Of a DNA stretch of 64,000 nt, positions 1 to 64,000 are shown in pieces. Every line of letters starts with the position of its first letter. The stretch's first letter is position 1. The stretch is from contig NZ_CP125378.1 of NCBI RefSeq assembly GCF_034008635.1, forward strand, positions 2,780,001-2,844,000. The letters are read 5' to 3'. Both the position numbers and the translations under genes were made by a program. Below the pieces are notes generated by a model, which was not told where the DNA came from, ran no database searches, and worked only from the letters and a program-made list of their open reading frames with translations. The stretch is from Pseudomonas sp. P8_229 (GTDB taxonomy: Bacteria > Pseudomonadota > Gammaproteobacteria > Pseudomonadales > Pseudomonadaceae).

Positions 1-743
1 TGCGCTTCATCTTTGCGATCAAGGCGCCAGAGCGAATCGGCAATGTTCAACATCAGTACCGTCCGTTTACCAACGGCCTCAACGCCGCGATAAAACTTCA
101 GCGCCAACTCATCTCTACCGCCCTCGGCCAGATAAAAACCGAGGTCGTTGTAGACCCGAACATTTTGCGCCGGGGGATGGCACGCCATGTAGGACTCTGG
201 ACTTAGAAAGTTCAGGCTCGATTCGATGGACTCTGCGCGGGACTGTGCGGGCTCGATACTTGAGGCATATTTCAGCAAGTCCTTTGGGGACGTCGTCTCT
301 AGGGTGGGAGTGAGCACATCGCCGTCTTCGGAAACCCATTGATTGCCCTTCCACTGACCGACACAAAAAGTCGCCCAACGATCAGCCAGCACGCAACCGG
401 TCTCCATGGAGATCACAACGCAATGCTGTTGCGACTCCAGTTTTTCTTCACCATTTTCGAGCGACAACATGCCGAAGATCACCGGGTCGAGTAACAAGGT
501 TTTCTTGTCAGGACTGAGCATATTGGAGTGCCCATCGGCGCCAATGTCGGCGCCGAATAGCGGGAAGGTTTTGCCGTTGGCGGTGAACCATGCGGTCGCG
601 GAGTTCACACCGGGCATCGTCCATTTTGTTGCTCTAAACGTCACGGTGTGCCCATCGATACCGACTATTGGCGGGTCCTCGGCGAGGACACTTGTGGCGG
701 CCAGAAGGCAGCTGATCATCAACACCCATTTAAGGCTGGCCAT
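1..743 (-). CDS. Exported hypothetical protein with TPR-like C-terminus (partial)
   Basis: An open frame starts at ATG 743 and stays open to the window edge (247 codons visible), so the C-terminus is missing. The product begins with a short hydrophobic signal-like segment ending near Ala-Glu (about residue 20). The middle is not recognised. From about residue 210 there is a helical stretch (VYNDLGFYLAEGGRDELALK) that reads like one or two tetratricopeptide repeats. Its start overlaps the stop of the upstream gene at 730 by 14 bases, so the two are probably translationally coupled. Function is unknown. It belongs to the run of small exported proteins downstream of vgrG. Confidence 0.75.
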   Translation of the reverse strand, partial: MASLKWVLMISCLLAATSVLAEDPPIVGIDGHTVTFRATKWTMPGVNSATAWFTANGKTFPLFGADIGADGHSNMLSPDKKTLLLDPVIFGMLSLENGEEKLESQQHCVVISMETGCVLADRWATFCVGQWKGNQWVSEDGDVLTPTLETTSPKDLLKYASSIEPAQSRAESIESSLNFLSPESYMACHPPAQNVRVYNDLGFYLAEGGRDELALKFYRGVEAVGKRTVLMLNIADSLWRLDRKDEA

Positions 744-1278
744 AGACGATCCTCTTCACCGTCGGGCTTTCTGACATTAACTGTCTCTTCGTAACGCCAT
801 AGGCCTTGATCAACTCTTCCCGAGATCCCTTCAAGCCAAAAGAGCGTTGGTTATTATCGAAGCTGTATTGCTCCAATCGCCCTGCTGTCGAGTAATACCC
901 ATGCCACTCCGCACAGGCACCGCAACCGCCATATCCGCCTATCGAAACAAGACTGCCCTTGGTGCCGTCCACGCAATCCATCGCCACAACAACATTGCTC
1001 AACATCTTCGTCTTCGCACCGTCGGAAGTGAGTTGTGAAACTTTGCTGATATCGCGTCGAAGCACCTTGCTACCGATGTTGATGGTCTGGTCGGAGCAGA
1101 CCGGGATGACGTGGGTTTGCGCACCATCCACCGTCACCGATCGGCAGGACGACACCAACACCACTTCAACACCGCCGCACTGCATGACATCGCGTTGGGT
1201 GTAAGCATCCGTCGGCGCGGCGAAGGCTGGGGAAGAGAAAAACCATGCCAGGCTCCCGGCGAACAAAAGCTGATTCAT
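730..1278 (-). CDS. Exported hypothetical protein
   Basis: 182 residues. The ATG at 1278 is preceded by an AAAGGA ribosome site. The N-terminus (MNQLLFAGSLAWFFSSPAFA) is a clear Sec signal peptide with an AFA cleavage site, so the product should be periplasmic. Several cysteines are present, including a GGYGGCGAC segment near residue 120, which would suit disulfide bonds in the periplasm. No family is recognised. It sits in a tight same-strand series of exported proteins between a T6SS effector module and the window edge. A role as a T6SS immunity-type protein is possible but only by context. Confidence 0.8.
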   Translation of the reverse strand: MNQLLFAGSLAWFFSSPAFAAPTDAYTQRDVMQCGGVEVVLVSSCRSVTVDGAQTHVIPVCSDQTINIGSKVLRRDISKVSQLTSDGAKTKMLSNVVVAMDCVDGTKGSLVSIGGYGGCGACAEWHGYYSTAGRLEQYSFDNNQRSFGLKGSREELIKAYGVTKRQLMSESPTVKRIVYGQP

Positions 1279-1297
1279 TGAGAAATCCTTTTCGCCG

Positions 1298-1669
1298 TTA
1301 GCCGGCCTTTTGTTTTGTCAGGCACTTTGCATAGCCGTCCGCAAACTTGGCGTCGAATGACAACGCCACCGGTTCATCCAACTCGGCCGAGGTGTTGAGC
1401 AATTCGTGGGTAGCCGGGGTGTATTTGATCCAGCCAATCGTGCCGGTGCCGTCGGTGTCGAAAAACAGCTGAGCGCGCACTACTTCACCGTCGTCCTCGT
1501 CGATCAGCAAATTGACCTTGTCTTTGCCGACATAACGAAACGGAAAATCGCTGCTCCTGACAAGCTCAGTAAGGTAGCCGTAGCAACTCCCTTCGCTGGC
1601 AGTCGCGGGCAGTGAATGAGGTAATAGCGAAAGCGCAATCAGCACAGGTCGAATGAAAAACCGGTTCAT
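1298..1669 (-). CDS. Exported hypothetical protein
   Basis: 123 residues from the ATG at 1669. That start is chosen over ATG 1684 because a GAGGAG ribosome site lies at ideal distance before it, within the end of the upstream gene. The N-terminus (MNRFFIRPVLIALSLLPHSLP) is a signal peptide and the mature part carries two cysteines. No domain is recognised. The upstream gene ends at 1674, only 4 bases away, which implies one transcript. Confidence 0.75.
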   Translation of the reverse strand: MNRFFIRPVLIALSLLPHSLPATASEGSCYGYLTELVRSSDFPFRYVGKDKVNLLIDEDDGEVVRAQLFFDTDGTGTIGWIKYTPATHELLNTSAELDEPVALSFDAKFADGYAKCLTKQKAG

Positions 1670-1673
1670 CCAC

Positions 1674-2180
1674 TCACTCCTCATCCATCGGCGACGATTC
1701 CACGTTGGTCATATTCAGCAGCCGAAACTCATTGTTCACAAACTCGTAGTAACGATCCCGGTTGCCGCTTTCCAAAGTATTCCCTTGGGCGTCTTCTTCG
1801 CCGTCGAGCGTGATGCCGGAGACGATGATCATGCGGCTGTCGGGCTGATATGCCATGCCGAACGTGCTGCCGTCGTAAGCATTCGGCAGACCGCCAACAA
1901 CTTCCCCAGTCTGAGCGTCCAGCACTTCGCCGCAAATGGCGCTGCCGCCACAGCCGAGCCTGTGCAGGATGTAATGGCCGGCGAAGTTGACCTTGCCTTT
2001 CAGGGCTTGCACCCGTGCCTGATCCATCATTGGGCTGCTGTTTTCTTGCGGCACCAGCTTATGGTTGGGGCCGGTGAAAACTGGCGTGACGGTGTAATCC
2101 TTGAAGGTTGGATCGGCAGCGAATGCCATGGACGCGGCAGCCAATATCAAGCTGCCGAGAACAATCGAAAATCCTTTCAC
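1674..2180 (-). CDS. Exported hypothetical protein
   Basis: 168 residues starting at GTG 2180, with GGAG about 8 bases upstream. It begins with a signal peptide (MKGFSIVLGSLILAAASMAFA). The mature protein contains a Gly/Cys-rich core (HYILHRLGCGGSAICGEVLD) around residues 70-90, a conserved-looking block that I recall from uncharacterised pseudomonad proteins, and it ends in an acidic tail. Function is unknown. It lies in the exported-protein array downstream of vgrG and is followed at once by another exported protein. Confidence 0.75.
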   Translation of the reverse strand: MKGFSIVLGSLILAAASMAFAADPTFKDYTVTPVFTGPNHKLVPQENSSPMMDQARVQALKGKVNFAGHYILHRLGCGGSAICGEVLDAQTGEVVGGLPNAYDGSTFGMAYQPDSRMIIVSGITLDGEEDAQGNTLESGNRDRYYEFVNNEFRLLNMTNVESSPMDEE

Positions 2181-2215
2181 GTAGTAACTCCGTAAATGCC
2201 GTGGGGACCGTCGGC

Positions 2216-2725
2216 TTACTCAGCCTGCCCTTCGTAACGCTGTGTCTGCGGGTCGAATTGCCACAGATGTGGCCGGGTCGTGGCCTTTTCACCCTTGTAG
2301 CGAATCCGCCCGCGCTTGTCCCTGATGTAGGAGTAGATCTCGATGTCCTTGAACTCACCTCCCCCCTTGGCTGGGCCGTCCAGAACTTTGACCCCGGCGA
2401 AGTAACCGCCGCCCGAATACCTCAAATAACCACGGCACTGGATCAGGAAGGCGAATGTGCTATCCATTGATGAGCCAATGCCGACGCGGGAATTGAAGAT
2501 GAAGTCTTCGATGCCATCGCCATTTAGATCGCCGCGAAAAACCACGTGGCCCGGATCGATAGAAAACTCTTTTCCATCGAGACTGGAAAGTATGTCTTCC
2601 GGATGTTCACTGCTCTGCGACCATTGCGATAAGAAATATTTTGAGTCAGCTTCCTGATTGCAAACACTTGCCGCCATAACCGCTATCGGGAACCAGCTCA
2701 CACATAACACCAGCAATCGTTTCAC
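2216..2725 (-). CDS. Exported protein, paralogue of the candidate T6SS immunity protein
   Basis: 169 residues, GTG start at 2725. The GTGA overlaps the stop of the preceding hydrolase-fusion gene, so translation is coupled. It has a signal peptide (MKRLLVLCVSWFPIAVMAAS). It aligns over its whole length with the product of 9,148-9,651: shared blocks are FLSQW, DLNGDGI-D-IF, IQCRG-LR, GG-YFA-V-VL, KDI-I-SY-RDK and a terminal YEG. DLNGDGIED is an FG-GAP/EF-hand-like acidic loop that could bind calcium. The 9,148 copy sits next to a candidate peptidoglycan-targeting effector, so this may be an orphan or spare immunity protein; that role is inferred. Confidence 0.8.
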   Translation of the reverse strand: MKRLLVLCVSWFPIAVMAASVCNQEADSKYFLSQWSQSSEHPEDILSSLDGKEFSIDPGHVVFRGDLNGDGIEDFIFNSRVGIGSSMDSTFAFLIQCRGYLRYSGGGYFAGVKVLDGPAKGGGEFKDIEIYSYIRDKRGRIRYKGEKATTRPHLWQFDPQTQRYEGQAE

Positions 2726-5172
2726 TTCGTATCCTTCGAATTGATCAACTCCAACCCACCATCCCGATACAACACCTCACACCCCACCCACGCCGGATCT
2801 ACCTGCGGCATCACCGCCGACGGCTTACGCAACTCGCGCAACAACGTCGAGCCATGCGACAAGCGCCCGCCCATTCGCGCAATCACCGCCTGCGCCGCTT
2901 GATAGTGCGCATGCCGCCCCGGATCGAGGGTGTCTTCGAGCAGGATGTCGGCGCCGAGGATGCCTTGCACCTGCCCCGGATAAATCATGAACCCGGTGGC
3001 CTGCTCCGCACCTTCGCGACCGTCCTGCCAAAAACTGCCATCGCGGGTGCGCACGTCGGGATGCGGCGCGAACCAATGCTCGCGGTCCGCCAGTGGCATG
3101 GCGTGATGAAGCCGGAAGAAGATGCGCATCAGGTTGTCGCGGTACCACTCGCGTACTTGCAGGTAGTAACCGCGCAGGCCCGGCAGGCCGGTCGAATGCG
3201 CGAGGCGGATCAGCCCTGACCATTGCGGGAATGGCTGTAGCGGCAGCTCAGTCGCCGTAGGTCGAGGCGTAGCGGGATCGGTTTCCCATGGCAGACGATG
3301 CGGACTGTTTTCAAGGTTGTCGTAAGCCGTCGGCGGGCGTCCGAGCCAATCGCCGCCGCTGCTGGCCAGCGCTGTAGCGATGCAAAGATTGCCTTGCACC
3401 ACGAACACGTAAAACCGGGTGAACCAGTCCGCGAGTTGTTGGCCATCGGCACCTTGGGCGACGAGTTCGGCCAGCTCCCGATCGAAGCGCTGCAAACCAT
3501 TTTCAAGGTTCAGCAAATGGCTGCGAGCCTTGCGTTGCATGCGCAAAAACAGCGGCAACGAACGCAACATCTTCAGTGGCTGCCACGGCAAATGCGGCGT
3601 CGCACCACCGACTTCACCGGCGTAGTTGCTGGCGCTGATGCCCCAGTCGGCCAGCCGGGCGAGAAACAGATCATTGTTGATATAGGACGCGCCGCCGAAC
3701 ACTGCGGTGAACGGCTCGTTGTCCTGCAACACCCGCGCATCCCAACGCGCCATGATCGCCGGGATACTCGCTGCCGCGCGGCGCTGGGCGTATTCCACCA
3801 GCACGCTCGGTTGCGGCGGCAGGATCTCGGCGATGTTGGCGGCGGTCAGGTGGCGGCGCCAGCCGTAGTCGCTGATCGGCCGGTATTGCAGCAGCCACAG
3901 TTGCGCACCGTCCCAGGCCCATTCGACGTCGCCGGGCACATAGTGAAAAACGCGCAGCACGTCTTGCAGAAACTGCCACAGCAACAGTTCGGTCAAACCG
4001 TGCGTGGCGGTAAATGCACCGCTGCGCCAGGCCTCGCCAACCCGCGACAGAGTGGCCCGCGAAGGGCTGACGTGACCATCGGCCAACGACTCCAGATGGC
4101 CTTCCACCCATTCCAGTTCAACTGACAAATGCCGGACAAACGCGATCCCGGAAACCACCGGCGTGATAAAGCGCTGCACCACCACTTCCTCGACGCCTTC
4201 GGCGGTCAATTCGGCGATGCGCGTCGGCACGTTGGCGCGCGGCTCGCGCAGGTAAGTGGTGCTCAGACCGGCATTCGCCGAGTCAGCCTGATCCTCGCCA
4301 TAGCTGGAGGAACGCACCGCCCAGGTCACGTCGGGTTGCGCGGCGAGAAAGGCTGACAGACGCGGATCATCGCAATCGTTGAGGTTCAGCGCCGCCGGCA
4401 CCGGTTGCCGGGCCAACTCCGCCAGACGCAAACGGCCGCCCTTGGTGTGCGCGACAAAACCACGCTCGCCGGACTCCAGCCACGCGGCAAATTCAGCCGG
4501 CGCGTCGATCCACGGGTAATGGCCCCAACCGGGTTTCAGGCTGATGGTCAGATCAGCGCGGGCGAGAATCGCCGACCACGCCGCCGCTTGCTCGATGCCG
4601 AGCACCGCGTCCTGATCGCCCCAGACCAACTCGACCGGATCGGTGATCCACTCCAGCAGCGGCAGCGCGGTGTCGGCCCGCACCAGATCCCAATGCGGCA
4701 CAAACGCCCGACAGCGAGCATAACCGGCGCCCATGCGCTGGTACTGCGCGGGCGTCCAGGTCTGATTGGAAAACTTGCGCGCGAACAGCGTCGGTTTGTT
4801 CGCCAGCAGCCAGTGAATGGTCTTGCGGATCGGCAGTGGCGACATCAGTGCCGGCAACCGCCGCTGCCACAAAAACGCACCGACCGGGGCCAACAAAACA
4901 CTGCGGGAAAAGTGTCCGGGCCGACGCTGCAACGCGTGCAGCACCAGCAACCCGTTGACCCCGACCGCCATGATCGCGCTGCCCTTCTGCGTCATCGCCA
5001 GCAAGGTCTGCGCGTAGTCCGCCAGATCCTCGCAGGGTGGCAGCGGATTGGCGCCGAAGCCCGGCAACTCCAGCGGCACCACGTCGTAGCGCTGGAAGTG
5101 CGGCAGCGCGTCATCCCACCAATCGGCGGCGCTGCCGTTGCCGGCCAGCAGGTACATCAAGGGCTTGCTCAT
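2722..5172 (-). CDS. Alpha/beta-hydrolase fold fused to PEP-utilising ATP-grasp/swivel-like domains
   Basis: 816 residues, ATG 5172. Residues 1-235 read as an alpha/beta-hydrolase. The usual Asp (D188 in WGDQD) and His (H218 in GWGHYPW) are present, but the nucleophile elbow is G-V-N-G with Asn73 where Ser is expected. Residues about 280-445 carry an ATP-binding signature like that of PEP/pyruvate-dikinase and rifampicin-phosphotransferase enzymes (AVRSSSYGEDQADSANAG). The C-terminal 80 residues contain GGRLSHGSTLLREL with His773, matching the phospho-His swivelling domain. The gene lies 9 bases after an epimerase gene and overlaps the next gene. Substrate is unknown; the hydrolase half may be non-catalytic or may act as a binding domain. 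Confidence 0.75.
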   Translation of the reverse strand: MSKPLMYLLAGNGSAADWWDDALPHFQRYDVVPLELPGFGANPLPPCEDLADYAQTLLAMTQKGSAIMAVGVNGLLVLHALQRRPGHFSRSVLLAPVGAFLWQRRLPALMSPLPIRKTIHWLLANKPTLFARKFSNQTWTPAQYQRMGAGYARCRAFVPHWDLVRADTALPLLEWITDPVELVWGDQDAVLGIEQAAAWSAILARADLTISLKPGWGHYPWIDAPAEFAAWLESGERGFVAHTKGGRLRLAELARQPVPAALNLNDCDDPRLSAFLAAQPDVTWAVRSSSYGEDQADSANAGLSTTYLREPRANVPTRIAELTAEGVEEVVVQRFITPVVSGIAFVRHLSVELEWVEGHLESLADGHVSPSRATLSRVGEAWRSGAFTATHGLTELLLWQFLQDVLRVFHYVPGDVEWAWDGAQLWLLQYRPISDYGWRRHLTAANIAEILPPQPSVLVEYAQRRAAASIPAIMARWDARVLQDNEPFTAVFGGASYINNDLFLARLADWGISASNYAGEVGGATPHLPWQPLKMLRSLPLFLRMQRKARSHLLNLENGLQRFDRELAELVAQGADGQQLADWFTRFYVFVVQGNLCIATALASSGGDWLGRPPTAYDNLENSPHRLPWETDPATPRPTATELPLQPFPQWSGLIRLAHSTGLPGLRGYYLQVREWYRDNLMRIFFRLHHAMPLADREHWFAPHPDVRTRDGSFWQDGREGAEQATGFMIYPGQVQGILGADILLEDTLDPGRHAHYQAAQAVIARMGGRLSHGSTLLRELRKPSAVMPQVDPAWVGCEVLYRDGGLELINSKDTK

Positions 5173-5181
5173 GAGCGATCC

Positions 5182-6576
5182 TCAGGTCAGATCGCGCAGA
5201 GCGGCGTCGAGGGTTGGATAGCGGAATGTGTAACCGGCCTCGGTCAAACGCTGCGGCTCCACGCGCTGACCGTCGAAGAACAACTGCGCCATCTCCCCCG
5301 CCATTGCACGCACTGGCGCGGCGGGAATGTGCAACCACACCGGACGCTTGAGGACCTTGCCGGCCTGCTCGGCGAACGCTGACTGACTGACCGTTTCGGG
5401 CGCGACCATGTTGTAGGTGCCGCGCAGACTGTCGTCGTTGAACGCCCGCGCGATCACCTGAATCACATCGTCGCGGTGCACCCAGCTCATGATCTGCTGA
5501 CCGTCGCCCATCCGCCCGCCGAAACCCAGCCGGAACGGAATCAGCAACGGCGTCAACGCACCGCCCGGGCCGAACACCACACCGAGACGTAGCACCACCT
5601 GACGCACGCCGAACTCGGTGGCCGGTTGCGCGGCGATTTCCCAACGCGCGCAGAGTTCGGCCATGAAACCGTCGCCCTTGCTGGCGTGTTCGTCGAGGCT
5701 TTCGCTGGCATCACGCACGCCGTAGAAACCGATGGCCGAGGCTTGAATCCACAGTGCTGGTTTGTGCTTGGTGTTCCTCAGCCAAGTCATCAACGCTTCG
5801 GTGGTGCCGACTCGGCTGGCGAGCAGTTGCGCCTGACGCTTGGGAGTCCAGCGCGGGCCGGCGACGGGTGCGCCGGCGAGATTGATCACTACGTCGAAGG
5901 TGTCGTCGTGGCTGAGTTCGCTGAGCGAATGCACGCAGCGGACGCGGCCGTTGAATAGATTGGCCGCGCTCAACGGATCGCGCGTGAGGACGCTGACCGA
6001 ATGGCCGGCGTCTAGCAGTTGGTTGACCAAGGCTTCGCCGATGAACCCGGTGCCGCCGGTGATCAGCACGCGTTTGAAAGCGCCACCAGCAAACGGGTTG
6101 GACAGGCCCGTTGTCTTTACTGCAGGAGACTTCCGGCGGTCATGGCGATAAAGCCAAACCAACGGCGGCACCAACACCAGCAATGCAAAACCGTCGAGCC
6201 ACAGGTGCGACCAGACCTGTTGTTGCGCAGACAGCCACATGTCCTGCGGCGCCCATAACAGGATGCCGGCGATCAACCAGCCCCACACTGCCGGGGCTTT
6301 CAAGCGATTGCCCAGGTGCACCAGCGCGAGCATGTACAGCGAATAACTTTGCAGCGTCGCGCCGAACAGCGCGAGCCACCAGACCTGTTGTTCGTGGCCG
6401 GCGGCGGGTACTGCGTCGGCGCCCCAGAATGCCAATTCGAGAACTTGCAGATAGCCGTCGAGTAAACCGGAATGCCCGGCCCAGGTCAGGGTGAGTCCGG
6501 CGAGTATGTGCACGACTGCGGCGGCGTATAGCCAGAGCACTAACGCGGGGCGAAGGGAGATCGAGGGGGCTGGCAT
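5182..6576 (-). CDS. TIGR01777-type NAD(P)-dependent epimerase/SDR with N-terminal membrane domain
   Basis: 464 residues from ATG 6576; an AGGA sits about 7 bases before it, whereas for ATG 6594 the AAGGA is directly adjacent. Residues 1-150 contain about four hydrophobic helices (for example VLWLYAAAVVHILAGLTLTW), a DoxX-like membrane module. From about residue 165 there is a Rossmann fold: RVLITGGTGFIGEALVNQLL, then NLAGAPV and ASAIGFYG, typical of the YfcH/SulA-related epimerases. The product is likely an inner-membrane-anchored oxidoreductase or epimerase with unknown substrate. It heads a unit with the hydrolase fusion downstream. Confidence 0.85.
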   Translation of the reverse strand: MPAPSISLRPALVLWLYAAAVVHILAGLTLTWAGHSGLLDGYLQVLELAFWGADAVPAAGHEQQVWWLALFGATLQSYSLYMLALVHLGNRLKAPAVWGWLIAGILLWAPQDMWLSAQQQVWSHLWLDGFALLVLVPPLVWLYRHDRRKSPAVKTTGLSNPFAGGAFKRVLITGGTGFIGEALVNQLLDAGHSVSVLTRDPLSAANLFNGRVRCVHSLSELSHDDTFDVVINLAGAPVAGPRWTPKRQAQLLASRVGTTEALMTWLRNTKHKPALWIQASAIGFYGVRDASESLDEHASKGDGFMAELCARWEIAAQPATEFGVRQVVLRLGVVFGPGGALTPLLIPFRLGFGGRMGDGQQIMSWVHRDDVIQVIARAFNDDSLRGTYNMVAPETVSQSAFAEQAGKVLKRPVWLHIPAAPVRAMAGEMAQLFFDGQRVEPQRLTEAGYTFRYPTLDAALRDLT

Positions 6577-6715
6577 TCCGTGTCCTGAGCGCATTCCTTG
6601 GGGGTGGGGAGTTTAAAGGAAAATCGCAGTCGTCAGATGCTCAAGTATTAAACGTTTAAGCGTGAGGGATTCAGGCAAAACTCCTGCAAAACCGCCTCAA
6701 ACATGCCCTCGAAAT

Positions 6716-8080
6716 TCAAATGCAGTGGCTGGCTTTGATCGGCGCTGTGCCTGACGATCCCAATCGCCCCACGTTGAAGAGGCCCAACTGATTACCTTTG
6801 TCAGCCGCCATCTGATAACAGGCTAACGCTCGGGACATATCCTTCGTTCCAAGCTCCCCACCTTCAAAGGTCGAGGCCAGATAATTCATCGCGTCTGTGG
6901 AACCCATGGTGATCGCCCGAATGACCTGCTCTTTTGCCTGCTCGGGATGGAGGCAAGGGCCGTTATAGTCGGTGGAGTTTCCGACACAAAAAAACGTGGC
7001 ATAGGCCAACGCGCCACTCGGTATTTTCGAGGCTGCTTTGAACAGCGCCTCAACCTTCGAGGTTTCCAACTGAGACGCCATTTGCGAAAGGCTTAGGCTT
7101 GCCGCCGACAGGCTCGCCTGTGCGTCACCCGATTCTGCAGCACACACAAAATTTTCCAGCGACGCTTCAATCAACTCCACCGTCAGCGGGTATTGCTCAA
7201 GAAACCCCAGCCCACCTAGCGCTTCGGCACGCTGATAACAGAAGTTCTCGGCGCGGCTCATTCCCGGGTTCTCTGTTGCGACAAGATCCTTCTCACTGAT
7301 CGACCAATCCTCAATCCCCTCAAGCACCCAGCACGCCTGACGAGAGAAGTTGAAGATTTTTACATTGCTGTTGCCCGCCCGCTTATCGACCACGTTGACG
7401 TGACTGTCGTCGACCTCTTCAATCTCGACTCCAGGTGTCTTGCCGGGTGTGACGGCAGCCATCAGCGGGTAGGTGAAGGAAGCACCGCTGACGCCCGAGG
7501 TCGAAGGCTCAAAGGTACTACGGTCCTTGCCAGCAACCGGCTTCAACACAAGCGACTTGACCGTCATCGCAGTGAGACGGCGTTGTGATTCACTGCTGGC
7601 GGAAAATGCTGTCAGGAAAGCAGGGAATTCCTCCGAAGGACAAGCGCCGTTGGCCGGCGCTGTCGAAGTGCTCTTGTCAGGTGCAAGAGCAGGGACAATC
7701 TTGTCCAGATACGCCGAGCGCTCGCGGCTCATTCTGGCGATGCACGAGTTGACCGCAATCACATGCGCCGGCATCCCCGTCTCGATCTCGAATGCCTCCA
7801 ACGGACAATTCGCATCGCGCAATTTCAGCCACGCACGTTGCGACTCTTTAACCTTCGCCGCGTACTCCGCGCCCAATGCCGGATCCGCTCGATAATCAGA
7901 CTCAAGCCGCGCCATCAATTGCTTATAGCTGACGTTCAACTGCGTATCGGCAGCCTTCTTCGCCGCCTCGGAGCAGGGCACCATTTCCAGGCTTGAGGTG
8001 ACATGGCTGCAGTCATCCTGCGCGTACACTGCTGAAACAGGCAGCAGCACGGCCAGCAGGGTAAAAACAAAACGTTTCAC
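6716..8080 (-). CDS. Exported LprI-like (DUF1311) protein with Sel1-like C-terminus
   Basis: 454 residues. The start is GTG 8080, preceded by AAGGAAG six bases away; the longer frame from 8134 overlaps the upstream gene and lacks a ribosome site. There is a signal peptide (KRFVFTLLAVLLPVSAVYAQ). Residues about 22-130 match the LprI/DUF1311 pattern, with paired Cys and a W-L-K-L-R-D-A-N-C motif; this family is named for a lysozyme inhibitor. The C-terminus has Sel1-type repeats (DAMNYLASTFEGGELGTKD, ALACYQMAADKGNQLGLFNV) but stops abruptly inside a repeat, so it may be truncated. Proximity to a peptidoglycan-directed T6SS module makes a protective role attractive but unproven. Confidence 0.75.
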   Translation of the reverse strand: MKRFVFTLLAVLLPVSAVYAQDDCSHVTSSLEMVPCSEAAKKAADTQLNVSYKQLMARLESDYRADPALGAEYAAKVKESQRAWLKLRDANCPLEAFEIETGMPAHVIAVNSCIARMSRERSAYLDKIVPALAPDKSTSTAPANGACPSEEFPAFLTAFSASSESQRRLTAMTVKSLVLKPVAGKDRSTFEPSTSGVSGASFTYPLMAAVTPGKTPGVEIEEVDDSHVNVVDKRAGNSNVKIFNFSRQACWVLEGIEDWSISEKDLVATENPGMSRAENFCYQRAEALGGLGFLEQYPLTVELIEASLENFVCAAESGDAQASLSAASLSLSQMASQLETSKVEALFKAASKIPSGALAYATFFCVGNSTDYNGPCLHPEQAKEQVIRAITMGSTDAMNYLASTFEGGELGTKDMSRALACYQMAADKGNQLGLFNVGRLGSSGTAPIKASHCI

Positions 8081-8100
8081 TGTGTTCTTCCTTGAGTCAT

Positions 8101-8562
8101 TCAGGCTTTGCGTTTGGTGAATCGGGTGATGCATTGCTTGGGTATGTTCATTTCCCAGTAGGTGCTGAGCAACGCTTTGCGTTTTTTATCGACGCGCAGG
8201 TTAACGAAGCCATCGCCGCAGTCCGGCTGCAACTCTTCGAACGTGCCGGTTTTCGCTTGATAAACGAACACTCGGTAGTAATCGTAAGTACCCATACCGT
8301 CATCAAGCTGCCAGACCGCGAAATCCTTGGCGCCGTCAAAATTGAAATCATCGACCTGCGCATGGAGTTCGTTTTCAGCTTGAAAATCGATTGTCCGCGA
8401 CTCGTTATGCGTTTCGCTTTTAACCGCGACGTTCAGCGTGGAGCCTTCGAGAACCAACGTCGCCTCGACGCCTTTGGTTGGGCTGAACGTAGTGGTTTCG
8501 GCCAACACCGGCATCGTCCACAGCAGGCCGAGCAGTGATACTGCTAGAGTTTTTGATCTCAT
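8101..8562 (-). CDS. Exported XAC2610-like hypothetical protein
   Basis: 153 residues, ATG 8562, with a signal peptide (MRSKTLAVSLLGLLWTMPVLA). The segment DDFNFDGAKDFAVWQLDDG near residues 70-90, followed by YYRVFVY, resembles the calcium-loop/beta-propeller-like motif of XAC2610-type exported proteins. Spacing to the upstream gene is 9 bases and the GTG of the next gene follows within 20 bases, so it is part of one transcript. Function is unknown. Confidence 0.75.
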   Translation of the reverse strand: MRSKTLAVSLLGLLWTMPVLAETTTFSPTKGVEATLVLEGSTLNVAVKSETHNESRTIDFQAENELHAQVDDFNFDGAKDFAVWQLDDGMGTYDYYRVFVYQAKTGTFEELQPDCGDGFVNLRVDKKRKALLSTYWEMNIPKQCITRFTKRKA

Positions 8563-8571
8563 GTGCGCGCC

Positions 8572-8997
8572 CTACTCCCACTTGCATCCGGACTCCAAAG
8601 AGGAGTCGACGCTGGTGTTATTTCCAAAATAGTAAACCTTGCCATTGGACTTCTTCGTGTACGTCATCGAGACGATCTGCGTTCCTTGAGTCACGAGTTC
8701 GTAGGTTCCTGAGACCTTGCCGCTGATGACTTCAGACCAGCTTCTGGTGCCCTGCCAAGGGGCATCGGCGCCGAGTATTTCGTTCTGGGTATCCGTCAAC
8801 ACAATGGAAATTGGCTCGCTGGACTTGGCGTACTTTACGAAGCCGCCTGACCATTTGCTCGAGGCATCGTAAAAGGTACGGAACTCGAACTTCACCGGAC
8901 TGGTTTCGGATAATTCGAAGCAGAGTGATTCGCTGGTGACTGCGCTGTGGGCGGCGAAAGGAAATAACGCCAAAAAACCAACACATGACTTTTTCAT
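8572..8997 (-). CDS. Exported hypothetical protein
   Basis: 141 residues, ATG 8997. It has a signal peptide (MKKSCVGFLALFPFAAHSA) and a small, probably beta-rich mature domain with two cysteines, one near the start and one near the end (SGCKWE). No family is recognised. It is the first gene after the 150-base AT-rich gap that follows the candidate immunity gene, and its base composition is intermediate between the AT-rich effector module and the GC-rich genes further left. Confidence 0.75.
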   Translation of the reverse strand: MKKSCVGFLALFPFAAHSAVTSESLCFELSETSPVKFEFRTFYDASSKWSGGFVKYAKSSEPISIVLTDTQNEILGADAPWQGTRSWSEVISGKVSGTYELVTQGTQIVSMTYTKKSNGKVYYFGNNTSVDSSLESGCKWE

Positions 8998-9062
8998 ATT
9001 TATCGAAACTCGTTAACCACGAACGACTTCTCAAGTAGCAAATGCAGTGTTGCTATAAAGGA

Positions 9063-9078
9063 GGGGACAGATTTATTT
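9063..9078 (+). repeat. GGGGACAGATTTATTT motif in AT-rich gap
   Basis: The 16-base motif GGGGACAGATTTATTT lies in the 150-base AT-rich spacer between two exported-protein genes. From memory, this motif recurs in gamma-proteobacterial genomes near small REP-associated (IS200-like) transposase genes. No such transposase is present here, so at most it is a remnant. Confidence 0.3.
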
Positions 9079-9147
9079 ATGTAGCAAAAAGATGGGCGAA
9101 TATATCAAAATAGAACAAATAGATCCGCCCACTTTTTACTCTAGCTA

Positions 9148-9651
9148 CTATCTCGACTCACCTTCATACAGCTTCGTTTCCGGATTAAAGCGCCAAACAT
9201 GAGGGGTAATTAATGGCTTACCATCTCTGTGCATTATTTGGTCTTGCTTATCTCTATTATATGAAAATATTTTGATATCTTTATATAGACTGCTCTCTGG
9301 GTGCGTACTCAAAACCTCTACATCTGCAAAGTAGTCACCACCAACATTTCTGAGAAATCCTCGACACTGGATAAAAAAATTGTAGGTGAAATCACCACTA
9401 GACCCCGCACTAGAATATGAAAGGAAAATATAATCCTTTATTCCATCACCATTTAGGTCTTCGTTGTATACAACTTTTCCTTCTTCGACTGAAAATTCAT
9501 CACCGGCAACTCGCGAAATCATATCGGTTGTGCGCGAGTCCTCAGTCCATTGTGATAAAAAATGCTTAGGTCCTTCTGTTGGGTAGCAGACATCCACAGG
9601 GGCCGCTTGAACAGCTGTAGCGAAAAAAGCAAGAGCAAAAAAATACTTCAC
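9148..9651 (-). CDS. Candidate periplasmic T6SS immunity protein
   Basis: 167 residues from GTG 9651, with GGAGAG five bases upstream. The start is one base after the stop of the candidate effector gene, so the two are coupled. The signal peptide (MKYFFALAFFATAVQAA) places it in the periplasm, where immunity to a cell-wall-attacking effector would be needed. The mature domain has a DLNGDGIKDYIF acidic loop near residue 70 and ends with YEGESR. It is a full-length paralogue of the product of 2,216-2,725. It shares the low GC of the effector gene. The immunity role is inferred from position, coupling and export. Confidence 0.7.
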   Translation of the reverse strand: MKYFFALAFFATAVQAAPVDVCYPTEGPKHFLSQWTEDSRTTDMISRVAGDEFSVEEGKVVYNEDLNGDGIKDYIFLSYSSAGSSGDFTYNFFIQCRGFLRNVGGDYFADVEVLSTHPESSLYKDIKIFSYNRDKQDQIMHRDGKPLITPHVWRFNPETKLYEGESR

Positions 9652-9652
9652 A

Positions 9653-11413
9653 TTAACTCTCCAGAACAAATGTATTTCGTGCGATTCTAACCGAGCCTTG
9701 AGCTTCACTTGCGCCAAAACCTATAGCACCGGTAATCGTATCGTTCAACGCCTCTAAAGCTGTATACAGCTTTTCAGTTAACGCCGATTCGTGTGCATCT
9801 CCCCAACTCGCAATCGGTAGCTGCCAATTTATTCCTGTGGAACCATTTATTGTTCCTTGAAGAACTGCATTAAGCCTGTTGTTTGGTGGTGCGCCAACAA
9901 TATGAGCAGGACGCCAAACGTGCCAACGAAGAAGTATTGCCACAGCCTTTTCCGAAGTGTAAATTTTGCCTATCGTGCTATTAATCGTTGCACCTCCAAC
10001 TTGAAATCCAATTGGATCAGTCAACATCTCTTTCAGCCGAAGCTTAGCCATGGACCACATTGTAGATCTATATCCTGGAATAGTTCTTGCCGCCATGCTA
10101 AGACGATTAAACCAGTGCCATGTTTTTAAATAATGCGCCTCGTCCTGCGAAGTGCCTAGCGCAGTAAATTCGCTATCCGCATGAGTCGCTTGGGAAACCG
10201 CATATGTATCGTTAGTAAGTTTTACCCAGCCAGCGTAGGTCATAGTATTCGTATCATACAGAGTTGGATTACCCCATTCCTTCGCAGGATACAAACCGAA
10301 GTTTTCAAACACCTTTTTGAAAATTTCAGGATTGCGATTTTTTAGATACGCCATGAACCCAACAAACTCACCTATTCCATATGCGCCTGCTCCAAAATTC
10401 CCCATAGTCCAATGACATGGACCACCAGAAATAAGAGCGTTATCCCAAGCGTTGAGTACATCAAAACGTCCAAAACACTCAGCTTCCGCAACCACCCTTA
10501 TCGTTCGATAAGTTGATAGGGTTGAGCTATTAATTTGCGTCGGATTTACAGGTGATCCAGTAATTTTTTCTACAGTCATTGCAGTCTGGGATGACCAACT
10601 ATGTGCTTTCCCAGCATTCGGACCGCCATATGTACCACTCTGATAGTAACCCACGGCATGGTATTCGGTCTGAGCGCGACCTTCAGGGAAAGTAAAATAA
10701 TCACTGAAGTCACGCATTACGACTCTCGGATTTCCTTCGGTAAAACTATCGTGAGCCCATATATTGCAACCTTTAGGGGCCAAATCAACTCTAGCCCCGG
10801 CAGTTATTTTCCAGGCTTCAAAGACAACCGGGCATCTATAGTCATTGCTAAGCCAATGCTCAATCGCAGCTCTAGTTTTTTGATTTACCACGCCACTTAT
10901 CGGACCAGTATATTTTGCTGCATTGGCTACTGACTTAAGGCTATCAACATAATATGTGGCAGGACCAACCGTAGACCCACTTACAGCGGGTGACTTTCCC
11001 GCTTTTGCAACAATACCTGCCGAGCTGTCGTAGTAAACGTCCAAATTATTTATTCGTACCGGGGAGCCTGCCTGATCCAGCAGTAGCTGACCTTTCTTCT
11101 CGTCCCTCACACATGCAATTTGTGTCATTGAAGCATAAATCTGGAATTCCCGAACGGCCCATTCGGTTCTAGAGCCAAAATCTCCAGTAGGCTTTCCGAC
11201 AACAGAAAACCCCAAACTAATCAGGTCCTCTTGAAGCTTTCTAACATGCTCCGGCACTGCTAAAGCCGCACTAGTACCTGAGGCAGCTACTGCTGTTTCG
11301 GCACTGGTGATCGTAACTGGAGGATTATTGACCCCTCCCCATCGCGGAGGTGTGTTCTGCGCTGGCTTACCATCGTGATCTTTACGACAAAGATCAAAAT
11401 CCCCATAAATCAT
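9653..11413 (-). CDS. Candidate VgrG-linked T6SS effector with two peptidoglycan-binding modules
   Basis: 586 residues, ATG 11413 with GGGAG before it; it starts 11 bases after the vgrG stop. There is no signal peptide, as expected for T6SS cargo. Residues about 55-100 (VRKLQEDLISLGFSVVGKPTGD...) and 155-190 (KTRAAIEHWL) read as two PG_binding_1 modules. Residues 190-586 are not recognised; they are rich in Trp, Tyr and Asn and contain several acidic residues that could serve a glycosidase, but no known catalytic motif is clear. No adaptor gene (DUF1795, DUF2169, DUF4123) lies beside it. Base composition is markedly AT-richer than the T6SS core, suggesting transfer. Likely a cell-wall-targeting toxin; this is inferred. 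Confidence 0.65.
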   Translation of the reverse strand: MIYGDFDLCRKDHDGKPAQNTPPRWGGVNNPPVTITSAETAVAASGTSAALAVPEHVRKLQEDLISLGFSVVGKPTGDFGSRTEWAVREFQIYASMTQIACVRDEKKGQLLLDQAGSPVRINNLDVYYDSSAGIVAKAGKSPAVSGSTVGPATYYVDSLKSVANAAKYTGPISGVVNQKTRAAIEHWLSNDYRCPVVFEAWKITAGARVDLAPKGCNIWAHDSFTEGNPRVVMRDFSDYFTFPEGRAQTEYHAVGYYQSGTYGGPNAGKAHSWSSQTAMTVEKITGSPVNPTQINSSTLSTYRTIRVVAEAECFGRFDVLNAWDNALISGGPCHWTMGNFGAGAYGIGEFVGFMAYLKNRNPEIFKKVFENFGLYPAKEWGNPTLYDTNTMTYAGWVKLTNDTYAVSQATHADSEFTALGTSQDEAHYLKTWHWFNRLSMAARTIPGYRSTMWSMAKLRLKEMLTDPIGFQVGGATINSTIGKIYTSEKAVAILLRWHVWRPAHIVGAPPNNRLNAVLQGTINGSTGINWQLPIASWGDAHESALTEKLYTALEALNDTITGAIGFGASEAQGSVRIARNTFVLES

Positions 11414-11424
11414 TGCTTACTCCC

Positions 11425-13872
11425 TTACGCAATATGTTGTTCTTCTAGCCGCTTAACATCGCTGGAAGAAAGATAATCTTTATCTGCCAACTCACATGAT
11501 CGGTGAAAGCAACGAGTGGCATACCTTGTTTTCGGCCCATTATCGCCGTCGACTTTTCCATCGTAAAAACCGAGATTCTTGAGACGAGACTGTAGACCTT
11601 TGACATCAGAAGTCTCCGATTGGGCCTTCAAATCCAATTCCCATATCCACGGTTGCGACTCCGTGCCAAAAGGATAGAAAGTAAGCTTGCCCTTTTTCGC
11701 ATCAGGCGGAACAGGCTGATCAACAAACCCATCACCAGATGTTGTGCCTTTATAGGTCACCCCGTCCACTTCCAGCGTATAGGGTTGTCCAGCAATCCCC
11801 TTTTTGTCATAGGGACGCTTCATCTGAATACGGAAGCTCTTTTTCTCGGATACTGGCGGAGGAGGAGGCACCGCATTCCCCAACGCCTGATCCATCAAAC
11901 TCCCCGCCTTATCCTTATCCGCCGCCCCCGGCAGCACCGGCGGTTTAATCCCGATGCCAGTCCCCGATCCCGCAGAACCACCCGCATTGATCTTGATCAC
12001 CGGCCCAACCACCGTAACCCCACCGCCATCGAGCTTGATAAAGCTCCCCCCCCCAAGAATGGTCAGCTCCGACCCCGCCTCAATAACGATCTTGTCCCCA
12101 GCCTTGAGGTGAATTTCTTTCCCCACGCTGGTCAGTTGCGCAGTCCCCAACTTCACATGCTGGTTCTGCCCAATCGTGAGGTGATCATCCAGCTTCGCTT
12201 CAATCTTGCGGTCGGAAATCGTGGTGCGGTGTTCCTCAGCCTTCAGCTCGGTATAGGTGTTCTTAACCACCGTGTCATGACGTTCATTACCGACCCGAAT
12301 CTTCTGGTCATGCTCAACGTTTTCATCCCAATCCCGCTGCGCATGAATGTAGATCTGCTCCGCACCTTTCTTGTCTTCAATGCGCAGTTCGTTGTAGCCG
12401 CCACCACCCGGCGAGCTAAGCGTTTTGAACACACTGCGAGTCTTGTTCGCCGGCAATGCGTACGGCACCGGGTTTTCCTTGTGGTACAGGCAGCCGGTCA
12501 CCAGCGGTTGGTCGGGGTCGCCTTCGAGGAAGGTGACGAGGACTTCCATGCCGATGCGCGGGATGCTGATCGCGCCGTAACGGTCGCCGGCCCAGGAGCT
12601 GGAGACGCGCAGCCAGCAGCTGGTTTTGTCGTCGGCGAGGCCTTCCCGGTCCCAGTGGAATTGCACTTTGATGCGGCCGTATTGGTCGCAGTGGATTTCT
12701 TCGCCTTTGGGGCCGGTGACCATGGCGGTCTGGCTGCCGAGCACGCGCGGTTTCGGGTGTTCGAGGGCTGGGCGGTAGAACACGTCCCACGGGGTGGCGA
12801 GGAAGGTGTTGCGGTAGCCTTGGTGAAAGTCGTCCTTGTTGTCGGTGGTGTCGCTGGTCACGCCTTCTTCGAGGACTTGCGGCTGTTTGCCTTCGTGGAA
12901 GATTTCGGTGAGCAGCCACAGGTCGTTCCACTCGCTGCGCGGGTGGTCGGACATTTCCATGAAGTGGCCGCTGACCAGTTTGGTCTGGTCGCCACGACCT
13001 TCGGCCTGGCGGTAGTCGGCGCGGTGGCGTTCGAGGGCGCGCTGGCTGAGGAACTTGCCGCGCGCGCGGTCGATGAAGCGGCCCGGGTAGTCGTAGTCTT
13101 CGAGATCCGGTTCGGCGTCTTTGCTATCGAGAGCGCCATCGGGCTTGTACGCCGCTTCCATTTGCAGGCGCGGTTTTTCGAAGTCGTAGTCACGGCGCGT
13201 GGTGCGGCTGGTGCGGGTTTCCAGGCGCAGCTTGAAGCCTTTGATCACCGGTTCTTCGGCGACCATGCCACTGCCCTGCACATAAGCGGTTGGCTGGCCG
13301 AGTTTCTGGAACACGGTCTGGTCGTCGCCGAACACCAGCAGGTGGCCTTTGTCGCTGTGCTGGAAGTGGTAGTGAATGCCTTCCTCTTCGCACAGGCGCT
13401 GGACGAAGTGCAGGTCGGTTTCGTCGTACTGCACGCAGTAATCGCGATCCGGGCACGGCTGACTGAGCTGGAAGCTGTAGGCGTTGCCCTTGATCCCGTG
13501 TTCGTCGAGGATCAGCGCGATGATTTTCGGCGCCGACATCTGCTGGTAGATGCGCTGGTTGGTGCGGTGATGCAGGTATTGCAGTTGCGGAACCAGCGAG
13601 ACTTTGTAGCGGGTCAGGCGCTTGCCGGCATCGCCCTGGGCGACGCGGTAGATCTGGCCGTGGATGCCCGAGCCCTGTGGATCGAACGCGAGAAACGCCT
13701 GCTTGTGCAGGAGTTTTTCCAGGTCCAGATCGGGGTTTTCGCTGACCAGTTCGAGGTCGAAGCGAAACGGCTGGCTGATGCCTTCGGTGCCGGTGAACGA
13801 CAGCACTTGCAGGTCGCCCACGTAGTCTTCGACCTTGAGGCTGAAGTGGGTTTCGTTAGCTGGGTTGAACAT
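11425..13872 (-). CDS. vgrG: T6SS spike protein VgrG with C-terminal extension
   Basis: 815 residues from ATG 13872 (GGAG before it); upstream codons in frame lack a ribosome site. The order is a gp27-like base (residues 1-380), the gp5/OB region (VLVTFLEGDPDQPLVTGCLYH around 475), a long beta-helix with repeats (EIHLKAGDKIVIEAGSEL), then a Gly/Pro linker. A tail of about 150 residues follows, with a transthyretin-like segment (YTLEVDGVTYKG) and a PG_binding_1-like module (LQSRLKNLGFYDGKVDGDNG). The tail is encoded by AT-richer DNA than the core and directly precedes the effector gene, fitting a role as the cargo-docking part. VgrG forms the puncturing trimer at the tip of the Hcp tube. Confidence 0.93.
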   Translation of the reverse strand: MFNPANETHFSLKVEDYVGDLQVLSFTGTEGISQPFRFDLELVSENPDLDLEKLLHKQAFLAFDPQGSGIHGQIYRVAQGDAGKRLTRYKVSLVPQLQYLHHRTNQRIYQQMSAPKIIALILDEHGIKGNAYSFQLSQPCPDRDYCVQYDETDLHFVQRLCEEEGIHYHFQHSDKGHLLVFGDDQTVFQKLGQPTAYVQGSGMVAEEPVIKGFKLRLETRTSRTTRRDYDFEKPRLQMEAAYKPDGALDSKDAEPDLEDYDYPGRFIDRARGKFLSQRALERHRADYRQAEGRGDQTKLVSGHFMEMSDHPRSEWNDLWLLTEIFHEGKQPQVLEEGVTSDTTDNKDDFHQGYRNTFLATPWDVFYRPALEHPKPRVLGSQTAMVTGPKGEEIHCDQYGRIKVQFHWDREGLADDKTSCWLRVSSSWAGDRYGAISIPRIGMEVLVTFLEGDPDQPLVTGCLYHKENPVPYALPANKTRSVFKTLSSPGGGGYNELRIEDKKGAEQIYIHAQRDWDENVEHDQKIRVGNERHDTVVKNTYTELKAEEHRTTISDRKIEAKLDDHLTIGQNQHVKLGTAQLTSVGKEIHLKAGDKIVIEAGSELTILGGGSFIKLDGGGVTVVGPVIKINAGGSAGSGTGIGIKPPVLPGAADKDKAGSLMDQALGNAVPPPPPVSEKKSFRIQMKRPYDKKGIAGQPYTLEVDGVTYKGTTSGDGFVDQPVPPDAKKGKLTFYPFGTESQPWIWELDLKAQSETSDVKGLQSRLKNLGFYDGKVDGDNGPKTRYATRCFHRSCELADKDYLSSSDVKRLEEQHIA

Positions 13873-13900
13873 AAAGCGCTCCCTGTTCGAATGTCGTCCG

Positions 13901-14902
13901 TTACGCCCGAAGTCGCAACCGTTGCAGCCAGGACGAAGTGGCGCCCAAGGCGTCACGCAATTGGTCGGCAGTGATGGTGCGCTCTGCCGCATTGAAGCTC
14001 AGCGCAGTTTTCAGCGCTGGCCAGCCGTGTTTTGGCAGGTTCGCCGGGGCTTGCAGCTCGCGCTCCAGGTGCTCATCGCGGGCCTGGGTCGAGGGCAAGC
14101 GGCGGAACGGGTGTTTGCCGCTCGCCAGTTCATAAATCACGCAGGCCACGCCGTACACGTCCGCGCTGGCCGACAACGGTTGGCCCTCAAGCAGTTCGGG
14201 GGCAGCGTAGCCCGGGGTCCAGGCGTTGAAACGCTCGCGGCTCAGGTGCGGCAGGCCGGGCAACACGCCTTCGTCTGCCTGGCCGAGACCGAAGTCGAAC
14301 AGGCGCAGGCCGTCCTCGCTGAGCATGACGTTGCTTGGCTTCATGTCACCGTGCAGCACGCCGCGACGGTGGGCGTAGGCCAGCGTATCGAGCAGCGGCA
14401 GCGCGATGTCGCGCGTTTCTTTCCACGGCAGGCCGAGGGGCCGCTCGCAGAGCAATTTGTCCAGGGTCAGGCCACGCATGTATTCCATGGTGATGAAAGC
14501 CCGCTGGCAGTCGGTATCGACTTCAAAGGTGTGTGCACGCACGACGTTGTCGTGGCGCAGGCGTCGGATCAGGGCGAACTCGCTGTAGAGCAAGGCACTG
14601 GCGTCCGGCGATTCGGCAAATTCTTCGCTGAGGATTTTCAGCGCAATGTAAGGATCGGGATCACCGAACTGCTCGTGCAGCAGGTCCCGCGCCCGGTAGA
14701 CGGCACCCATGCCGCCCGCCCCGAGCAGACGCTCGAGGTGGTAGCGGCCGGCGAGTACGTCCGGCAGTGCACCGATGCTGGCCTTGGTTGGCGCCAGCAA
14801 CGGCTCTGCCTTGTTTGCCTTGGCGAAGGCGAAGTAGGTCAGGTTGTTGGCCTGCTCTTCGCTCATCAGCAAGTCATCGACTGACGATTCGATTTCAGTC
14901 AT
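13901..14902 (-). CDS. stk1: T6SS serine/threonine protein kinase Stk1 (PpkA-like)
   Basis: 333 residues from ATG 14902, which overlaps the TGA of the phosphatase gene (ATGA). Kinase motifs are in order: glycine loop LLGAGGMGAVYRARD, IALKIL, the catalytic loop HGDMKPSNV (HGD in place of HRD), DFGLG, and a PGYAAPELL activation/APE region. No transmembrane segment follows the kinase domain. In HSI-II-type clusters this gene closes the structural operon with its phosphatase partner and controls assembly, probably through phosphorylation of the FHA protein; the partner here is the product of 21,900-23,093. Confidence 0.9.
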   Translation of the reverse strand: MTEIESSVDDLLMSEEQANNLTYFAFAKANKAEPLLAPTKASIGALPDVLAGRYHLERLLGAGGMGAVYRARDLLHEQFGDPDPYIALKILSEEFAESPDASALLYSEFALIRRLRHDNVVRAHTFEVDTDCQRAFITMEYMRGLTLDKLLCERPLGLPWKETRDIALPLLDTLAYAHRRGVLHGDMKPSNVMLSEDGLRLFDFGLGQADEGVLPGLPHLSRERFNAWTPGYAAPELLEGQPLSASADVYGVACVIYELASGKHPFRRLPSTQARDEHLERELQAPANLPKHGWPALKTALSFNAAERTITADQLRDALGATSSWLQRLRLRA

Positions 14903-15627
14903 TGGCGGATCACCACGGCAGTCAGGTTGTCCCGGGCGGCGCCACGCAGGGCGCCGTCGAACAGACGTTCCAGCGCCACGTGCGGCGCGCTGAGGCTGAG
15001 GGCATTGCCAAGGGCATCGCTGCTCAGGCCCTGATACAAACCATCGCTGCACAACAAGAACGCATCGCCCGGATAGACCTCGAGTTCGAGGACATCCAGG
15101 GTCAGTTGTTCAGCCGCGCCGACGGCTCGGGTCAAGGCCTGAGCCGCCGGATGCGCTGCGGCCTGTTCGACGCTCATCTGTTGCTCGTCGATCAGTTGCT
15201 GTTGCAGCGAATGGTCCTTGGACAGCTGATACAACCGCTGCCCGCGCCACATATAGCAACGGCTGTCGCCGGCCCAGATGCAGGCCGCGCGATTGCCTTC
15301 CACCAGCAGCGCCACGACGGTGCTGCCCATGATGCTGTCGTGACGCCCGGCGGTGACCGTCAACTCTTGCCCCAAACGCCGGTTCAGCCAGTGCAGGCAC
15401 TGGCGGATGGCTTTGAGGCGTTCGTCGAAGTCCTCGTGCTGCGGCAGTTCAGCCAGGCTGGCGACGATCAACTGGCTGGCGATGTCGCCACCCTGATGAC
15501 CGCCCATGCCGTCCGCGACCACCCACAGCCCCTGCTGTGGCGAGTCGAGGAAAGCATCTTCGTTGCGCGCCCGCACCTTGCCCGGGTCGGTACGCGCCGC
15601 GCTGCGCCAGGGACTGGCCACCAGCAT
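14899..15627 (-). CDS. stp1: T6SS PP2C-type protein phosphatase Stp1 (PppA-like)
   Basis: 242 residues from ATG 15627, which shares a base with the tssM stop (TGATG). PP2C metal-binding motifs are present: ARTDPGKVRARNEDAFL, VVADGMGGHQGGD and the terminal DNLTAVVIRQ. It removes phosphates added by Stk1 and thereby resets T6SS activity. It lies between tssM and stk1, as in P. aeruginosa HSI-II. Confidence 0.92.
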   Translation of the reverse strand: MLVASPWRSAARTDPGKVRARNEDAFLDSPQQGLWVVADGMGGHQGGDIASQLIVASLAELPQHEDFDERLKAIRQCLHWLNRRLGQELTVTAGRHDSIMGSTVVALLVEGNRAACIWAGDSRCYMWRGQRLYQLSKDHSLQQQLIDEQQMSVEQAAAHPAAQALTRAVGAAEQLTLDVLELEVYPGDAFLLCSDGLYQGLSSDALGNALSLSAPHVALERLFDGALRGAARDNLTAVVIRQ

Positions 15628-18600
15628 CAGAGCTGCACCGGCATACGGAAGGTGCGCAGCACGCCCATGTCGAACGGGTTCGGCGTGCGCTGGCTGGTCA
15701 GCAGGTAGTTGGCGCGCAGGCCACCTACGTCGGCTTTCAGCACCAGCACGTCGCGACCGGTCAGGTACTCGGTCTGCATCAGGTCGAACAGACGGAACAG
15801 CGACCATGGGCCGGAGTTCTTCTCGATGCCGATCGGACGACCCGCCATCTTGTCCATGACCAGACTGGTACGACCATCTTCAGCATCGGTCGGCCACTTG
15901 AACGTCATTGGCAGAATCGGACCGTGGCGGTATTCCATGGTCTTGTCGCCGAACTTGAACTCGGAACGGCTGACGGCCGGGTCGAGGGTGTACGGCTCCA
16001 GCTTGAACTGCACGGTCGGCTCGGCCGGGTTGATCGAGAAGAAGCTCTGACGAATCGTCAGGGCTGCCGCCATCTGGTCGAGATACATCTTCGACACCGG
16101 CAGGCTGTGACCGTCGACACTGCGCATCCGGTAGTTGCCCGGATCACCGCTGACGAACGGACGCATGTAGCTGTCGAAGAAGCGGTCGACGGTGCCTTGA
16201 GCCCGGAAGAACTCGCGGAAGTCGCTGATCGCCACGTCGCTGGTGCTGCTGGCGCTGAACGGATAGCGCTTGCTGATGGTCTTGCCATACACGCTGTACA
16301 GCTCGTTCTGATAACGGCCGTTCAGGTATTGGTAGGCATCGTTGAGCACCAGGCGCCACGAGTCTTCGGCCAGTACGTTGAACCACACGCTCAGTGGACG
16401 CGGCAGGCGACCCGAGGCAGCACGCAGATTGGTCAGCGCATCACGCTGGCCGCTCATGCGGGTTTTCGCCAGTTCGAACGCAGCTTGTTCCGGCGTACTG
16501 GAACGAGCCAGACCGGACAGTTGCAGTTGCAGGTCGTTGAGCGCGCTGAGGGCCGGGGTCAGGTCAGCGGCCGGGCCGTTGTTGTCATCGAGCAAACGGT
16601 GTAGCGGCTCGAAACGGCGTTGCAGCGATTTCTTCGCGGTGTCCGGCAGGTTCTTCGCCACGTTCATCGCCGAAGCCTTGTCCGCGACAGCCGAGGCCAG
16701 TTTGCCGACCTTGCCCAGTTTGCCCTTCTGCCCTGCCAGCGCATCAGCGGCATCACCGGCTTCATCCACCGGATCGGCAGCGGCCGGGAAGCGCGTGTTC
16801 TCGCGCACTTCGGTGAGCAATGCCAGCACCGGCGAGTTGGCCGAGGTCAGGCCCGCCAGTTGCTCGGCGCCTTCACCGGCGTCGCTGATCGGCGGCAAGG
16901 CCACCTGGCCAACGGCCTCGCTCCAGTAGTTGGCGTAGTCACGGAAGTACAGCTGCTCCAACTCGACCATCAGGCGACGCAAGTCCATGTCGCTGATGCC
17001 CGCACCTTCGCCCAGCACCCAGTTGTCACGCAGGATGTCGGTGACCAGCGCCGAACCCTGCACCGAGAAGTACTGCTGATAACCGGTTTGCGTGTAGAAA
17101 CCCGGGATCACGTATTCGGTGCCGATGAACAGCGAGCCTTGCGGGCCGAGGTGTTGGCTGAAACGGTATTCCGGCAGGTTGCGCGCTTGCTCGCGGAGCA
17201 TGCGGTAGACCACGGTGGCCAGCGATTCGGAACGCAGAACCTGACGCGCCTGAGTCACCAGCTGATCGTTCAGCGGGTAGATGAACGGCTGCTTCAGCAG
17301 GCGCTCGAGGTGGGTGTTCAGACCGTTCTGCACCGCGGTGTTGCCGGTGTAGCGCTGCGACCAGTCAGTGGCGACCCAGTCCTTGAGCCACGCCGCATCG
17401 CGACGGTCCTTCATGTTCAGCATCAGGTACGCACGCAGGCTGTTGAGCAGCTTTTCGCGGTCCTTCATGTTGGCGCGGATCTGCCCTTCGAGCAGGGTCG
17501 CGACCCGTGGCAGCAGTTGCGCTTCGAGCTCGTGCTCGTAGGCTTGCCTGACCACCGGATTGACGTCTTCGCCCTGATACAGACCGCCGCGTTCGTGGTA
17601 CGAGACGTCGCCTTTTTTCGGGAACACCTGAGTCGCGGCGTAGCTGGTGTCGAGGGTTTTCAGCACGCCCATCGCGTCATCACGCGGGGTCAGCGCCGAA
17701 CGCTGCTGAGTCCAGTTCTGCGCCAGTGTGCGCAGGTTTTCCAGACGCTCGTAGTTGGCCGAGAAACCACCGGCCCAGAGCATGCCGAACAGGGCCAGTG
17801 CCGCCAGTGCGCCAACGTACAACGCACGCTGGCCCCAATGGATGCGGCTGCGCTCGCGCTTGTCGAGGCCGGCCAGATCCGATTCCGGGAAAATCACCCG
17901 GCTGAACAGATGATGGATGAAGCGCGAACGGCCACTGCGCAGAGTTGGCAGCACGCCGGCGCTCATGCCCAGGCTGGCGCCGATGCCGGCGGTGGTCGCG
18001 TCCATTTCCTGAGTCAGGTGCGGGGCGCTGGTCAGGTAGAAACCACGCAGCAACGTCGCACGCTGGTAACGGTTGCCAGTGAACGCCATGTCGACGAACA
18101 GGCACAGACGCTCGCCGATCTGCCCCAGTTGATGCGGGAAGTCGAGGATGCGGCCACGGCGCTGGGTATCGCGCTCGGAGTGCATGCGCATGATCACCTG
18201 ATTGTTCAGGCGACGCAGCAGCTCTTCGAACTCGCTGCGCAGTACAGCGACGTCGGTGCCGAGCTGGTCCTTGCGGAAGCTGGTACCCAGCACCTGATCG
18301 CTTTCTTCGCGGGTCAGTTGATCGAAGAACTCGTCGAAACCGAGCAGCTTGTCAGCCTTGCTCAGCACCAGATACACCGGTACGTCGACGTGCAGTTTCT
18401 GATAGACGTCTTGCAGGCGACCGCGTACCTGGCGCGCCAGGGTGTCGATGTCCTGCTCGCTGCCACCGATCAGGGACTCCACCGGAATGGTCACCAGCAC
18501 GCCGTTCAACGGACGCCCGCGACGACGCTTGCGCAACAGCTCGAGCAAGGTGGTCCAGGCACTGCCGTCGACTTCCGCGTCCGGTTGCGTGGTGTAGCGC

Positions 18601-19166
18601 CCGGCGGTGTCGATCAGCACACCGTGGTCGGCGAAGTACCAGTCGCAATGACGGGTGCCGAGGGTGTCGCGGGTCAGCTTGCGGTCGATCTTGTTGATCG
18701 GGAACTCGAGCCCGGAGAAGTCCAGCAAGCTGGTCTTGCCAGAGGTCTGCGGACCGATCAGCAGGTACCATGGCAAGTCGTTGCGCCAGCGTTCGCTGCG
18801 GCCACGATACAGGCTCGAGGTCTTCAGGGTTTTCAGCGCGTCCTTGAAGCGCGCCTTCAACTCTTTCTGCTCTTCTTCGATCAACTCGTCACGACGGATG
18901 CGATCCTGGCCGTCTTCGGTTTCTTCGACGGCTTTCTTGCGGACGCCCGCACGCCAGCTGACGAAGACCATGGTCAGGCCCCAGATCAGGAACAGCACGC
19001 TGATGGTCAGCAGACGCGAGGTCGCGCTTTCCCAGAACTTGTAGTCATCCACCGCCAACAACGGGCCCACGAACCACACCAGCAGCGCCACGAACAGCAC
19101 CAGCAGCAGGGTCCAGACCCAGGTCTGGCGCAGGAAGGCGCCGACTTTCTTGAAAAACTTTTTCAT
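15627..19166 (-). CDS. tssM: T6SS membrane complex protein TssM (IcmF)
   Basis: 1179 residues from ATG 19166 (AGGGA about 7 bases before; the adjacent GTG 19169 is less likely). Two N-terminal membrane helices (WTLLLVLFVALLVWFVGPLL and LLTISVLFLIWGLTMVFV) are followed by a cytoplasmic NTPase-like domain with Walker A GPQTSGKTSLL near residue 138. A third helix (ALYVGALAALALFGMLWAGG) near 450 is followed by the large periplasmic domain that contacts TssJ. Normal length for the family. It spans the inner membrane with TssL and forms the trans-envelope core. Confidence 0.97.
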   Translation of the reverse strand: MKKFFKKVGAFLRQTWVWTLLLVLFVALLVWFVGPLLAVDDYKFWESATSRLLTISVLFLIWGLTMVFVSWRAGVRKKAVEETEDGQDRIRRDELIEEEQKELKARFKDALKTLKTSSLYRGRSERWRNDLPWYLLIGPQTSGKTSLLDFSGLEFPINKIDRKLTRDTLGTRHCDWYFADHGVLIDTAGRYTTQPDAEVDGSAWTTLLELLRKRRRGRPLNGVLVTIPVESLIGGSEQDIDTLARQVRGRLQDVYQKLHVDVPVYLVLSKADKLLGFDEFFDQLTREESDQVLGTSFRKDQLGTDVAVLRSEFEELLRRLNNQVIMRMHSERDTQRRGRILDFPHQLGQIGERLCLFVDMAFTGNRYQRATLLRGFYLTSAPHLTQEMDATTAGIGASLGMSAGVLPTLRSGRSRFIHHLFSRVIFPESDLAGLDKRERSRIHWGQRALYVGALAALALFGMLWAGGFSANYERLENLRTLAQNWTQQRSALTPRDDAMGVLKTLDTSYAATQVFPKKGDVSYHERGGLYQGEDVNPVVRQAYEHELEAQLLPRVATLLEGQIRANMKDREKLLNSLRAYLMLNMKDRRDAAWLKDWVATDWSQRYTGNTAVQNGLNTHLERLLKQPFIYPLNDQLVTQARQVLRSESLATVVYRMLREQARNLPEYRFSQHLGPQGSLFIGTEYVIPGFYTQTGYQQYFSVQGSALVTDILRDNWVLGEGAGISDMDLRRLMVELEQLYFRDYANYWSEAVGQVALPPISDAGEGAEQLAGLTSANSPVLALLTEVRENTRFPAAADPVDEAGDAADALAGQKGKLGKVGKLASAVADKASAMNVAKNLPDTAKKSLQRRFEPLHRLLDDNNGPAADLTPALSALNDLQLQLSGLARSSTPEQAAFELAKTRMSGQRDALTNLRAASGRLPRPLSVWFNVLAEDSWRLVLNDAYQYLNGRYQNELYSVYGKTISKRYPFSASSTSDVAISDFREFFRAQGTVDRFFDSYMRPFVSGDPGNYRMRSVDGHSLPVSKMYLDQMAAALTIRQSFFSINPAEPTVQFKLEPYTLDPAVSRSEFKFGDKTMEYRHGPILPMTFKWPTDAEDGRTSLVMDKMAGRPIGIEKNSGPWSLFRLFDLMQTEYLTGRDVLVLKADVGGLRANYLLTSQRTPNPFDMGVLRTFRMPVQL

Positions 19167-19178
19167 CACACGTCCCTG

Positions 19179-20054
19179 TTACGGCTGCGACTGCGGTTGG
19201 ACCGCGGCCGGATCAAGCGGCTGATATGGTTGCAGAACAGTGTCGCGCTGCTCGCCCAGGACCCAGGCGAAACCCGAATACATCACCACCAGGCAGACCA
19301 AAGTGAACAGCACCACCATCCACGCCGGCACGATGCGCACCAGGTTGCGGCGCTGATCGTTGAGGCCTTCCCAGTGCGGCGACAATTCGCGCGGCACGTC
19401 GCCACGCAACTGACGGATCTGCCGGTACAAGGCGTCGCGGATGCCTTCGAGCTCGAGCATGCCACGCGCTTGCACGCGGTACTTGCCCTCGAAACCGAGG
19501 GACAGGCACAGATACATCAGCTCGAGCATCGGCAGGTGCTTGACCGGGTTCTTCGACAGGCGATCGAGCAGTTGGAAGAACTTCTCACCACCGAAGGTTT
19601 CGTTGTGGAAGCTGCTGAGCAGGCTCATCTGCGACCACTCGCTTTCGTTGCCCCACGGCGTGGTCACGACGGCTTCGTCGACCACGGTGCAGAGCACGTA
19701 ACGGGCAGCCATCACCTGGCTGCTTTCGGCGCCGTTGTGCAAGGCGCGCACTTCAAACAGCTTGAGCCCGGCAGTCAAGCGCTCGTTGAGCGCGTAGAGG
19801 TCTTCGCGGGTTTCGCTGTGCTTGAGACGCACCACTTCCGAAAGCAGTTCGGACGACGCCGCCACCAGCGAATTGAGGCTGATGTTGAAGGCCTCCGCCG
19901 GGCGCAGGCGCGCGGCGTAGATCATCCGTTCTTCCAGTTGCTCGAAGCGCGGCGGCGCGGCGAAGTCGGTCAGCGGACTCGCTGCCGGTCCGTGGCCCTG
20001 ACGATCGAGCAGGACGGTTTTGTCGTCCTGGTTGTAATCCGTTTCCTTGATCAT
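19179..20054 (-). CDS. tssL: T6SS membrane complex protein TssL (DotU)
   Basis: 291 residues, ATG 20054. A cytoplasmic DotU domain (LNSLVAASSELLSEVVRLK, CTVVDEAVVTTPWG, NETFGGEKFF) precedes a single C-terminal membrane helix (VVLFTLVCLVVMYSGFAWVL near 245-265). There is no OmpA-like extension, so anchoring to peptidoglycan is not built into this protein. It pairs with TssM, whose gene follows after 10 bases. Confidence 0.96.
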   Translation of the reverse strand: MIKETDYNQDDKTVLLDRQGHGPAASPLTDFAAPPRFEQLEERMIYAARLRPAEAFNISLNSLVAASSELLSEVVRLKHSETREDLYALNERLTAGLKLFEVRALHNGAESSQVMAARYVLCTVVDEAVVTTPWGNESEWSQMSLLSSFHNETFGGEKFFQLLDRLSKNPVKHLPMLELMYLCLSLGFEGKYRVQARGMLELEGIRDALYRQIRQLRGDVPRELSPHWEGLNDQRRNLVRIVPAWMVVLFTLVCLVVMYSGFAWVLGEQRDTVLQPYQPLDPAAVQPQSQP

Positions 20055-20059
20055 GGCGG

Positions 20060-21391
20060 TCAGTTCCTGATGGCCCAGAATTTCAGTTCAAGCTCGGCGA
20101 ATTCGCCGGACACGTGGAACGCGAAGCCGCCGGAGCGCTCGAGTTGCGCCAGGTCTTCGGAACTGAGTTCGAGGATGAAGTAGGTTTTGTTCGAGTGGAA
20201 CGCGATCTGCCGCGGGGCCACGGGCAAGGGTTTGACCTTGATCCCCGGCAAGTGCAGGTTGACCAGTTGGCGGATGCGCTCCACCGGGCCGACCTTGAGG
20301 TGCGCCGGCAAGCGGTGGCGCAGTTCTTCGGAGTCGCAGTTGGCACTCGCCGCCAGCACGAACGATGCCGAGCCGAGCAGTTTGTGGTCGTGCAACGGCG
20401 ACACGATGATGCCGTACTGACGCGCCTGCAGGATCAGTTCGATGGCGTGCTGTTCCAGCACCATCGACAACACCTGACGAATCGCTTCCATCAGTTTGCG
20501 GAAGCTCGCGCCCTGGTCGGCGTGGGAGTAGCGGCTGTCCAGGCGCGGGCGCTTGCTGTCGCTGGAAAAAGTCGCCAGATCGCCGAGCATGGTCAGCAGC
20601 GTGCGGTACAACTCTTCCGGGTGCACCTGCTCCAGACCGAGGTAGTGGCGCAGCAGCAGTTCGGTGCGGTTGATCAGTTGCAGCATCATGAAGTCGCCAA
20701 CCTCCGCACCACCGACCTTGCCGTTGGAGCGAATCCGCTCGGCAATCGTGTCACCCCGGTGGTTGAGCATGCTGATGACTTCTTTGAGGCACGACAGCAG
20801 ATAGCTGGACGCGTGGGCCTGAATGTAGGTCGGCACGAAATCCGGGTCGAGGCTGATCACGCCGTCCGGCGTGGTGTCGAGCACATCGCAGATCTTCAGC
20901 TTCACGTAGGCCTGATCACTCTGCTGCTCGCCGAGCAACAGTTTGAAGTCCGGGCGGCCGCAGCTGACCTGGCTGGCGGAATCGTCGCCGGCGTTGGAGT
21001 CGGCCACTTCGGCGTCATACGCGGTGTAACGCGCCAGCACGTCGGACTGCTCCGGACGGCGCGCTTCGATGTGGTTACCGGTGACCAACGGCAGCGCCAG
21101 GTAAATCGGCGTGTTGCCGGTATTCGGTGGTACGTCCAGCGCCAGCGGCTCGGTGTTACCACCGAGTTCGAACAGGCTGCCGTCCGGCAGAATCCCCGAG
21201 GCGGCACTGATCACCAGTTTGCCCATGTTGAGGAACTGCAGGTCGATCTCCAGATTGAGGAAACCCCAGGTGTAGCCACCCAGCAACTGGGTGCGGGTTT
21301 TCATCTGGTGATCGTAATAGCGATCGTTGTGCTGGAAGTGCTGCGGACGCAGCAACATGCCTTCCTGCCAAATGACTTTATGGGTATTCAT
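20060..21391 (-). CDS. tssK: T6SS baseplate protein TssK
   Basis: 443 residues, ATG 21391. The N-terminus (VIWQEGMLLRPQHFQHNDRY) is the hallmark of TssK, the trimeric connector that links the baseplate to the TssL-TssM membrane complex. It lies between tssJ and tssL with spacings of 2 and 5 bases. Standard length. Confidence 0.97.
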   Translation of the reverse strand: MNTHKVIWQEGMLLRPQHFQHNDRYYDHQMKTRTQLLGGYTWGFLNLEIDLQFLNMGKLVISAASGILPDGSLFELGGNTEPLALDVPPNTGNTPIYLALPLVTGNHIEARRPEQSDVLARYTAYDAEVADSNAGDDSASQVSCGRPDFKLLLGEQQSDQAYVKLKICDVLDTTPDGVISLDPDFVPTYIQAHASSYLLSCLKEVISMLNHRGDTIAERIRSNGKVGGAEVGDFMMLQLINRTELLLRHYLGLEQVHPEELYRTLLTMLGDLATFSSDSKRPRLDSRYSHADQGASFRKLMEAIRQVLSMVLEQHAIELILQARQYGIIVSPLHDHKLLGSASFVLAASANCDSEELRHRLPAHLKVGPVERIRQLVNLHLPGIKVKPLPVAPRQIAFHSNKTYFILELSSEDLAQLERSGGFAFHVSGEFAELELKFWAIRN

Positions 21392-21393
21392 GT

Positions 21394-21894
21394 TCAGTCA
21401 TCCGCCTTGGCGAGCGCTTCATGGGTGTTGCGGATACCGGCCTGATCCAGGGTCAGATCGGCATCGGTCAGCTCCAGCGGAGTGACCTGCACGGTGTAGC
21501 GCCACTTGGTTTCCGGCAGATCACGGTACGCGGCGAGAACGCCGACGTAGCGGCTGCCCTCCTCCACGCTGAGCTTCATCTCCACTGTTTCACCCGGGCG
21601 CAGTTCGAGTTCTTCGCTGGCCACCAGATCCGGGTTGAGGGATTCCTTGGCGCGCTCGTAGAGGCTGAAAAAATCAGCGTTCTCGAAGGTCACCGGGTGC
21701 TTGAGTTCGAACAGGCGTACCACGATCGGCGAAGGACGGCCGTTGAGGTCCGGGTTGAGCTGATCGCTGCCGGTCAGCTTCAGGTTGATCTTGGTCACTT
21801 TCGAGTACGGCGACAGCGACGAGCAACCGGCGAGCAGCACCAGCACGGTGAGCGCAGTCAGCGTCTTGAAAAAAGCGGTCGAGCGGCGAGACAT
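21394..21894 (-). CDS. tssJ: T6SS outer-membrane lipoprotein TssJ
   Basis: 166 residues from ATG 21894, chosen because AAGG lies about nine bases before it; two upstream in-frame ATGs at 21,903 and 21,900 overlap that site. The lipoprotein signal ends in LVLLAGC-SS, giving lipidation at Cys near residue 24. The mature domain has the TssJ beta-sandwich features (KINLKLTGSDQLNPDLNGRP, VVRLFELKHPVTFENADFFS). It anchors TssM to the outer membrane. The fha stop lies just upstream, so translation is coupled. Confidence 0.95.
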   Translation of the reverse strand: MSRRSTAFFKTLTALTVLVLLAGCSSLSPYSKVTKINLKLTGSDQLNPDLNGRPSPIVVRLFELKHPVTFENADFFSLYERAKESLNPDLVASEELELRPGETVEMKLSVEEGSRYVGVLAAYRDLPETKWRYTVQVTPLELTDADLTLDQAGIRNTHEALAKADD

Positions 21895-21899
21895 GCGCA

Positions 21900-23093
21900 T
21901 CATCCTTGGTGGTCGGTGTGGAGGGTGGAGATCAGGCGGATCTGTTCTTCATAGGCCTGGGCGAAATCGCGGGCCAGCAGACGCTCGCTCCAGTCATCGT
22001 CCTGACGCAGTGCCTGGTGGTAACGGCCGAACGCTCTCCAGCGCCCGCCCGACGTGGCGATCAACGGCTTGTTGTCGCGCTCGAAACGCAGGGTCAGTTG
22101 TTCCGGCGAGAAGTGCTCCAGAGTGCCGCGCACGGCGGCGCGGCTGGCGGTGAGCAAGGCCACCTGATGCGCCTGCAGATCGCGGAACGCACGGGAGATC
22201 GCCTGATCGGCCGGCAGGTGCCCGGGCTTGTGCGGCTGCAACAGAATCTCCAGCGCTTCGCTCGGATCGACGGCGAATTTCAGCGGGTTCTTGTTGGTAC
22301 CTTGCACGGTGGTCTGGGCCAGACGCAGCTCGTTTTTCAGCTCCGAACGGGTGCGCAGGCTCTGCTGCAAACCGCCGATGCTCTGCCGCAGCAGACGCGC
22401 AGCGTTCAGCGCCAACGCTTCGCGCTCGTCGTGGCCGAGGCCTTTGAGATCCACGCCCAGCGCCGCACCGAAATACTCCCAGAACCCTTCGCTCTGACGC
22501 TCGACGGCTTTCGGGGCCGGAGCTGGCTCGGGTTCAACCGGTGCGATCAGCTCCGGCACCATCAGGCTTTCCATGTCGATGCGCGCATAGTCGGCACGCT
22601 GACGGGAATCCTCGGGCTTGGAGGTCGGGGCCAACAGCTCGTCGATTTCCGAATAGACGCGCTCTTGCTGTTCGATCGCATTCAACGGATCAAGATCGAG
22701 AAACGCGTCGTCCGGAATGATGCTGCCGGCGGCACGCGGACGGCCGACTTCACCATCGAAGGTCGCCGGGTCACGCACCAGTCGCGCGCGAATTTCGAAG
22801 TCGCCGAGCACGTAGGTGCTGCCGTGCTCGATGCGCACCGGTTCGCCCTTGTGCAGGCGTGCGCCGCTGTCGCCGTCCTGAACCCCGTTGCTGCTGGTGT
22901 CGGTCAGGAAAAACATGCCCTCGCGGTAGCTGACAATCGCGTGGTGGTTGGACAGGTGACGCTTGCGGTCAGGGATGATCCAGTCGCAGTCCTCGCCCCG
23001 CCCGATCACGCCACCAGCCTGTTTGAAGGTCTTCTGGCACAACTCGGTGGGCACGAACTGCTTGGTGTTCAGCATTTCGAAAACCAATTCCAT
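21900..23093 (-). CDS. fha: T6SS FHA-domain protein (Fha/TagH)
   Basis: 397 residues, ATG 23093 with AAGGAG before it. Residues about 25-105 form a forkhead-associated domain (GGVIGRGEDCDW, HLSNHHAIVSY, DTSSNGV), which binds phosphothreonine. The C-terminal half (residues about 200-390, FWEYFGAALGVDL and onward) is the ImpI/VasC-type region. It is the expected target of the Stk1/Stp1 pair encoded downstream, relaying phosphorylation to T6SS assembly. Confidence 0.94.
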   Translation of the reverse strand: MELVFEMLNTKQFVPTELCQKTFKQAGGVIGRGEDCDWIIPDRKRHLSNHHAIVSYREGMFFLTDTSSNGVQDGDSGARLHKGEPVRIEHGSTYVLGDFEIRARLVRDPATFDGEVGRPRAAGSIIPDDAFLDLDPLNAIEQQERVYSEIDELLAPTSKPEDSRQRADYARIDMESLMVPELIAPVEPEPAPAPKAVERQSEGFWEYFGAALGVDLKGLGHDEREALALNAARLLRQSIGGLQQSLRTRSELKNELRLAQTTVQGTNKNPLKFAVDPSEALEILLQPHKPGHLPADQAISRAFRDLQAHQVALLTASRAAVRGTLEHFSPEQLTLRFERDNKPLIATSGGRWRAFGRYHQALRQDDDWSERLLARDFAQAYEEQIRLISTLHTDHQG

Positions 23094-23111
23094 GTTTGAT
23101 GCTCCTTGCGG

Positions 23112-23252
23112 TCACTTGCCGCGATTGACCGCTTGCGGATCACCCAACGGGCGATAGTCGTTGTCGTTGAATTTGTAATTGCCGCTGCAGCCGCCAAGGC
23201 CGCATAGAACGACGAGGGTCAGCAGGACGGCGTGCCAGTGACGAACAGACAT
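23112..23252 (-). CDS. Small T6SS-cluster lipoprotein (OrfX-position gene)
   Basis: A 46-residue frame from ATG 23252 to TGA 23112. It begins MSVRHWHAVLLTLVVLCGLG and runs directly into GCSGN, a good lipobox with Cys22; the mature part is only about 25 polar residues (YKFNDNDYRPLGDPQAVNRG). GGAG lies about 12 bases upstream. It occupies the place of the short orfX between sfa2 and fha2 in P. aeruginosa HSI-II. It may be a real accessory envelope component; its function is unknown. Confidence 0.75.
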   Translation of the reverse strand: MSVRHWHAVLLTLVVLCGLGGCSGNYKFNDNDYRPLGDPQAVNRGK

Positions 23253-23281
23253 CAGAGGGTCTCCAGGGGTAGACAAAGCAC

Positions 23282-23308
23282 AAAGCGCCGACCCTTTCGG
23301 GCGGCGCT
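23282..23308 (-). terminator. Terminator-like hairpin between sfa and the downstream unit
   Basis: Read on the minus strand this is AGCGCCG-CCCGAAAGGG-TCGGCGCT followed by TTTGTGCTTTG. It is a GC-rich stem with a short T-rich tail, placed about 280 bases beyond the sfa stop and 30 bases before the small lipoprotein gene. It could end sfa transcription or attenuate read-through into the second half of the cluster. Confidence 0.5.
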
Positions 23309-23380
23309 GAAATTAATTCTTTGGGTGGTCTCGAAGGCTCTACATCGGGGCCTTCGAGCCAACACAAGGGGTACACCGAT

Positions 23381-23519
23381 CCCCTGTGGCGAGGGGACTT
23401 GTCCCCGATGGGGTGCGAAGCGCCCCCAAAACAAGCTATCCGGATTTCCCAGACAAACCGTGGTGGTCGGATTACGACTGCTGCGCAGCCGATCGGGGAC
23501 AAGTTCCCTCACCACAGGG
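23381..23519. repeat. REP-like long inverted repeat
   Basis: Left arm 23,381-23,409 (CCCCTGTGGCGAGGGGACTT then GTCCCCGAT) and right arm 23,491-23,519 are near-perfect reverse complements. Each arm itself contains the internal palindrome GGGGAC-TT-GTCCCC. A related repeat occurs at 59,411-59,514. This is a dispersed intergenic repeat class of fluorescent pseudomonads. Confidence 0.75.
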
Positions 23520-23585
23520 AGCTCAACAACCACAGGTAATTGGCTGGCCACAGAGGAGGCGCCTGCTCCAGAAAACATCCCTAGA

Positions 23586-25106
23586 TCAACCATCGAAATC
23601 ACCCAGGTTGATGTTCAGACGACCGAGGCGGTACAGCAGGGTGCGGCGCGGCAAGCCCAGTTCGCGGGCGGCGAGGGTCTGGTTACCGTCATTTTTGCGC
23701 AGGCAATCGAGCAACAGCGTGCGCTCGACCTTTTCCAGGCGTTCGCGCAGATTCAGGCCGCTGTGGTCTTCGGGCATCGGCTCCATGCGCAGGGAAAAAT
23801 GTTCGGCCAGCAACTCGCCGCCTTCGCACAACAGCACCGCGCGCTCGACCAGCGCCTTGAGTTCCCGCACGTTGCCGGGGAAGGTGTAACCGGACAGATG
23901 TTCAAGCGCCGCGTCGGACCAGCGCACCGGATCACGTTGCAGGTACGCGCAGGCCTTTTCGGCAAAGTGCCGGGCCAGGTCGAGGATGTCGCCTTCGCGC
24001 TGACGCAGGGCCGGCAACTCGATCGGGAATTGCGCCAGGCGGTAGTACAAGTCCTCGCGGAACTTGCCTTCGCTGACCAGCACTGCCAGGTCGCGGTGCG
24101 TCGCGGCGATGATGCGCACGTCGATCTTGTGGGTGTCGTTGGAGCCCAGCGGACGGATCTCGCCTTCCTGCAACACACGCAGAATCTTCGCCTGCAACGA
24201 CAGCGGCATGTCGCCGATTTCATCCAGCAACAACGTGCCGCCATTGGCCGCATCGAACAGCCCGGCGCGATCGCGATCAGCGCCGGTAAAGGCGCCTTTG
24301 CGGTAGCCGAACAGCTCGCTTTCCAGCAGGTTTTCCGGGAACGCCGCGCAGTTCTGCACAATGAAGGCCTGGGAGCGACGCGGGCCACAATCGTGAATCG
24401 CCCGTGCCACGACTTCCTTGCCGGTACCGGTCTCGCCACGCAGCAACACGGTGTAGGGGCTGTGCAGGACTTTGCTGATCAACGAGTGGGTCTGGCGCAT
24501 CGCCGCGCTTTTACCGATCAGGCCATAACCGTTGAGACTCGGCACGCTGCGACTCACTGGCGCCTCGACCCCGACGGGCTGACGCAGGCGTTGCAGCAGG
24601 TGCAACTGGCCGAGCACGAACGAGCCGAGCTGGCCGAGGGAATCGGCGAAACCCTGCAAGTCGACGTGACGGCGACTGGCACACAGCAGCAGGCCTTCGA
24701 CCGCCTTCTGCTGATTGACCAGCGGCACGCACAGCAACGATTGCCAGGCGCCGGCGGTGGCCGGCAGGAAACTGGTTTCGTGCAGGCTGGCACCCAGATC
24801 GTCCAGGCACACCACGCGGTTCTGGCACAGGGCAAACTGCAGCAGTTGCTCACCGTTGTAGTCCGCCGGCAGGCTGGTCGTGGCGCGCGGTTGCAGCGCG
24901 CCATCGAGACACTCGGCGTTCATCCCCAGGCAGGTGTGGGTCGCATCGAGCAGGTACAACTGCGTCAATTCGCAACCGCTCAACTCGGCCAGTCCACGCA
25001 CGAAGTCACCCAGCAGCGCAGCCCCGTCCGCCGCGCGCGACAGGCTGGCGAACTGCGCCAGCAAGGCTTCGGCATAAACCAGTGGCTGCGGCACTTGAGT
25101 GAACAT
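23586..25106 (-). CDS. sfa: T6SS sigma-54-dependent activator Sfa
   Basis: 506 residues from ATG 25106; GAGG precedes it and the start lies 11 bases after the clpV stop. The N-terminal part (to about 180) looks like a GAF sensor domain. It is followed by the AAA+ activator core with Walker A GETGTGKE, the sigma-54 contact loop GAFTGA and Walker B GGTLLLDEIGD. A Fis-type helix-turn-helix ends the protein (NQTLAARELGLPRRTLLYRL). It corresponds to Sfa2 of HSI-II and implies sigma-54 control of T6SS or cargo promoters. No receiver domain is present, so input is probably by ligand binding. Confidence 0.94.
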   Translation of the reverse strand: MFTQVPQPLVYAEALLAQFASLSRAADGAALLGDFVRGLAELSGCELTQLYLLDATHTCLGMNAECLDGALQPRATTSLPADYNGEQLLQFALCQNRVVCLDDLGASLHETSFLPATAGAWQSLLCVPLVNQQKAVEGLLLCASRRHVDLQGFADSLGQLGSFVLGQLHLLQRLRQPVGVEAPVSRSVPSLNGYGLIGKSAAMRQTHSLISKVLHSPYTVLLRGETGTGKEVVARAIHDCGPRRSQAFIVQNCAAFPENLLESELFGYRKGAFTGADRDRAGLFDAANGGTLLLDEIGDMPLSLQAKILRVLQEGEIRPLGSNDTHKIDVRIIAATHRDLAVLVSEGKFREDLYYRLAQFPIELPALRQREGDILDLARHFAEKACAYLQRDPVRWSDAALEHLSGYTFPGNVRELKALVERAVLLCEGGELLAEHFSLRMEPMPEDHSGLNLRERLEKVERTLLLDCLRKNDGNQTLAARELGLPRRTLLYRLGRLNINLGDFDG

Positions 25107-25116
25107 CACACCCACC

Positions 25117-27774
25117 TCAGGCGAACTCGCACATCACGCTGGCGTTGCCGTCGAGCGTGGCATGCACCCGCTTGAGGCTTTCACCGGTGGCCATCGCGTC
25201 GAGCAAGCGGTCGGCCACCAACGGCAGCACGTGCTGATCGAGCAGGTGGTCGATCAGACGCGCGCCGCTGTCGCTTTGCGTGCAACGCTCGGACAGGTGA
25301 TCGACGAGGTTCTGGCACCAGCTGAAATCCAGCTGACGACGGTTCAGGCGCTCGCCCAGACGACCGAGTTTGATTTCGATCAGCTCGCGCAGCACCGGAC
25401 CGCCCACCGGGTAGTACGGCACCACTTTCATCCGCGCCAGCAGCGCCGGTTTGAAGTGTTTGCTCAGCACCGGGCGAATGGTCTCTTCGAGCAGTTCGGC
25501 GGTCGGGCGTGCGCCGTCTTCGCAGAGGTCGCTGATCTTGTCGCTGCCGAGGTTCGAGGTCATCAGGATCAAGGTGTTGCGGAAGTCGATCTCGCGACCT
25601 TCGCCGTCGTTGGCCACGCCCTTGTCGAAGATTTGATAGAACAGGTTGAGCACATCCGGATCAGCCTTTTCGACTTCATCGAGCAACACCACCGAGTACG
25701 GCTTCTGGCGCACCGCTTCGGTGAGCATGCCGCCCTCGCCGTAACCGACGTAGCCCGGTGGCGCACCGATCAGACGCGATACGGTGTGCTTCTCCTGGAA
25801 CTCGGACATGTTGATGGTGGTGATGAAGCGGTCACCGCCGTACAGCAGGTCAGCGAGGGCCAGCGCGGTTTCGGTCTTGCCGACGCCGCTCGGGCCGACC
25901 AGCAGGAACACGCCGACCGGTGCGTCAGGCTTGTTCAGGCCGGCGGCAGTGGCGCGCATCGAACGATCCAGTGCGTGCACGGCTTGTTCCTGACCACGGA
26001 TGCGCGTGCGCAGGTCAGTGGCGAAACTCGCAACCTTGGCGTTGTGCTCACGGGCCAGTTGCGCCAATGGCACGCCGGTCCAGGCACTGATCACTTCGGC
26101 GACCAGACGCGGGCAGACTTCGAAGCTGACCAGACGCTCTTTGACTTGGGCGGCGGTCAGGGCGCTGTGAGTTTCGTTGAGCTGGGCTTCCAGCGCTTCG
26201 ACGCTCTGGCCTTCCTCGACCTCGGCAACGAGGGTTTCGATCACGGTGCCTTCGGCGTCTTCTTCAACGCTGAGGGTCGGCTCGACGGCAGCGGCTTCAC
26301 GGGCCTTGGCCAGTTGCTGGCGCAGCTCCAGCAGGCGCTCGGCCAGTTGCTTCTGTTCAGTCCACAGGCTTTCCAGCGCGACCATTTCGCTTTCGGCTTC
26401 GTCCAGCCGCGCTTCCAGTGCGTCCAGCGCTTCGTGGTCGATCAGCAGACCGGCCTCGGCATCGCGACGCAGCGCCTGACGCTGACGACCACCTTCGGCC
26501 AGCTCGCCGCGCAGGCGCTCAAGGCTTTCCGGGGCAGCAGCGAGGCTGATACGCACCCGGGCACACGCGGTGTCGAGGACGTCGACAGCTTTGTCCGGCA
26601 GTTGGCGACCGGCCAGATAGCGGGCGGACAATTCGGCCGCCGAGACCACCGCATCATCACGCAGATAGATGCCGTGGCTCTTCTCGTAGACCTGCGCCAG
26701 ACCACGGAGGATGGTCACCGCTTCGCTGACAGTCGGTTCGTGCAATTGCACCGGCTGGAAACGACGGGCCAGGGCCGGGTCTTTCTCGAAGTATTTCTTG
26801 TACTCGGCCCAGGTGGTGGCGGCGATGGTGCGCAGTTCGCCACGGGCCAGGGCCGGTTTCAGCAGGTTGGCCGCATCGGAGCCGCCGGCATTGCCGCCAG
26901 CGCCGATCAGGGTGTGGGCTTCGTCGATGAACAGAATGATCGGTTTCGGCGAGGCTTTGACTTCGTCGATCACGCCTTTGAGACGACGCTCGAACTCACC
27001 TTTGACGCTGGCGCCGGCCTGCAGCAGGCCCATGTCCAGCGACAGCAGCTCGACGCCTTTGAGCACCTGCGGCACTTCACCGGCAGCGATACGCGAGGCC
27101 AGGCCTTCGACGATGGCGGTTTTACCGACGCCGGCCTCACCGACCACGATCGGGTTGTTCTTGCGACGACGGGCGAGGATGTCGACCATCTGGCGGATCG
27201 CGCCATCGCGGCACAGCACCGGGTCGAGTTTGCCGTCGCGGGCCTGCTGGGTCAGGTTGTGGGTGAAGCGCTGCAGCAGCGATTCGCCTTGAGCGGCCGG
27301 CTTACCGTTGGCGGCTGGTTGCTCCTGTTGCGACAGGGCGAATTCTTTCAGGCGATCGATATTCAACTTGGCGAGCAGCGGCTGATAACGGCTGCCGGCA
27401 TAACGCATCGGGTTGCGCAGCAGCGCGAGGATCAGCGCGGCGTCTTCGACCTGGGTCTGACCTAGTTCGAGGTTGGCCACCAGCAGCGCGTCTTGCAGCC
27501 ATTGCACCAGTTCCGGGGCAAACACCGGGTTGCGCGAGGCACTGTGTTCAACGCGAGATTGCAGCGCGGCGCTCAGTTCGCCGGCGTCGACGTCTGCATC
27601 CTGCAGCGCGCGCGACAGCAAGCCGTTCGGACGCTCCAGCAGACCCAGCAGCAGGTCTTCGACGAGGATCTTGCTGCCGCCACGGGCCACGCAACGTTCG
27701 GCCGAACGTTCCAGGTCACGACGGGTTTCGGCGTCCAGCGCCTGGATGAGTTGTTGCAGGTCTACGTTGATCAT
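25117..27774 (-). CDS. clpV: T6SS sheath-disassembly ATPase ClpV (TssH)
   Basis: 885 residues, ATG 27774. It has an N-terminal Clp repeat domain (LVEDLLLGLLERPNGLL), the first AAA+ domain with Walker A VGEAGVGKT near residue 212, a coiled-coil middle region (about 400-520), and a second AAA+ domain with GPSGVGKTETALALADLLYG. It recycles contracted TssB-TssC sheaths. Length and domain order are typical of ClpV. It lies between tssG and sfa. Confidence 0.97.
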   Translation of the reverse strand: MINVDLQQLIQALDAETRRDLERSAERCVARGGSKILVEDLLLGLLERPNGLLSRALQDADVDAGELSAALQSRVEHSASRNPVFAPELVQWLQDALLVANLELGQTQVEDAALILALLRNPMRYAGSRYQPLLAKLNIDRLKEFALSQQEQPAANGKPAAQGESLLQRFTHNLTQQARDGKLDPVLCRDGAIRQMVDILARRRKNNPIVVGEAGVGKTAIVEGLASRIAAGEVPQVLKGVELLSLDMGLLQAGASVKGEFERRLKGVIDEVKASPKPIILFIDEAHTLIGAGGNAGGSDAANLLKPALARGELRTIAATTWAEYKKYFEKDPALARRFQPVQLHEPTVSEAVTILRGLAQVYEKSHGIYLRDDAVVSAAELSARYLAGRQLPDKAVDVLDTACARVRISLAAAPESLERLRGELAEGGRQRQALRRDAEAGLLIDHEALDALEARLDEAESEMVALESLWTEQKQLAERLLELRQQLAKAREAAAVEPTLSVEEDAEGTVIETLVAEVEEGQSVEALEAQLNETHSALTAAQVKERLVSFEVCPRLVAEVISAWTGVPLAQLAREHNAKVASFATDLRTRIRGQEQAVHALDRSMRATAAGLNKPDAPVGVFLLVGPSGVGKTETALALADLLYGGDRFITTINMSEFQEKHTVSRLIGAPPGYVGYGEGGMLTEAVRQKPYSVVLLDEVEKADPDVLNLFYQIFDKGVANDGEGREIDFRNTLILMTSNLGSDKISDLCEDGARPTAELLEETIRPVLSKHFKPALLARMKVVPYYPVGGPVLRELIEIKLGRLGERLNRRQLDFSWCQNLVDHLSERCTQSDSGARLIDHLLDQHVLPLVADRLLDAMATGESLKRVHATLDGNASVMCEFA

Positions 27775-27785
27775 GGCTCACGTCC

Positions 27786-28793
27786 TTAATGAATTTTGCT
27801 GCCCAGGGTCACCACGCCGTCTGCTTTCTCGCAGCCCAGCCAACTGGTCCACCCCAGGCGACAGTCGTTCTTTTCACCAATGCGCAGTTCGCGGATTTCT
27901 TCCGGGCGCAGCACCAGGCGAATGTCGTAATCGAGCGGGTCACGCAGGGTGAACCGCACCAGCGCGCACAGCGGCTGGTAGCCGAACCCGATCGGCAGGA
28001 ATTCGTGGAATCGCTCCCAGTCGAGTTCGGTGATGTGAATGCGGAATTTGCCGCTGCGGTCGCGCACGTGCTCGCCCAGCACCAGGTCTTCACCGAGCAG
28101 GCTGTTGGCGCGACCGAGACGGTTGCGCTGCTCGTCGAGGATCTCCACGCGACGCTCGATGCACTGCTCGATGACCAGGTCTTCGTGCTTGAAGTAGTAA
28201 CGCAGCACCGCCTCGATCAGCGCCGCCGAGTGCGCCCGCAAGCTGAGCAGACCGAGATACGGCAGCAGGCGTTTCCAGTTCAACTCCTTGGCCTTGCGGA
28301 TCTCTTCGCCGCCCAGACCGATCAACGCGAACAGCTGCGCCGAGAACGGATCGAGCGCACCGCTCTGGAAGCTGGCGCGGTAGCGGTACTTGCGCCAGAT
28401 CGGCAGCATCAGCCGTTGCAGGCGATGGTGGAACAGGTCGAGGAAGTTGCGCGTCGGGTTGCCGTCTTCGCTGTCGCCCAGCGCCTGTTCGCCATAGAAC
28501 GCCGGCAGCGGCGAACCCGAACCGACCAGGCCGATCAGGTTGAAACGTATGCGCGCGCGCATCTGCCCGTGCTCTTCGAAAAACTCCACACGGTCGACGT
28601 CGCTGCGCGGAAAGCCCAGGCTCGGGTTGGCCTGGAACTCCACTTGGTCGTACAGATCGTCTTCGCTCAGGTACGGGTGTGCCTCGCGCAGCCGGTCGAT
28701 CACCAGCAGCACGGCCTGAAACAGCGAGTACTCGCGTATTACCTTTGTCAGCCCGCTTAAAGCAGGGGCTGCAGGCCCATACGTGGTGTCCAT
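27786..28793 (-). CDS. tssG: T6SS baseplate protein TssG
   Basis: 335 residues, ATG 28793. It has typical TssG features (FFQ-like N-terminus YSLFQAVLLVIDRL, NPSLGFPRSDVDRVEFF, RNFLDLFHHRLQRL). The start lies 37 bases inside the end of tssF, so the two are translationally coupled, in keeping with their joint baseplate role with TssE and TssK. Confidence 0.96.
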   Translation of the reverse strand: MDTTYGPAAPALSGLTKVIREYSLFQAVLLVIDRLREAHPYLSEDDLYDQVEFQANPSLGFPRSDVDRVEFFEEHGQMRARIRFNLIGLVGSGSPLPAFYGEQALGDSEDGNPTRNFLDLFHHRLQRLMLPIWRKYRYRASFQSGALDPFSAQLFALIGLGGEEIRKAKELNWKRLLPYLGLLSLRAHSAALIEAVLRYYFKHEDLVIEQCIERRVEILDEQRNRLGRANSLLGEDLVLGEHVRDRSGKFRIHITELDWERFHEFLPIGFGYQPLCALVRFTLRDPLDYDIRLVLRPEEIRELRIGEKNDCRLGWTSWLGCEKADGVVTLGSKIH

Positions 28794-30544
28794 TGGTACA
28801 CCTCTCCCTGTGTGCTTTTTACCCGCAGCTCGTGGTACGAATTGAGACTGGCGTAAAGCGCGAAAAACTCGTTAAGAACCGAGGCGAAAACGAACAGGTC
28901 GCCCTCGCCGATATACCCTTCCGGGTCGATGGTCAGTTCGGTGCGCAGACCACGCACTGGCAACCCGCGGTGCAGCCGGTCGACGTGGTGGTGCTTGATG
29001 TGTTTGAGGCCGCCGAGCAGGCGTTTGCTGACCTTCTCCGCGTGCTGGTCGTAGTAGCGCGGCAGGTCGTAGGTTTCGAGAATTACCTTCAACGCGTTGA
29101 CGTCGGCCAGCGACAGATAGTTGAGCGACATGTTGCTGATCAGCTTCCACAGGAAGTCACGGTTCAGCGGTGGCGCGAAGCTCGAGGTGGCCGGGGTGAT
29201 GTTGCGGAAACTGAGGAACTCCGGCGTCTCCTCGCAGGCCATGCAGATGTCGCCGAGCTTGAGCTTGCGCGGCAGGTTCTGGTTGGTGCAGATCAGCTCG
29301 ATCGACAGGGTTTCGTGGGCTTCGGTGTGGCGGATGCCGAAGCTCAGATAGGTGTCGAGGCCGTCGTGCAGCAAAGAAGAACGCTGGCGGATGCTGTAAT
29401 GCGGACGGCTGTTGGGCACGTCGAAACTCGGGTCGTGCTCGAAGGATTCAAACGGCACGTACTCCTGATAACCGAGGCCGCCGGGCTTCCAGCCGGTGAC
29501 GGTTTCCACCGAGAACACGCCGCAGTTTTCCAGATCGAATTCCGCTGGCAGCAGCAGGTATTCATCCTGTTTGCCATCGAGGCGGATCGGCAGTGCGTCG
29601 TGCGCGAACAGGTTGGCAATCGGCGTGCAGAACAGCTTCACATTATCCAGGGTCGGACGCATGCGCATGATGCCGCTCTTGCGAATGTCAAAGCGCAATT
29701 CCAGGCCACGCATCTGCTTGAGCGTGTCTTCCGGCAGCGCGTTGAGGATGTCCAGACCGTTGACGTCGACGAACAGGAACTTGTCCTGGAAGGCGAAATA
29801 TTCCTGCAGGTAGCGATAGCCACGGAAGGTGTTCAGCGGATACGGGATCAACGCTTCTTCTTCGGCAAAGCCCACCGGTTTGACCCGGTCACCCGGAATC
29901 TTGAACGCCATCGGCTTGCCGCTGACACCATCGATCGGCTTGCCGGCACCGTCGAGCGGGATCAGCTCGATGCCTTCGAGGTTGCGCAGCAGGCTCAGGT
30001 AGAGCATCTGGCTGATGTAGCGCTCACCGGCAAAGTGCAGGCGCAGTTTGCTCAGCTCCAGCTCACCGAGGTGGCCGTCAGCGCTCATTTCCAGACGCAG
30101 GCTGAGCAGCGAGCCATCGCCCTTCACCGAGTAGTTCAGCGCGGCCAGATCCAGCGGCAACACTTCGGTCGGATAGCAGGTGCGGAAACGGCAGCGCACG
30201 TCTTCGATCGGCTTGCTTTCAATCGGCGTATCACGCTCGACCACCAGCGCCGGGCCCGAACGCTTCAGCGGATCGAACTGCAAAATGCTGAACGCCGGCA
30301 GCGGGCGCATGTAGTTCGGCCACAGCAGTTGCATCAGCGAGTGGCTGAGCTCCGGCAGCTCGTCATCGAGCTTCTGCCGCAGGCGCCCGGTGAGGAACGC
30401 AAAACCTTCCAGCAACCGCTCCACATCCGGATCCCGCCCGGCCTGCCCCAGGAACGGCGCCAACGCCGGACTACGCTCGGCGAAACGGCGGCCCAGTTGG
30501 CGCAGTGCGGTGAGTTCGCTTTGGTAGTAGTGGTTAAAGGACAC
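28757..30544 (-). CDS. tssF: T6SS baseplate protein TssF
   Basis: 595 residues with a GTG start at 30544 (AGG-containing site upstream). The N-terminus FNHYYQSELTALRQLGRRFA and the block ERLLEGFAFLTGRLRQKLDD are diagnostic of TssF. Standard length. In most clusters tssF follows tssE directly; here a 3.3-kb cassette of PAAR and envelope proteins is inserted before it. Confidence 0.96.
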   Translation of the reverse strand: MSFNHYYQSELTALRQLGRRFAERSPALAPFLGQAGRDPDVERLLEGFAFLTGRLRQKLDDELPELSHSLMQLLWPNYMRPLPAFSILQFDPLKRSGPALVVERDTPIESKPIEDVRCRFRTCYPTEVLPLDLAALNYSVKGDGSLLSLRLEMSADGHLGELELSKLRLHFAGERYISQMLYLSLLRNLEGIELIPLDGAGKPIDGVSGKPMAFKIPGDRVKPVGFAEEEALIPYPLNTFRGYRYLQEYFAFQDKFLFVDVNGLDILNALPEDTLKQMRGLELRFDIRKSGIMRMRPTLDNVKLFCTPIANLFAHDALPIRLDGKQDEYLLLPAEFDLENCGVFSVETVTGWKPGGLGYQEYVPFESFEHDPSFDVPNSRPHYSIRQRSSLLHDGLDTYLSFGIRHTEAHETLSIELICTNQNLPRKLKLGDICMACEETPEFLSFRNITPATSSFAPPLNRDFLWKLISNMSLNYLSLADVNALKVILETYDLPRYYDQHAEKVSKRLLGGLKHIKHHHVDRLHRGLPVRGLRTELTIDPEGYIGEGDLFVFASVLNEFFALYASLNSYHELRVKSTQGEVYQWTPRMGLQPLL

Positions 30545-30571
30545 GGGTTACCTGCCTGGTAGTGGAACTCA

Positions 30572-31120
30572 TCAAAAAAATATCCTGTAGAGCGCGACCG
30601 TCAGACCGGCACAGAAGTAACCGGCGATCAGGAGGTACGGCACGAGCAGGATCCATCCGTAGGCCATGAAAGCATTGTCGAATGGCCCGGCGACCAGGCT
30701 GCACAAGCCATAAAGCATCCAGGGCACCGCGTAGAAAGGGATGATTTTCAACGGCGCCAGCCAGACCATTCGCAGCGCCTGCTGCTCATTGCGGCTCTTC
30801 GCGGCCCGCGAGCCCCATAGCGCAAACAACAGCAACCCGGGCATGCCGAACCACAACAGATACACCCAGTGGGTCTCGGACGAGTCGAATGTCGAATACT
30901 CGCCAATCCACAGGCCATAGGATGAAAACGCCAGCATGGCCAAGAATGGCGTCCACAAGGCTCCCATGAAGAAACTGAGTTGCGCGCGACTGAGCAGGGC
31001 CATCTCGTTCGATACACCTATCACGGGCAAGCCTCCATCCTCGAAAACACACGCATCCATTGCGTCATGATGCATACCGTGTGTTTTCTGCATGAGAGAG
31101 CTTCTGGCGATCAGGCGCAT
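30572..31120 (-). CDS. Multi-pass membrane protein of the PAAR cassette
   Basis: About 182 residues from ATG 31120; ATG 31093 is an alternative, and neither has a strong ribosome site. At least three membrane helices are visible (LSFFMGALWTPFLAMLAFSSYG, WVYLLWFGMPGLLLFALWGS, AYGWILLVPYLLIAGYFCAG). No family is recognised. Its start overlaps the upstream gene by about 10 bases and it is the last gene of the cassette inserted between tssE and tssF. Membrane location and context suit an immunity or accessory role, but this is inference. Confidence 0.65.
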   Translation of the reverse strand: MRLIARSSLMQKTHGMHHDAMDACVFEDGGLPVIGVSNEMALLSRAQLSFFMGALWTPFLAMLAFSSYGLWIGEYSTFDSSETHWVYLLWFGMPGLLLFALWGSRAAKSRNEQQALRMVWLAPLKIIPFYAVPWMLYGLCSLVAGPFDNAFMAYGWILLVPYLLIAGYFCAGLTVALYRIFF

Positions 31121-31893
31121 TCCGGCACCCACCAGTCTTCGTAGCCTTGCGTGCCGGGATACAGCACTGTCGAGCCGTTGAATTCGGGAGCAACCGCAAA
31201 AATTTCAGTCACCCGGAAATTCCATTCCGAGGATTCGAGCAACGCGCCGTCCTTGGTGTACACCCGAAAAAAGTACCCGCTGCTGAACATCCCAAACACT
31301 TGCCCGATCAATCCCAGCTTGGGATAACCGGGTGCGTATGTGATGAGGTAGCACTCGCCCGACTCGCTCGAGTGTCGCGCCAAGGCCTGCGCCGTTAAGC
31401 CACCGAAAATCTTCAACCCCAGCAAGACGGTGCATATGGACACGCCGGTCAGCGCCGAAGCCAGCAACAGTCGCGGCAATGCTCGACGTTTCTGAGCCTC
31501 CAGCGGTTGCAGTGCCGCGTGCTTGCGCCAGCGGGTGTAAGCCGTGTGGATGACGTTGGTCAGCAGCATGGCGCAAACCGTCAAACCACCTGTAAGCGCG
31601 CAATAGGCCAAGCCACGAATGGGGTACTGCGGCAGCAGATAAAACAGAATCGTCAACATCATCAAAACTACCAGGCCAAACTGGATGGCTTGACGCTGGA
31701 TGAAGACCAAAATCAAATTCAGGAAAACGAAAAAATAGAAAATCAGATACATCGCCATGCCGATGGCGACACCGCGCGAGGTCAAACCACCGACCAGTTG
31801 TTTATAGGCGGGAACCGCATAGCCATTCATAACGATATAAATCACACAGGCTAGCGAGTGCACGGCAAGACCGATGGCGTGACGGCTATTCAT
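31111..31893 (-). CDS. Membrane protein with FFRVYxKDG C-terminal domain
   Basis: 260 residues from ATG 31893; the longer frame lacks support and this start overlaps the previous stop by 8 bases. Four to five N-terminal membrane helices precede a soluble C-terminal domain of about 80 residues: ECYLITYAPGYPKLGLIG, YFFRVYTKDGALLESSEW, YPGTQGYEDWWVPEC. That domain is clearly homologous to the C-terminal domain of the product of 33,474-33,920. Two cysteines are conserved in both. It is part of the PAAR cassette; function is unknown. Confidence 0.72.
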   Translation of the reverse strand: MNSRHAIGLAVHSLACVIYIVMNGYAVPAYKQLVGGLTSRGVAIGMAMYLIFYFFVFLNLILVFIQRQAIQFGLVVLMMLTILFYLLPQYPIRGLAYCALTGGLTVCAMLLTNVIHTAYTRWRKHAALQPLEAQKRRALPRLLLASALTGVSICTVLLGLKIFGGLTAQALARHSSESGECYLITYAPGYPKLGLIGQVFGMFSSGYFFRVYTKDGALLESSEWNFRVTEIFAVAPEFNGSTVLYPGTQGYEDWWVPECA

Positions 31894-32263
31894 GTGCAAC
31901 TCCCTGCTTTTCCGGACTGATTGCGATACCCGAATAAACATACAGTTCGTTACCGTCATAGCCGCCTATGGCCGCAGCGCTGAGCGGATAGCTGTCACGT
32001 GTGCCGTACCGAATCCAACCTTCGGTCCACATCCCACCGCTCTCGTGGCGGATCTCAACGTAGTAGTCAGGTGCCTCGTTCCTGGTTATTTCAACGAATA
32101 CCCCGCCATCCTCGGCACCGATCCACAGTGCATTGGGATGGGCGAACAGTTTGGGCTCGGTGGAGCGCTCCATTCGCCACAAAAACGCAAGGCCGACCAG
32201 AATCACCAGCAAACCGACCGAGCTGAGAAAGGTGACAAGGCATTGCCAGGCTCTGAGCTTCAT
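31886..32263 (-). CDS. Single-pass membrane protein of the PAAR cassette
   Basis: 125 residues from ATG 32263, which overlaps the preceding stop as ATGA. One N-terminal helix (LVTFLSSVGLLVILVGLAFLW) anchors a periplasmic domain with YYVEIRHESGG and GWIRYGTRDSYPLS. The tail IGGYDGNELYVYSGIAIS looks beta-rich. No family is recognised. Its coupling to the genes on each side makes it a fixed part of the cassette. Confidence 0.7.
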   Translation of the reverse strand: MKLRAWQCLVTFLSSVGLLVILVGLAFLWRMERSTEPKLFAHPNALWIGAEDGGVFVEITRNEAPDYYVEIRHESGGMWTEGWIRYGTRDSYPLSAAAIGGYDGNELYVYSGIAISPEKQGVAHE

Positions 32264-32667
32264 GGGCAAAAAGCCCCGTTATTGACCGTCCATGAGCGAA
32301 CACCTCTTTCTTCGGTTTTTTCTATGCTCGCCAAGGCTTTTCGTAATGTCTGCGCGTCGATGGTTTTAGTCGCGGCCGGACTTTTAAGCGTCAGGCTGTA
32401 TTGGTCGCTGATCTGACCCAATACGCCTTCACCGAAGGATTGATAGTTGGCGATGGAGTTGCGCTGGTTCGGGCTCAACATGAAGCTGCGTGGTCGATCG
32501 TCATAGTTGGAGTCGTTTGCAACAGTCAGCTCCAATGGAGCTGCGCAGGTGTTCAACAGGTACACGTCATTGCGATAAACCCGCTGAGCAGCGCAGGCAG
32601 TCAACGAGGCCAAAAATGCGAGAGGCCCCGTCCAGCTCAACATGCAGATGATCGCTTGCAGTTTCAT
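32260..32667 (-). CDS. Lipoprotein of the PAAR cassette, copy B
   Basis: 135 residues, ATG 32667, overlapping the previous stop by 4 bases. The lipoprotein signal ends in LASLTAC-AAQ. The mature domain is a sibling of copy A next door: both have a C-AAQ-V--N-VY-----C---LE--V-NSN motif, an SFGEGV/SYGEDV block, a YSLTL/YQLTI strand, an ID-A--L---L--IEK segment, and end W-----A-CP. Likely outer-membrane or periplasm-facing. Function is unknown; tandem duplication fits a diversifying protective role. Confidence 0.72.
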   Translation of the reverse strand: MKLQAIICMLSWTGPLAFLASLTACAAQRVYRNDVYLLNTCAAPLELTVANDSNYDDRPRSFMLSPNQRNSIANYQSFGEGVLGQISDQYSLTLKSPAATKTIDAQTLRKALASIEKTEERGVRSWTVNNGAFCP

Positions 32668-33047
32668 GGGCAGATCGAAGCCTCACGGATCGTCCACTCG
32701 CGCTGGGTTCCTTCAGTGACTTTCTCGACAGCCCTCAGAAATTGTTTCAACCGAGCAGCGTCAATGGACTTGCTACCCGCAGCGTCGTTGATGGTCAGTT
32801 GATAGTTGCTCGGGATCTGTTCGATCACGTCTTCACCGTAAGATGCAAAGCTCGCCACGAGCGCGCGAGCGCTTGCTGCAACTGTCAGGCTGCGGTCCAG
32901 TGAATGCATGTTTGAGCTATTGGAAACCTTCATCTCGAGTGACTGGCCACAACGGTTCTCCATGTACACATGGTTGTTGTGGACCTGCTGCGCCGCGCAG
33001 CCGGACAGGGAGACAAACAGCAGAATGAAACCGGCGAACCTAGTCAT
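32664..33047 (-). CDS. Lipoprotein of the PAAR cassette, copy A
   Basis: 127 residues from ATG 33047, which lies inside the end of the PAAR gene; a TTG nine bases earlier is less likely. The lipobox is LFVSLSGC-AAQ. The mature domain matches copy B (32,260-32,667) along its length, including paired cysteines and the C-terminal REASICP. Gene overlap with PAAR implies co-translation and a linked role. Confidence 0.74.
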   Translation of the reverse strand: MTRFAGFILLFVSLSGCAAQQVHNNHVYMENRCGQSLEMKVSNSSNMHSLDRSLTVAASARALVASFASYGEDVIEQIPSNYQLTINDAAGSKSIDAARLKQFLRAVEKVTEGTQREWTIREASICP

Positions 33048-33462
33048 CGAATTCAACCCTGGCCAGCCAGAGCAGGCTTTTCACGTCTTGCTCAGAAGCG
33101 GCCATGCGCTTCTGCAGGTTGGCGGTGTCGTATCCATCCCATTGCCACGGATGCTTGCCAGTGGGCAAAAACGGTGCGGACGTATGCGAATTCCCGATGA
33201 TTACCGTCCCGGATCCCGCAGTAACCGTGTTCCCGTGTGCCCCGACCGAGCCGACGGTCGCAGCCGGTTTGCCATTGATCAGAACCGTCGTCGCCAAACC
33301 GCCGACCATCGCACCACCACACGCGGAGGCATCGCCTTCGCGGGCGGCCGCGAGGCCGTCGAAGAACACGTCGCCGGAACCGGCGGCGATCGGGTTTGTG
33401 CCGTGGCCGGGGAGCGGGCAAGCGGTGGGGTCGGATACACGTGCTGCGGGTTTGCCAGACAT
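33040..33462 (-). CDS. T6SS PAAR-domain spike tip protein
   Basis: 140 residues, ATG 33462 with AAGGAG upstream. The first 95 residues form a PAAR cone (KPAARVSDPTACP, GSGDVFFDGLAAAREGD, CGGAMVGGLATTVLINGKPA, GSGTVIIGNSHTSAP) with His/Cys positions for the tip metal. A 45-residue helical tail (KRMAASEQDVKSLLWLARVE) follows, too short to be an obvious toxin. It would cap the VgrG trimer. An unlinked effector, or one of the cassette proteins, could be its cargo. Confidence 0.9.
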   Translation of the reverse strand: MSGKPAARVSDPTACPLPGHGTNPIAAGSGDVFFDGLAAAREGDASACGGAMVGGLATTVLINGKPAATVGSVGAHGNTVTAGSGTVIIGNSHTSAPFLPTGKHPWQWDGYDTANLQKRMAASEQDVKSLLWLARVEFDD

Positions 33463-33473
33463 CGGCGTTCTCC

Positions 33474-33920
33474 TTAGTTGACCTTGGCTTGATGACTGTT
33501 CATTTCATGACCACACGCTGGAATATTCCAGCCTTCGTAACCCGTCGCTGTCGGGTAGATCGCGTGACCGTATACCCACTGCGAGCGTTCATCGGTGGTG
33601 AACTCGTTCTGCCAGAGCAACCATTCGGACGATTTCAGCAGCGTGCCGTCTTTTGCGTAGACCCGGAAAAAGGCTTCGCTGGCAAACAGCTTGAAAATCA
33701 TTCCCGGTATGCCGAGGGCCGAATACTGCGGAATGTAGGAGCGGATGAAGCACGTACCTGCATCGTTCCAGTCGGTGGAGTACTCGTGAGCCAGCCGTGC
33801 CGCCGTCGTTTTCACGTAACAGGCAGCTGAAACCAGGGCAGCAGCCGTCAGGGCGAGAAATAGCAACACGCCACGCCCCCACTTCGCCAACGCACCCGGA
33901 TTCACGGCGCTCCCTCGCAT
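33474..33920 (-). CDS. Membrane-anchored protein with FFRVYxKDG domain
   Basis: 148 residues, ATG 33920, starting 5 bases before the end of the tssE region. One N-terminal helix (GVLLFLALTAAALVSAACY) anchors a domain with GTCFIRSYIPQYSALGIPG, FFRVYAKDGTLLKSSEW and TGYEGWNIPAC. The same domain ends the larger membrane protein at 31,111-31,893, so one probably arose from the other by duplication with gain or loss of helices. It lies between tssE and PAAR. Function is unknown. Confidence 0.74.
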   Translation of the reverse strand: MRGSAVNPGALAKWGRGVLLFLALTAAALVSAACYVKTTAARLAHEYSTDWNDAGTCFIRSYIPQYSALGIPGMIFKLFASEAFFRVYAKDGTLLKSSEWLLWQNEFTTDERSQWVYGHAIYPTATGYEGWNIPACGHEMNSHQAKVN

Positions 33921-33924
33921 GGTC

Positions 33925-34332
33925 CTAATTCACCTTCACTTGACCGCTGCCATCCAGGCGCGCGGCGAAACTGACCTGACGCTTGAAGCCTTCGACTTCC
34001 AGCAGGCCTTCGATGCTGAAGGCCAGGCGGAGCTGGTCGTGGTCACGCGGCAGGGAAATGACACGCACGTTGCTCAGGCGCGGTTCGTAGGCTTCGATGA
34101 AGCTTTCGATGGCCAGGCGGGCCTGACTCAGGGAGTCGTGCAGGCTCAGGCGCATGTCATTGAGATCGGGCAACCCGTAGTCGGACAGCGTTTGCACGCT
34201 GCCGGCCCGGGTGCTGAGCATTTTGGCCAGATGGGCAGCCACCGACGCCATGGCAGAGGCCTCGAGGCTCCTGCCCTTGCGTAGTTCCGCGTCGCCGTTG
34301 AGGCGTTCGAAAAGGCTGCCGTATCCGTCCAT
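33925..34332 (-). CDS. tssE: T6SS baseplate protein TssE (gp25-like)
   Basis: 135 residues, ATG 34332. It shows gp25-like features: LSDYGLPDLNDM, IEAYEPRLSNVRV and the start GSLFERL. It nucleates sheath assembly on the baseplate. It follows tssC by 9 bases and is the last structural gene before the inserted cassette. Confidence 0.95.
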   Translation of the reverse strand: MDGYGSLFERLNGDAELRKGRSLEASAMASVAAHLAKMLSTRAGSVQTLSDYGLPDLNDMRLSLHDSLSQARLAIESFIEAYEPRLSNVRVISLPRDHDQLRLAFSIEGLLEVEGFKRQVSFAARLDGSGQVKVN

Positions 34333-34341
34333 GAGTCGCTC

Positions 34342-35817
34342 TTACTCTTTGTCCAGCTTGCCAACCAGCGACAGGGTGAAATCGGCACCCATGTACTTGA
34401 AGTGCGGGCGCACGTTCAAGCTCACGCGGTACCAGCCCGGCTCGCCTTCAACGTCGCTGACGATCACTTGCGCAGCGCGCAGCGGACGACGGCCACGTAC
34501 TTCGGCGCTCGGGTTTTCCTGGTCGGCCACGTACTGGCGGATCCACTTGTTGAGTTCCAGCTCGAGGTCGGTACGTTCTTTCCACGAACCGAGTTGCTCG
34601 CGCTGCAGCACTTTCAGGTAGTGAGCCAGGCGGTTGACGATCATCATGTACGGCAGTTGGGTGCCGAGCTTGTAGTTCAGCTCTGCAGCCTTGCCTTCTG
34701 CGCTGATGCCGAAGAACTTCGGCTTCTGCACCGAGCTTGCGGAGAAGAACGCCGCGTTGTCGGAGCCTTTACGCATGGTCAGGGAGATGAAGCCTTCCTC
34801 GGCCAGTTCGTATTCACGACGGTCGCTGACCAGAACCTCGGTAGGGATCTTGGTTTCGATTTCGCCCATGCTTTCGAAGTGGTGCAAAGGCAGGTCTTCA
34901 ACAGCGCCACCGCTCTGTGGGCCGATGATGTTCGGGCACCAGCGGAATTTGGCGAAGCTGTCGGTCAGCTTGGTGCCGAACGCGTAAGCGGTGTTGCCCC
35001 ACAGGTAGTGCTCGTGGCTGTTGGCAACGGTTTCCTTGTACACGAACGACTTGACCGGGTTTTCTTCCGGATCGTACGGGTTACGCAGCAGGAAACGCGG
35101 CACGGTCAGACCAACGTAGCGGGAGTCTTCCGAAGTACGGAAGCTCTGCCATTTGGCGAATTGCGGGCCTTCGAAGTGGTCTTTCAGATCTTTCAGATCC
35201 GGCAGGCCGGTGAAGCTTTCCAGGCCGAAGAATTTCGGGCCGGCCGCGGCGATGAACGGTGCGTGGGACATGCACGAAACGCTGGCCACGTACTGCATCA
35301 GTTTCACGTCTGGCGAGCTTGGCGACATGTAGTAGTTGGCGATGATCGCGCCCACAGGCTGACCACCGAACTGGCCGTATTCAGCGGTGTAGATGTGCTT
35401 GTACAGGCCCGACTGCATGACTTCCGGCGAATCTTCGAAATCGTCCAGCAGGTCTTCTTTGGAGACGTTGAGGATTTCGATCTTGATGTTTTCGCGGAAG
35501 TTGGTGCGGTCGACCAGCAACTGCAGGCCACGCCACGACGATTCCAGAGCCTGGAAGTCCGGGTGGTGCAGGATTTCGTCCATCTGACGGCTGAGCTTGG
35601 CATCGATCTCGGCGATCATGCGGTCAACCATGGCCTTCTTGACCGGCTCACCGTTGTTCTGCGGCTTGAGCAGTTCTTCGATGAACGCCGACACGCCACG
35701 CTTGGCGATGTCGTAGGCTTCGTCGTCCGGGGTCAGACGGGTTTCGGCGATGATGCTGTCGAGAATGCTGTACTCGCCGTTGTCGGCGCTCTTCTCTTGT
35801 GCTGCGCTAGTGCTCAT
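34342..35817 (-). CDS. tssC: T6SS large sheath protein TssC
   Basis: 491 residues, ATG 35817 with AAGGAAG upstream. It has strong TssC signatures (FQALESSWRGLQLLVDRTNF, YGQFGGQPVGAIIANY, WCPNIIGPQSGGAVEDLP). Together with TssB it builds the contractile sheath around the Hcp tube. Standard length. Confidence 0.98.
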   Translation of the reverse strand: MSTSAAQEKSADNGEYSILDSIIAETRLTPDDEAYDIAKRGVSAFIEELLKPQNNGEPVKKAMVDRMIAEIDAKLSRQMDEILHHPDFQALESSWRGLQLLVDRTNFRENIKIEILNVSKEDLLDDFEDSPEVMQSGLYKHIYTAEYGQFGGQPVGAIIANYYMSPSSPDVKLMQYVASVSCMSHAPFIAAAGPKFFGLESFTGLPDLKDLKDHFEGPQFAKWQSFRTSEDSRYVGLTVPRFLLRNPYDPEENPVKSFVYKETVANSHEHYLWGNTAYAFGTKLTDSFAKFRWCPNIIGPQSGGAVEDLPLHHFESMGEIETKIPTEVLVSDRREYELAEEGFISLTMRKGSDNAAFFSASSVQKPKFFGISAEGKAAELNYKLGTQLPYMMIVNRLAHYLKVLQREQLGSWKERTDLELELNKWIRQYVADQENPSAEVRGRRPLRAAQVIVSDVEGEPGWYRVSLNVRPHFKYMGADFTLSLVGKLDKE

Positions 35818-35845
35818 TGTGTTGGCTTCCTTGGCTACTGGAGTC

Positions 35846-36349
35846 TCAGGCGTCCGGGGCTGCGGCGTTCAGGCCCAGCTCACCGAGTACGCGACCGCGG
35901 GATTCGTCGTCGGCGAGCACGCCTTCGATCGCTTTACGGAACGCAGGTGCGTTACCCAGAGGGCCTTTGAGGGCCACCAGCGCATCGCGCAGTTCCATCA
36001 GTTTTTTCAGCTCAGGCACTTGCTCGACCAGGCTGGCCGGGTTGAAGTCCTTCATCGAATTGACGCGCAGTTGCACAGCCAGCTCGTCGGCCTCGCCATC
36101 TTCCTGCAGACGGTTCGGCACGCTCAGCGTCAGACCCAGCTCTTGCTTGGCCAACACTTCGTCGAAGGTCATCTTGTCGATGCTGATCGGCTTGCGATCT
36201 TCGATTTTGCGATCGTCCTTGCGGTGGGTGTAGTCACCGATTGCCAGCAGCTTCAGCGGCAGTTCAATCTCTTCCTGAGCACCGCCGGTGGCGGGTTTGA
36301 AGGTGACGTTGATGCGTTCCTTGGGGGCTACCGAGCCTTCTTTGGCCAT
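35846..36349 (-). CDS. tssB: T6SS small sheath protein TssB
   Basis: 167 residues from ATG 36349, preceded by AAGGAG; the longer frame lacks a site. It begins MAKEGSVAPKERINVTF, and the EIELPLKLLAIGDYTHR block is typical of TssB. It pairs with TssC encoded 28 bases downstream. Confidence 0.97.
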   Translation of the reverse strand: MAKEGSVAPKERINVTFKPATGGAQEEIELPLKLLAIGDYTHRKDDRKIEDRKPISIDKMTFDEVLAKQELGLTLSVPNRLQEDGEADELAVQLRVNSMKDFNPASLVEQVPELKKLMELRDALVALKGPLGNAPAFRKAIEGVLADDESRGRVLGELGLNAAAPDA

Positions 36350-36381
36350 GGCTTTTCTCCTTGCGGTTGTGGCCCTGGGGC

Positions 36382-37944
36382 CTATTCGAGTACCACTTCG
36401 AGATCGAGGTGGCACAGCCTGCGATAAATCTCTTCCTTGCGTTCACGCACTGCATGGTTCTGCGGCAACAACTCGCAGCAACTGTGCAGCAGGTGCAGCA
36501 CTTCCAATGCAAGATCGGGCTCCCAGACGTGCAGGCCTGAGTCCTGTAATGTCTGATCGAGGGTTTCGAGCTGGTTCTTGGCCAGTTCGTACTTCTTGGC
36601 CATGAAGCACAGCCTGGCGAGGGCGAACTGCCAGAAGAAGCGTTCGCGACCGCCGTGGGCTGACTGCAGCCCCTGCTTGAGAATCTGCACGGCAGGCTTC
36701 AAGCCTTCCTTGCGCAGCAGCGGCAGGACTTCTTCGAGGGCCTTTTCCCAGGCCGGCTGGGTCTCGACGTTTTCGCTTTCGACCTTGCGCGGCGCACTGG
36801 CGCTTTGCAGGTGCGGCATGACGTTGGCGGCGATCCACGCCCGGGTGGACGGATCGGCAAACGGCGCACCGTCATGGAAACGCAACTCGACAATGCCAGG
36901 CAGGCGCTGAATCAAAAGCGCGAAGTGGATTTCCACTTCGCGCATTGCCAACTCGGCGTTGAGGTTCTGGAGACACTCCCAGACCATCCTCTGGCCATCG
37001 AACCAGAACGGCGCCTTCGCCAGGCTCGCCTCCAGTTCCACCAGCACGTCGGCGTACTTGCCCTGATCGAAACGGTCCTGGTAGAGCTTGAGCTTTTCCA
37101 GCGGCAGGCCGCGCAGCACGGTGATCTGCTCGGCGTTGCGCTCGGGCACCGCGTCGATGGTCATCCACAGCAGCGTGCGGTTCAGGCGCAGGGCGCGCAG
37201 GTCGGTGGCTTTCTGCTTGAGCCACCAGGCGCACAGCGGGCGGGCACTTTCCTGTTGGGCGCGCAAGGCTTTGTGCGCATCTCGTTCGTTATCGATCGGT
37301 GCGCCGGGCGTGAGCAACTGGCTTGCGGCCTGTTTGACCTGTGCCACCGCCGCACCCACCACGCCGGGGGCCGGCTGGTTGTCGGCCGCACGCTGGATCA
37401 TGGTTTTCAGGCGACGGGAGAGCGGCAGCAGCAGCGGCGCGTCATCGCCCAGGTGCTCGGTGCACGCGGCATCGAGGCCGGCCAGGTGCTCGGACAACTG
37501 CCGGAACATCGGCAGCTGTTCCTTGATCGCAATGTTTTCGGTGAGCACCTGCTCCAGGCGCGGCACCAGCCAGCCGATGGCGGCGGCGCGGGTGCGGGGC
37601 TTGAGCGGGTGAACGTCGGCCCAGTTGTTTTCCGACAAATGGTGCAGCAAGCCGAGGCCGGCCAGCAGCCCGGGGAAGGATTCGCGCTGGTACAGCGACC
37701 AGGTCAGCCAGGCGCCGACGCGCAAATCCTTGGATTGGGTACGCAGCAGGTTTTCGCTGTTTTCACGGATTTTCAGCCAGTCGATCTGCCCGCTTTCGTG
37801 CATCGACGAGGCTTTGGCCAGCTCGCTTTCCAGTGCCTCGAATTCGCTCGAAAAACGAACGTCTTCGCCCGCGAAATTCTCTTTGGAAACAGAGACTTTT
37901 GCGAGTTCGAGGTAATGGGCGGAAAGTTTGCTTGAGTAGGACAT
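36382..37944 (-). CDS. tssA: T6SS cap/priming protein TssA
   Basis: 520 residues, ATG 37944. The N-terminal ImpA domain (residues about 55-130, DLRVGAWLTWSLYQRESFPG) and an extended helical C-terminal half (VasJ-like, ending YRRLCHLDLEVVLE) place it with the long TssA proteins of HSI-II-type systems. It is the first gene of the structural operon, and 700 bases of gene-poor DNA lie upstream, presumably holding its promoter. Confidence 0.93.
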   Translation of the reverse strand: MSYSSKLSAHYLELAKVSVSKENFAGEDVRFSSEFEALESELAKASSMHESGQIDWLKIRENSENLLRTQSKDLRVGAWLTWSLYQRESFPGLLAGLGLLHHLSENNWADVHPLKPRTRAAAIGWLVPRLEQVLTENIAIKEQLPMFRQLSEHLAGLDAACTEHLGDDAPLLLPLSRRLKTMIQRAADNQPAPGVVGAAVAQVKQAASQLLTPGAPIDNERDAHKALRAQQESARPLCAWWLKQKATDLRALRLNRTLLWMTIDAVPERNAEQITVLRGLPLEKLKLYQDRFDQGKYADVLVELEASLAKAPFWFDGQRMVWECLQNLNAELAMREVEIHFALLIQRLPGIVELRFHDGAPFADPSTRAWIAANVMPHLQSASAPRKVESENVETQPAWEKALEEVLPLLRKEGLKPAVQILKQGLQSAHGGRERFFWQFALARLCFMAKKYELAKNQLETLDQTLQDSGLHVWEPDLALEVLHLLHSCCELLPQNHAVRERKEEIYRRLCHLDLEVVLE

Positions 37945-38648
37945 CCATGGCCTTTATTAAGGATTACAGTCAGGCGCCTATTGGAGTAACCGCGGCGCGG
38001 GACAGTATCGAAGAGCAGTAAAGCGACTCATCCAATTGAGATGTGCTCTTTCAAGTGGGCGCATCGTAATCACTATGATGGCCACTAGCAAGCATCTGGT
38101 TAAACAACAAGACGAAGTGTTCATTGGGGTGTGTAGGAGATCGCCCTATATGCGGCAGGGGTATCCCTGATAGTCATTTATATTCGCCGCATTTTCTACT
38201 CCCCCGCCAAAACCCTGATTTAGAGCGCTTCTGGCCGGTGAAACGACATCCTGCTGGACGTCCGTCCCAATACACGGCGGCGAGCATGACAACTCTCGAA
38301 AAAAATAGAAGTAGGAATATTCCGAAAACTCACGGGCTTATTTGAACAATTCCGCGATGACAATGGCGAACAAAAAAAGTGCCATCAATTTGATAGCAAA
38401 ATATTGCCTAAAACTTTCAGAGTCCCGAAAACACTGCACATTCGTGCTAACTCAATATTATCGAAGTAGCCTCCAACGGGCATTTCCACCAATTCACACA
38501 ACACCTTACAATGCGGACCCCTCTGACAACTGTCACAGATACTTCTTACATCTGCCGCGAGAAGGGCCTTTATACGTTTGCCGCTTGAGCCAAAGCCCAC
38601 ATCGCAAACACCGCGCCTCCTTTGGGAGCCGGCAAGGAGATTCAACAC
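37945..38648. other. Long AT-rich intergenic region upstream of tssA
   Basis: About 700 bases separate tssA from the divergent small exported gene. The DNA is AT-richer than both sides. Short frames exist on both strands, including a Cys-rich 87-codon frame at 38,385-38,648 minus, but none has convincing start context. It must contain the tssA promoter and, nearer 38,649, the promoter of the plus-strand gene. No clear sigma-54 box, CRISPR, tRNA or known RNA fold was recognised. Confidence 0.5.
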
Positions 38649-39002
38649 ATGGAATTGAAAACGCTTTTTCTGGCCGCGCTAATGTGGTTTCCCGTTACCC
38701 AGGCATCTGCAGATACCCCGCCTCTGGACGGCCATTACTATCTGTCCGGCGCCATGGAAATGGGCGCCGAGTTGCTGCTGCGCAAGGACGGCACCTTTGA
38801 CGCGGGCGTGGCGTACGGGAGTGCCGACGGTTTTGCCAAGGGCACTTGGCAAGTGGAGAACCAGACAGTGACGCTGAAAAGCGCAACCAAACCTGCCTCA
38901 AGCAACGATCTGTCTGCTCTCTTCCAGGATCTGCAGCTAGCGATTGAGCCAAACTGCCTGGCCGTGGACTTTGGCAACGGCAAAGCCTGCTTCCGCAAAT
39001 AG
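38649..39002 (+). CDS. Small exported hypothetical protein
   Basis: 117 residues from ATG 38649, with AAGGAG nine bases upstream. It has a signal peptide (MELKTLFLAALMWFPVTQASA). The mature domain (GHYYLSGAMEMGAELLLRKDG, GTWQVENQTVTLKS) looks like a small beta-barrel and has two cysteines. Family is unknown. It is followed by a strong bidirectional terminator shared with the convergent HU gene. Confidence 0.85.
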   Translation: MELKTLFLAALMWFPVTQASADTPPLDGHYYLSGAMEMGAELLLRKDGTFDAGVAYGSADGFAKGTWQVENQTVTLKSATKPASSNDLSALFQDLQLAIEPNCLAVDFGNGKACFRK

Positions 39003-39018
39003 CTGACATACAGGCATA

Positions 39019-39057
39019 AAAAATGGGCACCCGACCGCAATCGGTGTGCCCATTTTT
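39019..39057. terminator. Bidirectional terminator between exported protein gene and hupA
   Basis: The arms AAAAATGGGCAC (39,019-39,030) and GTGCCCATTTTT (39,046-39,057) are perfect reverse complements around a 15-base loop. The A/T ends give a T-run in either direction, serving both convergent genes. Confidence 0.9.
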
Positions 39058-39096
39058 CTTTACGACCCTCCCCGTTATTCAGGGAGTTCGCCGCCA

Positions 39097-39372
39097 TTAA
39101 GGATTGACGCTGTCTTTCAACGATTTGCCTGGCTTGAATGCCACGGTGTTGCTGGCCTTGATTTTGACCGGCTCGCCGGTTTGCGGGTTTTTGCCGGTGC
39201 GGGCGCCGCGGTGGCGTTGCAGGAAGGTGCCGAAGCCCACCAGCGTGACGCTGTCCTTGCGGTGCAGAGCGCCGGTGATTTCTTCGAGGACGGCGTTGAG
39301 AACGCGATTGGCCTGTTCTTTGGTCAGATCTGCTTTTTCAGCGATTGCAGCGGCGAGTTCTGGTTTACGCAT
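39097..39372 (-). CDS. hupA: DNA-binding protein HU (alpha type)
   Basis: 91 residues, ATG 39372. It has the full HU signature: MRKPELAAAIAEKADLTKEQ at the start, GFGTF, and the beta-arm RTGKNPQTGEPVKIKASN. It is a nucleoid protein that bends DNA non-specifically. Location beside the rubredoxin genes matches the HU-alpha-type gene of P. aeruginosa (PA5348 in memory). Confidence 0.93.
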   Translation of the reverse strand: MRKPELAAAIAEKADLTKEQANRVLNAVLEEITGALHRKDSVTLVGFGTFLQRHRGARTGKNPQTGEPVKIKASNTVAFKPGKSLKDSVNP

Positions 39373-39562
39373 TAGTGAAGCCCCTTTGACGGTTTTTTGT
39401 TGTTATGTCCGTGCTGTTCTCGTTGGAACAGCGCCCAAGGCGCCGCAGGCTCTACTCTGCGGCAGACGGGAGTGAGGATGGCACGCGGATACCGGCTGCG
39501 CCAGTCTCCTCGCGACCTTTGTAGGGGCAAAAGCGGGGTGATTCCGACAGAACGACCGGTAT

Positions 39563-40711
39563 TTACGCCAGCAGGGGCGGAAGCTGTTTGTTCAGGGCAA
39601 GTTTCTCCATCACCGCCGCACCGGTCAGCGCGTAACCGAGCAACTGGCCGTCGGCACCATGGCACAGGGCCTTGATGTCGGCGCCCTGCCCTTCAACGCT
39701 CCAGACACCTTCGCTGCCCCGTGGTGGTGGCGAAACGACCAACGGGCACACCGGCGTTTTCACAGTGATCGGCATCGGGCCGTAGCTCACGGCAGTCGAA
39801 TTGCCCGCCAGGGTTTGTGCCAGCGCACGCGCACAGCTCATGAGGGGCATCACGTACAGCAGATTCAGCCCATCGACCTCGGCGCAGTCGCCCAAGGCGT
39901 AGATATTGGCGTGGGAGGTCTTCAGGTGCCGATCGACGACGACGCCGCGATTGACCTGCACCCCGGCCGCCGCCGCCAGATCGATGCGCGGACGCAGGCC
40001 GATGGCCGACACCACCACATCGCAGGCAATCACCTGACCGTCAGACAGATGCGCCTCCAGCCCGTCAGCGACTTTTTGCAGACGGGTCAGCACCGGGCCG
40101 AGGTGAAAGCGCGCGCCCAGGCTTTCCAGCCCGGCCTGCACGGCGGCCGCAGCGGCCGGGTGCAGCAGCATCGGCATCACTTGCTCGCACGGCGCCACCA
40201 GTTGCACCTCGTAACCACCGAGGATCAGGTCGTTGGCGAATTCACAGCCAATCAGCCCGGCACCGAGCAGCAGCACCCGGCGCTTGCCAGCCGCCGCCGA
40301 ACGAAAGCGCGCGTAGTCTTCAAGATCGTTGATCGGGAACACCAGATCGGCGCCATCGCCCTCGATCGGTACACGCACGGTTTCTGCGCCCCAGGCGAGG
40401 ATCAGGTCGCGGTAGTACACCGCTTCTTCGCCGATCCACAGGCGCTTGTGGCCGGCGTCGATGCCACTGATGCGCGTGTGGGTGCGCACCTCGGACTTCA
40501 ACTGCTCGGCCATGGCGCCGGGTTCGGCCATGCTCAGGCCATCGGCGTCCTTGTTTTTGCCGAAACCGGTGGAGAGCATCGGCTTGGAGTAAGAGCGCCC
40601 GTCATCGGCGGTAATCAGCAGCAGCGGGGTTTCGCTGTCGAGCTTGCGAAACTCGCGGGCCAGGTTATAGCCCGCAAGGCCAGTGCCGATGATGACGACA
40701 GGTGCGCTCAT
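39563..40711 (-). CDS. Rubredoxin-NAD(+) reductase
   Basis: 382 residues, ATG 40711. It contains two Rossmann dinucleotide motifs, for FAD ([20 protein letters not shown] at the N-terminus) and NADH ([20 protein letters not shown] near 150), plus the second FAD motif [13 protein letters not shown] near 270. It passes electrons from NADH to rubredoxin. The rubredoxin gene lies 19 bases upstream, so the pair forms an operon. Confidence 0.93.
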
Positions 40712-40730
40712 GCCTTACTCCTTTGTTTGA

Positions 40731-40901
40731 TTAGTTGCTGATTTCGATCATTTCGAAGTCCATCTTGCCGACGCCGCAATCCGGGCACAGCCAGTCTTCC
40801 GGCACGTCCTGCCACTGGGTGCCCGGCGCGATGCCGTCATCCGGCCAACCGTCGGCTTCGTTGTAGATCAGGCCGCAGACGATGCATTGCCACTTTTTCA
40901 T
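40731..40901 (-). CDS. Rubredoxin
   Basis: 56 residues from ATG 40901 to TAA 40731, translated by eye. Both iron-binding pairs are intact: [15 protein letters not shown] and CPDCGVGK. It is a one-iron electron carrier serving the reductase encoded directly downstream. Length is normal for a single-domain rubredoxin. Confidence 0.96.
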
Positions 40902-41102
40902 TCAGTTACTTCCTCAGGATTCAGGCTTGGTGCCGGCGCGAATGGTCGATGGGTGCTGCGCTGCCATCCGGCTCAGGGCGTTTTGTACTGATGGTGCCGT
41001 GCAGATGCAAGCCTGTTCGGCGCAACGGCGACCCGGATCCATCAAAATCGCAGCACGCCATGTTAAGCTCGCCGCCTCATTTGCGGCCAATAATGACTCA
41101 TT

Positions 41103-41663
41103 GTGCACCATTCAAATGCCTGCCCGGCCCCGCTCTGGCTGACTCAAAGCCGACTGACGCCCCTCCCCGATTCGTTGACCCTGAACTGGTTGTTCGACGA
41201 AGGCTCGCTGACCCGTCGCCTGACGCGGCTGTCCAATGACGGCTTCAGCGTCACGCCTTTATTCGAGGGCTGGGACACCCTGCGCAGCGACGAATGCACG
41301 GCGCTGGAGCTGGCTGAAGGCAGCGAAGGCTGGGTGCGCGAGGTGTATCTGCGCGGTCACGGCGAGGCTTGGGTGTTTGCCCGCAGCGTGGCGTCGCGCG
41401 CCGCCTTGCAAGGTGATGGCCTGCACATGGATGAACTGGGCAGCCGCTCGCTGGGCGAACTGCTGTTCTGCGACCAGGCCTTCCAGCGCCGCGCCATCGA
41501 GGTCTGTCACTACCCGCAAGACTGGTTGCCGCCTGCCTGCCGTGCGCCTGAATTGTGGGGCCGCCGTTCGCGCTTCGACCGTGGCGCCTTGAGCGTGCTG
41601 GTGGCGGAGATTTTCCTGCCGACCTTGTGGAGCGCCGCCCGCGCCCATCCGGAGAACTGCTGA
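41103..41663 (+). CDS. ubiC: Chorismate pyruvate-lyase UbiC
   Basis: 186 residues from GTG 41103; the nearby ATG at 41,093 is out of frame. It contains [17 protein letters not shown] and [11 protein letters not shown], typical of UbiC. It converts chorismate to 4-hydroxybenzoate, the first committed step of ubiquinone synthesis. Its TGA overlaps the ubiA ATG (TGATG). Confidence 0.94.
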
Positions 41664-42553
41664 TGTACCAGAGCTTGCTCAAGTCCCTGAACCGCTTGAA
41701 TCCACGCGCCTGGGATTTCATTCAGCTGACGCGCATGGACAAGCCGATCGGCATTTACCTGCTGCTGTGGCCGACGCTGTGGGCGCTGTGGATTGCCGGC
41801 AAGGGCTCGCCATCGCTGGCCAATGTCGTGATTTTCGTGCTCGGCGTAGTGCTGACCCGCGCCGGTGGCTGTGTGATCAACGACTGGGCCGACCGCAAGG
41901 TCGACGGCCACGTCAAACGCACTGCGCAACGACCGTTGGCCAGTGGCAAGATCAGTTCGAAAGAGGCACTGGTGTTTTTCGCGCTGCTGATGGGCGTGAG
42001 TTTCCTGCTGGTGCTGTGCACCAATGCGCCGACCATCTGGCTGTCGCTGGGCGGTCTGGCGCTGGCGTTCACCTACCCGTTCATGAAGCGCTACACCTAT
42101 TACCCGCAAGTGGTGCTCGGCGCAGCGTTCTCGTGGGGCATGCCGATGGCGTTCACCGCCGAAACCGGCGAACTGCCCGCCGCCGCCTGGCTGCTGTGGA
42201 TCGCCAACCTGCTGTGGACGGTGGGTTACGACACGTATTACGCGATGACCGACCGTGACGACGACCTGAAGATCGGCGTGAAATCCACGGCGATTCTGTT
42301 CGGCGACGCGGATCGGGTGATTATCCTGAGCTTGCAGGCGTTGTCGCTGGGATGCCTGTTGCTGGTGGGGTCGAAGTTCGAGTTGGGTGTCTGGTTCCAT
42401 CTCGGCTTGCTGGTGGCTGCCGGGTGTTATGTGTGGGAGTTCTGGTACACCCGCGATCGCGACCGGATGCGCTGCTTCAAGGCGTTCTTGCACAACCATT
42501 GGGCCGGGTTGGCGATTTTCGTCGGGATCGTGCTGGATTACGCGTTGCGCTAA
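41663..42553 (+). CDS. ubiA: 4-Hydroxybenzoate octaprenyltransferase UbiA
   Basis: 296 residues from ATG 41663. It is an inner-membrane prenyltransferase with about eight to nine helices. The two Asp-rich motifs are [15 protein letters not shown] near residue 73 and [13 protein letters not shown] near 195. It attaches the prenyl tail to 4-hydroxybenzoate made by UbiC. Translationally coupled to ubiC. Its stop codon is the first base triplet of a long inverted repeat. Confidence 0.97.
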
Positions 42554-42669
42554 ACGCAAATCAATGTAGGAGTGAGCCTGCTCGCGATAGCGGTGTATCA
42601 GTTAGCGAAAATGCCGACTGATACACCGCTATCGCGAGCAGGCTCACTCCTACAGGGGATTTGCGTTTA
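42551..42669. repeat. REPIN-type perfect inverted repeat spanning both convergent stop codons
   Basis: Inner arms 42,565-42,600 and 42,619-42,654 are exact 36-base reverse complements, starting TGTAGGAGTGAGCCTGCTCG. Outer arms 42,551-42,562 (TAAACGCAAATC) and 42,658-42,669 are also exact. The outer arms contain the ubiA stop TAA and the stop (TTA) of the convergent gene. It probably acts as a bidirectional transcript end. Confidence 0.9.
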
Positions 42670-43050
42670 TTTGTGCTCGTGCACCACGTGCCACATTTCC
42701 TTCATGCCATCACCTTTCATTTCTCCAGGTTTTTCGTCCTTCATGAAGGTGTACAGCGGCTTGCCGTCATAGGCGTATTGCATCATGCCGTCATCGCGTT
42801 TGATGACCGTCCATTTGCCTTCAGCCTTGGCACCCGCCGGCGCCATCATTGGCGGCCAGTTCTTGGCGCAATCGCCGTTGCACATCGACTTGCCGCCAGC
42901 GTCCTTGTCGAACGTGTAAACGGTCATGCCTTTGTGATCGACCATCATGCCGTCTTTCATCATGGCCGGTTCGGCGGCCATGGCAAATCCAGGCAGAGAC
43001 AGGGCAGCAGCCATCAACAGGGCTTTGAAAGAAGCAGTCATTTGAGTCAT
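42667..43050 (-). CDS. COG4315-type exported protein
   Basis: 127 residues, ATG 43050 with AAGG before it. The signal peptide ends GFAMA-AEP. Two copies of the family's secreted repeat are visible: GMTVYTFDKDAGGKSMCNGDC-AKNWPP and GKPLYTFMKDEKPGEM. His/Met-rich ends (VVHEHK) hint at metal contact. Function is unknown; it is commonly found next to phoB in pseudomonads. Confidence 0.85.
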   Translation of the reverse strand: MTQMTASFKALLMAAALSLPGFAMAAEPAMMKDGMMVDHKGMTVYTFDKDAGGKSMCNGDCAKNWPPMMAPAGAKAEGKWTVIKRDDGMMQYAYDGKPLYTFMKDEKPGEMKGDGMKEMWHVVHEHK

Positions 43051-43130
43051 GGAAACCTTCTTGGGTGGTTGTCAGGATTCGGACTTAGAGCTTAGTCCAG
43101 GATCACGCCAACCGCCGGGCGACTAAAATA

Positions 43131-43148
43131 CTGTCACACGACTGCAAT
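43131..43148 (+). promoter_or_regulatory. Pho box upstream of phoB
   Basis: CTGTCAC-ACGA-CTGCAAT matches the 7-4-7 PhoB-binding consensus (CTGTCAT-N4-CTGTCAT) with three to four mismatches. A TATCTA-like -10 follows about 10 bases later and the phoB ATG is at 43,202. This implies autoregulation of phoBR. Confidence 0.75.
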
Positions 43149-43201
43149 AATTCCGTTATCTAATGCGGCGCAAGACAGTTAAATGACAAGAGGATTAAGG
43201 C

Positions 43202-43891
43202 ATGGTTGGCAGGAGCATTCTGATCGTCGACGACGAAGCGCCCATTCGCGAAATGATCGCCGTTGCGTTGGAAATGGCCGGCTATGACTGCCTCGAGGCA
43301 GAGAACTCGCAGCAGGCCCACGCCATCATCGTTGACCGTAAACCGGACCTGATCCTGCTCGACTGGATGCTGCCCGGCACTTCCGGCATCGAGCTGGCCC
43401 GACGCCTCAAGCGTGACGAGCTGACCGGGGACATCCCGATCATCATGCTCACCGCCAAGGGTGAGGAGGACAACAAGATCCAGGGCCTGGAAGTCGGCGC
43501 CGACGACTACATCACCAAGCCGTTCTCGCCACGCGAACTGGTCGCCCGCCTCAAGGCAGTGCTGCGCCGCGCCGGTCCGACCGATGGCGAAGCGCCGATC
43601 GAAGTCGGAGGCCTGCTGCTCGACCCGATCAGCCACCGCGTGACCATCGACGGTCGTCCGGCCGAGATGGGCCCGACCGAATACCGTCTGCTGCAATTCT
43701 TCATGACCCACCAGGAACGTGCCTACACTCGCGGGCAATTGCTGGATCAGGTCTGGGGCGGCAACGTCTATGTTGAAGAGCGCACCGTCGACGTGCACAT
43801 TCGACGCCTGCGCAAGGCCCTCGGCGACGCCTACGAAAATCTGGTACAAACCGTGCGCGGCACTGGATACCGGTTTTCCACCAAAGCATAA
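43202..43891 (+). CDS. phoB: Phosphate regulon response regulator PhoB
   Basis: 229 residues, ATG 43202 with GAGG upstream. The receiver domain has the acidic pocket (VDDEAP), phospho-acceptor Asp in LLDWMLPG (residue about 54), Thr in MLTAKG and Lys in TKPFSPREL. The C-terminal winged helix carries [14 protein letters not shown]. Phosphorylated by PhoR, it activates pst and other Pho genes through the boxes noted here. Confidence 0.98.
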
Positions 43892-43895
43892 AAAA

Positions 43896-43965
43896 GCAGC
43901 GGCAAGCTTCTAGCTACAAGCGGCAAGTAAAAGCCGATCCGCTTTAGCTTGAAACTTGAAGCTGC
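43896..43965. repeat. REP-like imperfect hairpin between phoB and phoR
   Basis: GCAGCGGCAAGCTTCTAGCT and the distal AGCTTGAAACTTGAAGCTGC are imperfect reverse complements, of the 'aagctt' REP class common in pseudomonads. It occupies nearly all of the 89-base phoB-phoR spacer and could modulate read-through to phoR. Confidence 0.65.
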
Positions 43966-43980
43966 GTTTAAGGACGCTCC

Positions 43981-45303
43981 GTGAATCAAAACTGGCATGG
44001 CACCCTGATTCGCCACATGCTGTTGCTGGTCACCGCCTGTCTGGTGATCGGCCTGATCACCGGCTATTACGGCTGGAGCCTCGCTGCAGGCCTGGGCCTT
44101 TACCTGGCCTGGACGCTCAAGCAACTGCTGCGCCTGCACGAATGGCTGCGTCTGCACCAACCCGATGAAGCACCGCCCGACGGCTACGGCCTGTGGGGCG
44201 AGGTGTTCGACAGCATCTACCACCTGCAACGCCGCGACCAACGGGTGCGCGGGCGTCTGCAAGCGGTAATCGACCGGGTGCAGGAGTCCACTGCCGCGCT
44301 GAAAGACGCGGTGATCATGCTCGACAGCGACGGCAACCTGGAATGGTGGAACCGCGCCGCCGAAACCCTGCTCGGCCTCAAGACCCCGCAGGACAGCGGC
44401 CAACCGGTGACCAACCTGGTGCGCCATCCGCGCTTCAAGGAATACTTCGAGCAGGAAAGCTACGCCGAACCGCTGGAAATCCCCTCGCCGACCAATGATC
44501 GCGTGCGTATTCAGCTGTACCTGACCCGCTACGGCAACAACGAACACCTGATGCTGGTGCGCGACGTCACGCGCATCCATCAACTGGAACAGATGCGCAA
44601 AGACTTCATCGCCAACGTTTCCCACGAACTGCGCACGCCGCTGACGGTGATCTGCGGCTACCTGGAAACCCTGCTCGACAACGTCGAGGAAGTGAACCCG
44701 CGCTGGAGCCGCGCCCTGCAACAAATGCAGCAACAGGGCGGGCGCATGCAAACGCTGCTCAACGATCTGTTGCTGCTGGCGAAACTGGAAGCCACCGATT
44801 ATCCGTCGGACAACCAGCCAGTGCAGGTCGACACCCTGCTGCAATCGATCAAAAGTGACGCGCAGCAGTTGTCCGGACAAAAAAACCAGAAAATCACCCT
44901 CGACGCCGACGCACGCATCCTGCTCAAGGGCAGCGAGGCGGAATTGCGCAGCGCGTTCTCCAACCTGGTGTTCAACGCCGTGAAGTACACCCCGGCCGAG
45001 GGCAACATCCGCATCCGCTGGTGGGGCGACGAGCAAGGGGCGCACTTGAGCGTGCAGGATTCGGGGATCGGCATCGACAGCAAACACCTGCCGCGCCTGA
45101 CCGAACGTTTCTATCGCGTCGACTCCAGCCGCAACTCCAATACCGGCGGCACCGGGCTCGGCCTGGCGATCGTCAAACACGTGTTGTTGCGCCACCGCGC
45201 GCGGATGGAGATCAGCAGCGTGCCGGGTCATGGCAGCACGTTCACCTGCCATTTCGCCCCGGCCCAGGTCGCTCAGGCACGGGCGATCAGCGCCGCCGAG
45301 TGA
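43981..45303 (+). CDS. phoR: Phosphate regulon sensor kinase PhoR
   Basis: 440 residues, GTG 43981. N-terminal hydrophobic hairpin (HMLLLVTACLVIGLITGYYG, WSLAAGLGLYLAWTL), a PAS domain near 95-200, HisKA with phospho-acceptor His in NVSHELRTPLTVI (about residue 213), then HATPase motifs NLVFNAVKYTP, DSGIGI and GGTGLGLAIVKH. It lacks a large periplasmic sensor, as is normal for PhoR, which senses via the Pst-PhoU complex encoded downstream in the window. Confidence 0.98.
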   Translation: MNQNWHGTLIRHMLLLVTACLVIGLITGYYGWSLAAGLGLYLAWTLKQLLRLHEWLRLHQPDEAPPDGYGLWGEVFDSIYHLQRRDQRVRGRLQAVIDRVQESTAALKDAVIMLDSDGNLEWWNRAAETLLGLKTPQDSGQPVTNLVRHPRFKEYFEQESYAEPLEIPSPTNDRVRIQLYLTRYGNNEHLMLVRDVTRIHQLEQMRKDFIANVSHELRTPLTVICGYLETLLDNVEEVNPRWSRALQQMQQQGGRMQTLLNDLLLLAKLEATDYPSDNQPVQVDTLLQSIKSDAQQLSGQKNQKITLDADARILLKGSEAELRSAFSNLVFNAVKYTPAEGNIRIRWWGDEQGAHLSVQDSGIGIDSKHLPRLTERFYRVDSSRNSNTGGTGLGLAIVKHVLLRHRARMEISSVPGHGSTFTCHFAPAQVAQARAISAAE

Positions 45304-45426
45304 TGCCGGCCAGCACGCGCCACTAGGCAATCGCCATGTCAGCCGCTACATTGGCTGACTTGCGTCTGCCTTTCAGGCGCGATTTCTTCTCTCTTACGAA
45401 TCACACGGAACCTGCAAAACTCCATC

Positions 45427-46767
45427 ATGGACCCTTCCCCTGGCTTGTCCCTCGCTACGATTTTCGCCGATTTCGGCATGATTCTTTTCGCTCTGATCCT
45501 GGTTTTGCTCAACGGCTTCTTCGTTGCGGCGGAATTCGCCATGGTCAAACTGCGTTCGACCCGGGTCGAGGCCATCGCCGACAAGAACGGCTGGCGCGGG
45601 CACATCCTGCGCACCGTGCACAGTCAGCTCGATGCGTACCTCTCGGCGTGTCAGCTCGGCATCACCCTCGCCTCCCTCGGCCTGGGCTGGGTCGGTGAGC
45701 CGGCATTCGCGCACATTCTCGAGCCGCTGCTGAGCGCGGTCGGTGTGCAGTCGCCGGAAGTGGTCAAAGGCATTTCGTTCTTTACCGCGTTCTTCATCAT
45801 TTCGTACCTGCACATCGTGGTCGGCGAGCTGGCGCCCAAATCGTGGGCGATCCGCAAACCCGAGCTGCTGTCGCTGTGGACGGCGGTGCCGCTGTACCTG
45901 TTCTACTGGGCGATGTACCCGGCGATCTACCTGCTCAACGCCAGTGCCAACGCGATTCTGCGGATCGCCGGCCAAGGCGAACCCGGCCCGCACCACGAAC
46001 ACCATTACAGCCGCGAAGAATTGAAACTGATCCTGCACTCCAGCCGTGGTCAGGACCCGAGCGACCAAGGCATGCGCGTGCTGGCCTCGGCGGTGGAAAT
46101 GGGCGAGCTGGAAGTGGTCGACTGGGCCAACTCCCGGGAAGACCTGATCACTCTGGAATTCAACGCACCGCTGAAAGAAATCCTCGCGATGTTCCGTCGT
46201 CACAAGTTCAGCCGTTATCCGGTGTACGACAGCGAGCGCCAGGAGTTCGTCGGCCTGCTGCACATCAAGGACCTGTTGCTGGAGCTGGCGGCGCTGGACC
46301 ACATCCCCGAGTCGTTCAACCTGGCCGAACTGACCCGCCCGCTGGAGCGCGTGTCGCGGCACATGCCGCTGTCGCAGTTGCTGGAACAATTCCGCAAGGG
46401 CGGCTCGCACTTCGCCGTGGTTGAAGAAGCCGACGGCAACATCATCGGCTACCTGACCATGGAAGACGTGCTGGAAGTGCTGGTCGGCGACATCCAGGAC
46501 GAACACCGCAAGGCTGAACGCGGGATCCTCGCCTATCAGCCAGGCAAACTGCTGGTACGTGGCGACACGCCGCTGTTCAAGGTTGAGCGCCTGCTCGGCA
46601 TTGATCTGGACCACATCGAAGCCGAAACCCTCGCCGGGCTGGTCTACGAGACCCTGAAACGGGTGCCGGAAGAGGAAGAAGTACTGGAAGTCGAAGGCCT
46701 GCGGATCATCATCAAGAAGATGAAAGGGCCGAAGATTGTACTGGCCAAGGTGTTGATGCTGGATTGA
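45427..46767 (+). CDS. CorC/HlyC-family membrane protein (DUF21-CBS-CorC)
   Basis: 446 residues, ATG 45427. N-terminal DUF21 domain with about four helices (MILFALILVLLNGFFVAAEF, GELAPKSWAIRKPELL), paired CBS domains near residues 215-340 (FSRYPVYD, GLLHIKDLL, FAVVEEADGNIIGYLTMEDV) and the C-terminal CorC_HlyC domain (GDTPLFKVERLLG). This family is linked to magnesium/cobalt efflux; the older 'haemolysin' label is misleading. Exact ion is unknown. Confidence 0.92.
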   Translation: MDPSPGLSLATIFADFGMILFALILVLLNGFFVAAEFAMVKLRSTRVEAIADKNGWRGHILRTVHSQLDAYLSACQLGITLASLGLGWVGEPAFAHILEPLLSAVGVQSPEVVKGISFFTAFFIISYLHIVVGELAPKSWAIRKPELLSLWTAVPLYLFYWAMYPAIYLLNASANAILRIAGQGEPGPHHEHHYSREELKLILHSSRGQDPSDQGMRVLASAVEMGELEVVDWANSREDLITLEFNAPLKEILAMFRRHKFSRYPVYDSERQEFVGLLHIKDLLLELAALDHIPESFNLAELTRPLERVSRHMPLSQLLEQFRKGGSHFAVVEEADGNIIGYLTMEDVLEVLVGDIQDEHRKAERGILAYQPGKLLVRGDTPLFKVERLLGIDLDHIEAETLAGLVYETLKRVPEEEEVLEVEGLRIIIKKMKGPKIVLAKVLMLD

Positions 46768-46792
46768 TCGGCTGATCCGGCACCACGTCGAT

Positions 46793-46862
46793 CCTTTCGC
46801 GAGCAAGCCCGCTCCCACAGTTGAAATGCATTCCAAGGTGGGAGCGAGCTTGCTCGCGAAGG
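46793..46862. repeat. REPIN-type inverted repeat (GTGGGAGCGGGCTTGCTCGC class)
   Basis: Arms at 46,793-46,818 and 46,838-46,862 are near-perfect reverse complements (one to two mismatches) of the GTGGGAGCGGGCTTGCTCGC unit. It lies between the convergent CorC-like and M23 peptidase genes. Confidence 0.85.
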
Positions 46863-46881
46863 GGCCCGCAGGTGCAGCACA

Positions 46882-47778
46882 TCACTGCTTGCCCAACGCA
46901 AAGTTGGGCAACGCCCCCAGCGGCTGGTTGAACTGATACGGAATCGACACTAGCCCCTGCCCCGTATTGCGCTGCACCACAAAGTGCAGGTGCGGGCCGC
47001 TGCTGTTGCCGGTATTGCCCGACAGCGCCAGCGGACTGCCAACCTTTACTCGCTGCCCCTCGCGCACGCTCACCGAACCTTGCTTGAGATGCAGGTACAC
47101 GCCCATCGTGCCGTCATCGTGCAGCACCCGGACGAAATTGCCCGACGCATCATTGCCGCGCCCGCTCTGCGAGTTTTCGGTTTTCACCACCACCCCGGCT
47201 CGCGCCGCGATGATCTGTGTGCCGACCGGCATGGCGATGTCCATCGCGTACTTGTTCTTCGGCCCGTAGTGACTGTATTGGCCGTTGGCACCCTGACTGA
47301 GGCGGAACGGTCCGCCCCGCCACGGCAGTGGATAGCGATAGCTCTGAGCGGCTCCGGCGGGGTCGCCCAGCGAATACTGGAACTGCGGCGTATACACCAG
47401 CGGCTGGCCGCCGCTGATCGCCGTCAGCAGCGCCAGACGCGTATTGCTGCGCGCCGGCAGCACCCGACGGATCGTCTGGGCCGGTGCGCCACGCACGTTG
47501 CTCATCCCGGTAAATGCCAGCGCCACCTCGACCGGCGCGTACAGATCGTTGCGCACGAACACCACGTCGGTGCCCTTCTGCTTCTTGATGTCGAGGTACA
47601 CCTGGCGCTCCAGATGTTCGACCATGCGGTCCTGAAACACGAACACCTGCGAGCCTTTGCTCGGCCGGTCGCTGTACGAGACCACTCCGTTGGCATCGGT
47701 GGATTTGTAGATGGTCATGGCCACAGCCGAGGTGGAGGCCAGGAAAAGACCACAGAAAAACAGCAGGCGCGCGAGCAT
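46882..47778 (-). CDS. M23-family peptidase with N-terminal DUF4124
   Basis: 298 residues from ATG 47778; the longer TTG start is less likely. There is a signal peptide (ARLLFFCGLFLASTSAVAM). Residues about 22-60 match DUF4124 (IYKSTDANGVVSYSDRPSKG). The C-terminal LytM/M23 domain carries the zinc ligands in SHYGPKNKYAMDIAMP and the HLHF motif. Predicted periplasmic peptidoglycan endopeptidase; the active site appears intact. Confidence 0.9.
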   Translation of the reverse strand: MLARLLFFCGLFLASTSAVAMTIYKSTDANGVVSYSDRPSKGSQVFVFQDRMVEHLERQVYLDIKKQKGTDVVFVRNDLYAPVEVALAFTGMSNVRGAPAQTIRRVLPARSNTRLALLTAISGGQPLVYTPQFQYSLGDPAGAAQSYRYPLPWRGGPFRLSQGANGQYSHYGPKNKYAMDIAMPVGTQIIAARAGVVVKTENSQSGRGNDASGNFVRVLHDDGTMGVYLHLKQGSVSVREGQRVKVGSPLALSGNTGNSSGPHLHFVVQRNTGQGLVSIPYQFNQPLGALPNFALGKQ

Positions 47779-47896
47779 GGGCAAGAGTCTGTCGAAGTAA
47801 GGCCTGGGAATGAGCCTAGCAGGTGAGACAGACCAGGCTAGTCGACAGATGTTTCAAATTGGGCAGTCTGGAAAATGGACGTCGTAAGTGATGGCC

Positions 47897-47965
47897 CCAT
47901 CGCGAGCAGGCTCACTCCTACATATGGAATGCGATCCCTTGTAGGAGTGAGCCTGCTCGCGATGG
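47897..47965. repeat. REPIN-type inverted repeat
   Basis: Left arm 47,897-47,922 and right arm 47,940-47,965 are exact 26-base reverse complements of the TGTAGGAGTGAGCCTGCTCG unit. Same class as the repeats at 42,551 and 62,330. Confidence 0.9.
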
Positions 47966-47986
47966 CGGATTGTCAGGCGCCGAAGA

Positions 47987-48943
47987 TCACGCGCCCGGAA
48001 CGAAGTGCTTCTGCGCCGTGCCGCGGGCGATCAGGCGGGAGATGTAGTCGAGCTTCTGCGCATCCTGGTCGACGAAGCGGAAGGTCAGTTGCAGCCAGTC
48101 GCTATCCGCTTTCTGCTCGTGGGCCACGATGGCATGCAGGTAACCGTTGAGACGGGCGACTTCGGCGTTGTCGCCCTGCTCCAGGTCGAGCACGGCGCTG
48201 TCGAGGATCTGCGGCAGGGTCTCGGTGCGCTTCACCACCAACAGCGCTTCCTTGATGCTCAGGGCCTTGATCACGCATTGCTGGTTGCCGCTCGGCAGGC
48301 GCAGCTGGCCCTGACCACGACCACCCGCCGGCGCTTTCGAGGCGGCCGGTGCCTGCACCGGCGGGCTGTTGAGCAAGCCACGCGATGGTGCAGCGGCAGG
48401 CGCCGGTGCAACGACCGCAGGCTTGGCGAACGGGTTGACCACAGCAGCTGCCGGAGCGCCACCCACCACAGCAGGCTTGCCGCCGGTCAACGCGCTCAGG
48501 GAGTCGTTGCCGAACGCCGAGTTCATCTTGGTCGGCGCGCTGTTCATCAGGGTATCGAGCTTGCCGACCTTGTTCAGCGCCTGTTTGACCTTGGTCAGCA
48601 GTTGCTCGTTGGTGAACGGCTTGCTGACGTAGCCGGAAACGCCGGCCTGAATCGCCTGCACAACGTTTTCCTTGTCGCCACGGCTGGTGACCATGACGAA
48701 CGGCATGGTCTTGAGGTTGTCTTGCTCGCGGCACCAGGTCAGCAGTTCGAGGCCGGACATTTCCGGCATTTCCCAGTCGCAGAGCACCAGGTCGAACGCT
48801 TCCTTGGCCAGCATGGCCTGAGCCTTTTTACCGTTGACGGCGTCCTCGGTGCGGATCCCCGGGAAGTAATTACGCAGGCACTTTTTCACCAGGTCACGAA
48901 TGAACGAAGCATCGTCCACGACCAACACACTGATCTTGCTCAT
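47987..48943 (-). CDS. Response regulator with PilZ-like C-terminal domain
   Basis: 318 residues, ATG 48943. The receiver domain has VDDASFIRDL, phospho-Asp in LVLCDWEMPEMSGLELL (residue about 56), VTSRG and SKPFTNEQL. It is followed by a 90-residue Ala/Pro-rich linker and a C-terminal domain (SGNQQCVIKALSIKEALLVV, DWLQLTFRFVD) that reads as PilZ-like. A cyclic-di-GMP link is possible but the usual RxxxR motif is not clear. It follows phoU on the same strand after a terminator. Confidence 0.85.
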   Translation of the reverse strand: MSKISVLVVDDASFIRDLVKKCLRNYFPGIRTEDAVNGKKAQAMLAKEAFDLVLCDWEMPEMSGLELLTWCREQDNLKTMPFVMVTSRGDKENVVQAIQAGVSGYVSKPFTNEQLLTKVKQALNKVGKLDTLMNSAPTKMNSAFGNDSLSALTGGKPAVVGGAPAAAVVNPFAKPAVVAPAPAAAPSRGLLNSPPVQAPAASKAPAGGRGQGQLRLPSGNQQCVIKALSIKEALLVVKRTETLPQILDSAVLDLEQGDNAEVARLNGYLHAIVAHEQKADSDWLQLTFRFVDQDAQKLDYISRLIARGTAQKHFVPGA

Positions 48944-49078
48944 CCAACACCCCTATTAAAATCCCGGCAAGCATAACGCTGGCTGATGGCACATTGCCAA
49001 AACTCTTCAGTCACGCCGGGACTTTTCGTTCGCGGGTGCTGCTTTTAACTCGAATCTGCCCATGAAAAGCACAAACAA

Positions 49079-49106
49079 AAACGCCCGGCCAAAGGGCCGG
49101 GCGCTT
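49079..49106 (-). terminator. Rho-independent terminator after phoU
   Basis: On the minus strand: GCGCCCGGCC-CTTT-GGCCGGGCG followed by TTTTTGTTTG. It begins 14 bases after the phoU stop and ends the pst-phoU operon. Confidence 0.92.
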
Positions 49107-49119
49107 TTCTCAGGCAATC

Positions 49120-49881
49120 TTACTTATCGTCAGCATCGCCCGGAACATTAGCGGTTTCGCCGCTTGTACCTTCAACTTCTTCTTTCATGCGCTTGAGGCC
49201 CATGTGCCGCACGTCGGTGCCGCGTACCAGGTAGATCACCAGTTCAGAGATGTTGCGCGCGTGATCGCCGATGCGCTCCAGCGAACGTAGCACCCAGATG
49301 ATGCTCAAGACCCGCGAGATAGAGCGCGGGTCTTCCATCATGTAGGTCGCCAGCTCACGCAGGGCGGTTTTGTATTCGCGGTCGATGATCTTGTCGTACT
49401 GCGCCACCGACAACGCCAGATCGGCGTCGAAACGGGCGAACGCATCCAGCGCATCACGGACCATATTGCGCACCTGGTCGCCGATGTGGCGAACCTCGAC
49501 GTAACCGCGCGGCGCTTCGCCTTCTTCGCACAGCTGAATCGCGCGGCGGGCGATCTTGGTCGCTTCGTCACCGATACGCTCCAGGTCGATCACCGACTTG
49601 GAGATGCTGATGATCAGCCGCAGGTCGGACGCCGCCGGCTGACGACGGGCAAGAATGCGCAGGCATTCTTCGTCGATGTTGCGCTCCATCTGGTTGATCT
49701 GGTCGTCGATCTCGCGCACCTGCTGGGCCAGGCCGGAGTCGGCCTCGATCAGCGCGGTGACCGCGTCGTTGACCTGCTTCTCGACCAGCCCGCCCATGGC
49801 CAGGAGGTGGCTGCGCACTTCCTCAAGCTCGGCGTTGAACTGCGCGGAGATATGGTGGGTAAGGCCTTCTTTACTAATCAT
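49120..49881 (-). CDS. phoU: Phosphate transport regulator PhoU
   Basis: 253 residues, ATG 49881. Two PhoU helical repeats are visible, each with the metal-binding-type motif (EIDDQINQMERNIDEEC and later EYKTALRELATYMMEDP). It transmits Pst status to PhoR to repress the Pho regulon. Last gene of the pst operon, 71 bases after pstB. Confidence 0.97.
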   Translation of the reverse strand: MISKEGLTHHISAQFNAELEEVRSHLLAMGGLVEKQVNDAVTALIEADSGLAQQVREIDDQINQMERNIDEECLRILARRQPAASDLRLIISISKSVIDLERIGDEATKIARRAIQLCEEGEAPRGYVEVRHIGDQVRNMVRDALDAFARFDADLALSVAQYDKIIDREYKTALRELATYMMEDPRSISRVLSIIWVLRSLERIGDHARNISELVIYLVRGTDVRHMGLKRMKEEVEGTSGETANVPGDADDK

Positions 49882-49952
49882 GTTGGCGTCCTTGGAGCGT
49901 CCGGTAAGGTGCGGTGGACCGCAGCGTCAATTCTGTGAATAACCCGCAACTG

Positions 49953-50786
49953 TCAGCCATAACGACCGGTGATGTAGTCTTCGGTCTGCTTCTTCGCCGG
50001 ATTGGTGAACAGGGTGTCGGTGTCGCCGAACTCCACCAGTTTGCCCATGTACATGAACGCCGTGTAGTCGGAAACCCGCGCGGCCTGCTGCATGTTGTGG
50101 GTCACGATGACAATGGTGAACTTGGACTTCAGCTCGTAGATCAGCTCTTCGACTTTCAGGGTCGAGATCGGGTCGAGGGCCGAGCACGGTTCGTCAAGCA
50201 GCAACACTTCCGGCTCGACCGCGATGGTGCGGGCGATCACCAGACGCTGCTGCTGACCACCGGACAGACCGAGTGCCGAATCATGCAGGCGATCCTTCAC
50301 TTCGTCCCACAGCGCCGCGCCTTTCAACGCCCACTCGACCGCTTCGTCGAGGATGCGCTTCTTGTTGATGCCCTGGATGCGCAAGCCGTAGACCACGTTT
50401 TCGTAGATGGTCTTCGGAAACGGGTTGGGCTTCTGGAACACCATGCCGACCCGACGACGCAGCTCGGCGACGTCTTCGCCCTTGCGGTAGATGTTGTTGC
50501 CGTACAGGTTGATCGCGCCTTCGACACGGCAGCCATCAACCAGGTCGTTCATGCGGTTGAAGGTACGCAGCAGCGTGGACTTGCCGCAGCCGGACGGGCC
50601 GATGAACGCGGTCACGCGCTGTTTCGGGATGTTCATGCTGACGTCGAACAGTGCCTGTTTCTCGCCGTAGAACAGGCTCAGGCCCGGGACTTCGATGGCA
50701 ACGGTTTCCTGGGCGAGGTTCAGGCTCTGCTTGTCGCGGCCCAGGGCGGACATGTTGATGCCGTGGGTATGTGTTTCGTGCTGCAT
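49953..50786 (-). CDS. pstB: Phosphate ABC transporter ATPase PstB
   Basis: 277 residues, ATG 50786. Walker [22 protein letters not shown] signature [13 protein letters not shown] and Walker [14 protein letters not shown] are intact. It energises phosphate uptake through PstC-PstA. A REPIN fills the spacer between pstA and pstB. Confidence 0.98.
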
Positions 50787-50852
50787 GGGAGGCTCCCTGT
50801 GCTAACAAATTCGGTTCGGTTAGCCGCTTGATGCGGCTGTACTCAATCTAGG

Positions 50853-50940
50853 GTGGGAGCGGGCTTGCTCGCGAAGAAGTCGGCACATTCAACCTCAATG
50901 TCGCCTGACCCACCGCCTTCGCGAGCACGTCCGCTCCCAC
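50853..50940. repeat. REPIN-type inverted repeat inside the pst operon
   Basis: Arms at 50,853-50,876 (GTGGGAGCGGGCTTGCTCGC then GAAG) and 50,917-50,940 are reverse complements with two to three mismatches. It sits between pstA and pstB, where it could tune relative expression or mRNA stability. Confidence 0.8.
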
Positions 50941-50947
50941 CGGAATA

Positions 50948-52618
50948 TCAACTGTCCAGCGCTTTATATTTTTCGCGCAGGTGGTTACGAATCCACACTG
51001 CCGACAGGTTCAACGTGGCGATCACCAGCACCAGCAGCAGCGCCGTGGCGTACACCAGTGGCCGTGCGGCTTCGACGTTCGGGCTCTGGAAGCCGACGTC
51101 ATAGATGTGGAAGCCCAAGTGCATGATCTTCTGGTCCAGGTGCAGGTACGGGTAGTTGCCGTCCAGCGGCAGCGACGGCGCCAGTTTCACTACACCCACC
51201 AGCATCAGCGGCGCCACTTCACCGGCGGCGCGGGCCACGGCGAGGATCATGCCGGTCATCATCGCCGGGCTGGCCATCGGCAGGACAATTTTCCACAGCG
51301 TCTCGGCCTTGGTCGCGCCCAGTGCCAGCGAGCCTTCGCGGACGGTGCGCGGGATACGCGCCAGACCTTCCTCGGTCGCCACGATCACCACCGGCACCGC
51401 CAGCAGCGCCAGGGTCAACGAGGCCCAGAGCAGGCCCGGCGTACCGAAGGTCGGCGCCGGCAGTGCTTCAGGGAAGAACAGGCGGTCAACCGAGCCACCC
51501 AGCACGTAGACGAAGAAGCCCAGACCGAACACGCCGTAAACGATTGCCGGAACGCCCGCGAGGTTGTTCACCGCGATGCGGATGATTCGGGTCAGGGCGT
51601 TCTGCTTGGCGTATTCACGCAGGTACACCGCCGCCAGCACGCCGAACGGGGTGACGATCATCGCCATGATCAGGGTCATCATCACGGTGCCGAAGATCGC
51701 CGGGAAGATCCCGCCTTCGGTGTTCGCTTCACGCGGGTCGTCGGACAGGAACTCCCAGACCTTGCCGAAGTAGAAACCGATCTTGGTCATCGTGCCCATG
51801 GCATTCGGCTGGTAAGCGTGAACCACTTTGCCCAGGCCGATTTCGATCTCTTTGCCGTTGGCATCGCGAGCCGTCAAAGCGTCACGGTTGAACTGCGCAT
51901 GCAGATCGCTCAGACGTGCTTCGACGTCCTGATAACGCGCGTTCAGCTCGGCACGTTCGGCATCCATGTCCGCTTGCGCGGTGGCGTCGAGCTTACCTTC
52001 CAGTTCCAGTTTGCGGCCGTGCAGACGAATGCGTTCCAGACCTGAGTTGATCGCCCCGATGTCGGTCTTTTCCAGCGACTTCAGTTGCGCAGCGAGCTTG
52101 TTCACGCGGTCGATCCGCGCTTGCAGCTCAGGCCATGCGGCCTCGCCCTCGGCGATCACCTTGCCGTCCTGTTTGACGTTGACCAGGTAGCCGTAGAAGT
52201 TGCCCCACTCGCGACGTTCGATCGCCATCAACTCTGGCGGCGTGGTCTGGTTGGTCAGCCACTCGCCGACGATCCAGGTGAAGTCGTTGCCATTCAAGTC
52301 ACGGTTGCCGACCTTGATCAGCTCGCGGGTCATGAATTCCGGGCCCTGGTCGGGCACCGGCAGGCCAGCGCTTTTCAGGCGGGCACGGGGCACTTCTTCT
52401 TTCTGCACCACTTCGCCGATGACCAGGTGATTGGCCTGGCCCGGTACGTCGTAGTTGGCGTGGATCAGGTCCGCCGGCCAGAAATGACCCAGACCGCGCA
52501 CGGCAATCACTGCCAGCAGGCCAATGGTCATGATGACCGCGATGGACACCGCGCCACCGCTGATCCAGACGCCCGGGGCGCCGCTCTTGAACCATCCATT
52601 CAGGGAGTTCTGTTTCAC
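50948..52618 (-). CDS. pstA: Phosphate ABC transporter permease PstA (long form)
   Basis: 556 residues, GTG 52618. One N-terminal helix (GGAVSIAVIMTIGLLAVIAV) is followed by about 270 residues of periplasmic, partly coiled-coil sequence (for example LAAQLKSLEKTDIGAINSGL), then the usual permease core with the EAA-like loop LGATKAETLWKIVLPMASPA. Enterobacterial PstA lacks the insert; long PstA is normal for pseudomonads. Confidence 0.95.
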   Translation of the reverse strand: MKQNSLNGWFKSGAPGVWISGGAVSIAVIMTIGLLAVIAVRGLGHFWPADLIHANYDVPGQANHLVIGEVVQKEEVPRARLKSAGLPVPDQGPEFMTRELIKVGNRDLNGNDFTWIVGEWLTNQTTPPELMAIERREWGNFYGYLVNVKQDGKVIAEGEAAWPELQARIDRVNKLAAQLKSLEKTDIGAINSGLERIRLHGRKLELEGKLDATAQADMDAERAELNARYQDVEARLSDLHAQFNRDALTARDANGKEIEIGLGKVVHAYQPNAMGTMTKIGFYFGKVWEFLSDDPREANTEGGIFPAIFGTVMMTLIMAMIVTPFGVLAAVYLREYAKQNALTRIIRIAVNNLAGVPAIVYGVFGLGFFVYVLGGSVDRLFFPEALPAPTFGTPGLLWASLTLALLAVPVVIVATEEGLARIPRTVREGSLALGATKAETLWKIVLPMASPAMMTGMILAVARAAGEVAPLMLVGVVKLAPSLPLDGNYPYLHLDQKIMHLGFHIYDVGFQSPNVEAARPLVYATALLLVLVIATLNLSAVWIRNHLREKYKALDS

Positions 52619-52633
52619 AGACTTCTACCTTTC

Positions 52634-54919
52634 TTAAAGCGACGAGTATTTCTTGCGCAGACGCTGACGAATCAGTTCTGCCAGGGTGTTCATGACGAAG
52701 GTGAACAACAGCAGCACCAGCGCCGAGAGGAACAGCACGCGGTAGTGGCTGCCGCCGACTTCCGATTCCGGCATTTCCACCGCGACGTTGGCGGCCAGGG
52801 TGCGCAGGCCTTCGAACAGGTTCATTTCCATGACCGGGGTGTTACCCGTGGCCATCAGCACGATCATGGTTTCGCCGACCGCACGGCCCATACCGATCAT
52901 CAGCGCCGAGAAGATGCCCGGGCTGGCGGTGAGGATGACTACGCGAGTCATGGTCTGCCACGGCGTGGCACCGAGTGCCAGCGAACCCAGGGTCAGGCCG
53001 CGTGGCACGCTGAACACGGCGTCTTCGGCGATCGAGTAGATGTTCGGGATCACCGCGAAACCCATGGCCAGACCAACCACCAGAGCGTTGCGCTGGTCGT
53101 AGGTGATGCCAAGGTCGTGGGAGATCCACATACGCATGTCGCCGCCGAAGAACCAGTTCTCCATGAACGGACTCATGTACAGCGACAGCCAGCCGACGAA
53201 CAGGATCACCGGGATCAGCAGCGCACTCTCCCAGCCATCCGGGACTTTCAGGCGGATCGACTCAGGCAGGCGGCTGAAGGTGAAACCGGCAACCAGGATG
53301 CCGATCGGCAGCAGCATCAACAGGCTGAAGATGCCCGGCAGATGCCCTTCCACATACGGCGCGAGGAACAGACCGGCGAAGAACCCGAGGATTACCGTCG
53401 GCATCGCTTCCATCAGTTCGATCACCGGCTTGACCTTGCGGCGCATGCCCGGGGCCATGAAGTAAGCGGTGTAGATCGCTGCGGCAACGGCCAGCGGTGC
53501 CGCCAGCAGCATCGCGTAGAACGCGGCTTTCAGGGTGCCGAAGGTCAGTGGCGAGAGGCTCAGTTTCGGTTCGAAGTCGGTGTTGGCCGCAGTCGATTGC
53601 CAGACGTATTTAGGCTCGTCGTAGTTCTCGTACCAGACCTTGCTCCACAGCGCGCTCCAGGATACTTCCGGGTGCGGGTTGTCGAGCAGCAACGGTTGCA
53701 GCTTGCCGTCGGCTTCGACGATCACACGGTTGGCGCGTGGCGAAAGACCGAACAGGCCTTGGCCTTCTACCACTTGATCGACCAGCAAGGTACGGTGCGC
53801 GGTGCTGTGGAACACGCCGAGCTTGCCGCTGGCATCGAGGGCGAGGAAGCCTTTGCGACGCTCTTCGGCGCTGATTTCAACGATCGGCGTGGTACCCATC
53901 TGGAAGGTACGAATCTGCTTCAGGCGTAGCTCGCCATCGGTGTCTCGGGCCATGAACCATTGGGCCAGACCACCCTTGGAGTCGCCGACGATCAGCGAGA
54001 TACCACCGACCAGTTGTGTGGTCGCGGTGACTTCGGCGTCGGCGTTTTCCAGCAGTTTGTAGCGACCGTTGAGGCTCTTGTCGCGCAGGCTGAACACGTC
54101 GGCCTGGGCACGCCCGTTGACCACGTACAGCCATTGCTGGCGCGGGTCGACGAAAATGTTTTTCACCGGCTCAGTCATCTGCGGCAGATCGATACGCTTC
54201 TGCTCGGAGGTAACTTCGCCGGTCATCATGTTTTCTTCGCTGGTCAGCGACAACACGTTGAGTTGCGAGCCAGTCGAGCCCACCAGCATCAGGGTCGAAT
54301 CGGTAGCATTGAGGCTCACGTGCTCCAGCGCCCCGCCACTTTCATTCACCGCGATCGGCGTGTTGCCGTACGGGTATTCGATGGCCGGGGTGATGGTTTT
54401 CTTGCCGTCGGGGTAGCTGACTTTATAGGTGTGACGGAACACCAGTGCCTGGCCATTGGACAGGCCCACGGCCACCAGTGGATGACCTGGCTGATCTTCA
54501 CCGATGGACGTCACGCTGGCGCCCGCGGGCACTGGCAGATCGACGCGCGTCAATTCAGCGCCACTGTCGATGTCAAAGAACAGTGCCTGGCCTTTATCGG
54601 AAACGCGCATCGCCACCTGATTCTGCTCTTCGAGCGAAATCATCAGCGGCTTGCCGGCGTCCTGCATCCAGGCCGGGGTAATGGCATCTTTCGCGGTCAG
54701 GCTCGCACCCTGGAACAATGGCGCAACGACGTAGGCGAGAAAGAAGAAGATCAGGGTGATGGCTGCCAGCACCGCCAGCCCGCCAACGAGGACGTACCAA
54801 CGGGTGAAGCGATCCTTGAGCGCGCGAATGCGGCGCTTGCGTTGCAGCTCAGGCGTATTGAAATCAATGCGCTTGGGAGGGGAAGTCGTAGTCATTGGGG
54901 AATTGGCCAGATCATTCAT
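52634..54919 (-). CDS. pstC: Phosphate ABC transporter permease PstC (long form)
   Basis: 761 residues from ATG 54919. After one helix near 45-70 comes a periplasmic domain of about 400 residues with WD/propeller-like strands. The permease core follows (GTLKAAFYAMLLAAPLAVAA, LGATPWQTMTRVVILTASPG). It is typical of pseudomonads and much longer than the enterobacterial protein. A Pho box ends only 22 bases before this ATG, so the true start could be the downstream ATG at 54,895. Confidence 0.93.
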   Translation of the reverse strand: MNDLANSPMTTTSPPKRIDFNTPELQRKRRIRALKDRFTRWYVLVGGLAVLAAITLIFFFLAYVVAPLFQGASLTAKDAITPAWMQDAGKPLMISLEEQNQVAMRVSDKGQALFFDIDSGAELTRVDLPVPAGASVTSIGEDQPGHPLVAVGLSNGQALVFRHTYKVSYPDGKKTITPAIEYPYGNTPIAVNESGGALEHVSLNATDSTLMLVGSTGSQLNVLSLTSEENMMTGEVTSEQKRIDLPQMTEPVKNIFVDPRQQWLYVVNGRAQADVFSLRDKSLNGRYKLLENADAEVTATTQLVGGISLIVGDSKGGLAQWFMARDTDGELRLKQIRTFQMGTTPIVEISAEERRKGFLALDASGKLGVFHSTAHRTLLVDQVVEGQGLFGLSPRANRVIVEADGKLQPLLLDNPHPEVSWSALWSKVWYENYDEPKYVWQSTAANTDFEPKLSLSPLTFGTLKAAFYAMLLAAPLAVAAAIYTAYFMAPGMRRKVKPVIELMEAMPTVILGFFAGLFLAPYVEGHLPGIFSLLMLLPIGILVAGFTFSRLPESIRLKVPDGWESALLIPVILFVGWLSLYMSPFMENWFFGGDMRMWISHDLGITYDQRNALVVGLAMGFAVIPNIYSIAEDAVFSVPRGLTLGSLALGATPWQTMTRVVILTASPGIFSALMIGMGRAVGETMIVLMATGNTPVMEMNLFEGLRTLAANVAVEMPESEVGGSHYRVLFLSALVLLLFTFVMNTLAELIRQRLRKKYSSL

Positions 54920-54941
54920 GCGCTCACCCTAGCGATCCTGT

Positions 54942-54959
54942 ATGACAGAAAGATGACAG
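54942..54959 (-). promoter_or_regulatory. Consensus Pho box upstream of pstC
   Basis: On the minus strand CTGTCAT-CTTT-CTGTCAT, a perfect 7-4-7 PhoB site. It allows pstCAB-phoU to be induced separately from pstS. A TAGGGT hexamer about 10 bases downstream may serve as the -10 element. Confidence 0.9.
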
Positions 54960-55020
54960 TGCAGTGACGCAGCAAATCCACCGCCAGCGGGACTGGCAGA
55001 GGATCGAAAATTTGAGGTGT

Positions 55021-55057
55021 GTAAAAGGCCGGTCTGCTGGCAGATCCGGCCTTTTAC
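55021..55057. terminator. Hairpin terminator between pstS and pstC
   Basis: GTAAAAGGCCGG and CCGGCCTTTTAC are exact 12-base arms around a 13-base loop, with a T-run in both directions. Located 36 bases after the pstS stop; it should reduce read-through from pstS to pstC and so favour extra PstS. Confidence 0.9.
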
Positions 55058-55092
55058 ATGAGTCCGGCGGGGTTCATCCCGGACTCAGTTTG

Positions 55093-56097
55093 TTACTTTT
55101 TTGCGACTTCAGCGCCGCCTTCCTGCAGACCCAGGTCAGCCAGTGCTTTTGCAGCAACTTTGGCTGGCAGTGGGATGTAGCCGTCTTTCACCACAACTTC
55201 CTGACCCTGTTTGGACAGAACCAGTTTTACGAACTCGGCTTCCAGCGGGGCCAGAGGCTTGTTCGGGGCCTTGTTCACGTAAACGTAGAGGAAGCGCGAC
55301 AGCGGGTACTTGCCGTTCAGTGCGTTTTCTTCGGAGTCTTCGATGAACTCGGTGCTGCCTTTCTTCGACAGCGCAACGGTTTTCACGCTGGCAGTCTTGT
55401 AACCGATGCCCGAGTAACCGATGCCGTTCAACGAGGAGCTGATCGACTGCACCACCGACGCCGAACCTGGTTGTTCGTTGACGTTGGGTTTGTAGTCGCC
55501 TTTGCACAAGGCTTCTTCCTTGAAGTAGCCGTAGGTGCCGGATACCGAGTTACGGCCGAACAGTTGCACCGGCTTGTTGGCCAGGTCGCCGGTCACGCCC
55601 AGGTCGCCCCAGGTTTTGACTTCGGCCTTGGCGCCGCACAGACGGGTGGACGAGAAGATCGCGTCAACCTGCTCCATGGTCAGGTGCTGGATCGGGTTGT
55701 CCTTGTGCACGAACACAGCCAGGGCGTCCACGGCAACCGGGATAGCGGTCGGCTTGTAGCCATACTTCTGCTCGAAGGCCGCCAGTTCGGTGTCCTTCAT
55801 CTTGCGGCTCATCGGGCCCAGGTTGGAGGTGCCTTCAGTCAGCGCAGGTGGCGCAGTGGCGGAGCCAGCGGCCTGAATCTGGATGTTTACGTTCGGGTAT
55901 TCTTTTTTGTAGTTCTCAGCCCACAGGGTCATGAGGTTGGCCAGAGTGTCGGAACCAACGCTGGACAAGTTGCCCGATACACCGGTGACCTTGGTGTAAG
56001 CCGGAATTGCCGGGTCAACGCCAGCGGCTACCGCGTGGGCAGTCGCAACGCCAGCGGCGACAAAAGTCATTGCCGCCATCAAACGCTTCAGTTTCAT
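55093..56097 (-). CDS. pstS: Periplasmic phosphate-binding protein PstS
   Basis: 334 residues, ATG 56097. The signal peptide is [20 protein letters not shown]. Phosphate-pocket motifs include [15 protein letters not shown] near residue 45 and [17 protein letters not shown] near 180. It captures phosphate for PstC-PstA. Own promoter with a Pho box upstream, hairpin terminator downstream. Confidence 0.97.
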
Positions 56098-56175
56098 GCC
56101 TTACTCCTAGCAGATAGGGTGTGTTAAGTCGGGGCCAAGTATCAGCAGGCCGTGTGAACACTCTATGGCTGAAAT

Positions 56176-56193
56176 ATGACAATTGGATGAAAG
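56176..56193 (-). promoter_or_regulatory. Pho box upstream of pstS
   Basis: On the minus strand CTTTCAT-CCAA-TTGTCAT, matching the PhoB consensus with two mismatches, 79 bases before the pstS start. Confidence 0.85.
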
Positions 56194-56210
56194 GCCAGCA
56201 TGTCGCGACA

Positions 56211-56322
56211 GATCGTTCCGACGCTCTGCGTGGGAACGCCGCCATGGACGCTCTGCGTCCGCATTTGAGAGGTGACGCGGAGCGTCACAGGATGCATTCC
56301 CACGCGGAGCGTGGGAACGATC
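56211..56322. repeat. Nested inverted repeat (GATCGTTCC / GGAACGATC ends)
   Basis: The outer arms GATCGTTCC and GGAACGATC and the inner arms ACGCTCTGCGTGGGA and TCCCACGCGGAGCGT pair across 112 bases. A third inner hairpin is GACGCTCTGCGTC with GACGCGGAGCGTC. This is a separate REP-type class lying between pstS and the MFS gene. Confidence 0.8.
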
Positions 56323-56337
56323 AGGCGGCAGGGGAAA

Positions 56338-57636
56338 TCAGCGCCCCTTCTTCCAGAGCCATGCTCCCACCAGAATCCCCATCGCGCACAGCACCGCCAC
56401 ATAGTAGGCAGGCCCCATCGCGCTTTCTTTCAGCAGTAAGCTCACCACCATCGGCGTCAAACCACCAAAGATCGCGTAAGCGACGTTGTACGAGAACGAC
56501 AACCCGCTGAACCGCACCACCGGCGGAAACGCTTTCACCATCACATACGGCACCGCACCAATCGTGCCGACCAGAAAACCGGTCAGCGCATACAGCGGGA
56601 ACAGCCAGTTCGGGTGATCGGCGAGGCTGTGATAGAAGGTCCAGGAGCTGATCAGCAGCCCCAGGCTACCGAAGACAAACACCCGGCCGGCGCCAAAACG
56701 ATCCGCCAGGGCGCCGGAGATGATGCAACCAACGCTCAGGAACACGATCGCCAGGCTGTTCGATTGCAACGCCACCGTCGGCGAGAAGTGATAGACCGTT
56801 TGCAGTACAGTCGGAGTCATCAGAATCACCACGACGATCCCGGCCGACAGCAGCCAGGTCAGCAGCATCGAGATCGCAATCGCCCCGCGATGGTCACGCA
56901 GCACCGCGCGTAGCGGCACTTCTTCGGCCAGGGCCTTGCGCAGTTGCAGCTCGGCAAACACCGGGGTCTCGTGCAGCCAGCGGCGCAGGTAGACCGAGAA
57001 CAGACCAAACACGCCGCCGAGCAGGAACGGGATCCGCCACGCGTAATCGGACACCTCGGCTGGCGTATATATGCTGTTGATCGCGGTGGCGACCAACGAG
57101 CCAAGCAGAATGCCGGCGGTCAGGCCGCTGGTGAGTGTGCCGCAGGCATAGCCAATGTGCTTTTGCGGCACGTGTTCGGAAACGAAGACCCACGCCCCCG
57201 GCACTTCACCGCCAATCGCCGCGCCCTGGATCACCCGCATCAGCAACAGCAGAATCGGTGCCCACATGCCGATCTGCGCGTAAGTCGGCAGCAGACCCAT
57301 GATCAGGGTCGGCACAGCCATCATGAAAATGCTCAGGGTGAACATTTTCTTGCGCCCCAGCAGGTCGCCGAAGTGCGCCATGACGATGCCGCCCAGTGGC
57401 CGTGCCAGGTAACCGGCGGCAAAGATGCCAAAGGTCTGCATCAGGCGCAGCCACTCGGGCATGTCGGCCGGGAAGAACAGCTTGCCGACCACGGTGGCGA
57501 AGAACACGAAGATGATGAAGTCGTAAAACTCCAGCGCACCGCCCAGGGCCGAGAGCGACAGAGTCTTGTAGTCATTGCGGGTCAGGGGGCGTGCAGGTTG
57601 CTCGGGCTGCGCGAGGCTCGAAGGCGCTGTGGTCAT
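56338..57636 (-). CDS. MFS transporter (metabolite:H+ symporter type)
   Basis: 432 residues from ATG 57636; upstream in-frame codons lack a ribosome site. Twelve helices are evident. The family motifs are LGGALEFYDFIIFVFFATVV at helix 1 and GDLLGRKKMF in the helix 2-3 loop, and the sequence resembles ProP/ShiA-like symporters. The substrate is probably an organic acid or osmolyte; not determinable here. Confidence 0.9.
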   Translation of the reverse strand: MTTAPSSLAQPEQPARPLTRNDYKTLSLSALGGALEFYDFIIFVFFATVVGKLFFPADMPEWLRLMQTFGIFAAGYLARPLGGIVMAHFGDLLGRKKMFTLSIFMMAVPTLIMGLLPTYAQIGMWAPILLLLMRVIQGAAIGGEVPGAWVFVSEHVPQKHIGYACGTLTSGLTAGILLGSLVATAINSIYTPAEVSDYAWRIPFLLGGVFGLFSVYLRRWLHETPVFAELQLRKALAEEVPLRAVLRDHRGAIAISMLLTWLLSAGIVVVILMTPTVLQTVYHFSPTVALQSNSLAIVFLSVGCIISGALADRFGAGRVFVFGSLGLLISSWTFYHSLADHPNWLFPLYALTGFLVGTIGAVPYVMVKAFPPVVRFSGLSFSYNVAYAIFGGLTPMVVSLLLKESAMGPAYYVAVLCAMGILVGAWLWKKGR

Positions 57637-58012
57637 GGCAAGGGCTTCTCTTATAGTCGGATCTACCGCCACAACAACGCTGGCTGTGGCTCGGGCAGGT
57701 TCGGCACCATAGCAAATTGTTCGAAAAAGCACATAGAGGCGCGTATTTGACGGTCAAAATCAGAACCGGATGGTCGTCGCGGAGTCTACCGACCGATATA
57801 CTCGCAACCTTGCTCCGGTTTGTAGGGGGTTGCTGTGCGAAAACGTCGTTGGTCGCCCTGGTGCGTGGATCCAGCCGCTTTCGCAGAGTTTCCCTTTAGA
57901 CGCCTATGGAAAACGTGACGAACGCAGTATGTTCGGTGCTGAATCGTTTTTCCTGAAGACGGCTACCACCAGCAATACCAACGAAGAGTCACGGGTCAGA
58001 GGCACCCCCGGC
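57637..58012. other. Intergenic region between divergent MFS and thioesterase genes
   Basis: About 375 bases without a supported gene. The thioesterase frame stays open upstream to 57,770, but that extension has no hotdog-domain homology by eye and no ribosome site. The region presumably carries two divergent promoters; no strong box was identified and no repeat of the REP classes is present. Confidence 0.5.
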
Positions 58013-58417
58013 ATGATAGAGCTCGAACAAGAAGATCCGATCCCGCAAGGCGACCTGGCCCTGCAAATTACCGCACTCCCCCGCGAAACCAACGGCTTTG
58101 GCGATATTTTCGGCGGCTGGCTGGTGGCGCAGATGGACCTGGCGGGCACCGCAATGGCCAGCCGTGTTGCCGGTGGCCGTGTGGCGACCGTGGCCATCGA
58201 CCGCATGGCATTTCTGGTGCCGGTCGCTGTCGGCGCGCAATTGTCCTTTTACACCCAGACCCTGGAAATCGGCCGCAGCTCGATCCAGATGATGGTCGAG
58301 GTGTGGAGCGACGATCCGCTGTCCAGCGAGTGGCGTAAAGTGACCGAAGCGGTATTCGTCTTCGTCGCCATCGACGGCAGCGGTCGCACCCGTTCGGTGC
58401 CACCGCGCGCGCGTTAA
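58013..58417 (+). CDS. Acyl-CoA thioesterase, YciA/hotdog family
   Basis: 134 residues from ATG 58013, where homology begins. Hotdog features are clear: NGFGDIFGGWLVAQMDLAGT with the active-site Asp, VAIDRMAFLVPVAVGAQLSF, and the tail VFVAIDGSGRTRSVP. It hydrolyses acyl-CoA esters in the cytoplasm. It precedes the mutarotase gene by 58 bases on the same strand. Confidence 0.92.
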   Translation: MIELEQEDPIPQGDLALQITALPRETNGFGDIFGGWLVAQMDLAGTAMASRVAGGRVATVAIDRMAFLVPVAVGAQLSFYTQTLEIGRSSIQMMVEVWSDDPLSSEWRKVTEAVFVFVAIDGSGRTRSVPPRAR

Positions 58418-58475
58418 ACCTCGCCGCGGTTTTGCGGTCGATAGTCGTCCCAAGTGTCTGATCGAGAGCTGTCCC

Positions 58476-59375
58476 ATGAACACGCCCAACGTTGAAGCCG
58501 TGAAACTGGATGAACTGAACTGCTGGCGCATCCGCCACGGTCAGGCCGAAGTGCTGGTGGCCCAGCAAGGCGCGCACATCCTCAGTTATCAGATCGACGG
58601 CCAGCCGCCGATCATCTGGCTGAACGACAAGGCCGTGTTCAAGGCCGGCAAGAGCATCCGCGCCGGCGTGCCGGTGTGCTGGCCGTGGTTCGGCGTCTTC
58701 GAGCGCAATCCGCAGAGCATCAAAGCCATGCGCGACAGCGACGAGCCGGCGCAGGCTCACGGTTTTGTACGGGCGATGGATTGGGAATTGGGCGGCATCG
58801 AAGCCGAAGACCATGGCGTGAAGGTTGAATTCAAGCTGCCTTACCCCGAGGGCGGGTTTCCGGGCTGGCCGCATGAGGTTGATCTGACCCTGACGTTGCA
58901 TCTGAATGATCAGTTGCACATCAGCCTGACCAGCCACAACCGTGGTGCCGAAGACGTCAGCATCAGTCAGGCGCTGCACACGTATTTCGCGGTCAGCGAT
59001 GTGCGTAATGTGCACGTCGACGGCGTGGACGGTCTGGATTACATCGAGACGCTGGACAACTGGAACACCCACAGCCAGAAAGGCGAACTGCGCTTTGCCG
59101 GTGAGACTGACCGCATCTATGTCAATGCCCCGCCGCAGCTGAGCATTGTCGATCCGGAGTGGGAACGGCGTATCGTGCTGACCGCGACCGGCTCGCGCAC
59201 AGCGGTGATCTGGAACCCGTGGATCGACCGCGCCGCCGCGTTCAGCGACATGGACAACGATGGCTGGCAACGCATGCTGTGCATCGAGACGGCGAATGTG
59301 ATGGGTGATGTGGTGAACCTGGCTTCGGGCGCGAGCCACACCATGGGCGTCAGCGTCGCCAGCAAGCCACTCTGA
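58476..59375 (+). CDS. D-hexose-6-phosphate mutarotase (YeaD/aldose 1-epimerase family)
   Basis: 299 residues, ATG 58476. It has family motifs QQGAHILSYQIDGQPPIIWL, GVPVCWPWFG and the catalytic region QALHTYFAVSD with His and the later ALWNPW-like VIWNPWIDRAA. It interconverts anomers of hexose phosphates. Complete and typical. Confidence 0.9.
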   Translation: MNTPNVEAVKLDELNCWRIRHGQAEVLVAQQGAHILSYQIDGQPPIIWLNDKAVFKAGKSIRAGVPVCWPWFGVFERNPQSIKAMRDSDEPAQAHGFVRAMDWELGGIEAEDHGVKVEFKLPYPEGGFPGWPHEVDLTLTLHLNDQLHISLTSHNRGAEDVSISQALHTYFAVSDVRNVHVDGVDGLDYIETLDNWNTHSQKGELRFAGETDRIYVNAPPQLSIVDPEWERRIVLTATGSRTAVIWNPWIDRAAAFSDMDNDGWQRMLCIETANVMGDVVNLASGASHTMGVSVASKPL

Positions 59376-59410
59376 CCAACACCGCAAAACCAATGTAGGC
59401 GTGAGCCTTT

Positions 59411-59514
59411 GTGGTGAGGGGATTTATCCCCGATGGCCTGCAGAGCTGGCCCCTGCTCTTGATTCAAAAGCGGGGGTCGCTTCGCAACCCATCGGGGATG
59501 AATCCCCTCGCTAC
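59411..59514. repeat. REP-like long inverted repeat
   Basis: Arms at 59,411-59,436 (GTGGTGAGGGGATTTATCCC then CGATGG) and 59,489-59,514 are near-perfect reverse complements. It belongs to the same class as the repeat at 23,381-23,519. It separates the mutarotase gene from a convergent exported-protein gene. Confidence 0.8.
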
Positions 59515-59527
59515 AATTGTGCAGGTG

Positions 59528-60064
59528 TCAGAGATCGGACTCCTGCACCACCCGCACCTTGTCCGCTTCCAGCGCATACGCCGCGTCGGCCAGGTCGTTG
59601 CTGACCTTCTCGATCTTCAGCGTGCCGGTTACCCACAGCGGTGTGTAAATGTCATCCAGCTTCAAACCCTTGGGATAACGCACCAGCACCAGTTGATTCG
59701 GCGGCGGTGGCGGTACGTGGATGCAGGCGCCGGGGTACGGCACGAGGAAGAACAGCGTGCTGCGGCCCTTGGCATCGGACTCCAGCGGCACCGGGTAACC
59801 CCCGATGCGGATGTGCTTGTCGTTCATCGACGCCACGGTCTTGGTCGAATACATCACCGCCGGCAGGCCCTTGGCCTGTTTCATCCCGCCCTTCTCGGTG
59901 AAGGTGCCGGTGGCTTCCGGGGAGTTGTGATCGATTTCGGGCATGGCCTCGAGGGCTTTCTGGTCCGACTTGGGCATCAGTTCCAGCCAGTCGGTTTCCG
60001 GCAGATCACCGGCGTGGGCCAGACCGCTGCCCAGCAAAAGGAGAGTCAACAAAAGACGGCGCAT
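59528..60064 (-). CDS. Exported DUF3299-type protein
   Basis: 178 residues, ATG 60064. The signal peptide is MRRLLLTLLLLGSGLAHA. The core has IRIGGYPVPLESD, FFLVPYPGACIHVPPPPPNQ and YTPLWVTGTLKIEK, which are DUF3299 hallmarks. Family function is unknown; some members lie near ABC transporter genes. Confidence 0.88.
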   Translation of the reverse strand: MRRLLLTLLLLGSGLAHAGDLPETDWLELMPKSDQKALEAMPEIDHNSPEATGTFTEKGGMKQAKGLPAVMYSTKTVASMNDKHIRIGGYPVPLESDAKGRSTLFFLVPYPGACIHVPPPPPNQLVLVRYPKGLKLDDIYTPLWVTGTLKIEKVSNDLADAAYALEADKVRVVQESDL

Positions 60065-60166
60065 GGAGGTGCTCGGTAAAAGATGCTCGGATAAAGGAAG
60101 GACGTTGAATCGCCGAGCATTCCAGCCCTCCCCGCCGCGTTGGCAGAGAGGGCTTGGTCGCTTGGA

Positions 60167-60412
60167 TCAGTTCTTTTTGATCAGGCCGTAGATCACCAGC
60201 AGCACGATCGCGCCGACCAGGGCGCCGATGAAGCCTGCGCCTTGACCTGCCTGATAGATACCCAGGGCCTGGCCGCCGTAAGTGGCTGCCAGTGAACCGC
60301 CGATACCGAGCAGGATGGTCATGATCCAGCCCATGCTGTCATCGCCCGGTTTGAGGAAGCGAGCCAGCAGGCCGACGATCAAGCCGATAAAGATGGTTCC
60401 GATAATTCCCAT
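60167..60412 (-). CDS. GlsB/YeaQ/YmgE-family membrane stress protein
   Basis: 81 residues, ATG 60412. Three hydrophobic segments (GIIGTIFIGLIVGLLARFL, MTILLGIGGSLAATYGGQAL, GFIGALVGAIVLLVIYGLI) and a Gly-rich pattern identify this small inner-membrane family, often stress-induced. Followed by a GC-rich inverted repeat near 60,121-60,152. Confidence 0.93.
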   Translation of the reverse strand: MGIIGTIFIGLIVGLLARFLKPGDDSMGWIMTILLGIGGSLAATYGGQALGIYQAGQGAGFIGALVGAIVLLVIYGLIKKN

Positions 60413-60475
60413 GGCATTTCCCTCTGATTGATTGGCTATAGCCTAGACAGACTTTGGCATCCTGCCATCAGAGAA

Positions 60476-60504
60476 CGGCGGCTCCCGAAGGTTCCGCCGC
60501 TGCC
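60476..60504 (-). terminator. Terminator-like hairpin after purK
   Basis: On the minus strand CGGCGGAACC-TTC-GGGAGCCGCCG followed by TTCTCTG, beginning about 16 bases after the purK stop. The stem is strong (one mismatch) but the T-run is weak. Confidence 0.65.
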
Positions 60505-60518
60505 AGATGAAACTGTCG

Positions 60519-61601
60519 TTACTCGGCGATCAGCGCTTCGACCTTGACGATCTGCGCCTGCAGCGTAGCCATGTCGGCGCAGCGCAGGTTGGCGTGACCG
60601 ACCTTGCGCCCGGCCTTGAAGGCTTTGCCGTAGTGATGCAGATGGCAATCTTCGATGGCGATGACTTTCTCGACCGGCGGAACCACGCCGATGAAGTTGA
60701 GCATGGCGCTCTCACCGACCTTGGCCGTCGAACCCAGCGGCAGGCCGGCAACGGCGCGCAGGTGGTTTTCGAACTGGCTGCACTCGGCGCCTTCGGTGGT
60801 CCAGTGCCCGGAGTTGTGCACACGCGGGGCGATTTCGTTGGCTTTGAGGCCACCGTCGACTTCAAAGAACTCGAACGCCATCACGCCCACATAATCGAGC
60901 TGCTTGAGTACACGGCTGGAGTAGTCTTCGGCCAAGGCCTGCAACGGGTGATCGGTGCTGGCGACCGACAGTTTGAGGATGCCGCTGTCGTGGGTGTTGT
61001 GCACCAGTGGGTAGAACCGGGTTTCGCCATCGCGGGCACGCACGGCGATCAGCGAGACTTCGCCGGTGAACGGCACGAAGCCTTCCAGCAGGCAGGCAAC
61101 GCTGCCCAGTTCGGCGAACGTGCCGACCACGTCTTCTGGCTTGCGCAGGACTTTCTGGCCCTTGCCGTCGTAACCCAGGGTGCGGGTTTTCAGCACGGCC
61201 GGCAGACCGATCGAAGCGACGGCGGCATCCAGGTCGGCTTGCGACTGAATGTCGGCGAAGGCCGGGGTCGGAATCCCCAGGTCCTTGAACATGCTCTTCT
61301 CGAACCAGCGGTCGCGAGCGATGCGCAGGGCTTCAGCGCTCGGGTACACCGGCACGAATTGCGAGAGGAACGCCACGGTTTCGGCCGGGACGCTTTCGAA
61401 CTCGAAGGTCACCAGGTCGACTTCGTCAGCCAGTTGGCGCAGGTGATCCTGATCGCCGTAATCGGCCCGCAGGTGTTCGCCCAGTGCCGCGGCGCAAGCG
61501 TCCGGCGCAGGGTCGAGGAAAGCGAAGTTCATGCCCAGCGGAGTCCCCGCCAGCGCCAACATGCGGCCCAACTGGCCGCCACCGATTACACCGATCTTCA
61601 T
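60519..61601 (-). CDS. purK: N5-carboxyaminoimidazole ribonucleotide synthase PurK
   Basis: 360 residues from ATG 61601. It is an ATP-grasp enzyme with start MKIGVIGGGQLGRMLALAG, KTRTLGYDGKGQ (ATP/phosphate loop) and NEIAPRVHNSGHWT. It carboxylates AIR using ATP and bicarbonate in purine synthesis. Gene follows purE after 10 bases. Confidence 0.97.
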   Translation of the reverse strand: MKIGVIGGGQLGRMLALAGTPLGMNFAFLDPAPDACAAALGEHLRADYGDQDHLRQLADEVDLVTFEFESVPAETVAFLSQFVPVYPSAEALRIARDRWFEKSMFKDLGIPTPAFADIQSQADLDAAVASIGLPAVLKTRTLGYDGKGQKVLRKPEDVVGTFAELGSVACLLEGFVPFTGEVSLIAVRARDGETRFYPLVHNTHDSGILKLSVASTDHPLQALAEDYSSRVLKQLDYVGVMAFEFFEVDGGLKANEIAPRVHNSGHWTTEGAECSQFENHLRAVAGLPLGSTAKVGESAMLNFIGVVPPVEKVIAIEDCHLHHYGKAFKAGRKVGHANLRCADMATLQAQIVKVEALIAE

Positions 61602-61611
61602 CTCAACAACC

Positions 61612-62103
61612 TCAGGCAATACGTGGGTCTGGATTGTCCAGGACGCTGTCTGTCTGCTCGGCACGGAAGGTTTTCAGTACCGCGTGGAACTGTGGATGCT
61701 TGGCGCCCAGGATGCTCGCCGAGAGCAGCGCGGCGTTGATTGCACCTGCCTTGCCGATGGCCAGGGTGGCGACCGGAATGCCGGCCGGCATCTGCACGAT
61801 AGACAGCAGCGAATCGACGCCCGAGAGCATCGACGACTGCACCGGAACGCCCAGCACCGGCAGGTGGGTCTTGGCCGCACACATGCCTGGCAGGTGGGCT
61901 GCGCCACCGGCACCGGCGATGATCACCTCGATGCCGCGGCCCTCAGCCTCTTCGGCGTACTGGAACAGCAGATCCGGGGTACGGTGGGCAGAAACCACCT
62001 TGACCTCGTACGGGATGCCGAGCTTTTCCAGCATATCGGCGGTGTGGCTAAGGGTGGACCAATCGGACTTGGAGCCCATGATCACGCCAACCAGTGCACT
62101 CAT
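61612..62103 (-). CDS. purE: N5-carboxyaminoimidazole ribonucleotide mutase PurE
   Basis: 163 residues from ATG 62103. It contains [18 protein letters not shown] and [12 protein letters not shown], the active-site loops of class I PurE. It converts the PurK product to CAIR. First gene of the purEK unit; two terminator-like hairpins lie in front of it. Confidence 0.97.
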
Positions 62104-62152
62104 CGTCGCGCCTCTTCTCTCAGGAGCGCCCGCAGGCGCGTCATAAAACAAC

Positions 62153-62175
62153 AAGCCACGCAGGTTGCGTGGCTT
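62153..62175 (-). promoter_or_regulatory. Attenuator-like hairpin in the purE leader
   Basis: Exact 10-base arms AAGCCACGCA and TGCGTGGCTT around a 3-base loop; on the minus strand it is followed by GTTGTTTTATG. It lies 50 bases before the purE ATG, so transcripts starting upstream must pass it. It could be an attenuator or the end of the LysR transcript. Confidence 0.55.
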
Positions 62176-62190
62176 GATTGTACGAAAAAT

Positions 62191-62207
62191 GGCCGGTCGT
62201 GCCGGCC
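62191..62207 (-). terminator. Terminator-like hairpin upstream of purE
   Basis: On the minus strand GGCCGG-CACGA-CCGGCC followed by ATTTTT. A compact GC stem with T-run, consistent with termination of transcripts coming from the LysR side. Confidence 0.6.
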
Positions 62208-62329
62208 GAAGGCCGCGCAGTATACCGCAAAGAAAGCAATAAACAGCCCCCCGCACGACCATCTGTCATCTGCCGCAAATGCCCGGTTTTATTGACTTGA
62301 AGGTCAGCGACAGAACACCGCAAATCCCC

Positions 62330-62418
62330 TGTAGGAGTGAGCCTGCTCGCGATGGCGGTGTATCAGTCACATCATCGTTGAATGTGCAGACGCTATCGCG
62401 AGCAGGCTCACTCCTACA
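62330..62418. repeat. REPIN-type inverted repeat
   Basis: Arms 62,330-62,353 and 62,395-62,418 are exact reverse complements of the TGTAGGAGTGAGCCTGCTCG unit with a 41-base spacer. Same class as 42,551 and 47,897. Confidence 0.9.
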
Positions 62419-62434
62419 AGGGGTCCGCGTAGGC

Positions 62435-63343
62435 TCAGGAAGCTTGGGCGGCGCCGCCTTCGAGCTTGCGCCAGAGCAACCGAACGTTGGCCTTGCGCAC
62501 CAGTGCGCAGCGATACAGACGAATTTCCAGCGGCACGTGCCATTGCGGGCCGCCGCAGACGACCAGTTCGCCACGGGCCAGTTCGGCACGCACGCTCAAC
62601 TGCGGGACCCACGCGATGCCAAGGCCTTCCAGGGCCATGCTCTTCAGGCTGTCGGCCATCGCGGTTTCGTAGATGGTGGTGAAACGCAGCTGACGCTGGC
62701 GCAACAAACCGTTCACCGAACGCCCGAGAAACGCCCCGGCGCTGTAGGCCAGCAACGGCACGCTGGCCTCGCCTTCCAGATCGAACAGCGGCTTGCCATC
62801 GTCATCCGCCGCGCACACCGGGAGCATCTCGGTCTGGCCCAGGTGCAGTGACGGGAAGATTTCCGGGTCCATCTGCATTGCCGCGTCCGGGTCGTAGAAC
62901 GCCAGCATCAGGTCGCAGCCGCCTTCGCGTAGCGCATGCACCGCGTCGCCGACGTTGGTCGCCACCAGCCGCGTGGCGATGTTCAGCCCTTCGTTGCGCA
63001 GTTGCGCGATCCAGCGCGGGAAAAATCCCAGCGCCAGCGAGTGCGCGGCGGCGACTTGCATCACTTCGCCCTGCCCGCCTTCCAGGTGATGCAGATGACG
63101 CAGCACTTCACCGAGCTGTTCGACCACGGTGCGCGCAGTCACCAGAAACAGCTGCCCGGCGGCCGTCAGCTCGATCGGCGTGCGCGAGCGGTTGACCAGC
63201 GTCAGCCCGAGCGCCGCTTCGAGGCTGCGGATCCGCCGACTGAACGCTGGCTGGGTCACGAAGCGCCGTTCAGCCGCCTGCGAGAAGCTGCGAGTGGCGG
63301 CCAGAGCACTGAAGTCCTCGAGCCATTTGCTTTCCAGATTCAT
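62435..63343 (-). CDS. LysR-family transcriptional regulator
   Basis: 302 residues from ATG 63343. The N-terminal helix-turn-helix is FSALAATRSFSQAAERRFVT with PAFSRRIRSLEAALG; a LysR substrate domain follows from about residue 90. It is divergent from aspA, and regulators of this kind usually control the adjacent divergent gene, so aspartase expression is a likely target (inferred). Confidence 0.93.
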   Translation of the reverse strand: MNLESKWLEDFSALAATRSFSQAAERRFVTQPAFSRRIRSLEAALGLTLVNRSRTPIELTAAGQLFLVTARTVVEQLGEVLRHLHHLEGGQGEVMQVAAAHSLALGFFPRWIAQLRNEGLNIATRLVATNVGDAVHALREGGCDLMLAFYDPDAAMQMDPEIFPSLHLGQTEMLPVCAADDDGKPLFDLEGEASVPLLAYSAGAFLGRSVNGLLRQRQLRFTTIYETAMADSLKSMALEGLGIAWVPQLSVRAELARGELVVCGGPQWHVPLEIRLYRCALVRKANVRLLWRKLEGGAAQAS

Positions 63344-63523
63344 CACGCCCTCCCGGGAACGCACCAAAACAGGTCACACGTCTGCCGCGCACGCGGCGTC
63401 ACACGGGCATTATGCCGAATGTGCATAGGCCAGTGTTTAACAGCATTGGCCCAAAAAATCCCACAAGCCTAGCATTCGCAGCGTTCCGGCATAGACCGGG
63501 TCCATATCGAGATGATTTCTATC

Positions 63524-64000
63524 ATGTCCTCCGCTGCATCTTTCCGCACAGAAAACGACCTGCTTGGCGCCCTCGAAGTACCGGCTCAAGCGTATTACGG
63601 CATCCAGACCCTGCGAGCGGTGAACAACTTCCGTCTCTCCGGCGTTCCGATTTCGCATTACCCGAAGCTGGTTGTGGGTCTGGCGATGGTCAAACAGGCC
63701 GCCGCTGACGCCAACCGTGAGTTGGGGCACCTGAGCGAAGCCAAGCACGCTGCCATCAGCGAAGCCTGTGCCAGATTGATCCGCGGTGATTTCCACGAAG
63801 AGTTCGTGGTCGACATGATTCAAGGTGGCGCCGGTACTTCCACCAACATGAACGCCAACGAAGTGATCGCCAACATTGCGCTCGAAGCAATGGGTCACGA
63901 GAAAGGCGAGTACCAGTACCTGCACCCGAACGACGACGTCAACATGGCGCAGTCGACCAACGACGCTTACCCGACCGCGATCCGCCTGGGTCTGCTGCTG
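63524..64000 (+). CDS. aspA: Aspartate ammonia-lyase AspA (partial)
   Basis: 159 codons are visible before the window ends. The start is placed at ATG 63524 (SSAASFRTENDLLGALEVPA), with ATG 63512 in frame as the alternative; neither has a strong ribosome site. Motifs include YYGIQTLRAVNNF and GGAGTSTNMNANEV, characteristic of the aspartase/fumarase superfamily. It deaminates aspartate to fumarate. Confidence 0.95.
   Translation, partial: MSSAASFRTENDLLGALEVPAQAYYGIQTLRAVNNFRLSGVPISHYPKLVVGLAMVKQAAADANRELGHLSEAKHAAISEACARLIRGDFHEEFVVDMIQGGAGTSTNMNANEVIANIALEAMGHEKGEYQYLHPNDDVNMAQSTNDAYPTAIRLGLLL

What the first reader, a model, noticed from the sequence alone, without database searches (positions are those of the whole stretch)
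9148..11413. Candidate new T6SS effector-immunity pair next to vgrG
The gene directly after vgrG encodes 586 residues with two peptidoglycan-binding modules, no signal peptide and about 400 residues I cannot assign. The next gene, one base away, encodes an exported protein with an acidic DLNGDG loop. Both are AT-rich against a GC-rich T6SS core. The arrangement fits a cell-wall-attacking toxin with periplasmic immunity, possibly of an undescribed catalytic type.
Basis: partly seen in the sequence, partly recalled or inferred. Interest (0 to 1): 0.78.

Follow-up and report, generated by a model that had tools for sequence, protein, structure and literature searches.

The report
VgrG-linked cell-wall toxin and antidote
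Next to a bacterial harpoon gene sits a gene pair that very probably makes an injected toxin cutting rivals' cell walls and the exported antidote that protects its owner; the toxin's cutting part belongs to a protein family that the databases searched here do not name.

Summary
The pair is real: a 586-aa gene (9653-11413, -) behind vgrG and, one base on, an exported 167-aa protein (start GTG 9651), both AT-rich. In 8 of 8 loci held here with a full-length effector beside vgrG (window, five other Pseudomonas, two from another family of the class) the order is VgrG with one particular C-terminal extension, effector, exported protein with a DxNxD loop. At the same site another Pseudomonas has a VgrG with a 92.6%-identical body, no extension and a different effector: an exchangeable cassette. 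The core (about residues 300-505) has no significant Pfam, NCBIfam, PHROGs or PDB-sequence match. Relatives occur in Vibrio phage proteins, lysin-like fusions and WHxxxH-bearing vgrG-linked effectors. E312 (21 of 21), D324 and G331 (22 of 22) and S/T329 (22 of 22) are conserved in a set partly found through that motif. Best reading: a lysozyme-like glycan hydrolase delivered by T6SS, with a periplasmic inhibitor. Fold, activity and inhibition are unshown; the toxin's AlphaFold model failed and comparison with known glycosidase families was not significant. The window also holds an antidote-gene array with a 47%-identical second antidote copy.

The parts
11425..13992 (-). VgrG spike protein (855 aa as listed; real start probably about residue 41, inferred)
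   Evidence: TIGR03361 E 8.6e-205; Phage_GPD, Gp5_trimer_C, Phage_base_V
11425..11799 (-). C-terminal VgrG extension, residues 732-855, with PG_binding_1 at 795-825; AT-rich; proposed effector-docking part
   Evidence: PG_binding_1 E 1.6e-5; GC 0.467 for aa 720-855 against 0.605 for aa 1-690; 45.2% identical to the L018 extension while the bodies are 30.7% identical; absent from L020 VgrG whose body is 92.6% identical
9653..11413 (-). effector, 586 aa
   Evidence: homologs
11141..11248 (-). PG_binding_1 module of the effector (residues 56-91)
   Evidence: Pfam E 1.9e-10
10853..10915 (-). partial second peptidoglycan-binding-like stretch (residues 167-187)
   Evidence: NCBIfam HxsA partial match E 5.5e-4, 20 bits against cut-off 121.65; weak
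9899..10516 (-). core (about residues 300-505) of a family without library match; candidate catalytic residues E312 (10478-10480), D324 (10442-10444), S329 (10427-10429)
   Evidence: alignments A1, A5, A8; column counts over 22 sequences
9148..9651 (-). antidote (immunity) candidate, 167 aa, signal-peptide-like start (by eye), DLNGDG loop
   Evidence: model all-beta, pLDDT 65.6
2216..2725 (-). second copy (paralog) of the antidote, 169 aa, not beside an effector
   Evidence: phmmer E 1.5e-46 in a set of 7 ORFs, 75 of 158 aligned residues identical; E 2.3e-45 in a set of 109 ORFs
8101..8562 (-). exported-looking protein of the XAC2610 family
   Evidence: NF047539 E 1.2e-14, 54.5 bits against cut-off 35
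6716..8134 (-). exported-looking protein with LprI lysozyme-inhibitor domain (a Sel1 repeat match is below its cut-off)
   Evidence: PF07007 E 3.4e-18; Sel1 24.3 against 30.7 bits
8572..8997 (-). exported-looking 141-aa protein without significant family match
1..744 (-). homolog of the protein that follows the L020 effector (runs off the window; whole ORF is window -101 to 744)
   Evidence: phmmer E 1.3e-45 in a set of 109 ORFs

Best explanation
A VgrG-carried T6SS cargo effector with its periplasmic antidote. The effector has no signal peptide and is taken up by the VgrG whose C-terminal extension, itself ending in a peptidoglycan-binding-type module, travels with it (inferred). After injection it acts in the rival's periplasm. 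The PG_binding_1 module holds it on peptidoglycan or docks it to VgrG, and the C-terminal core cuts the glycan strand like a lysozyme, with E312 as proton donor and D324 and S/T329 as partners (inferred). The one-base-adjacent exported protein, probably all-beta with a DxNxD loop, sits in the producer's periplasm and blocks the enzyme (inferred). Shown here: gene order, co-conservation, cassette exchange, domain fusions, residue conservation. Not shown: secretion, toxicity, hydrolysis, bond cut, inhibition.
For: Order vgrG-effector-exported DxNxD protein in 8 of 8 loci held with a full-length effector beside vgrG: window, L001-L004, L019, L018, L021. VgrG extension in these 8 (L021 by eye); not in the 2 vgrG loci with the other architecture, L020 and L061 (no PG_binding match). 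L018 VgrG body 30.7% but extension 45.2% identical to the window. Core joined elsewhere to PG_binding_1 (L009, L021, L062, L063), SH3_3 (L029), an extensin-like peptidase domain (L058, E 3.5e-8) and a CHAP-like domain (L063, E 1.5e-4, 22.7 against 26 bits). Core at the C-terminus of vgrG-linked proteins with a WHxxxH motif, L020 and L061, where the WHIX paper reports peptidoglycan-targeting domains. E312 21/21, D324 22/22, S/T329 22/22, G331 22/22. Nearby XAC2610-family and LprI genes belong to families known as inhibitors of lysozyme-type enzymes.
Against: No library match: over 17 core members no Pfam family was matched by more than one (6 families, one member each, best E 0.083), and 0 PDB sequences at E<=10. 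hhalign with small GH46, GH24 and GH19 sets gave probabilities of 0.1-0.2%; with trimmed sets the GH46 score of 17.1 (0.7%) was exceeded by at least 5 of 100 column shuffles. Effector model unusable (pLDDT 32.4). Antidote below the XAC2610 cut-off (14.0 against 35 bits), no significant Foldseek match. The residue counts are partly circular: L058-L060 were found through the motif. The core also occurs in Gram-positive hosts, in Vibrio phages and at a Rhizobium plasmid site without an annotated vgrG. A motif scan of L008, L030, L009, L010 and L061 showed no DxNxD neighbour (its length filter also missed the L021 antidote).
Confidence: 0.66

Rival explanations
1. The core attacks peptidoglycan but not the glycan strand: it is an amidase or peptidase, or a chemistry not yet described, and E312/D324 serve another role.
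For: No profile match to any glycosidase family and failed comparison with GH46, GH24 and GH19 sets; W434 and H498 are also strongly conserved (17 of 18 and 20 of 22).
Against: The core is joined to separate peptidase-type domains in L058 and, below cut-off, in L063, the usual pattern for a glycan-cutting partner. No Cys is among the columns conserved in at least 80%. Neighbouring genes include lysozyme-inhibitor-type families.
Confidence: 0.17
2. The effector is real but the cognate antidote is not, or not only, the 167-aa protein; the XAC2610-family or LprI gene further down protects the cell.
For: Both inhibitor-type genes lie within 2.5 kb downstream; the LprI gene is kept in L001, L002 and L019.
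Against: The adjacent exported protein is the constant one (8 of 8, counting the two distant homologs). The LprI gene also follows a different effector in L020; L003, L004 and L018 gave no hit to either gene in the stretches held, which fits leftover array members.
Confidence: 0.12
3. Not a toxin: an accessory that only binds peptidoglycan, or an enzyme that helps the producer build its own T6SS through its wall.
For: PG_binding_1 modules on both VgrG and this protein; PG_binding_1 has been proposed as an effector-discrimination domain in vgrG loci.
Against: A dedicated exported partner, co-inherited and duplicated; replacement by a different effector with its own partner at the same site; rarity (strong match in 2 of 298 Pseudomonas genomes, the window's own included). 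All fit a toxin-antidote module better than a structural part.
Confidence: 0.05

Closest known systems
WHIX-class T6SS effectors with C-terminal peptidoglycan-targeting domains (PMC12135965; passages and section 6 seen)
   Same: The core is distantly homologous to the C-terminal part of L020 (E 9.1e-4, 34%) and, through it, of L061 (36.4%, E 9e-53), two vgrG-linked proteins with the WHxxxH motif; exported neighbours; LprI genes nearby.
   Different: The window effector has no WHxxxH motif (by eye); its front is a PG_binding_1 region and its VgrG carries a PG_binding_1-tailed extension.
TseP, dual amidase-lysozyme effector (PMC11893102; abstract, sections 8, 9, 11 and passages seen)
   Same: VgrG-linked, peptidoglycan-targeting, C-terminal enzyme of lower GC than the upstream vgrG.
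   Different: No PDB sequence match of the effector or core profiles to it (whether 8XCL is in the copy was not verified); its active residues are given as E654 (once E655) and E663, while here the conserved E and D are 10 to 12 apart; no amidase match in the window effector.
XAC2609/XAC2610, X-T4SS lysozyme-like effector with PG-binding domain and its immunity protein (PMC10933484; passages seen)
   Same: Peptidoglycan hydrolase plus PG-binding domain with an antidote; weak sub-threshold XAC2610 match over the DLNGDG region; a clear XAC2610-family gene lies 0.6 kb downstream.
   Different: Other secretion system; GH19 catalytic domain there, none found here; the adjacent antidote fails the XAC2610 cut-off.
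PG_binding_1 as a proposed effector-discrimination domain of vgrG loci (PMC10673891; passages seen)
   Same: PG_binding_1 fused to the VgrG C-terminus and to a toxin, both forms listed there.
   Different: The passages name Chromatiaceae, Sinobacteraceae and Vibrionaceae; here it is in Pseudomonas, on carrier and cargo at once, and its absence goes with a different effector.

Membership tests
T6SS VgrG-linked cargo effector | gene directly behind vgrG beside a T6SS core | tested here: met
   behind vgrG in 8 of 8 loci; T6SS core checked in the window only
T6SS VgrG-linked cargo effector | T6SS- and VgrG-dependent secretion | not testable with these tools
   needs a secretion assay
Effector-immunity pair acting on peptidoglycan | adjacent co-inherited exported protein | tested here: met
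   signal peptides judged by eye, no predictor was available
Effector-immunity pair acting on peptidoglycan | toxicity neutralised by the partner; hydrolysis of peptidoglycan | not testable with these tools
   none
Lysozyme superfamily glycoside hydrolase | profile match to a known family | tested here: not met
   hhalign against small GH46, GH24 and GH19 sets (the trimmed GH24 test in 109 is void, all five rows were dropped)
Lysozyme superfamily glycoside hydrolase | conserved catalytic Glu with Asp and Ser/Thr partner (pattern recalled) | tested here: met
   E312 21/21, D324 22/22, S/T329 22/22; the set was partly gathered through this motif
Lysozyme superfamily glycoside hydrolase | lysozyme-like fold | tested here: inconclusive
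   model pLDDT 32.4
WHIX effector | WHxxxH motif | tested here: not met
   absent from the effector (by eye); present in L020 and L061
TseP family | N-terminal amidase and sequence-related C-terminal lysozyme domain | tested here: not met
   no amidase match; no PDB sequence hit, presence of 8XCL in the copy not verified
XAC2610 family (antidote) | NF047539 score over cut-off | tested here: not met
   14.0 against 35 bits, E 0.055
XAC2610/PliI/Tsi1-type beta-propeller inhibitor (antidote) | beta-propeller fold | tested here: inconclusive
   all-beta model pLDDT 65.6, pTM 0.62; 0 Foldseek matches at E<=0.001, 288 at E<=10

The most novel reading that the evidence does not exclude
The core defines an undescribed peptidoglycan-cutting enzyme family shared by T6SS effectors, phage proteins, CHAP/peptidase-fused lysin-like proteins and large actinobacterial proteins. 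In T6SS it comes in two exchangeable delivery formats (WHIX front, or PG_binding_1 front plus PG_binding_1-tailed VgrG), the second being a paired docking code in which the same module type on carrier and cargo selects the load.
Probability: 0.4. Interest if true: 0.66.

Novelty: new variant of a known kind. Interest (0 to 1): 0.5.

Why it matters
It would add an enzyme family without a library entry to the T6SS cell-wall arsenal and tie it to phage and lysin-like proteins. It also offers a natural experiment on effector loading: at one chromosomal site, nearly identical VgrG bodies with and without a C-terminal extension carry two different effectors that share only a distantly related core. 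The antidote array, with a second copy of the antidote, looks like a record of earlier exchanges.

Tried and rejected
AlphaFold on the effector with 5 sequences: pLDDT 32.4, so no fold search was made with it. Foldseek with the antidote model: nothing at E<=0.001; weak rows include integrins and other propellers, none significant. The 'pdb_via' library was not available. Scans of viral contigs with the effector (0 stretches), alignment A1 (13 stretches), the phage protein (2 stretches) and a DNA motif (0 stretches) gave no relative. The antidote found no match in plasmids at E<=0.01.

GH46 chitosanase idea: motif spacing suggests it to the eye, but hhalign gave 0.2% and, trimmed, 0.7% with score 17.1, against a reversed-control score of 12.7; at least 5 of 100 shuffles scored higher (17.2 to 18.7 and one outlier of 130.3 that I do not understand); in global mode the score was 2.9 against a shuffle mean of 2.7. 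Kinship with GH46 is not claimed. The trimmed GH24 comparison is void (all five rows dropped by my pattern). L009 was dropped from the trimmed core set and L039 from the trimmed GH46 set. hmmsearch of GH46, GH24 and GH19 rows with the wider core profile gave at best 0.7 bits. TseP C-domain as a relative: not supported by sequence.

Weak genome hits that match only the front part of the profile (G546, G615, G691, G701, G740, G766, G771, G818) were not counted as relatives. G764 (L022) and G835 (L029) match the core only. L034 has a stop inside its match; only its open piece was used (A7, A8) and it is not in the 22-sequence count. L009 lacks the E312 column there because my range began too late; the residue is in its frame. 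In one search the L001 antidote and the L018 antidote's own frame are missing from the target set through my overlap pruning; L001 is found. In one search my filter missed the L021 antidote; it was read.

Full report
What is there. The gene at 9653-11413 (-) encodes 586 residues and begins 11 bases after the end of vgrG (11425-13992). One base after its stop, GTG 9651 opens a 167-residue frame with a hydrophobic, signal-peptide-like start. Signal peptides were judged by eye throughout. VgrG scores E 8.6e-205 with TIGR03361. TssM, TssL, TssK, TssJ, TagH, TssH, TssG and TssF lie between 15627 and 30544. GC is 0.457 for the effector, 0.405 for the antidote and 0.467 for VgrG residues 720-855, against 0.605 for VgrG residues 1-690 and 0.600 for the window. 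The AT-rich stretch thus begins inside vgrG, in its C-terminal extension.

Known families. Only PG_binding_1 at residues 56-91 passes a curated cut-off (E 1.9e-10). A second peptidoglycan-binding-like stretch at 167-187 is weak. Residues 190-586 have no significant match in Pfam, NCBIfam, PHROGs or PDB sequences. The antidote has only sub-threshold matches.

Relatives of the effector. One genome-contig scan gave four Pseudomonas loci at 61-80% identity (L001-L004). In 298 genomes of the genus, 3 matched: the window's own, G111 (66%) and, weakly, G100 (E 9.1e-4). In 398 genomes of the phylum, 4 matched: the own genome, G386 (full-length) and two front-part matches. In 149 genomes of the family of G386, 9 matched: two full-length (G386, G730), one core-only (G764), six front-part only. 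In 240 genomes of the class of G546, 2 matched: G835 (core) and G546 (front part). With the core profile A8, 4 of 190 genomes of that class matched. Relatives at about 28-33% identity lie on Rhizobium, Azospirillum, Streptomyces and Nonomuraea replicons (7 plasmid records), and at 26-28% over residues 295-505 in two Vibrio phages (best E 5e-8). The effector is rare in Pseudomonas; its core is broad.

Gene order. In the window, L001-L004 and L019 the order vgrG - effector - antidote homolog holds (6 of 6). In L018 the effector follows a VgrG of another type and the next gene is an exported-looking protein with PDLNGDGLPD; its only match at E<=0.01 among 109 ORFs is the window antidote (E 0.008, weak; its own frame had been pruned from the set). 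In L021 the VgrG piece upstream carries the same extension, and the next frame starts MKHAPLFAALVATMSANGCASS and has PDLNADGKAD. That makes 8 of 8 loci held with a full-length effector beside vgrG. The distant plasmid loci L008/L030 and L009 have no annotated vgrG nearby; L010 and L011 are unannotated and were not examined for it.

A cassette. VgrG residues 732-855 form an extension with its own PG_binding_1 module (795-825). L018 VgrG is 30.7% identical to the window in the body (186 of 606 aligned) but 45.2% in the extension (56 of 124). L020, at the same chromosomal site (same TIGR01777 gene and next gene downstream), has a VgrG body 92.6% identical (604 of 652) but no extension, and a different, 944-aa effector. 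The simplest reading is that extension, effector and antidote move together and that the extension helps to select the cargo. A survey of vgrG loci lists PG_binding_1 among six domains found fused to VgrG C-termini and to toxins and proposes a role in effector discrimination (PMC10673891, passages). The window has it on both partners.

The core. Counts come from 22 sequences: the 17 of A8 without L034 (16), plus L058-L060 and L061-L063. Conserved are E312 (21 of 21), G315 (20 of 21), D324 (22 of 22), S or T at 329 (15 and 7), G331 (22 of 22), Q or H at 334 (12 and 10), E349 (18 of 21) and H498 (20 of 22). E312 and D324 are 12 apart in the window and 10 apart in the shorter branch. L058-L060 match the core profile over the motif only (19.4, 17.5 and 16.2 bits in a set of three; E 1.8e-4 to 5.5e-4 per genome), and L063 was found through L060; their membership is less sure and their motif counts are partly circular. 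Domain company: PG_binding_1 (window, L009, L021, L062, L063), SH3_3 (L029, E 8.2e-9), extensin-like peptidase domain (L058, E 3.5e-8), CHAP-like (L063, E 1.5e-4, 22.7 against 26 bits). In L020 and L061 the core is the C-terminal part of proteins directly behind vgrG that carry WHxxxH near the N-terminus (positions 48 and 69) and are followed by related downstream proteins (E 1.5e-7). The paper that defined WHIX reports C-terminal peptidoglycan-targeting domains and mostly exported neighbours, some of the LprI type (PMC12135965, section 6). My assignment of L020 and L061 to WHIX rests on motif and architecture, not on a profile. The L061 record names its protein a lytic transglycosylase domain-containing protein, though Pfam shows no such domain at E<=0.1.

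Mechanism. E312, D324 and then S/T-x-G resemble the Glu...Asp...Thr arrangement of phage-type lysozymes and chitosanases (recalled). Formal support failed: hhalign with small GH46, GH24 and GH19 sets was not significant, no Pfam family was matched by more than one of 17 members, and the effector model is unusable. I hold lysozyme-like glycan cleavage as the most likely reading, about two in three, not as shown.

The antidote. Six sequences share 51 invariant columns, including C22, C96 and D65, N67, G68, D69 of the loop. The model is all-beta with moderate confidence (pLDDT 65.6, pTM 0.62) and has no significant fold match. XAC2610, PliI-Ah and Tsi1 are inhibitors of beta-propeller topology; [quoted passage not shown] The window antidote is compatible with that type but fails the XAC2610 cut-off.

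An antidote array. Downstream lie an exported-looking 141-aa protein, a clear XAC2610-family protein (E 1.2e-14) and an LprI-domain protein (E 3.4e-18). Behind a gene with PPDK_N and PEP-utilizer matches (2722-5172) follow a second copy of the antidote at 2216-2725 (75 of 158 residues identical), three family-less exported-looking proteins and, at -101 to 744, a homolog of the protein behind the L020 effector (E 1.3e-45). Immunity gene arrays left by successive displacement of effector genes are described for Vibrio cholerae (PMC5361080, title and start of abstract in the listing). In L004 EF-hand and GH19 effector-like pieces also lie in the stretch.

Known or new. Nine full-text searches of an open-access library that lacks most subscription papers showed no description of this effector in listings or in the passages I opened (PMC11148199 and PMC13340143 among them); I did not read those two papers through. 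It is a T6SS cell-wall effector-immunity pair, a known kind, with an enzyme family that the libraries searched do not name and a delivery format with matching modules on carrier and cargo. Hence 'new variant of a known kind'.

Noticed in passing
window 1-2725 (and G000 upstream to window -101): Array of small exported-looking proteins with no recognised effector beside it: antidote paralog (2216-2725), three family-less proteins (1674-2180, 1298-1684, 730-1278) and a homolog of the protein behind the L020 effector.
   Followed up: partly
window 2722-5172: 816-aa protein joining an alpha/beta-hydrolase-like front (25.3 bits, just under the 25.8 cut-off) to PPDK_N and PEP-utilizer mobile domains; kept at the same site in L019 and L020. 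An odd fusion, not obviously part of the T6SS.
   Followed up: partly
L009 1289-9626 (Streptomyces longwoodensis plasmid): 1514-aa protein ending in PG_binding_1 plus the core, next to a DUF6603 gene; a Gram-positive host, so the core must work in another setting there.
   Followed up: no
L012, L013, L062 (Vibrio phages): About 420-450-aa phage proteins with the same core, among mostly uncharacterised genes; one carries a PG_binding_1 match, one is labelled LysM. Candidate phage lysins or virion enzymes without a family name.
   Followed up: partly
L004 10636-11792: Separate frames with EF-hand and GH19 matches downstream of the effector pair: remains or parts of another effector at the same locus.
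   Followed up: no
L058 448-2259: 604-aa protein (class of G835) with an extensin-like peptidase domain and a core-like motif: a two-enzyme lysin-like protein.
   Followed up: no
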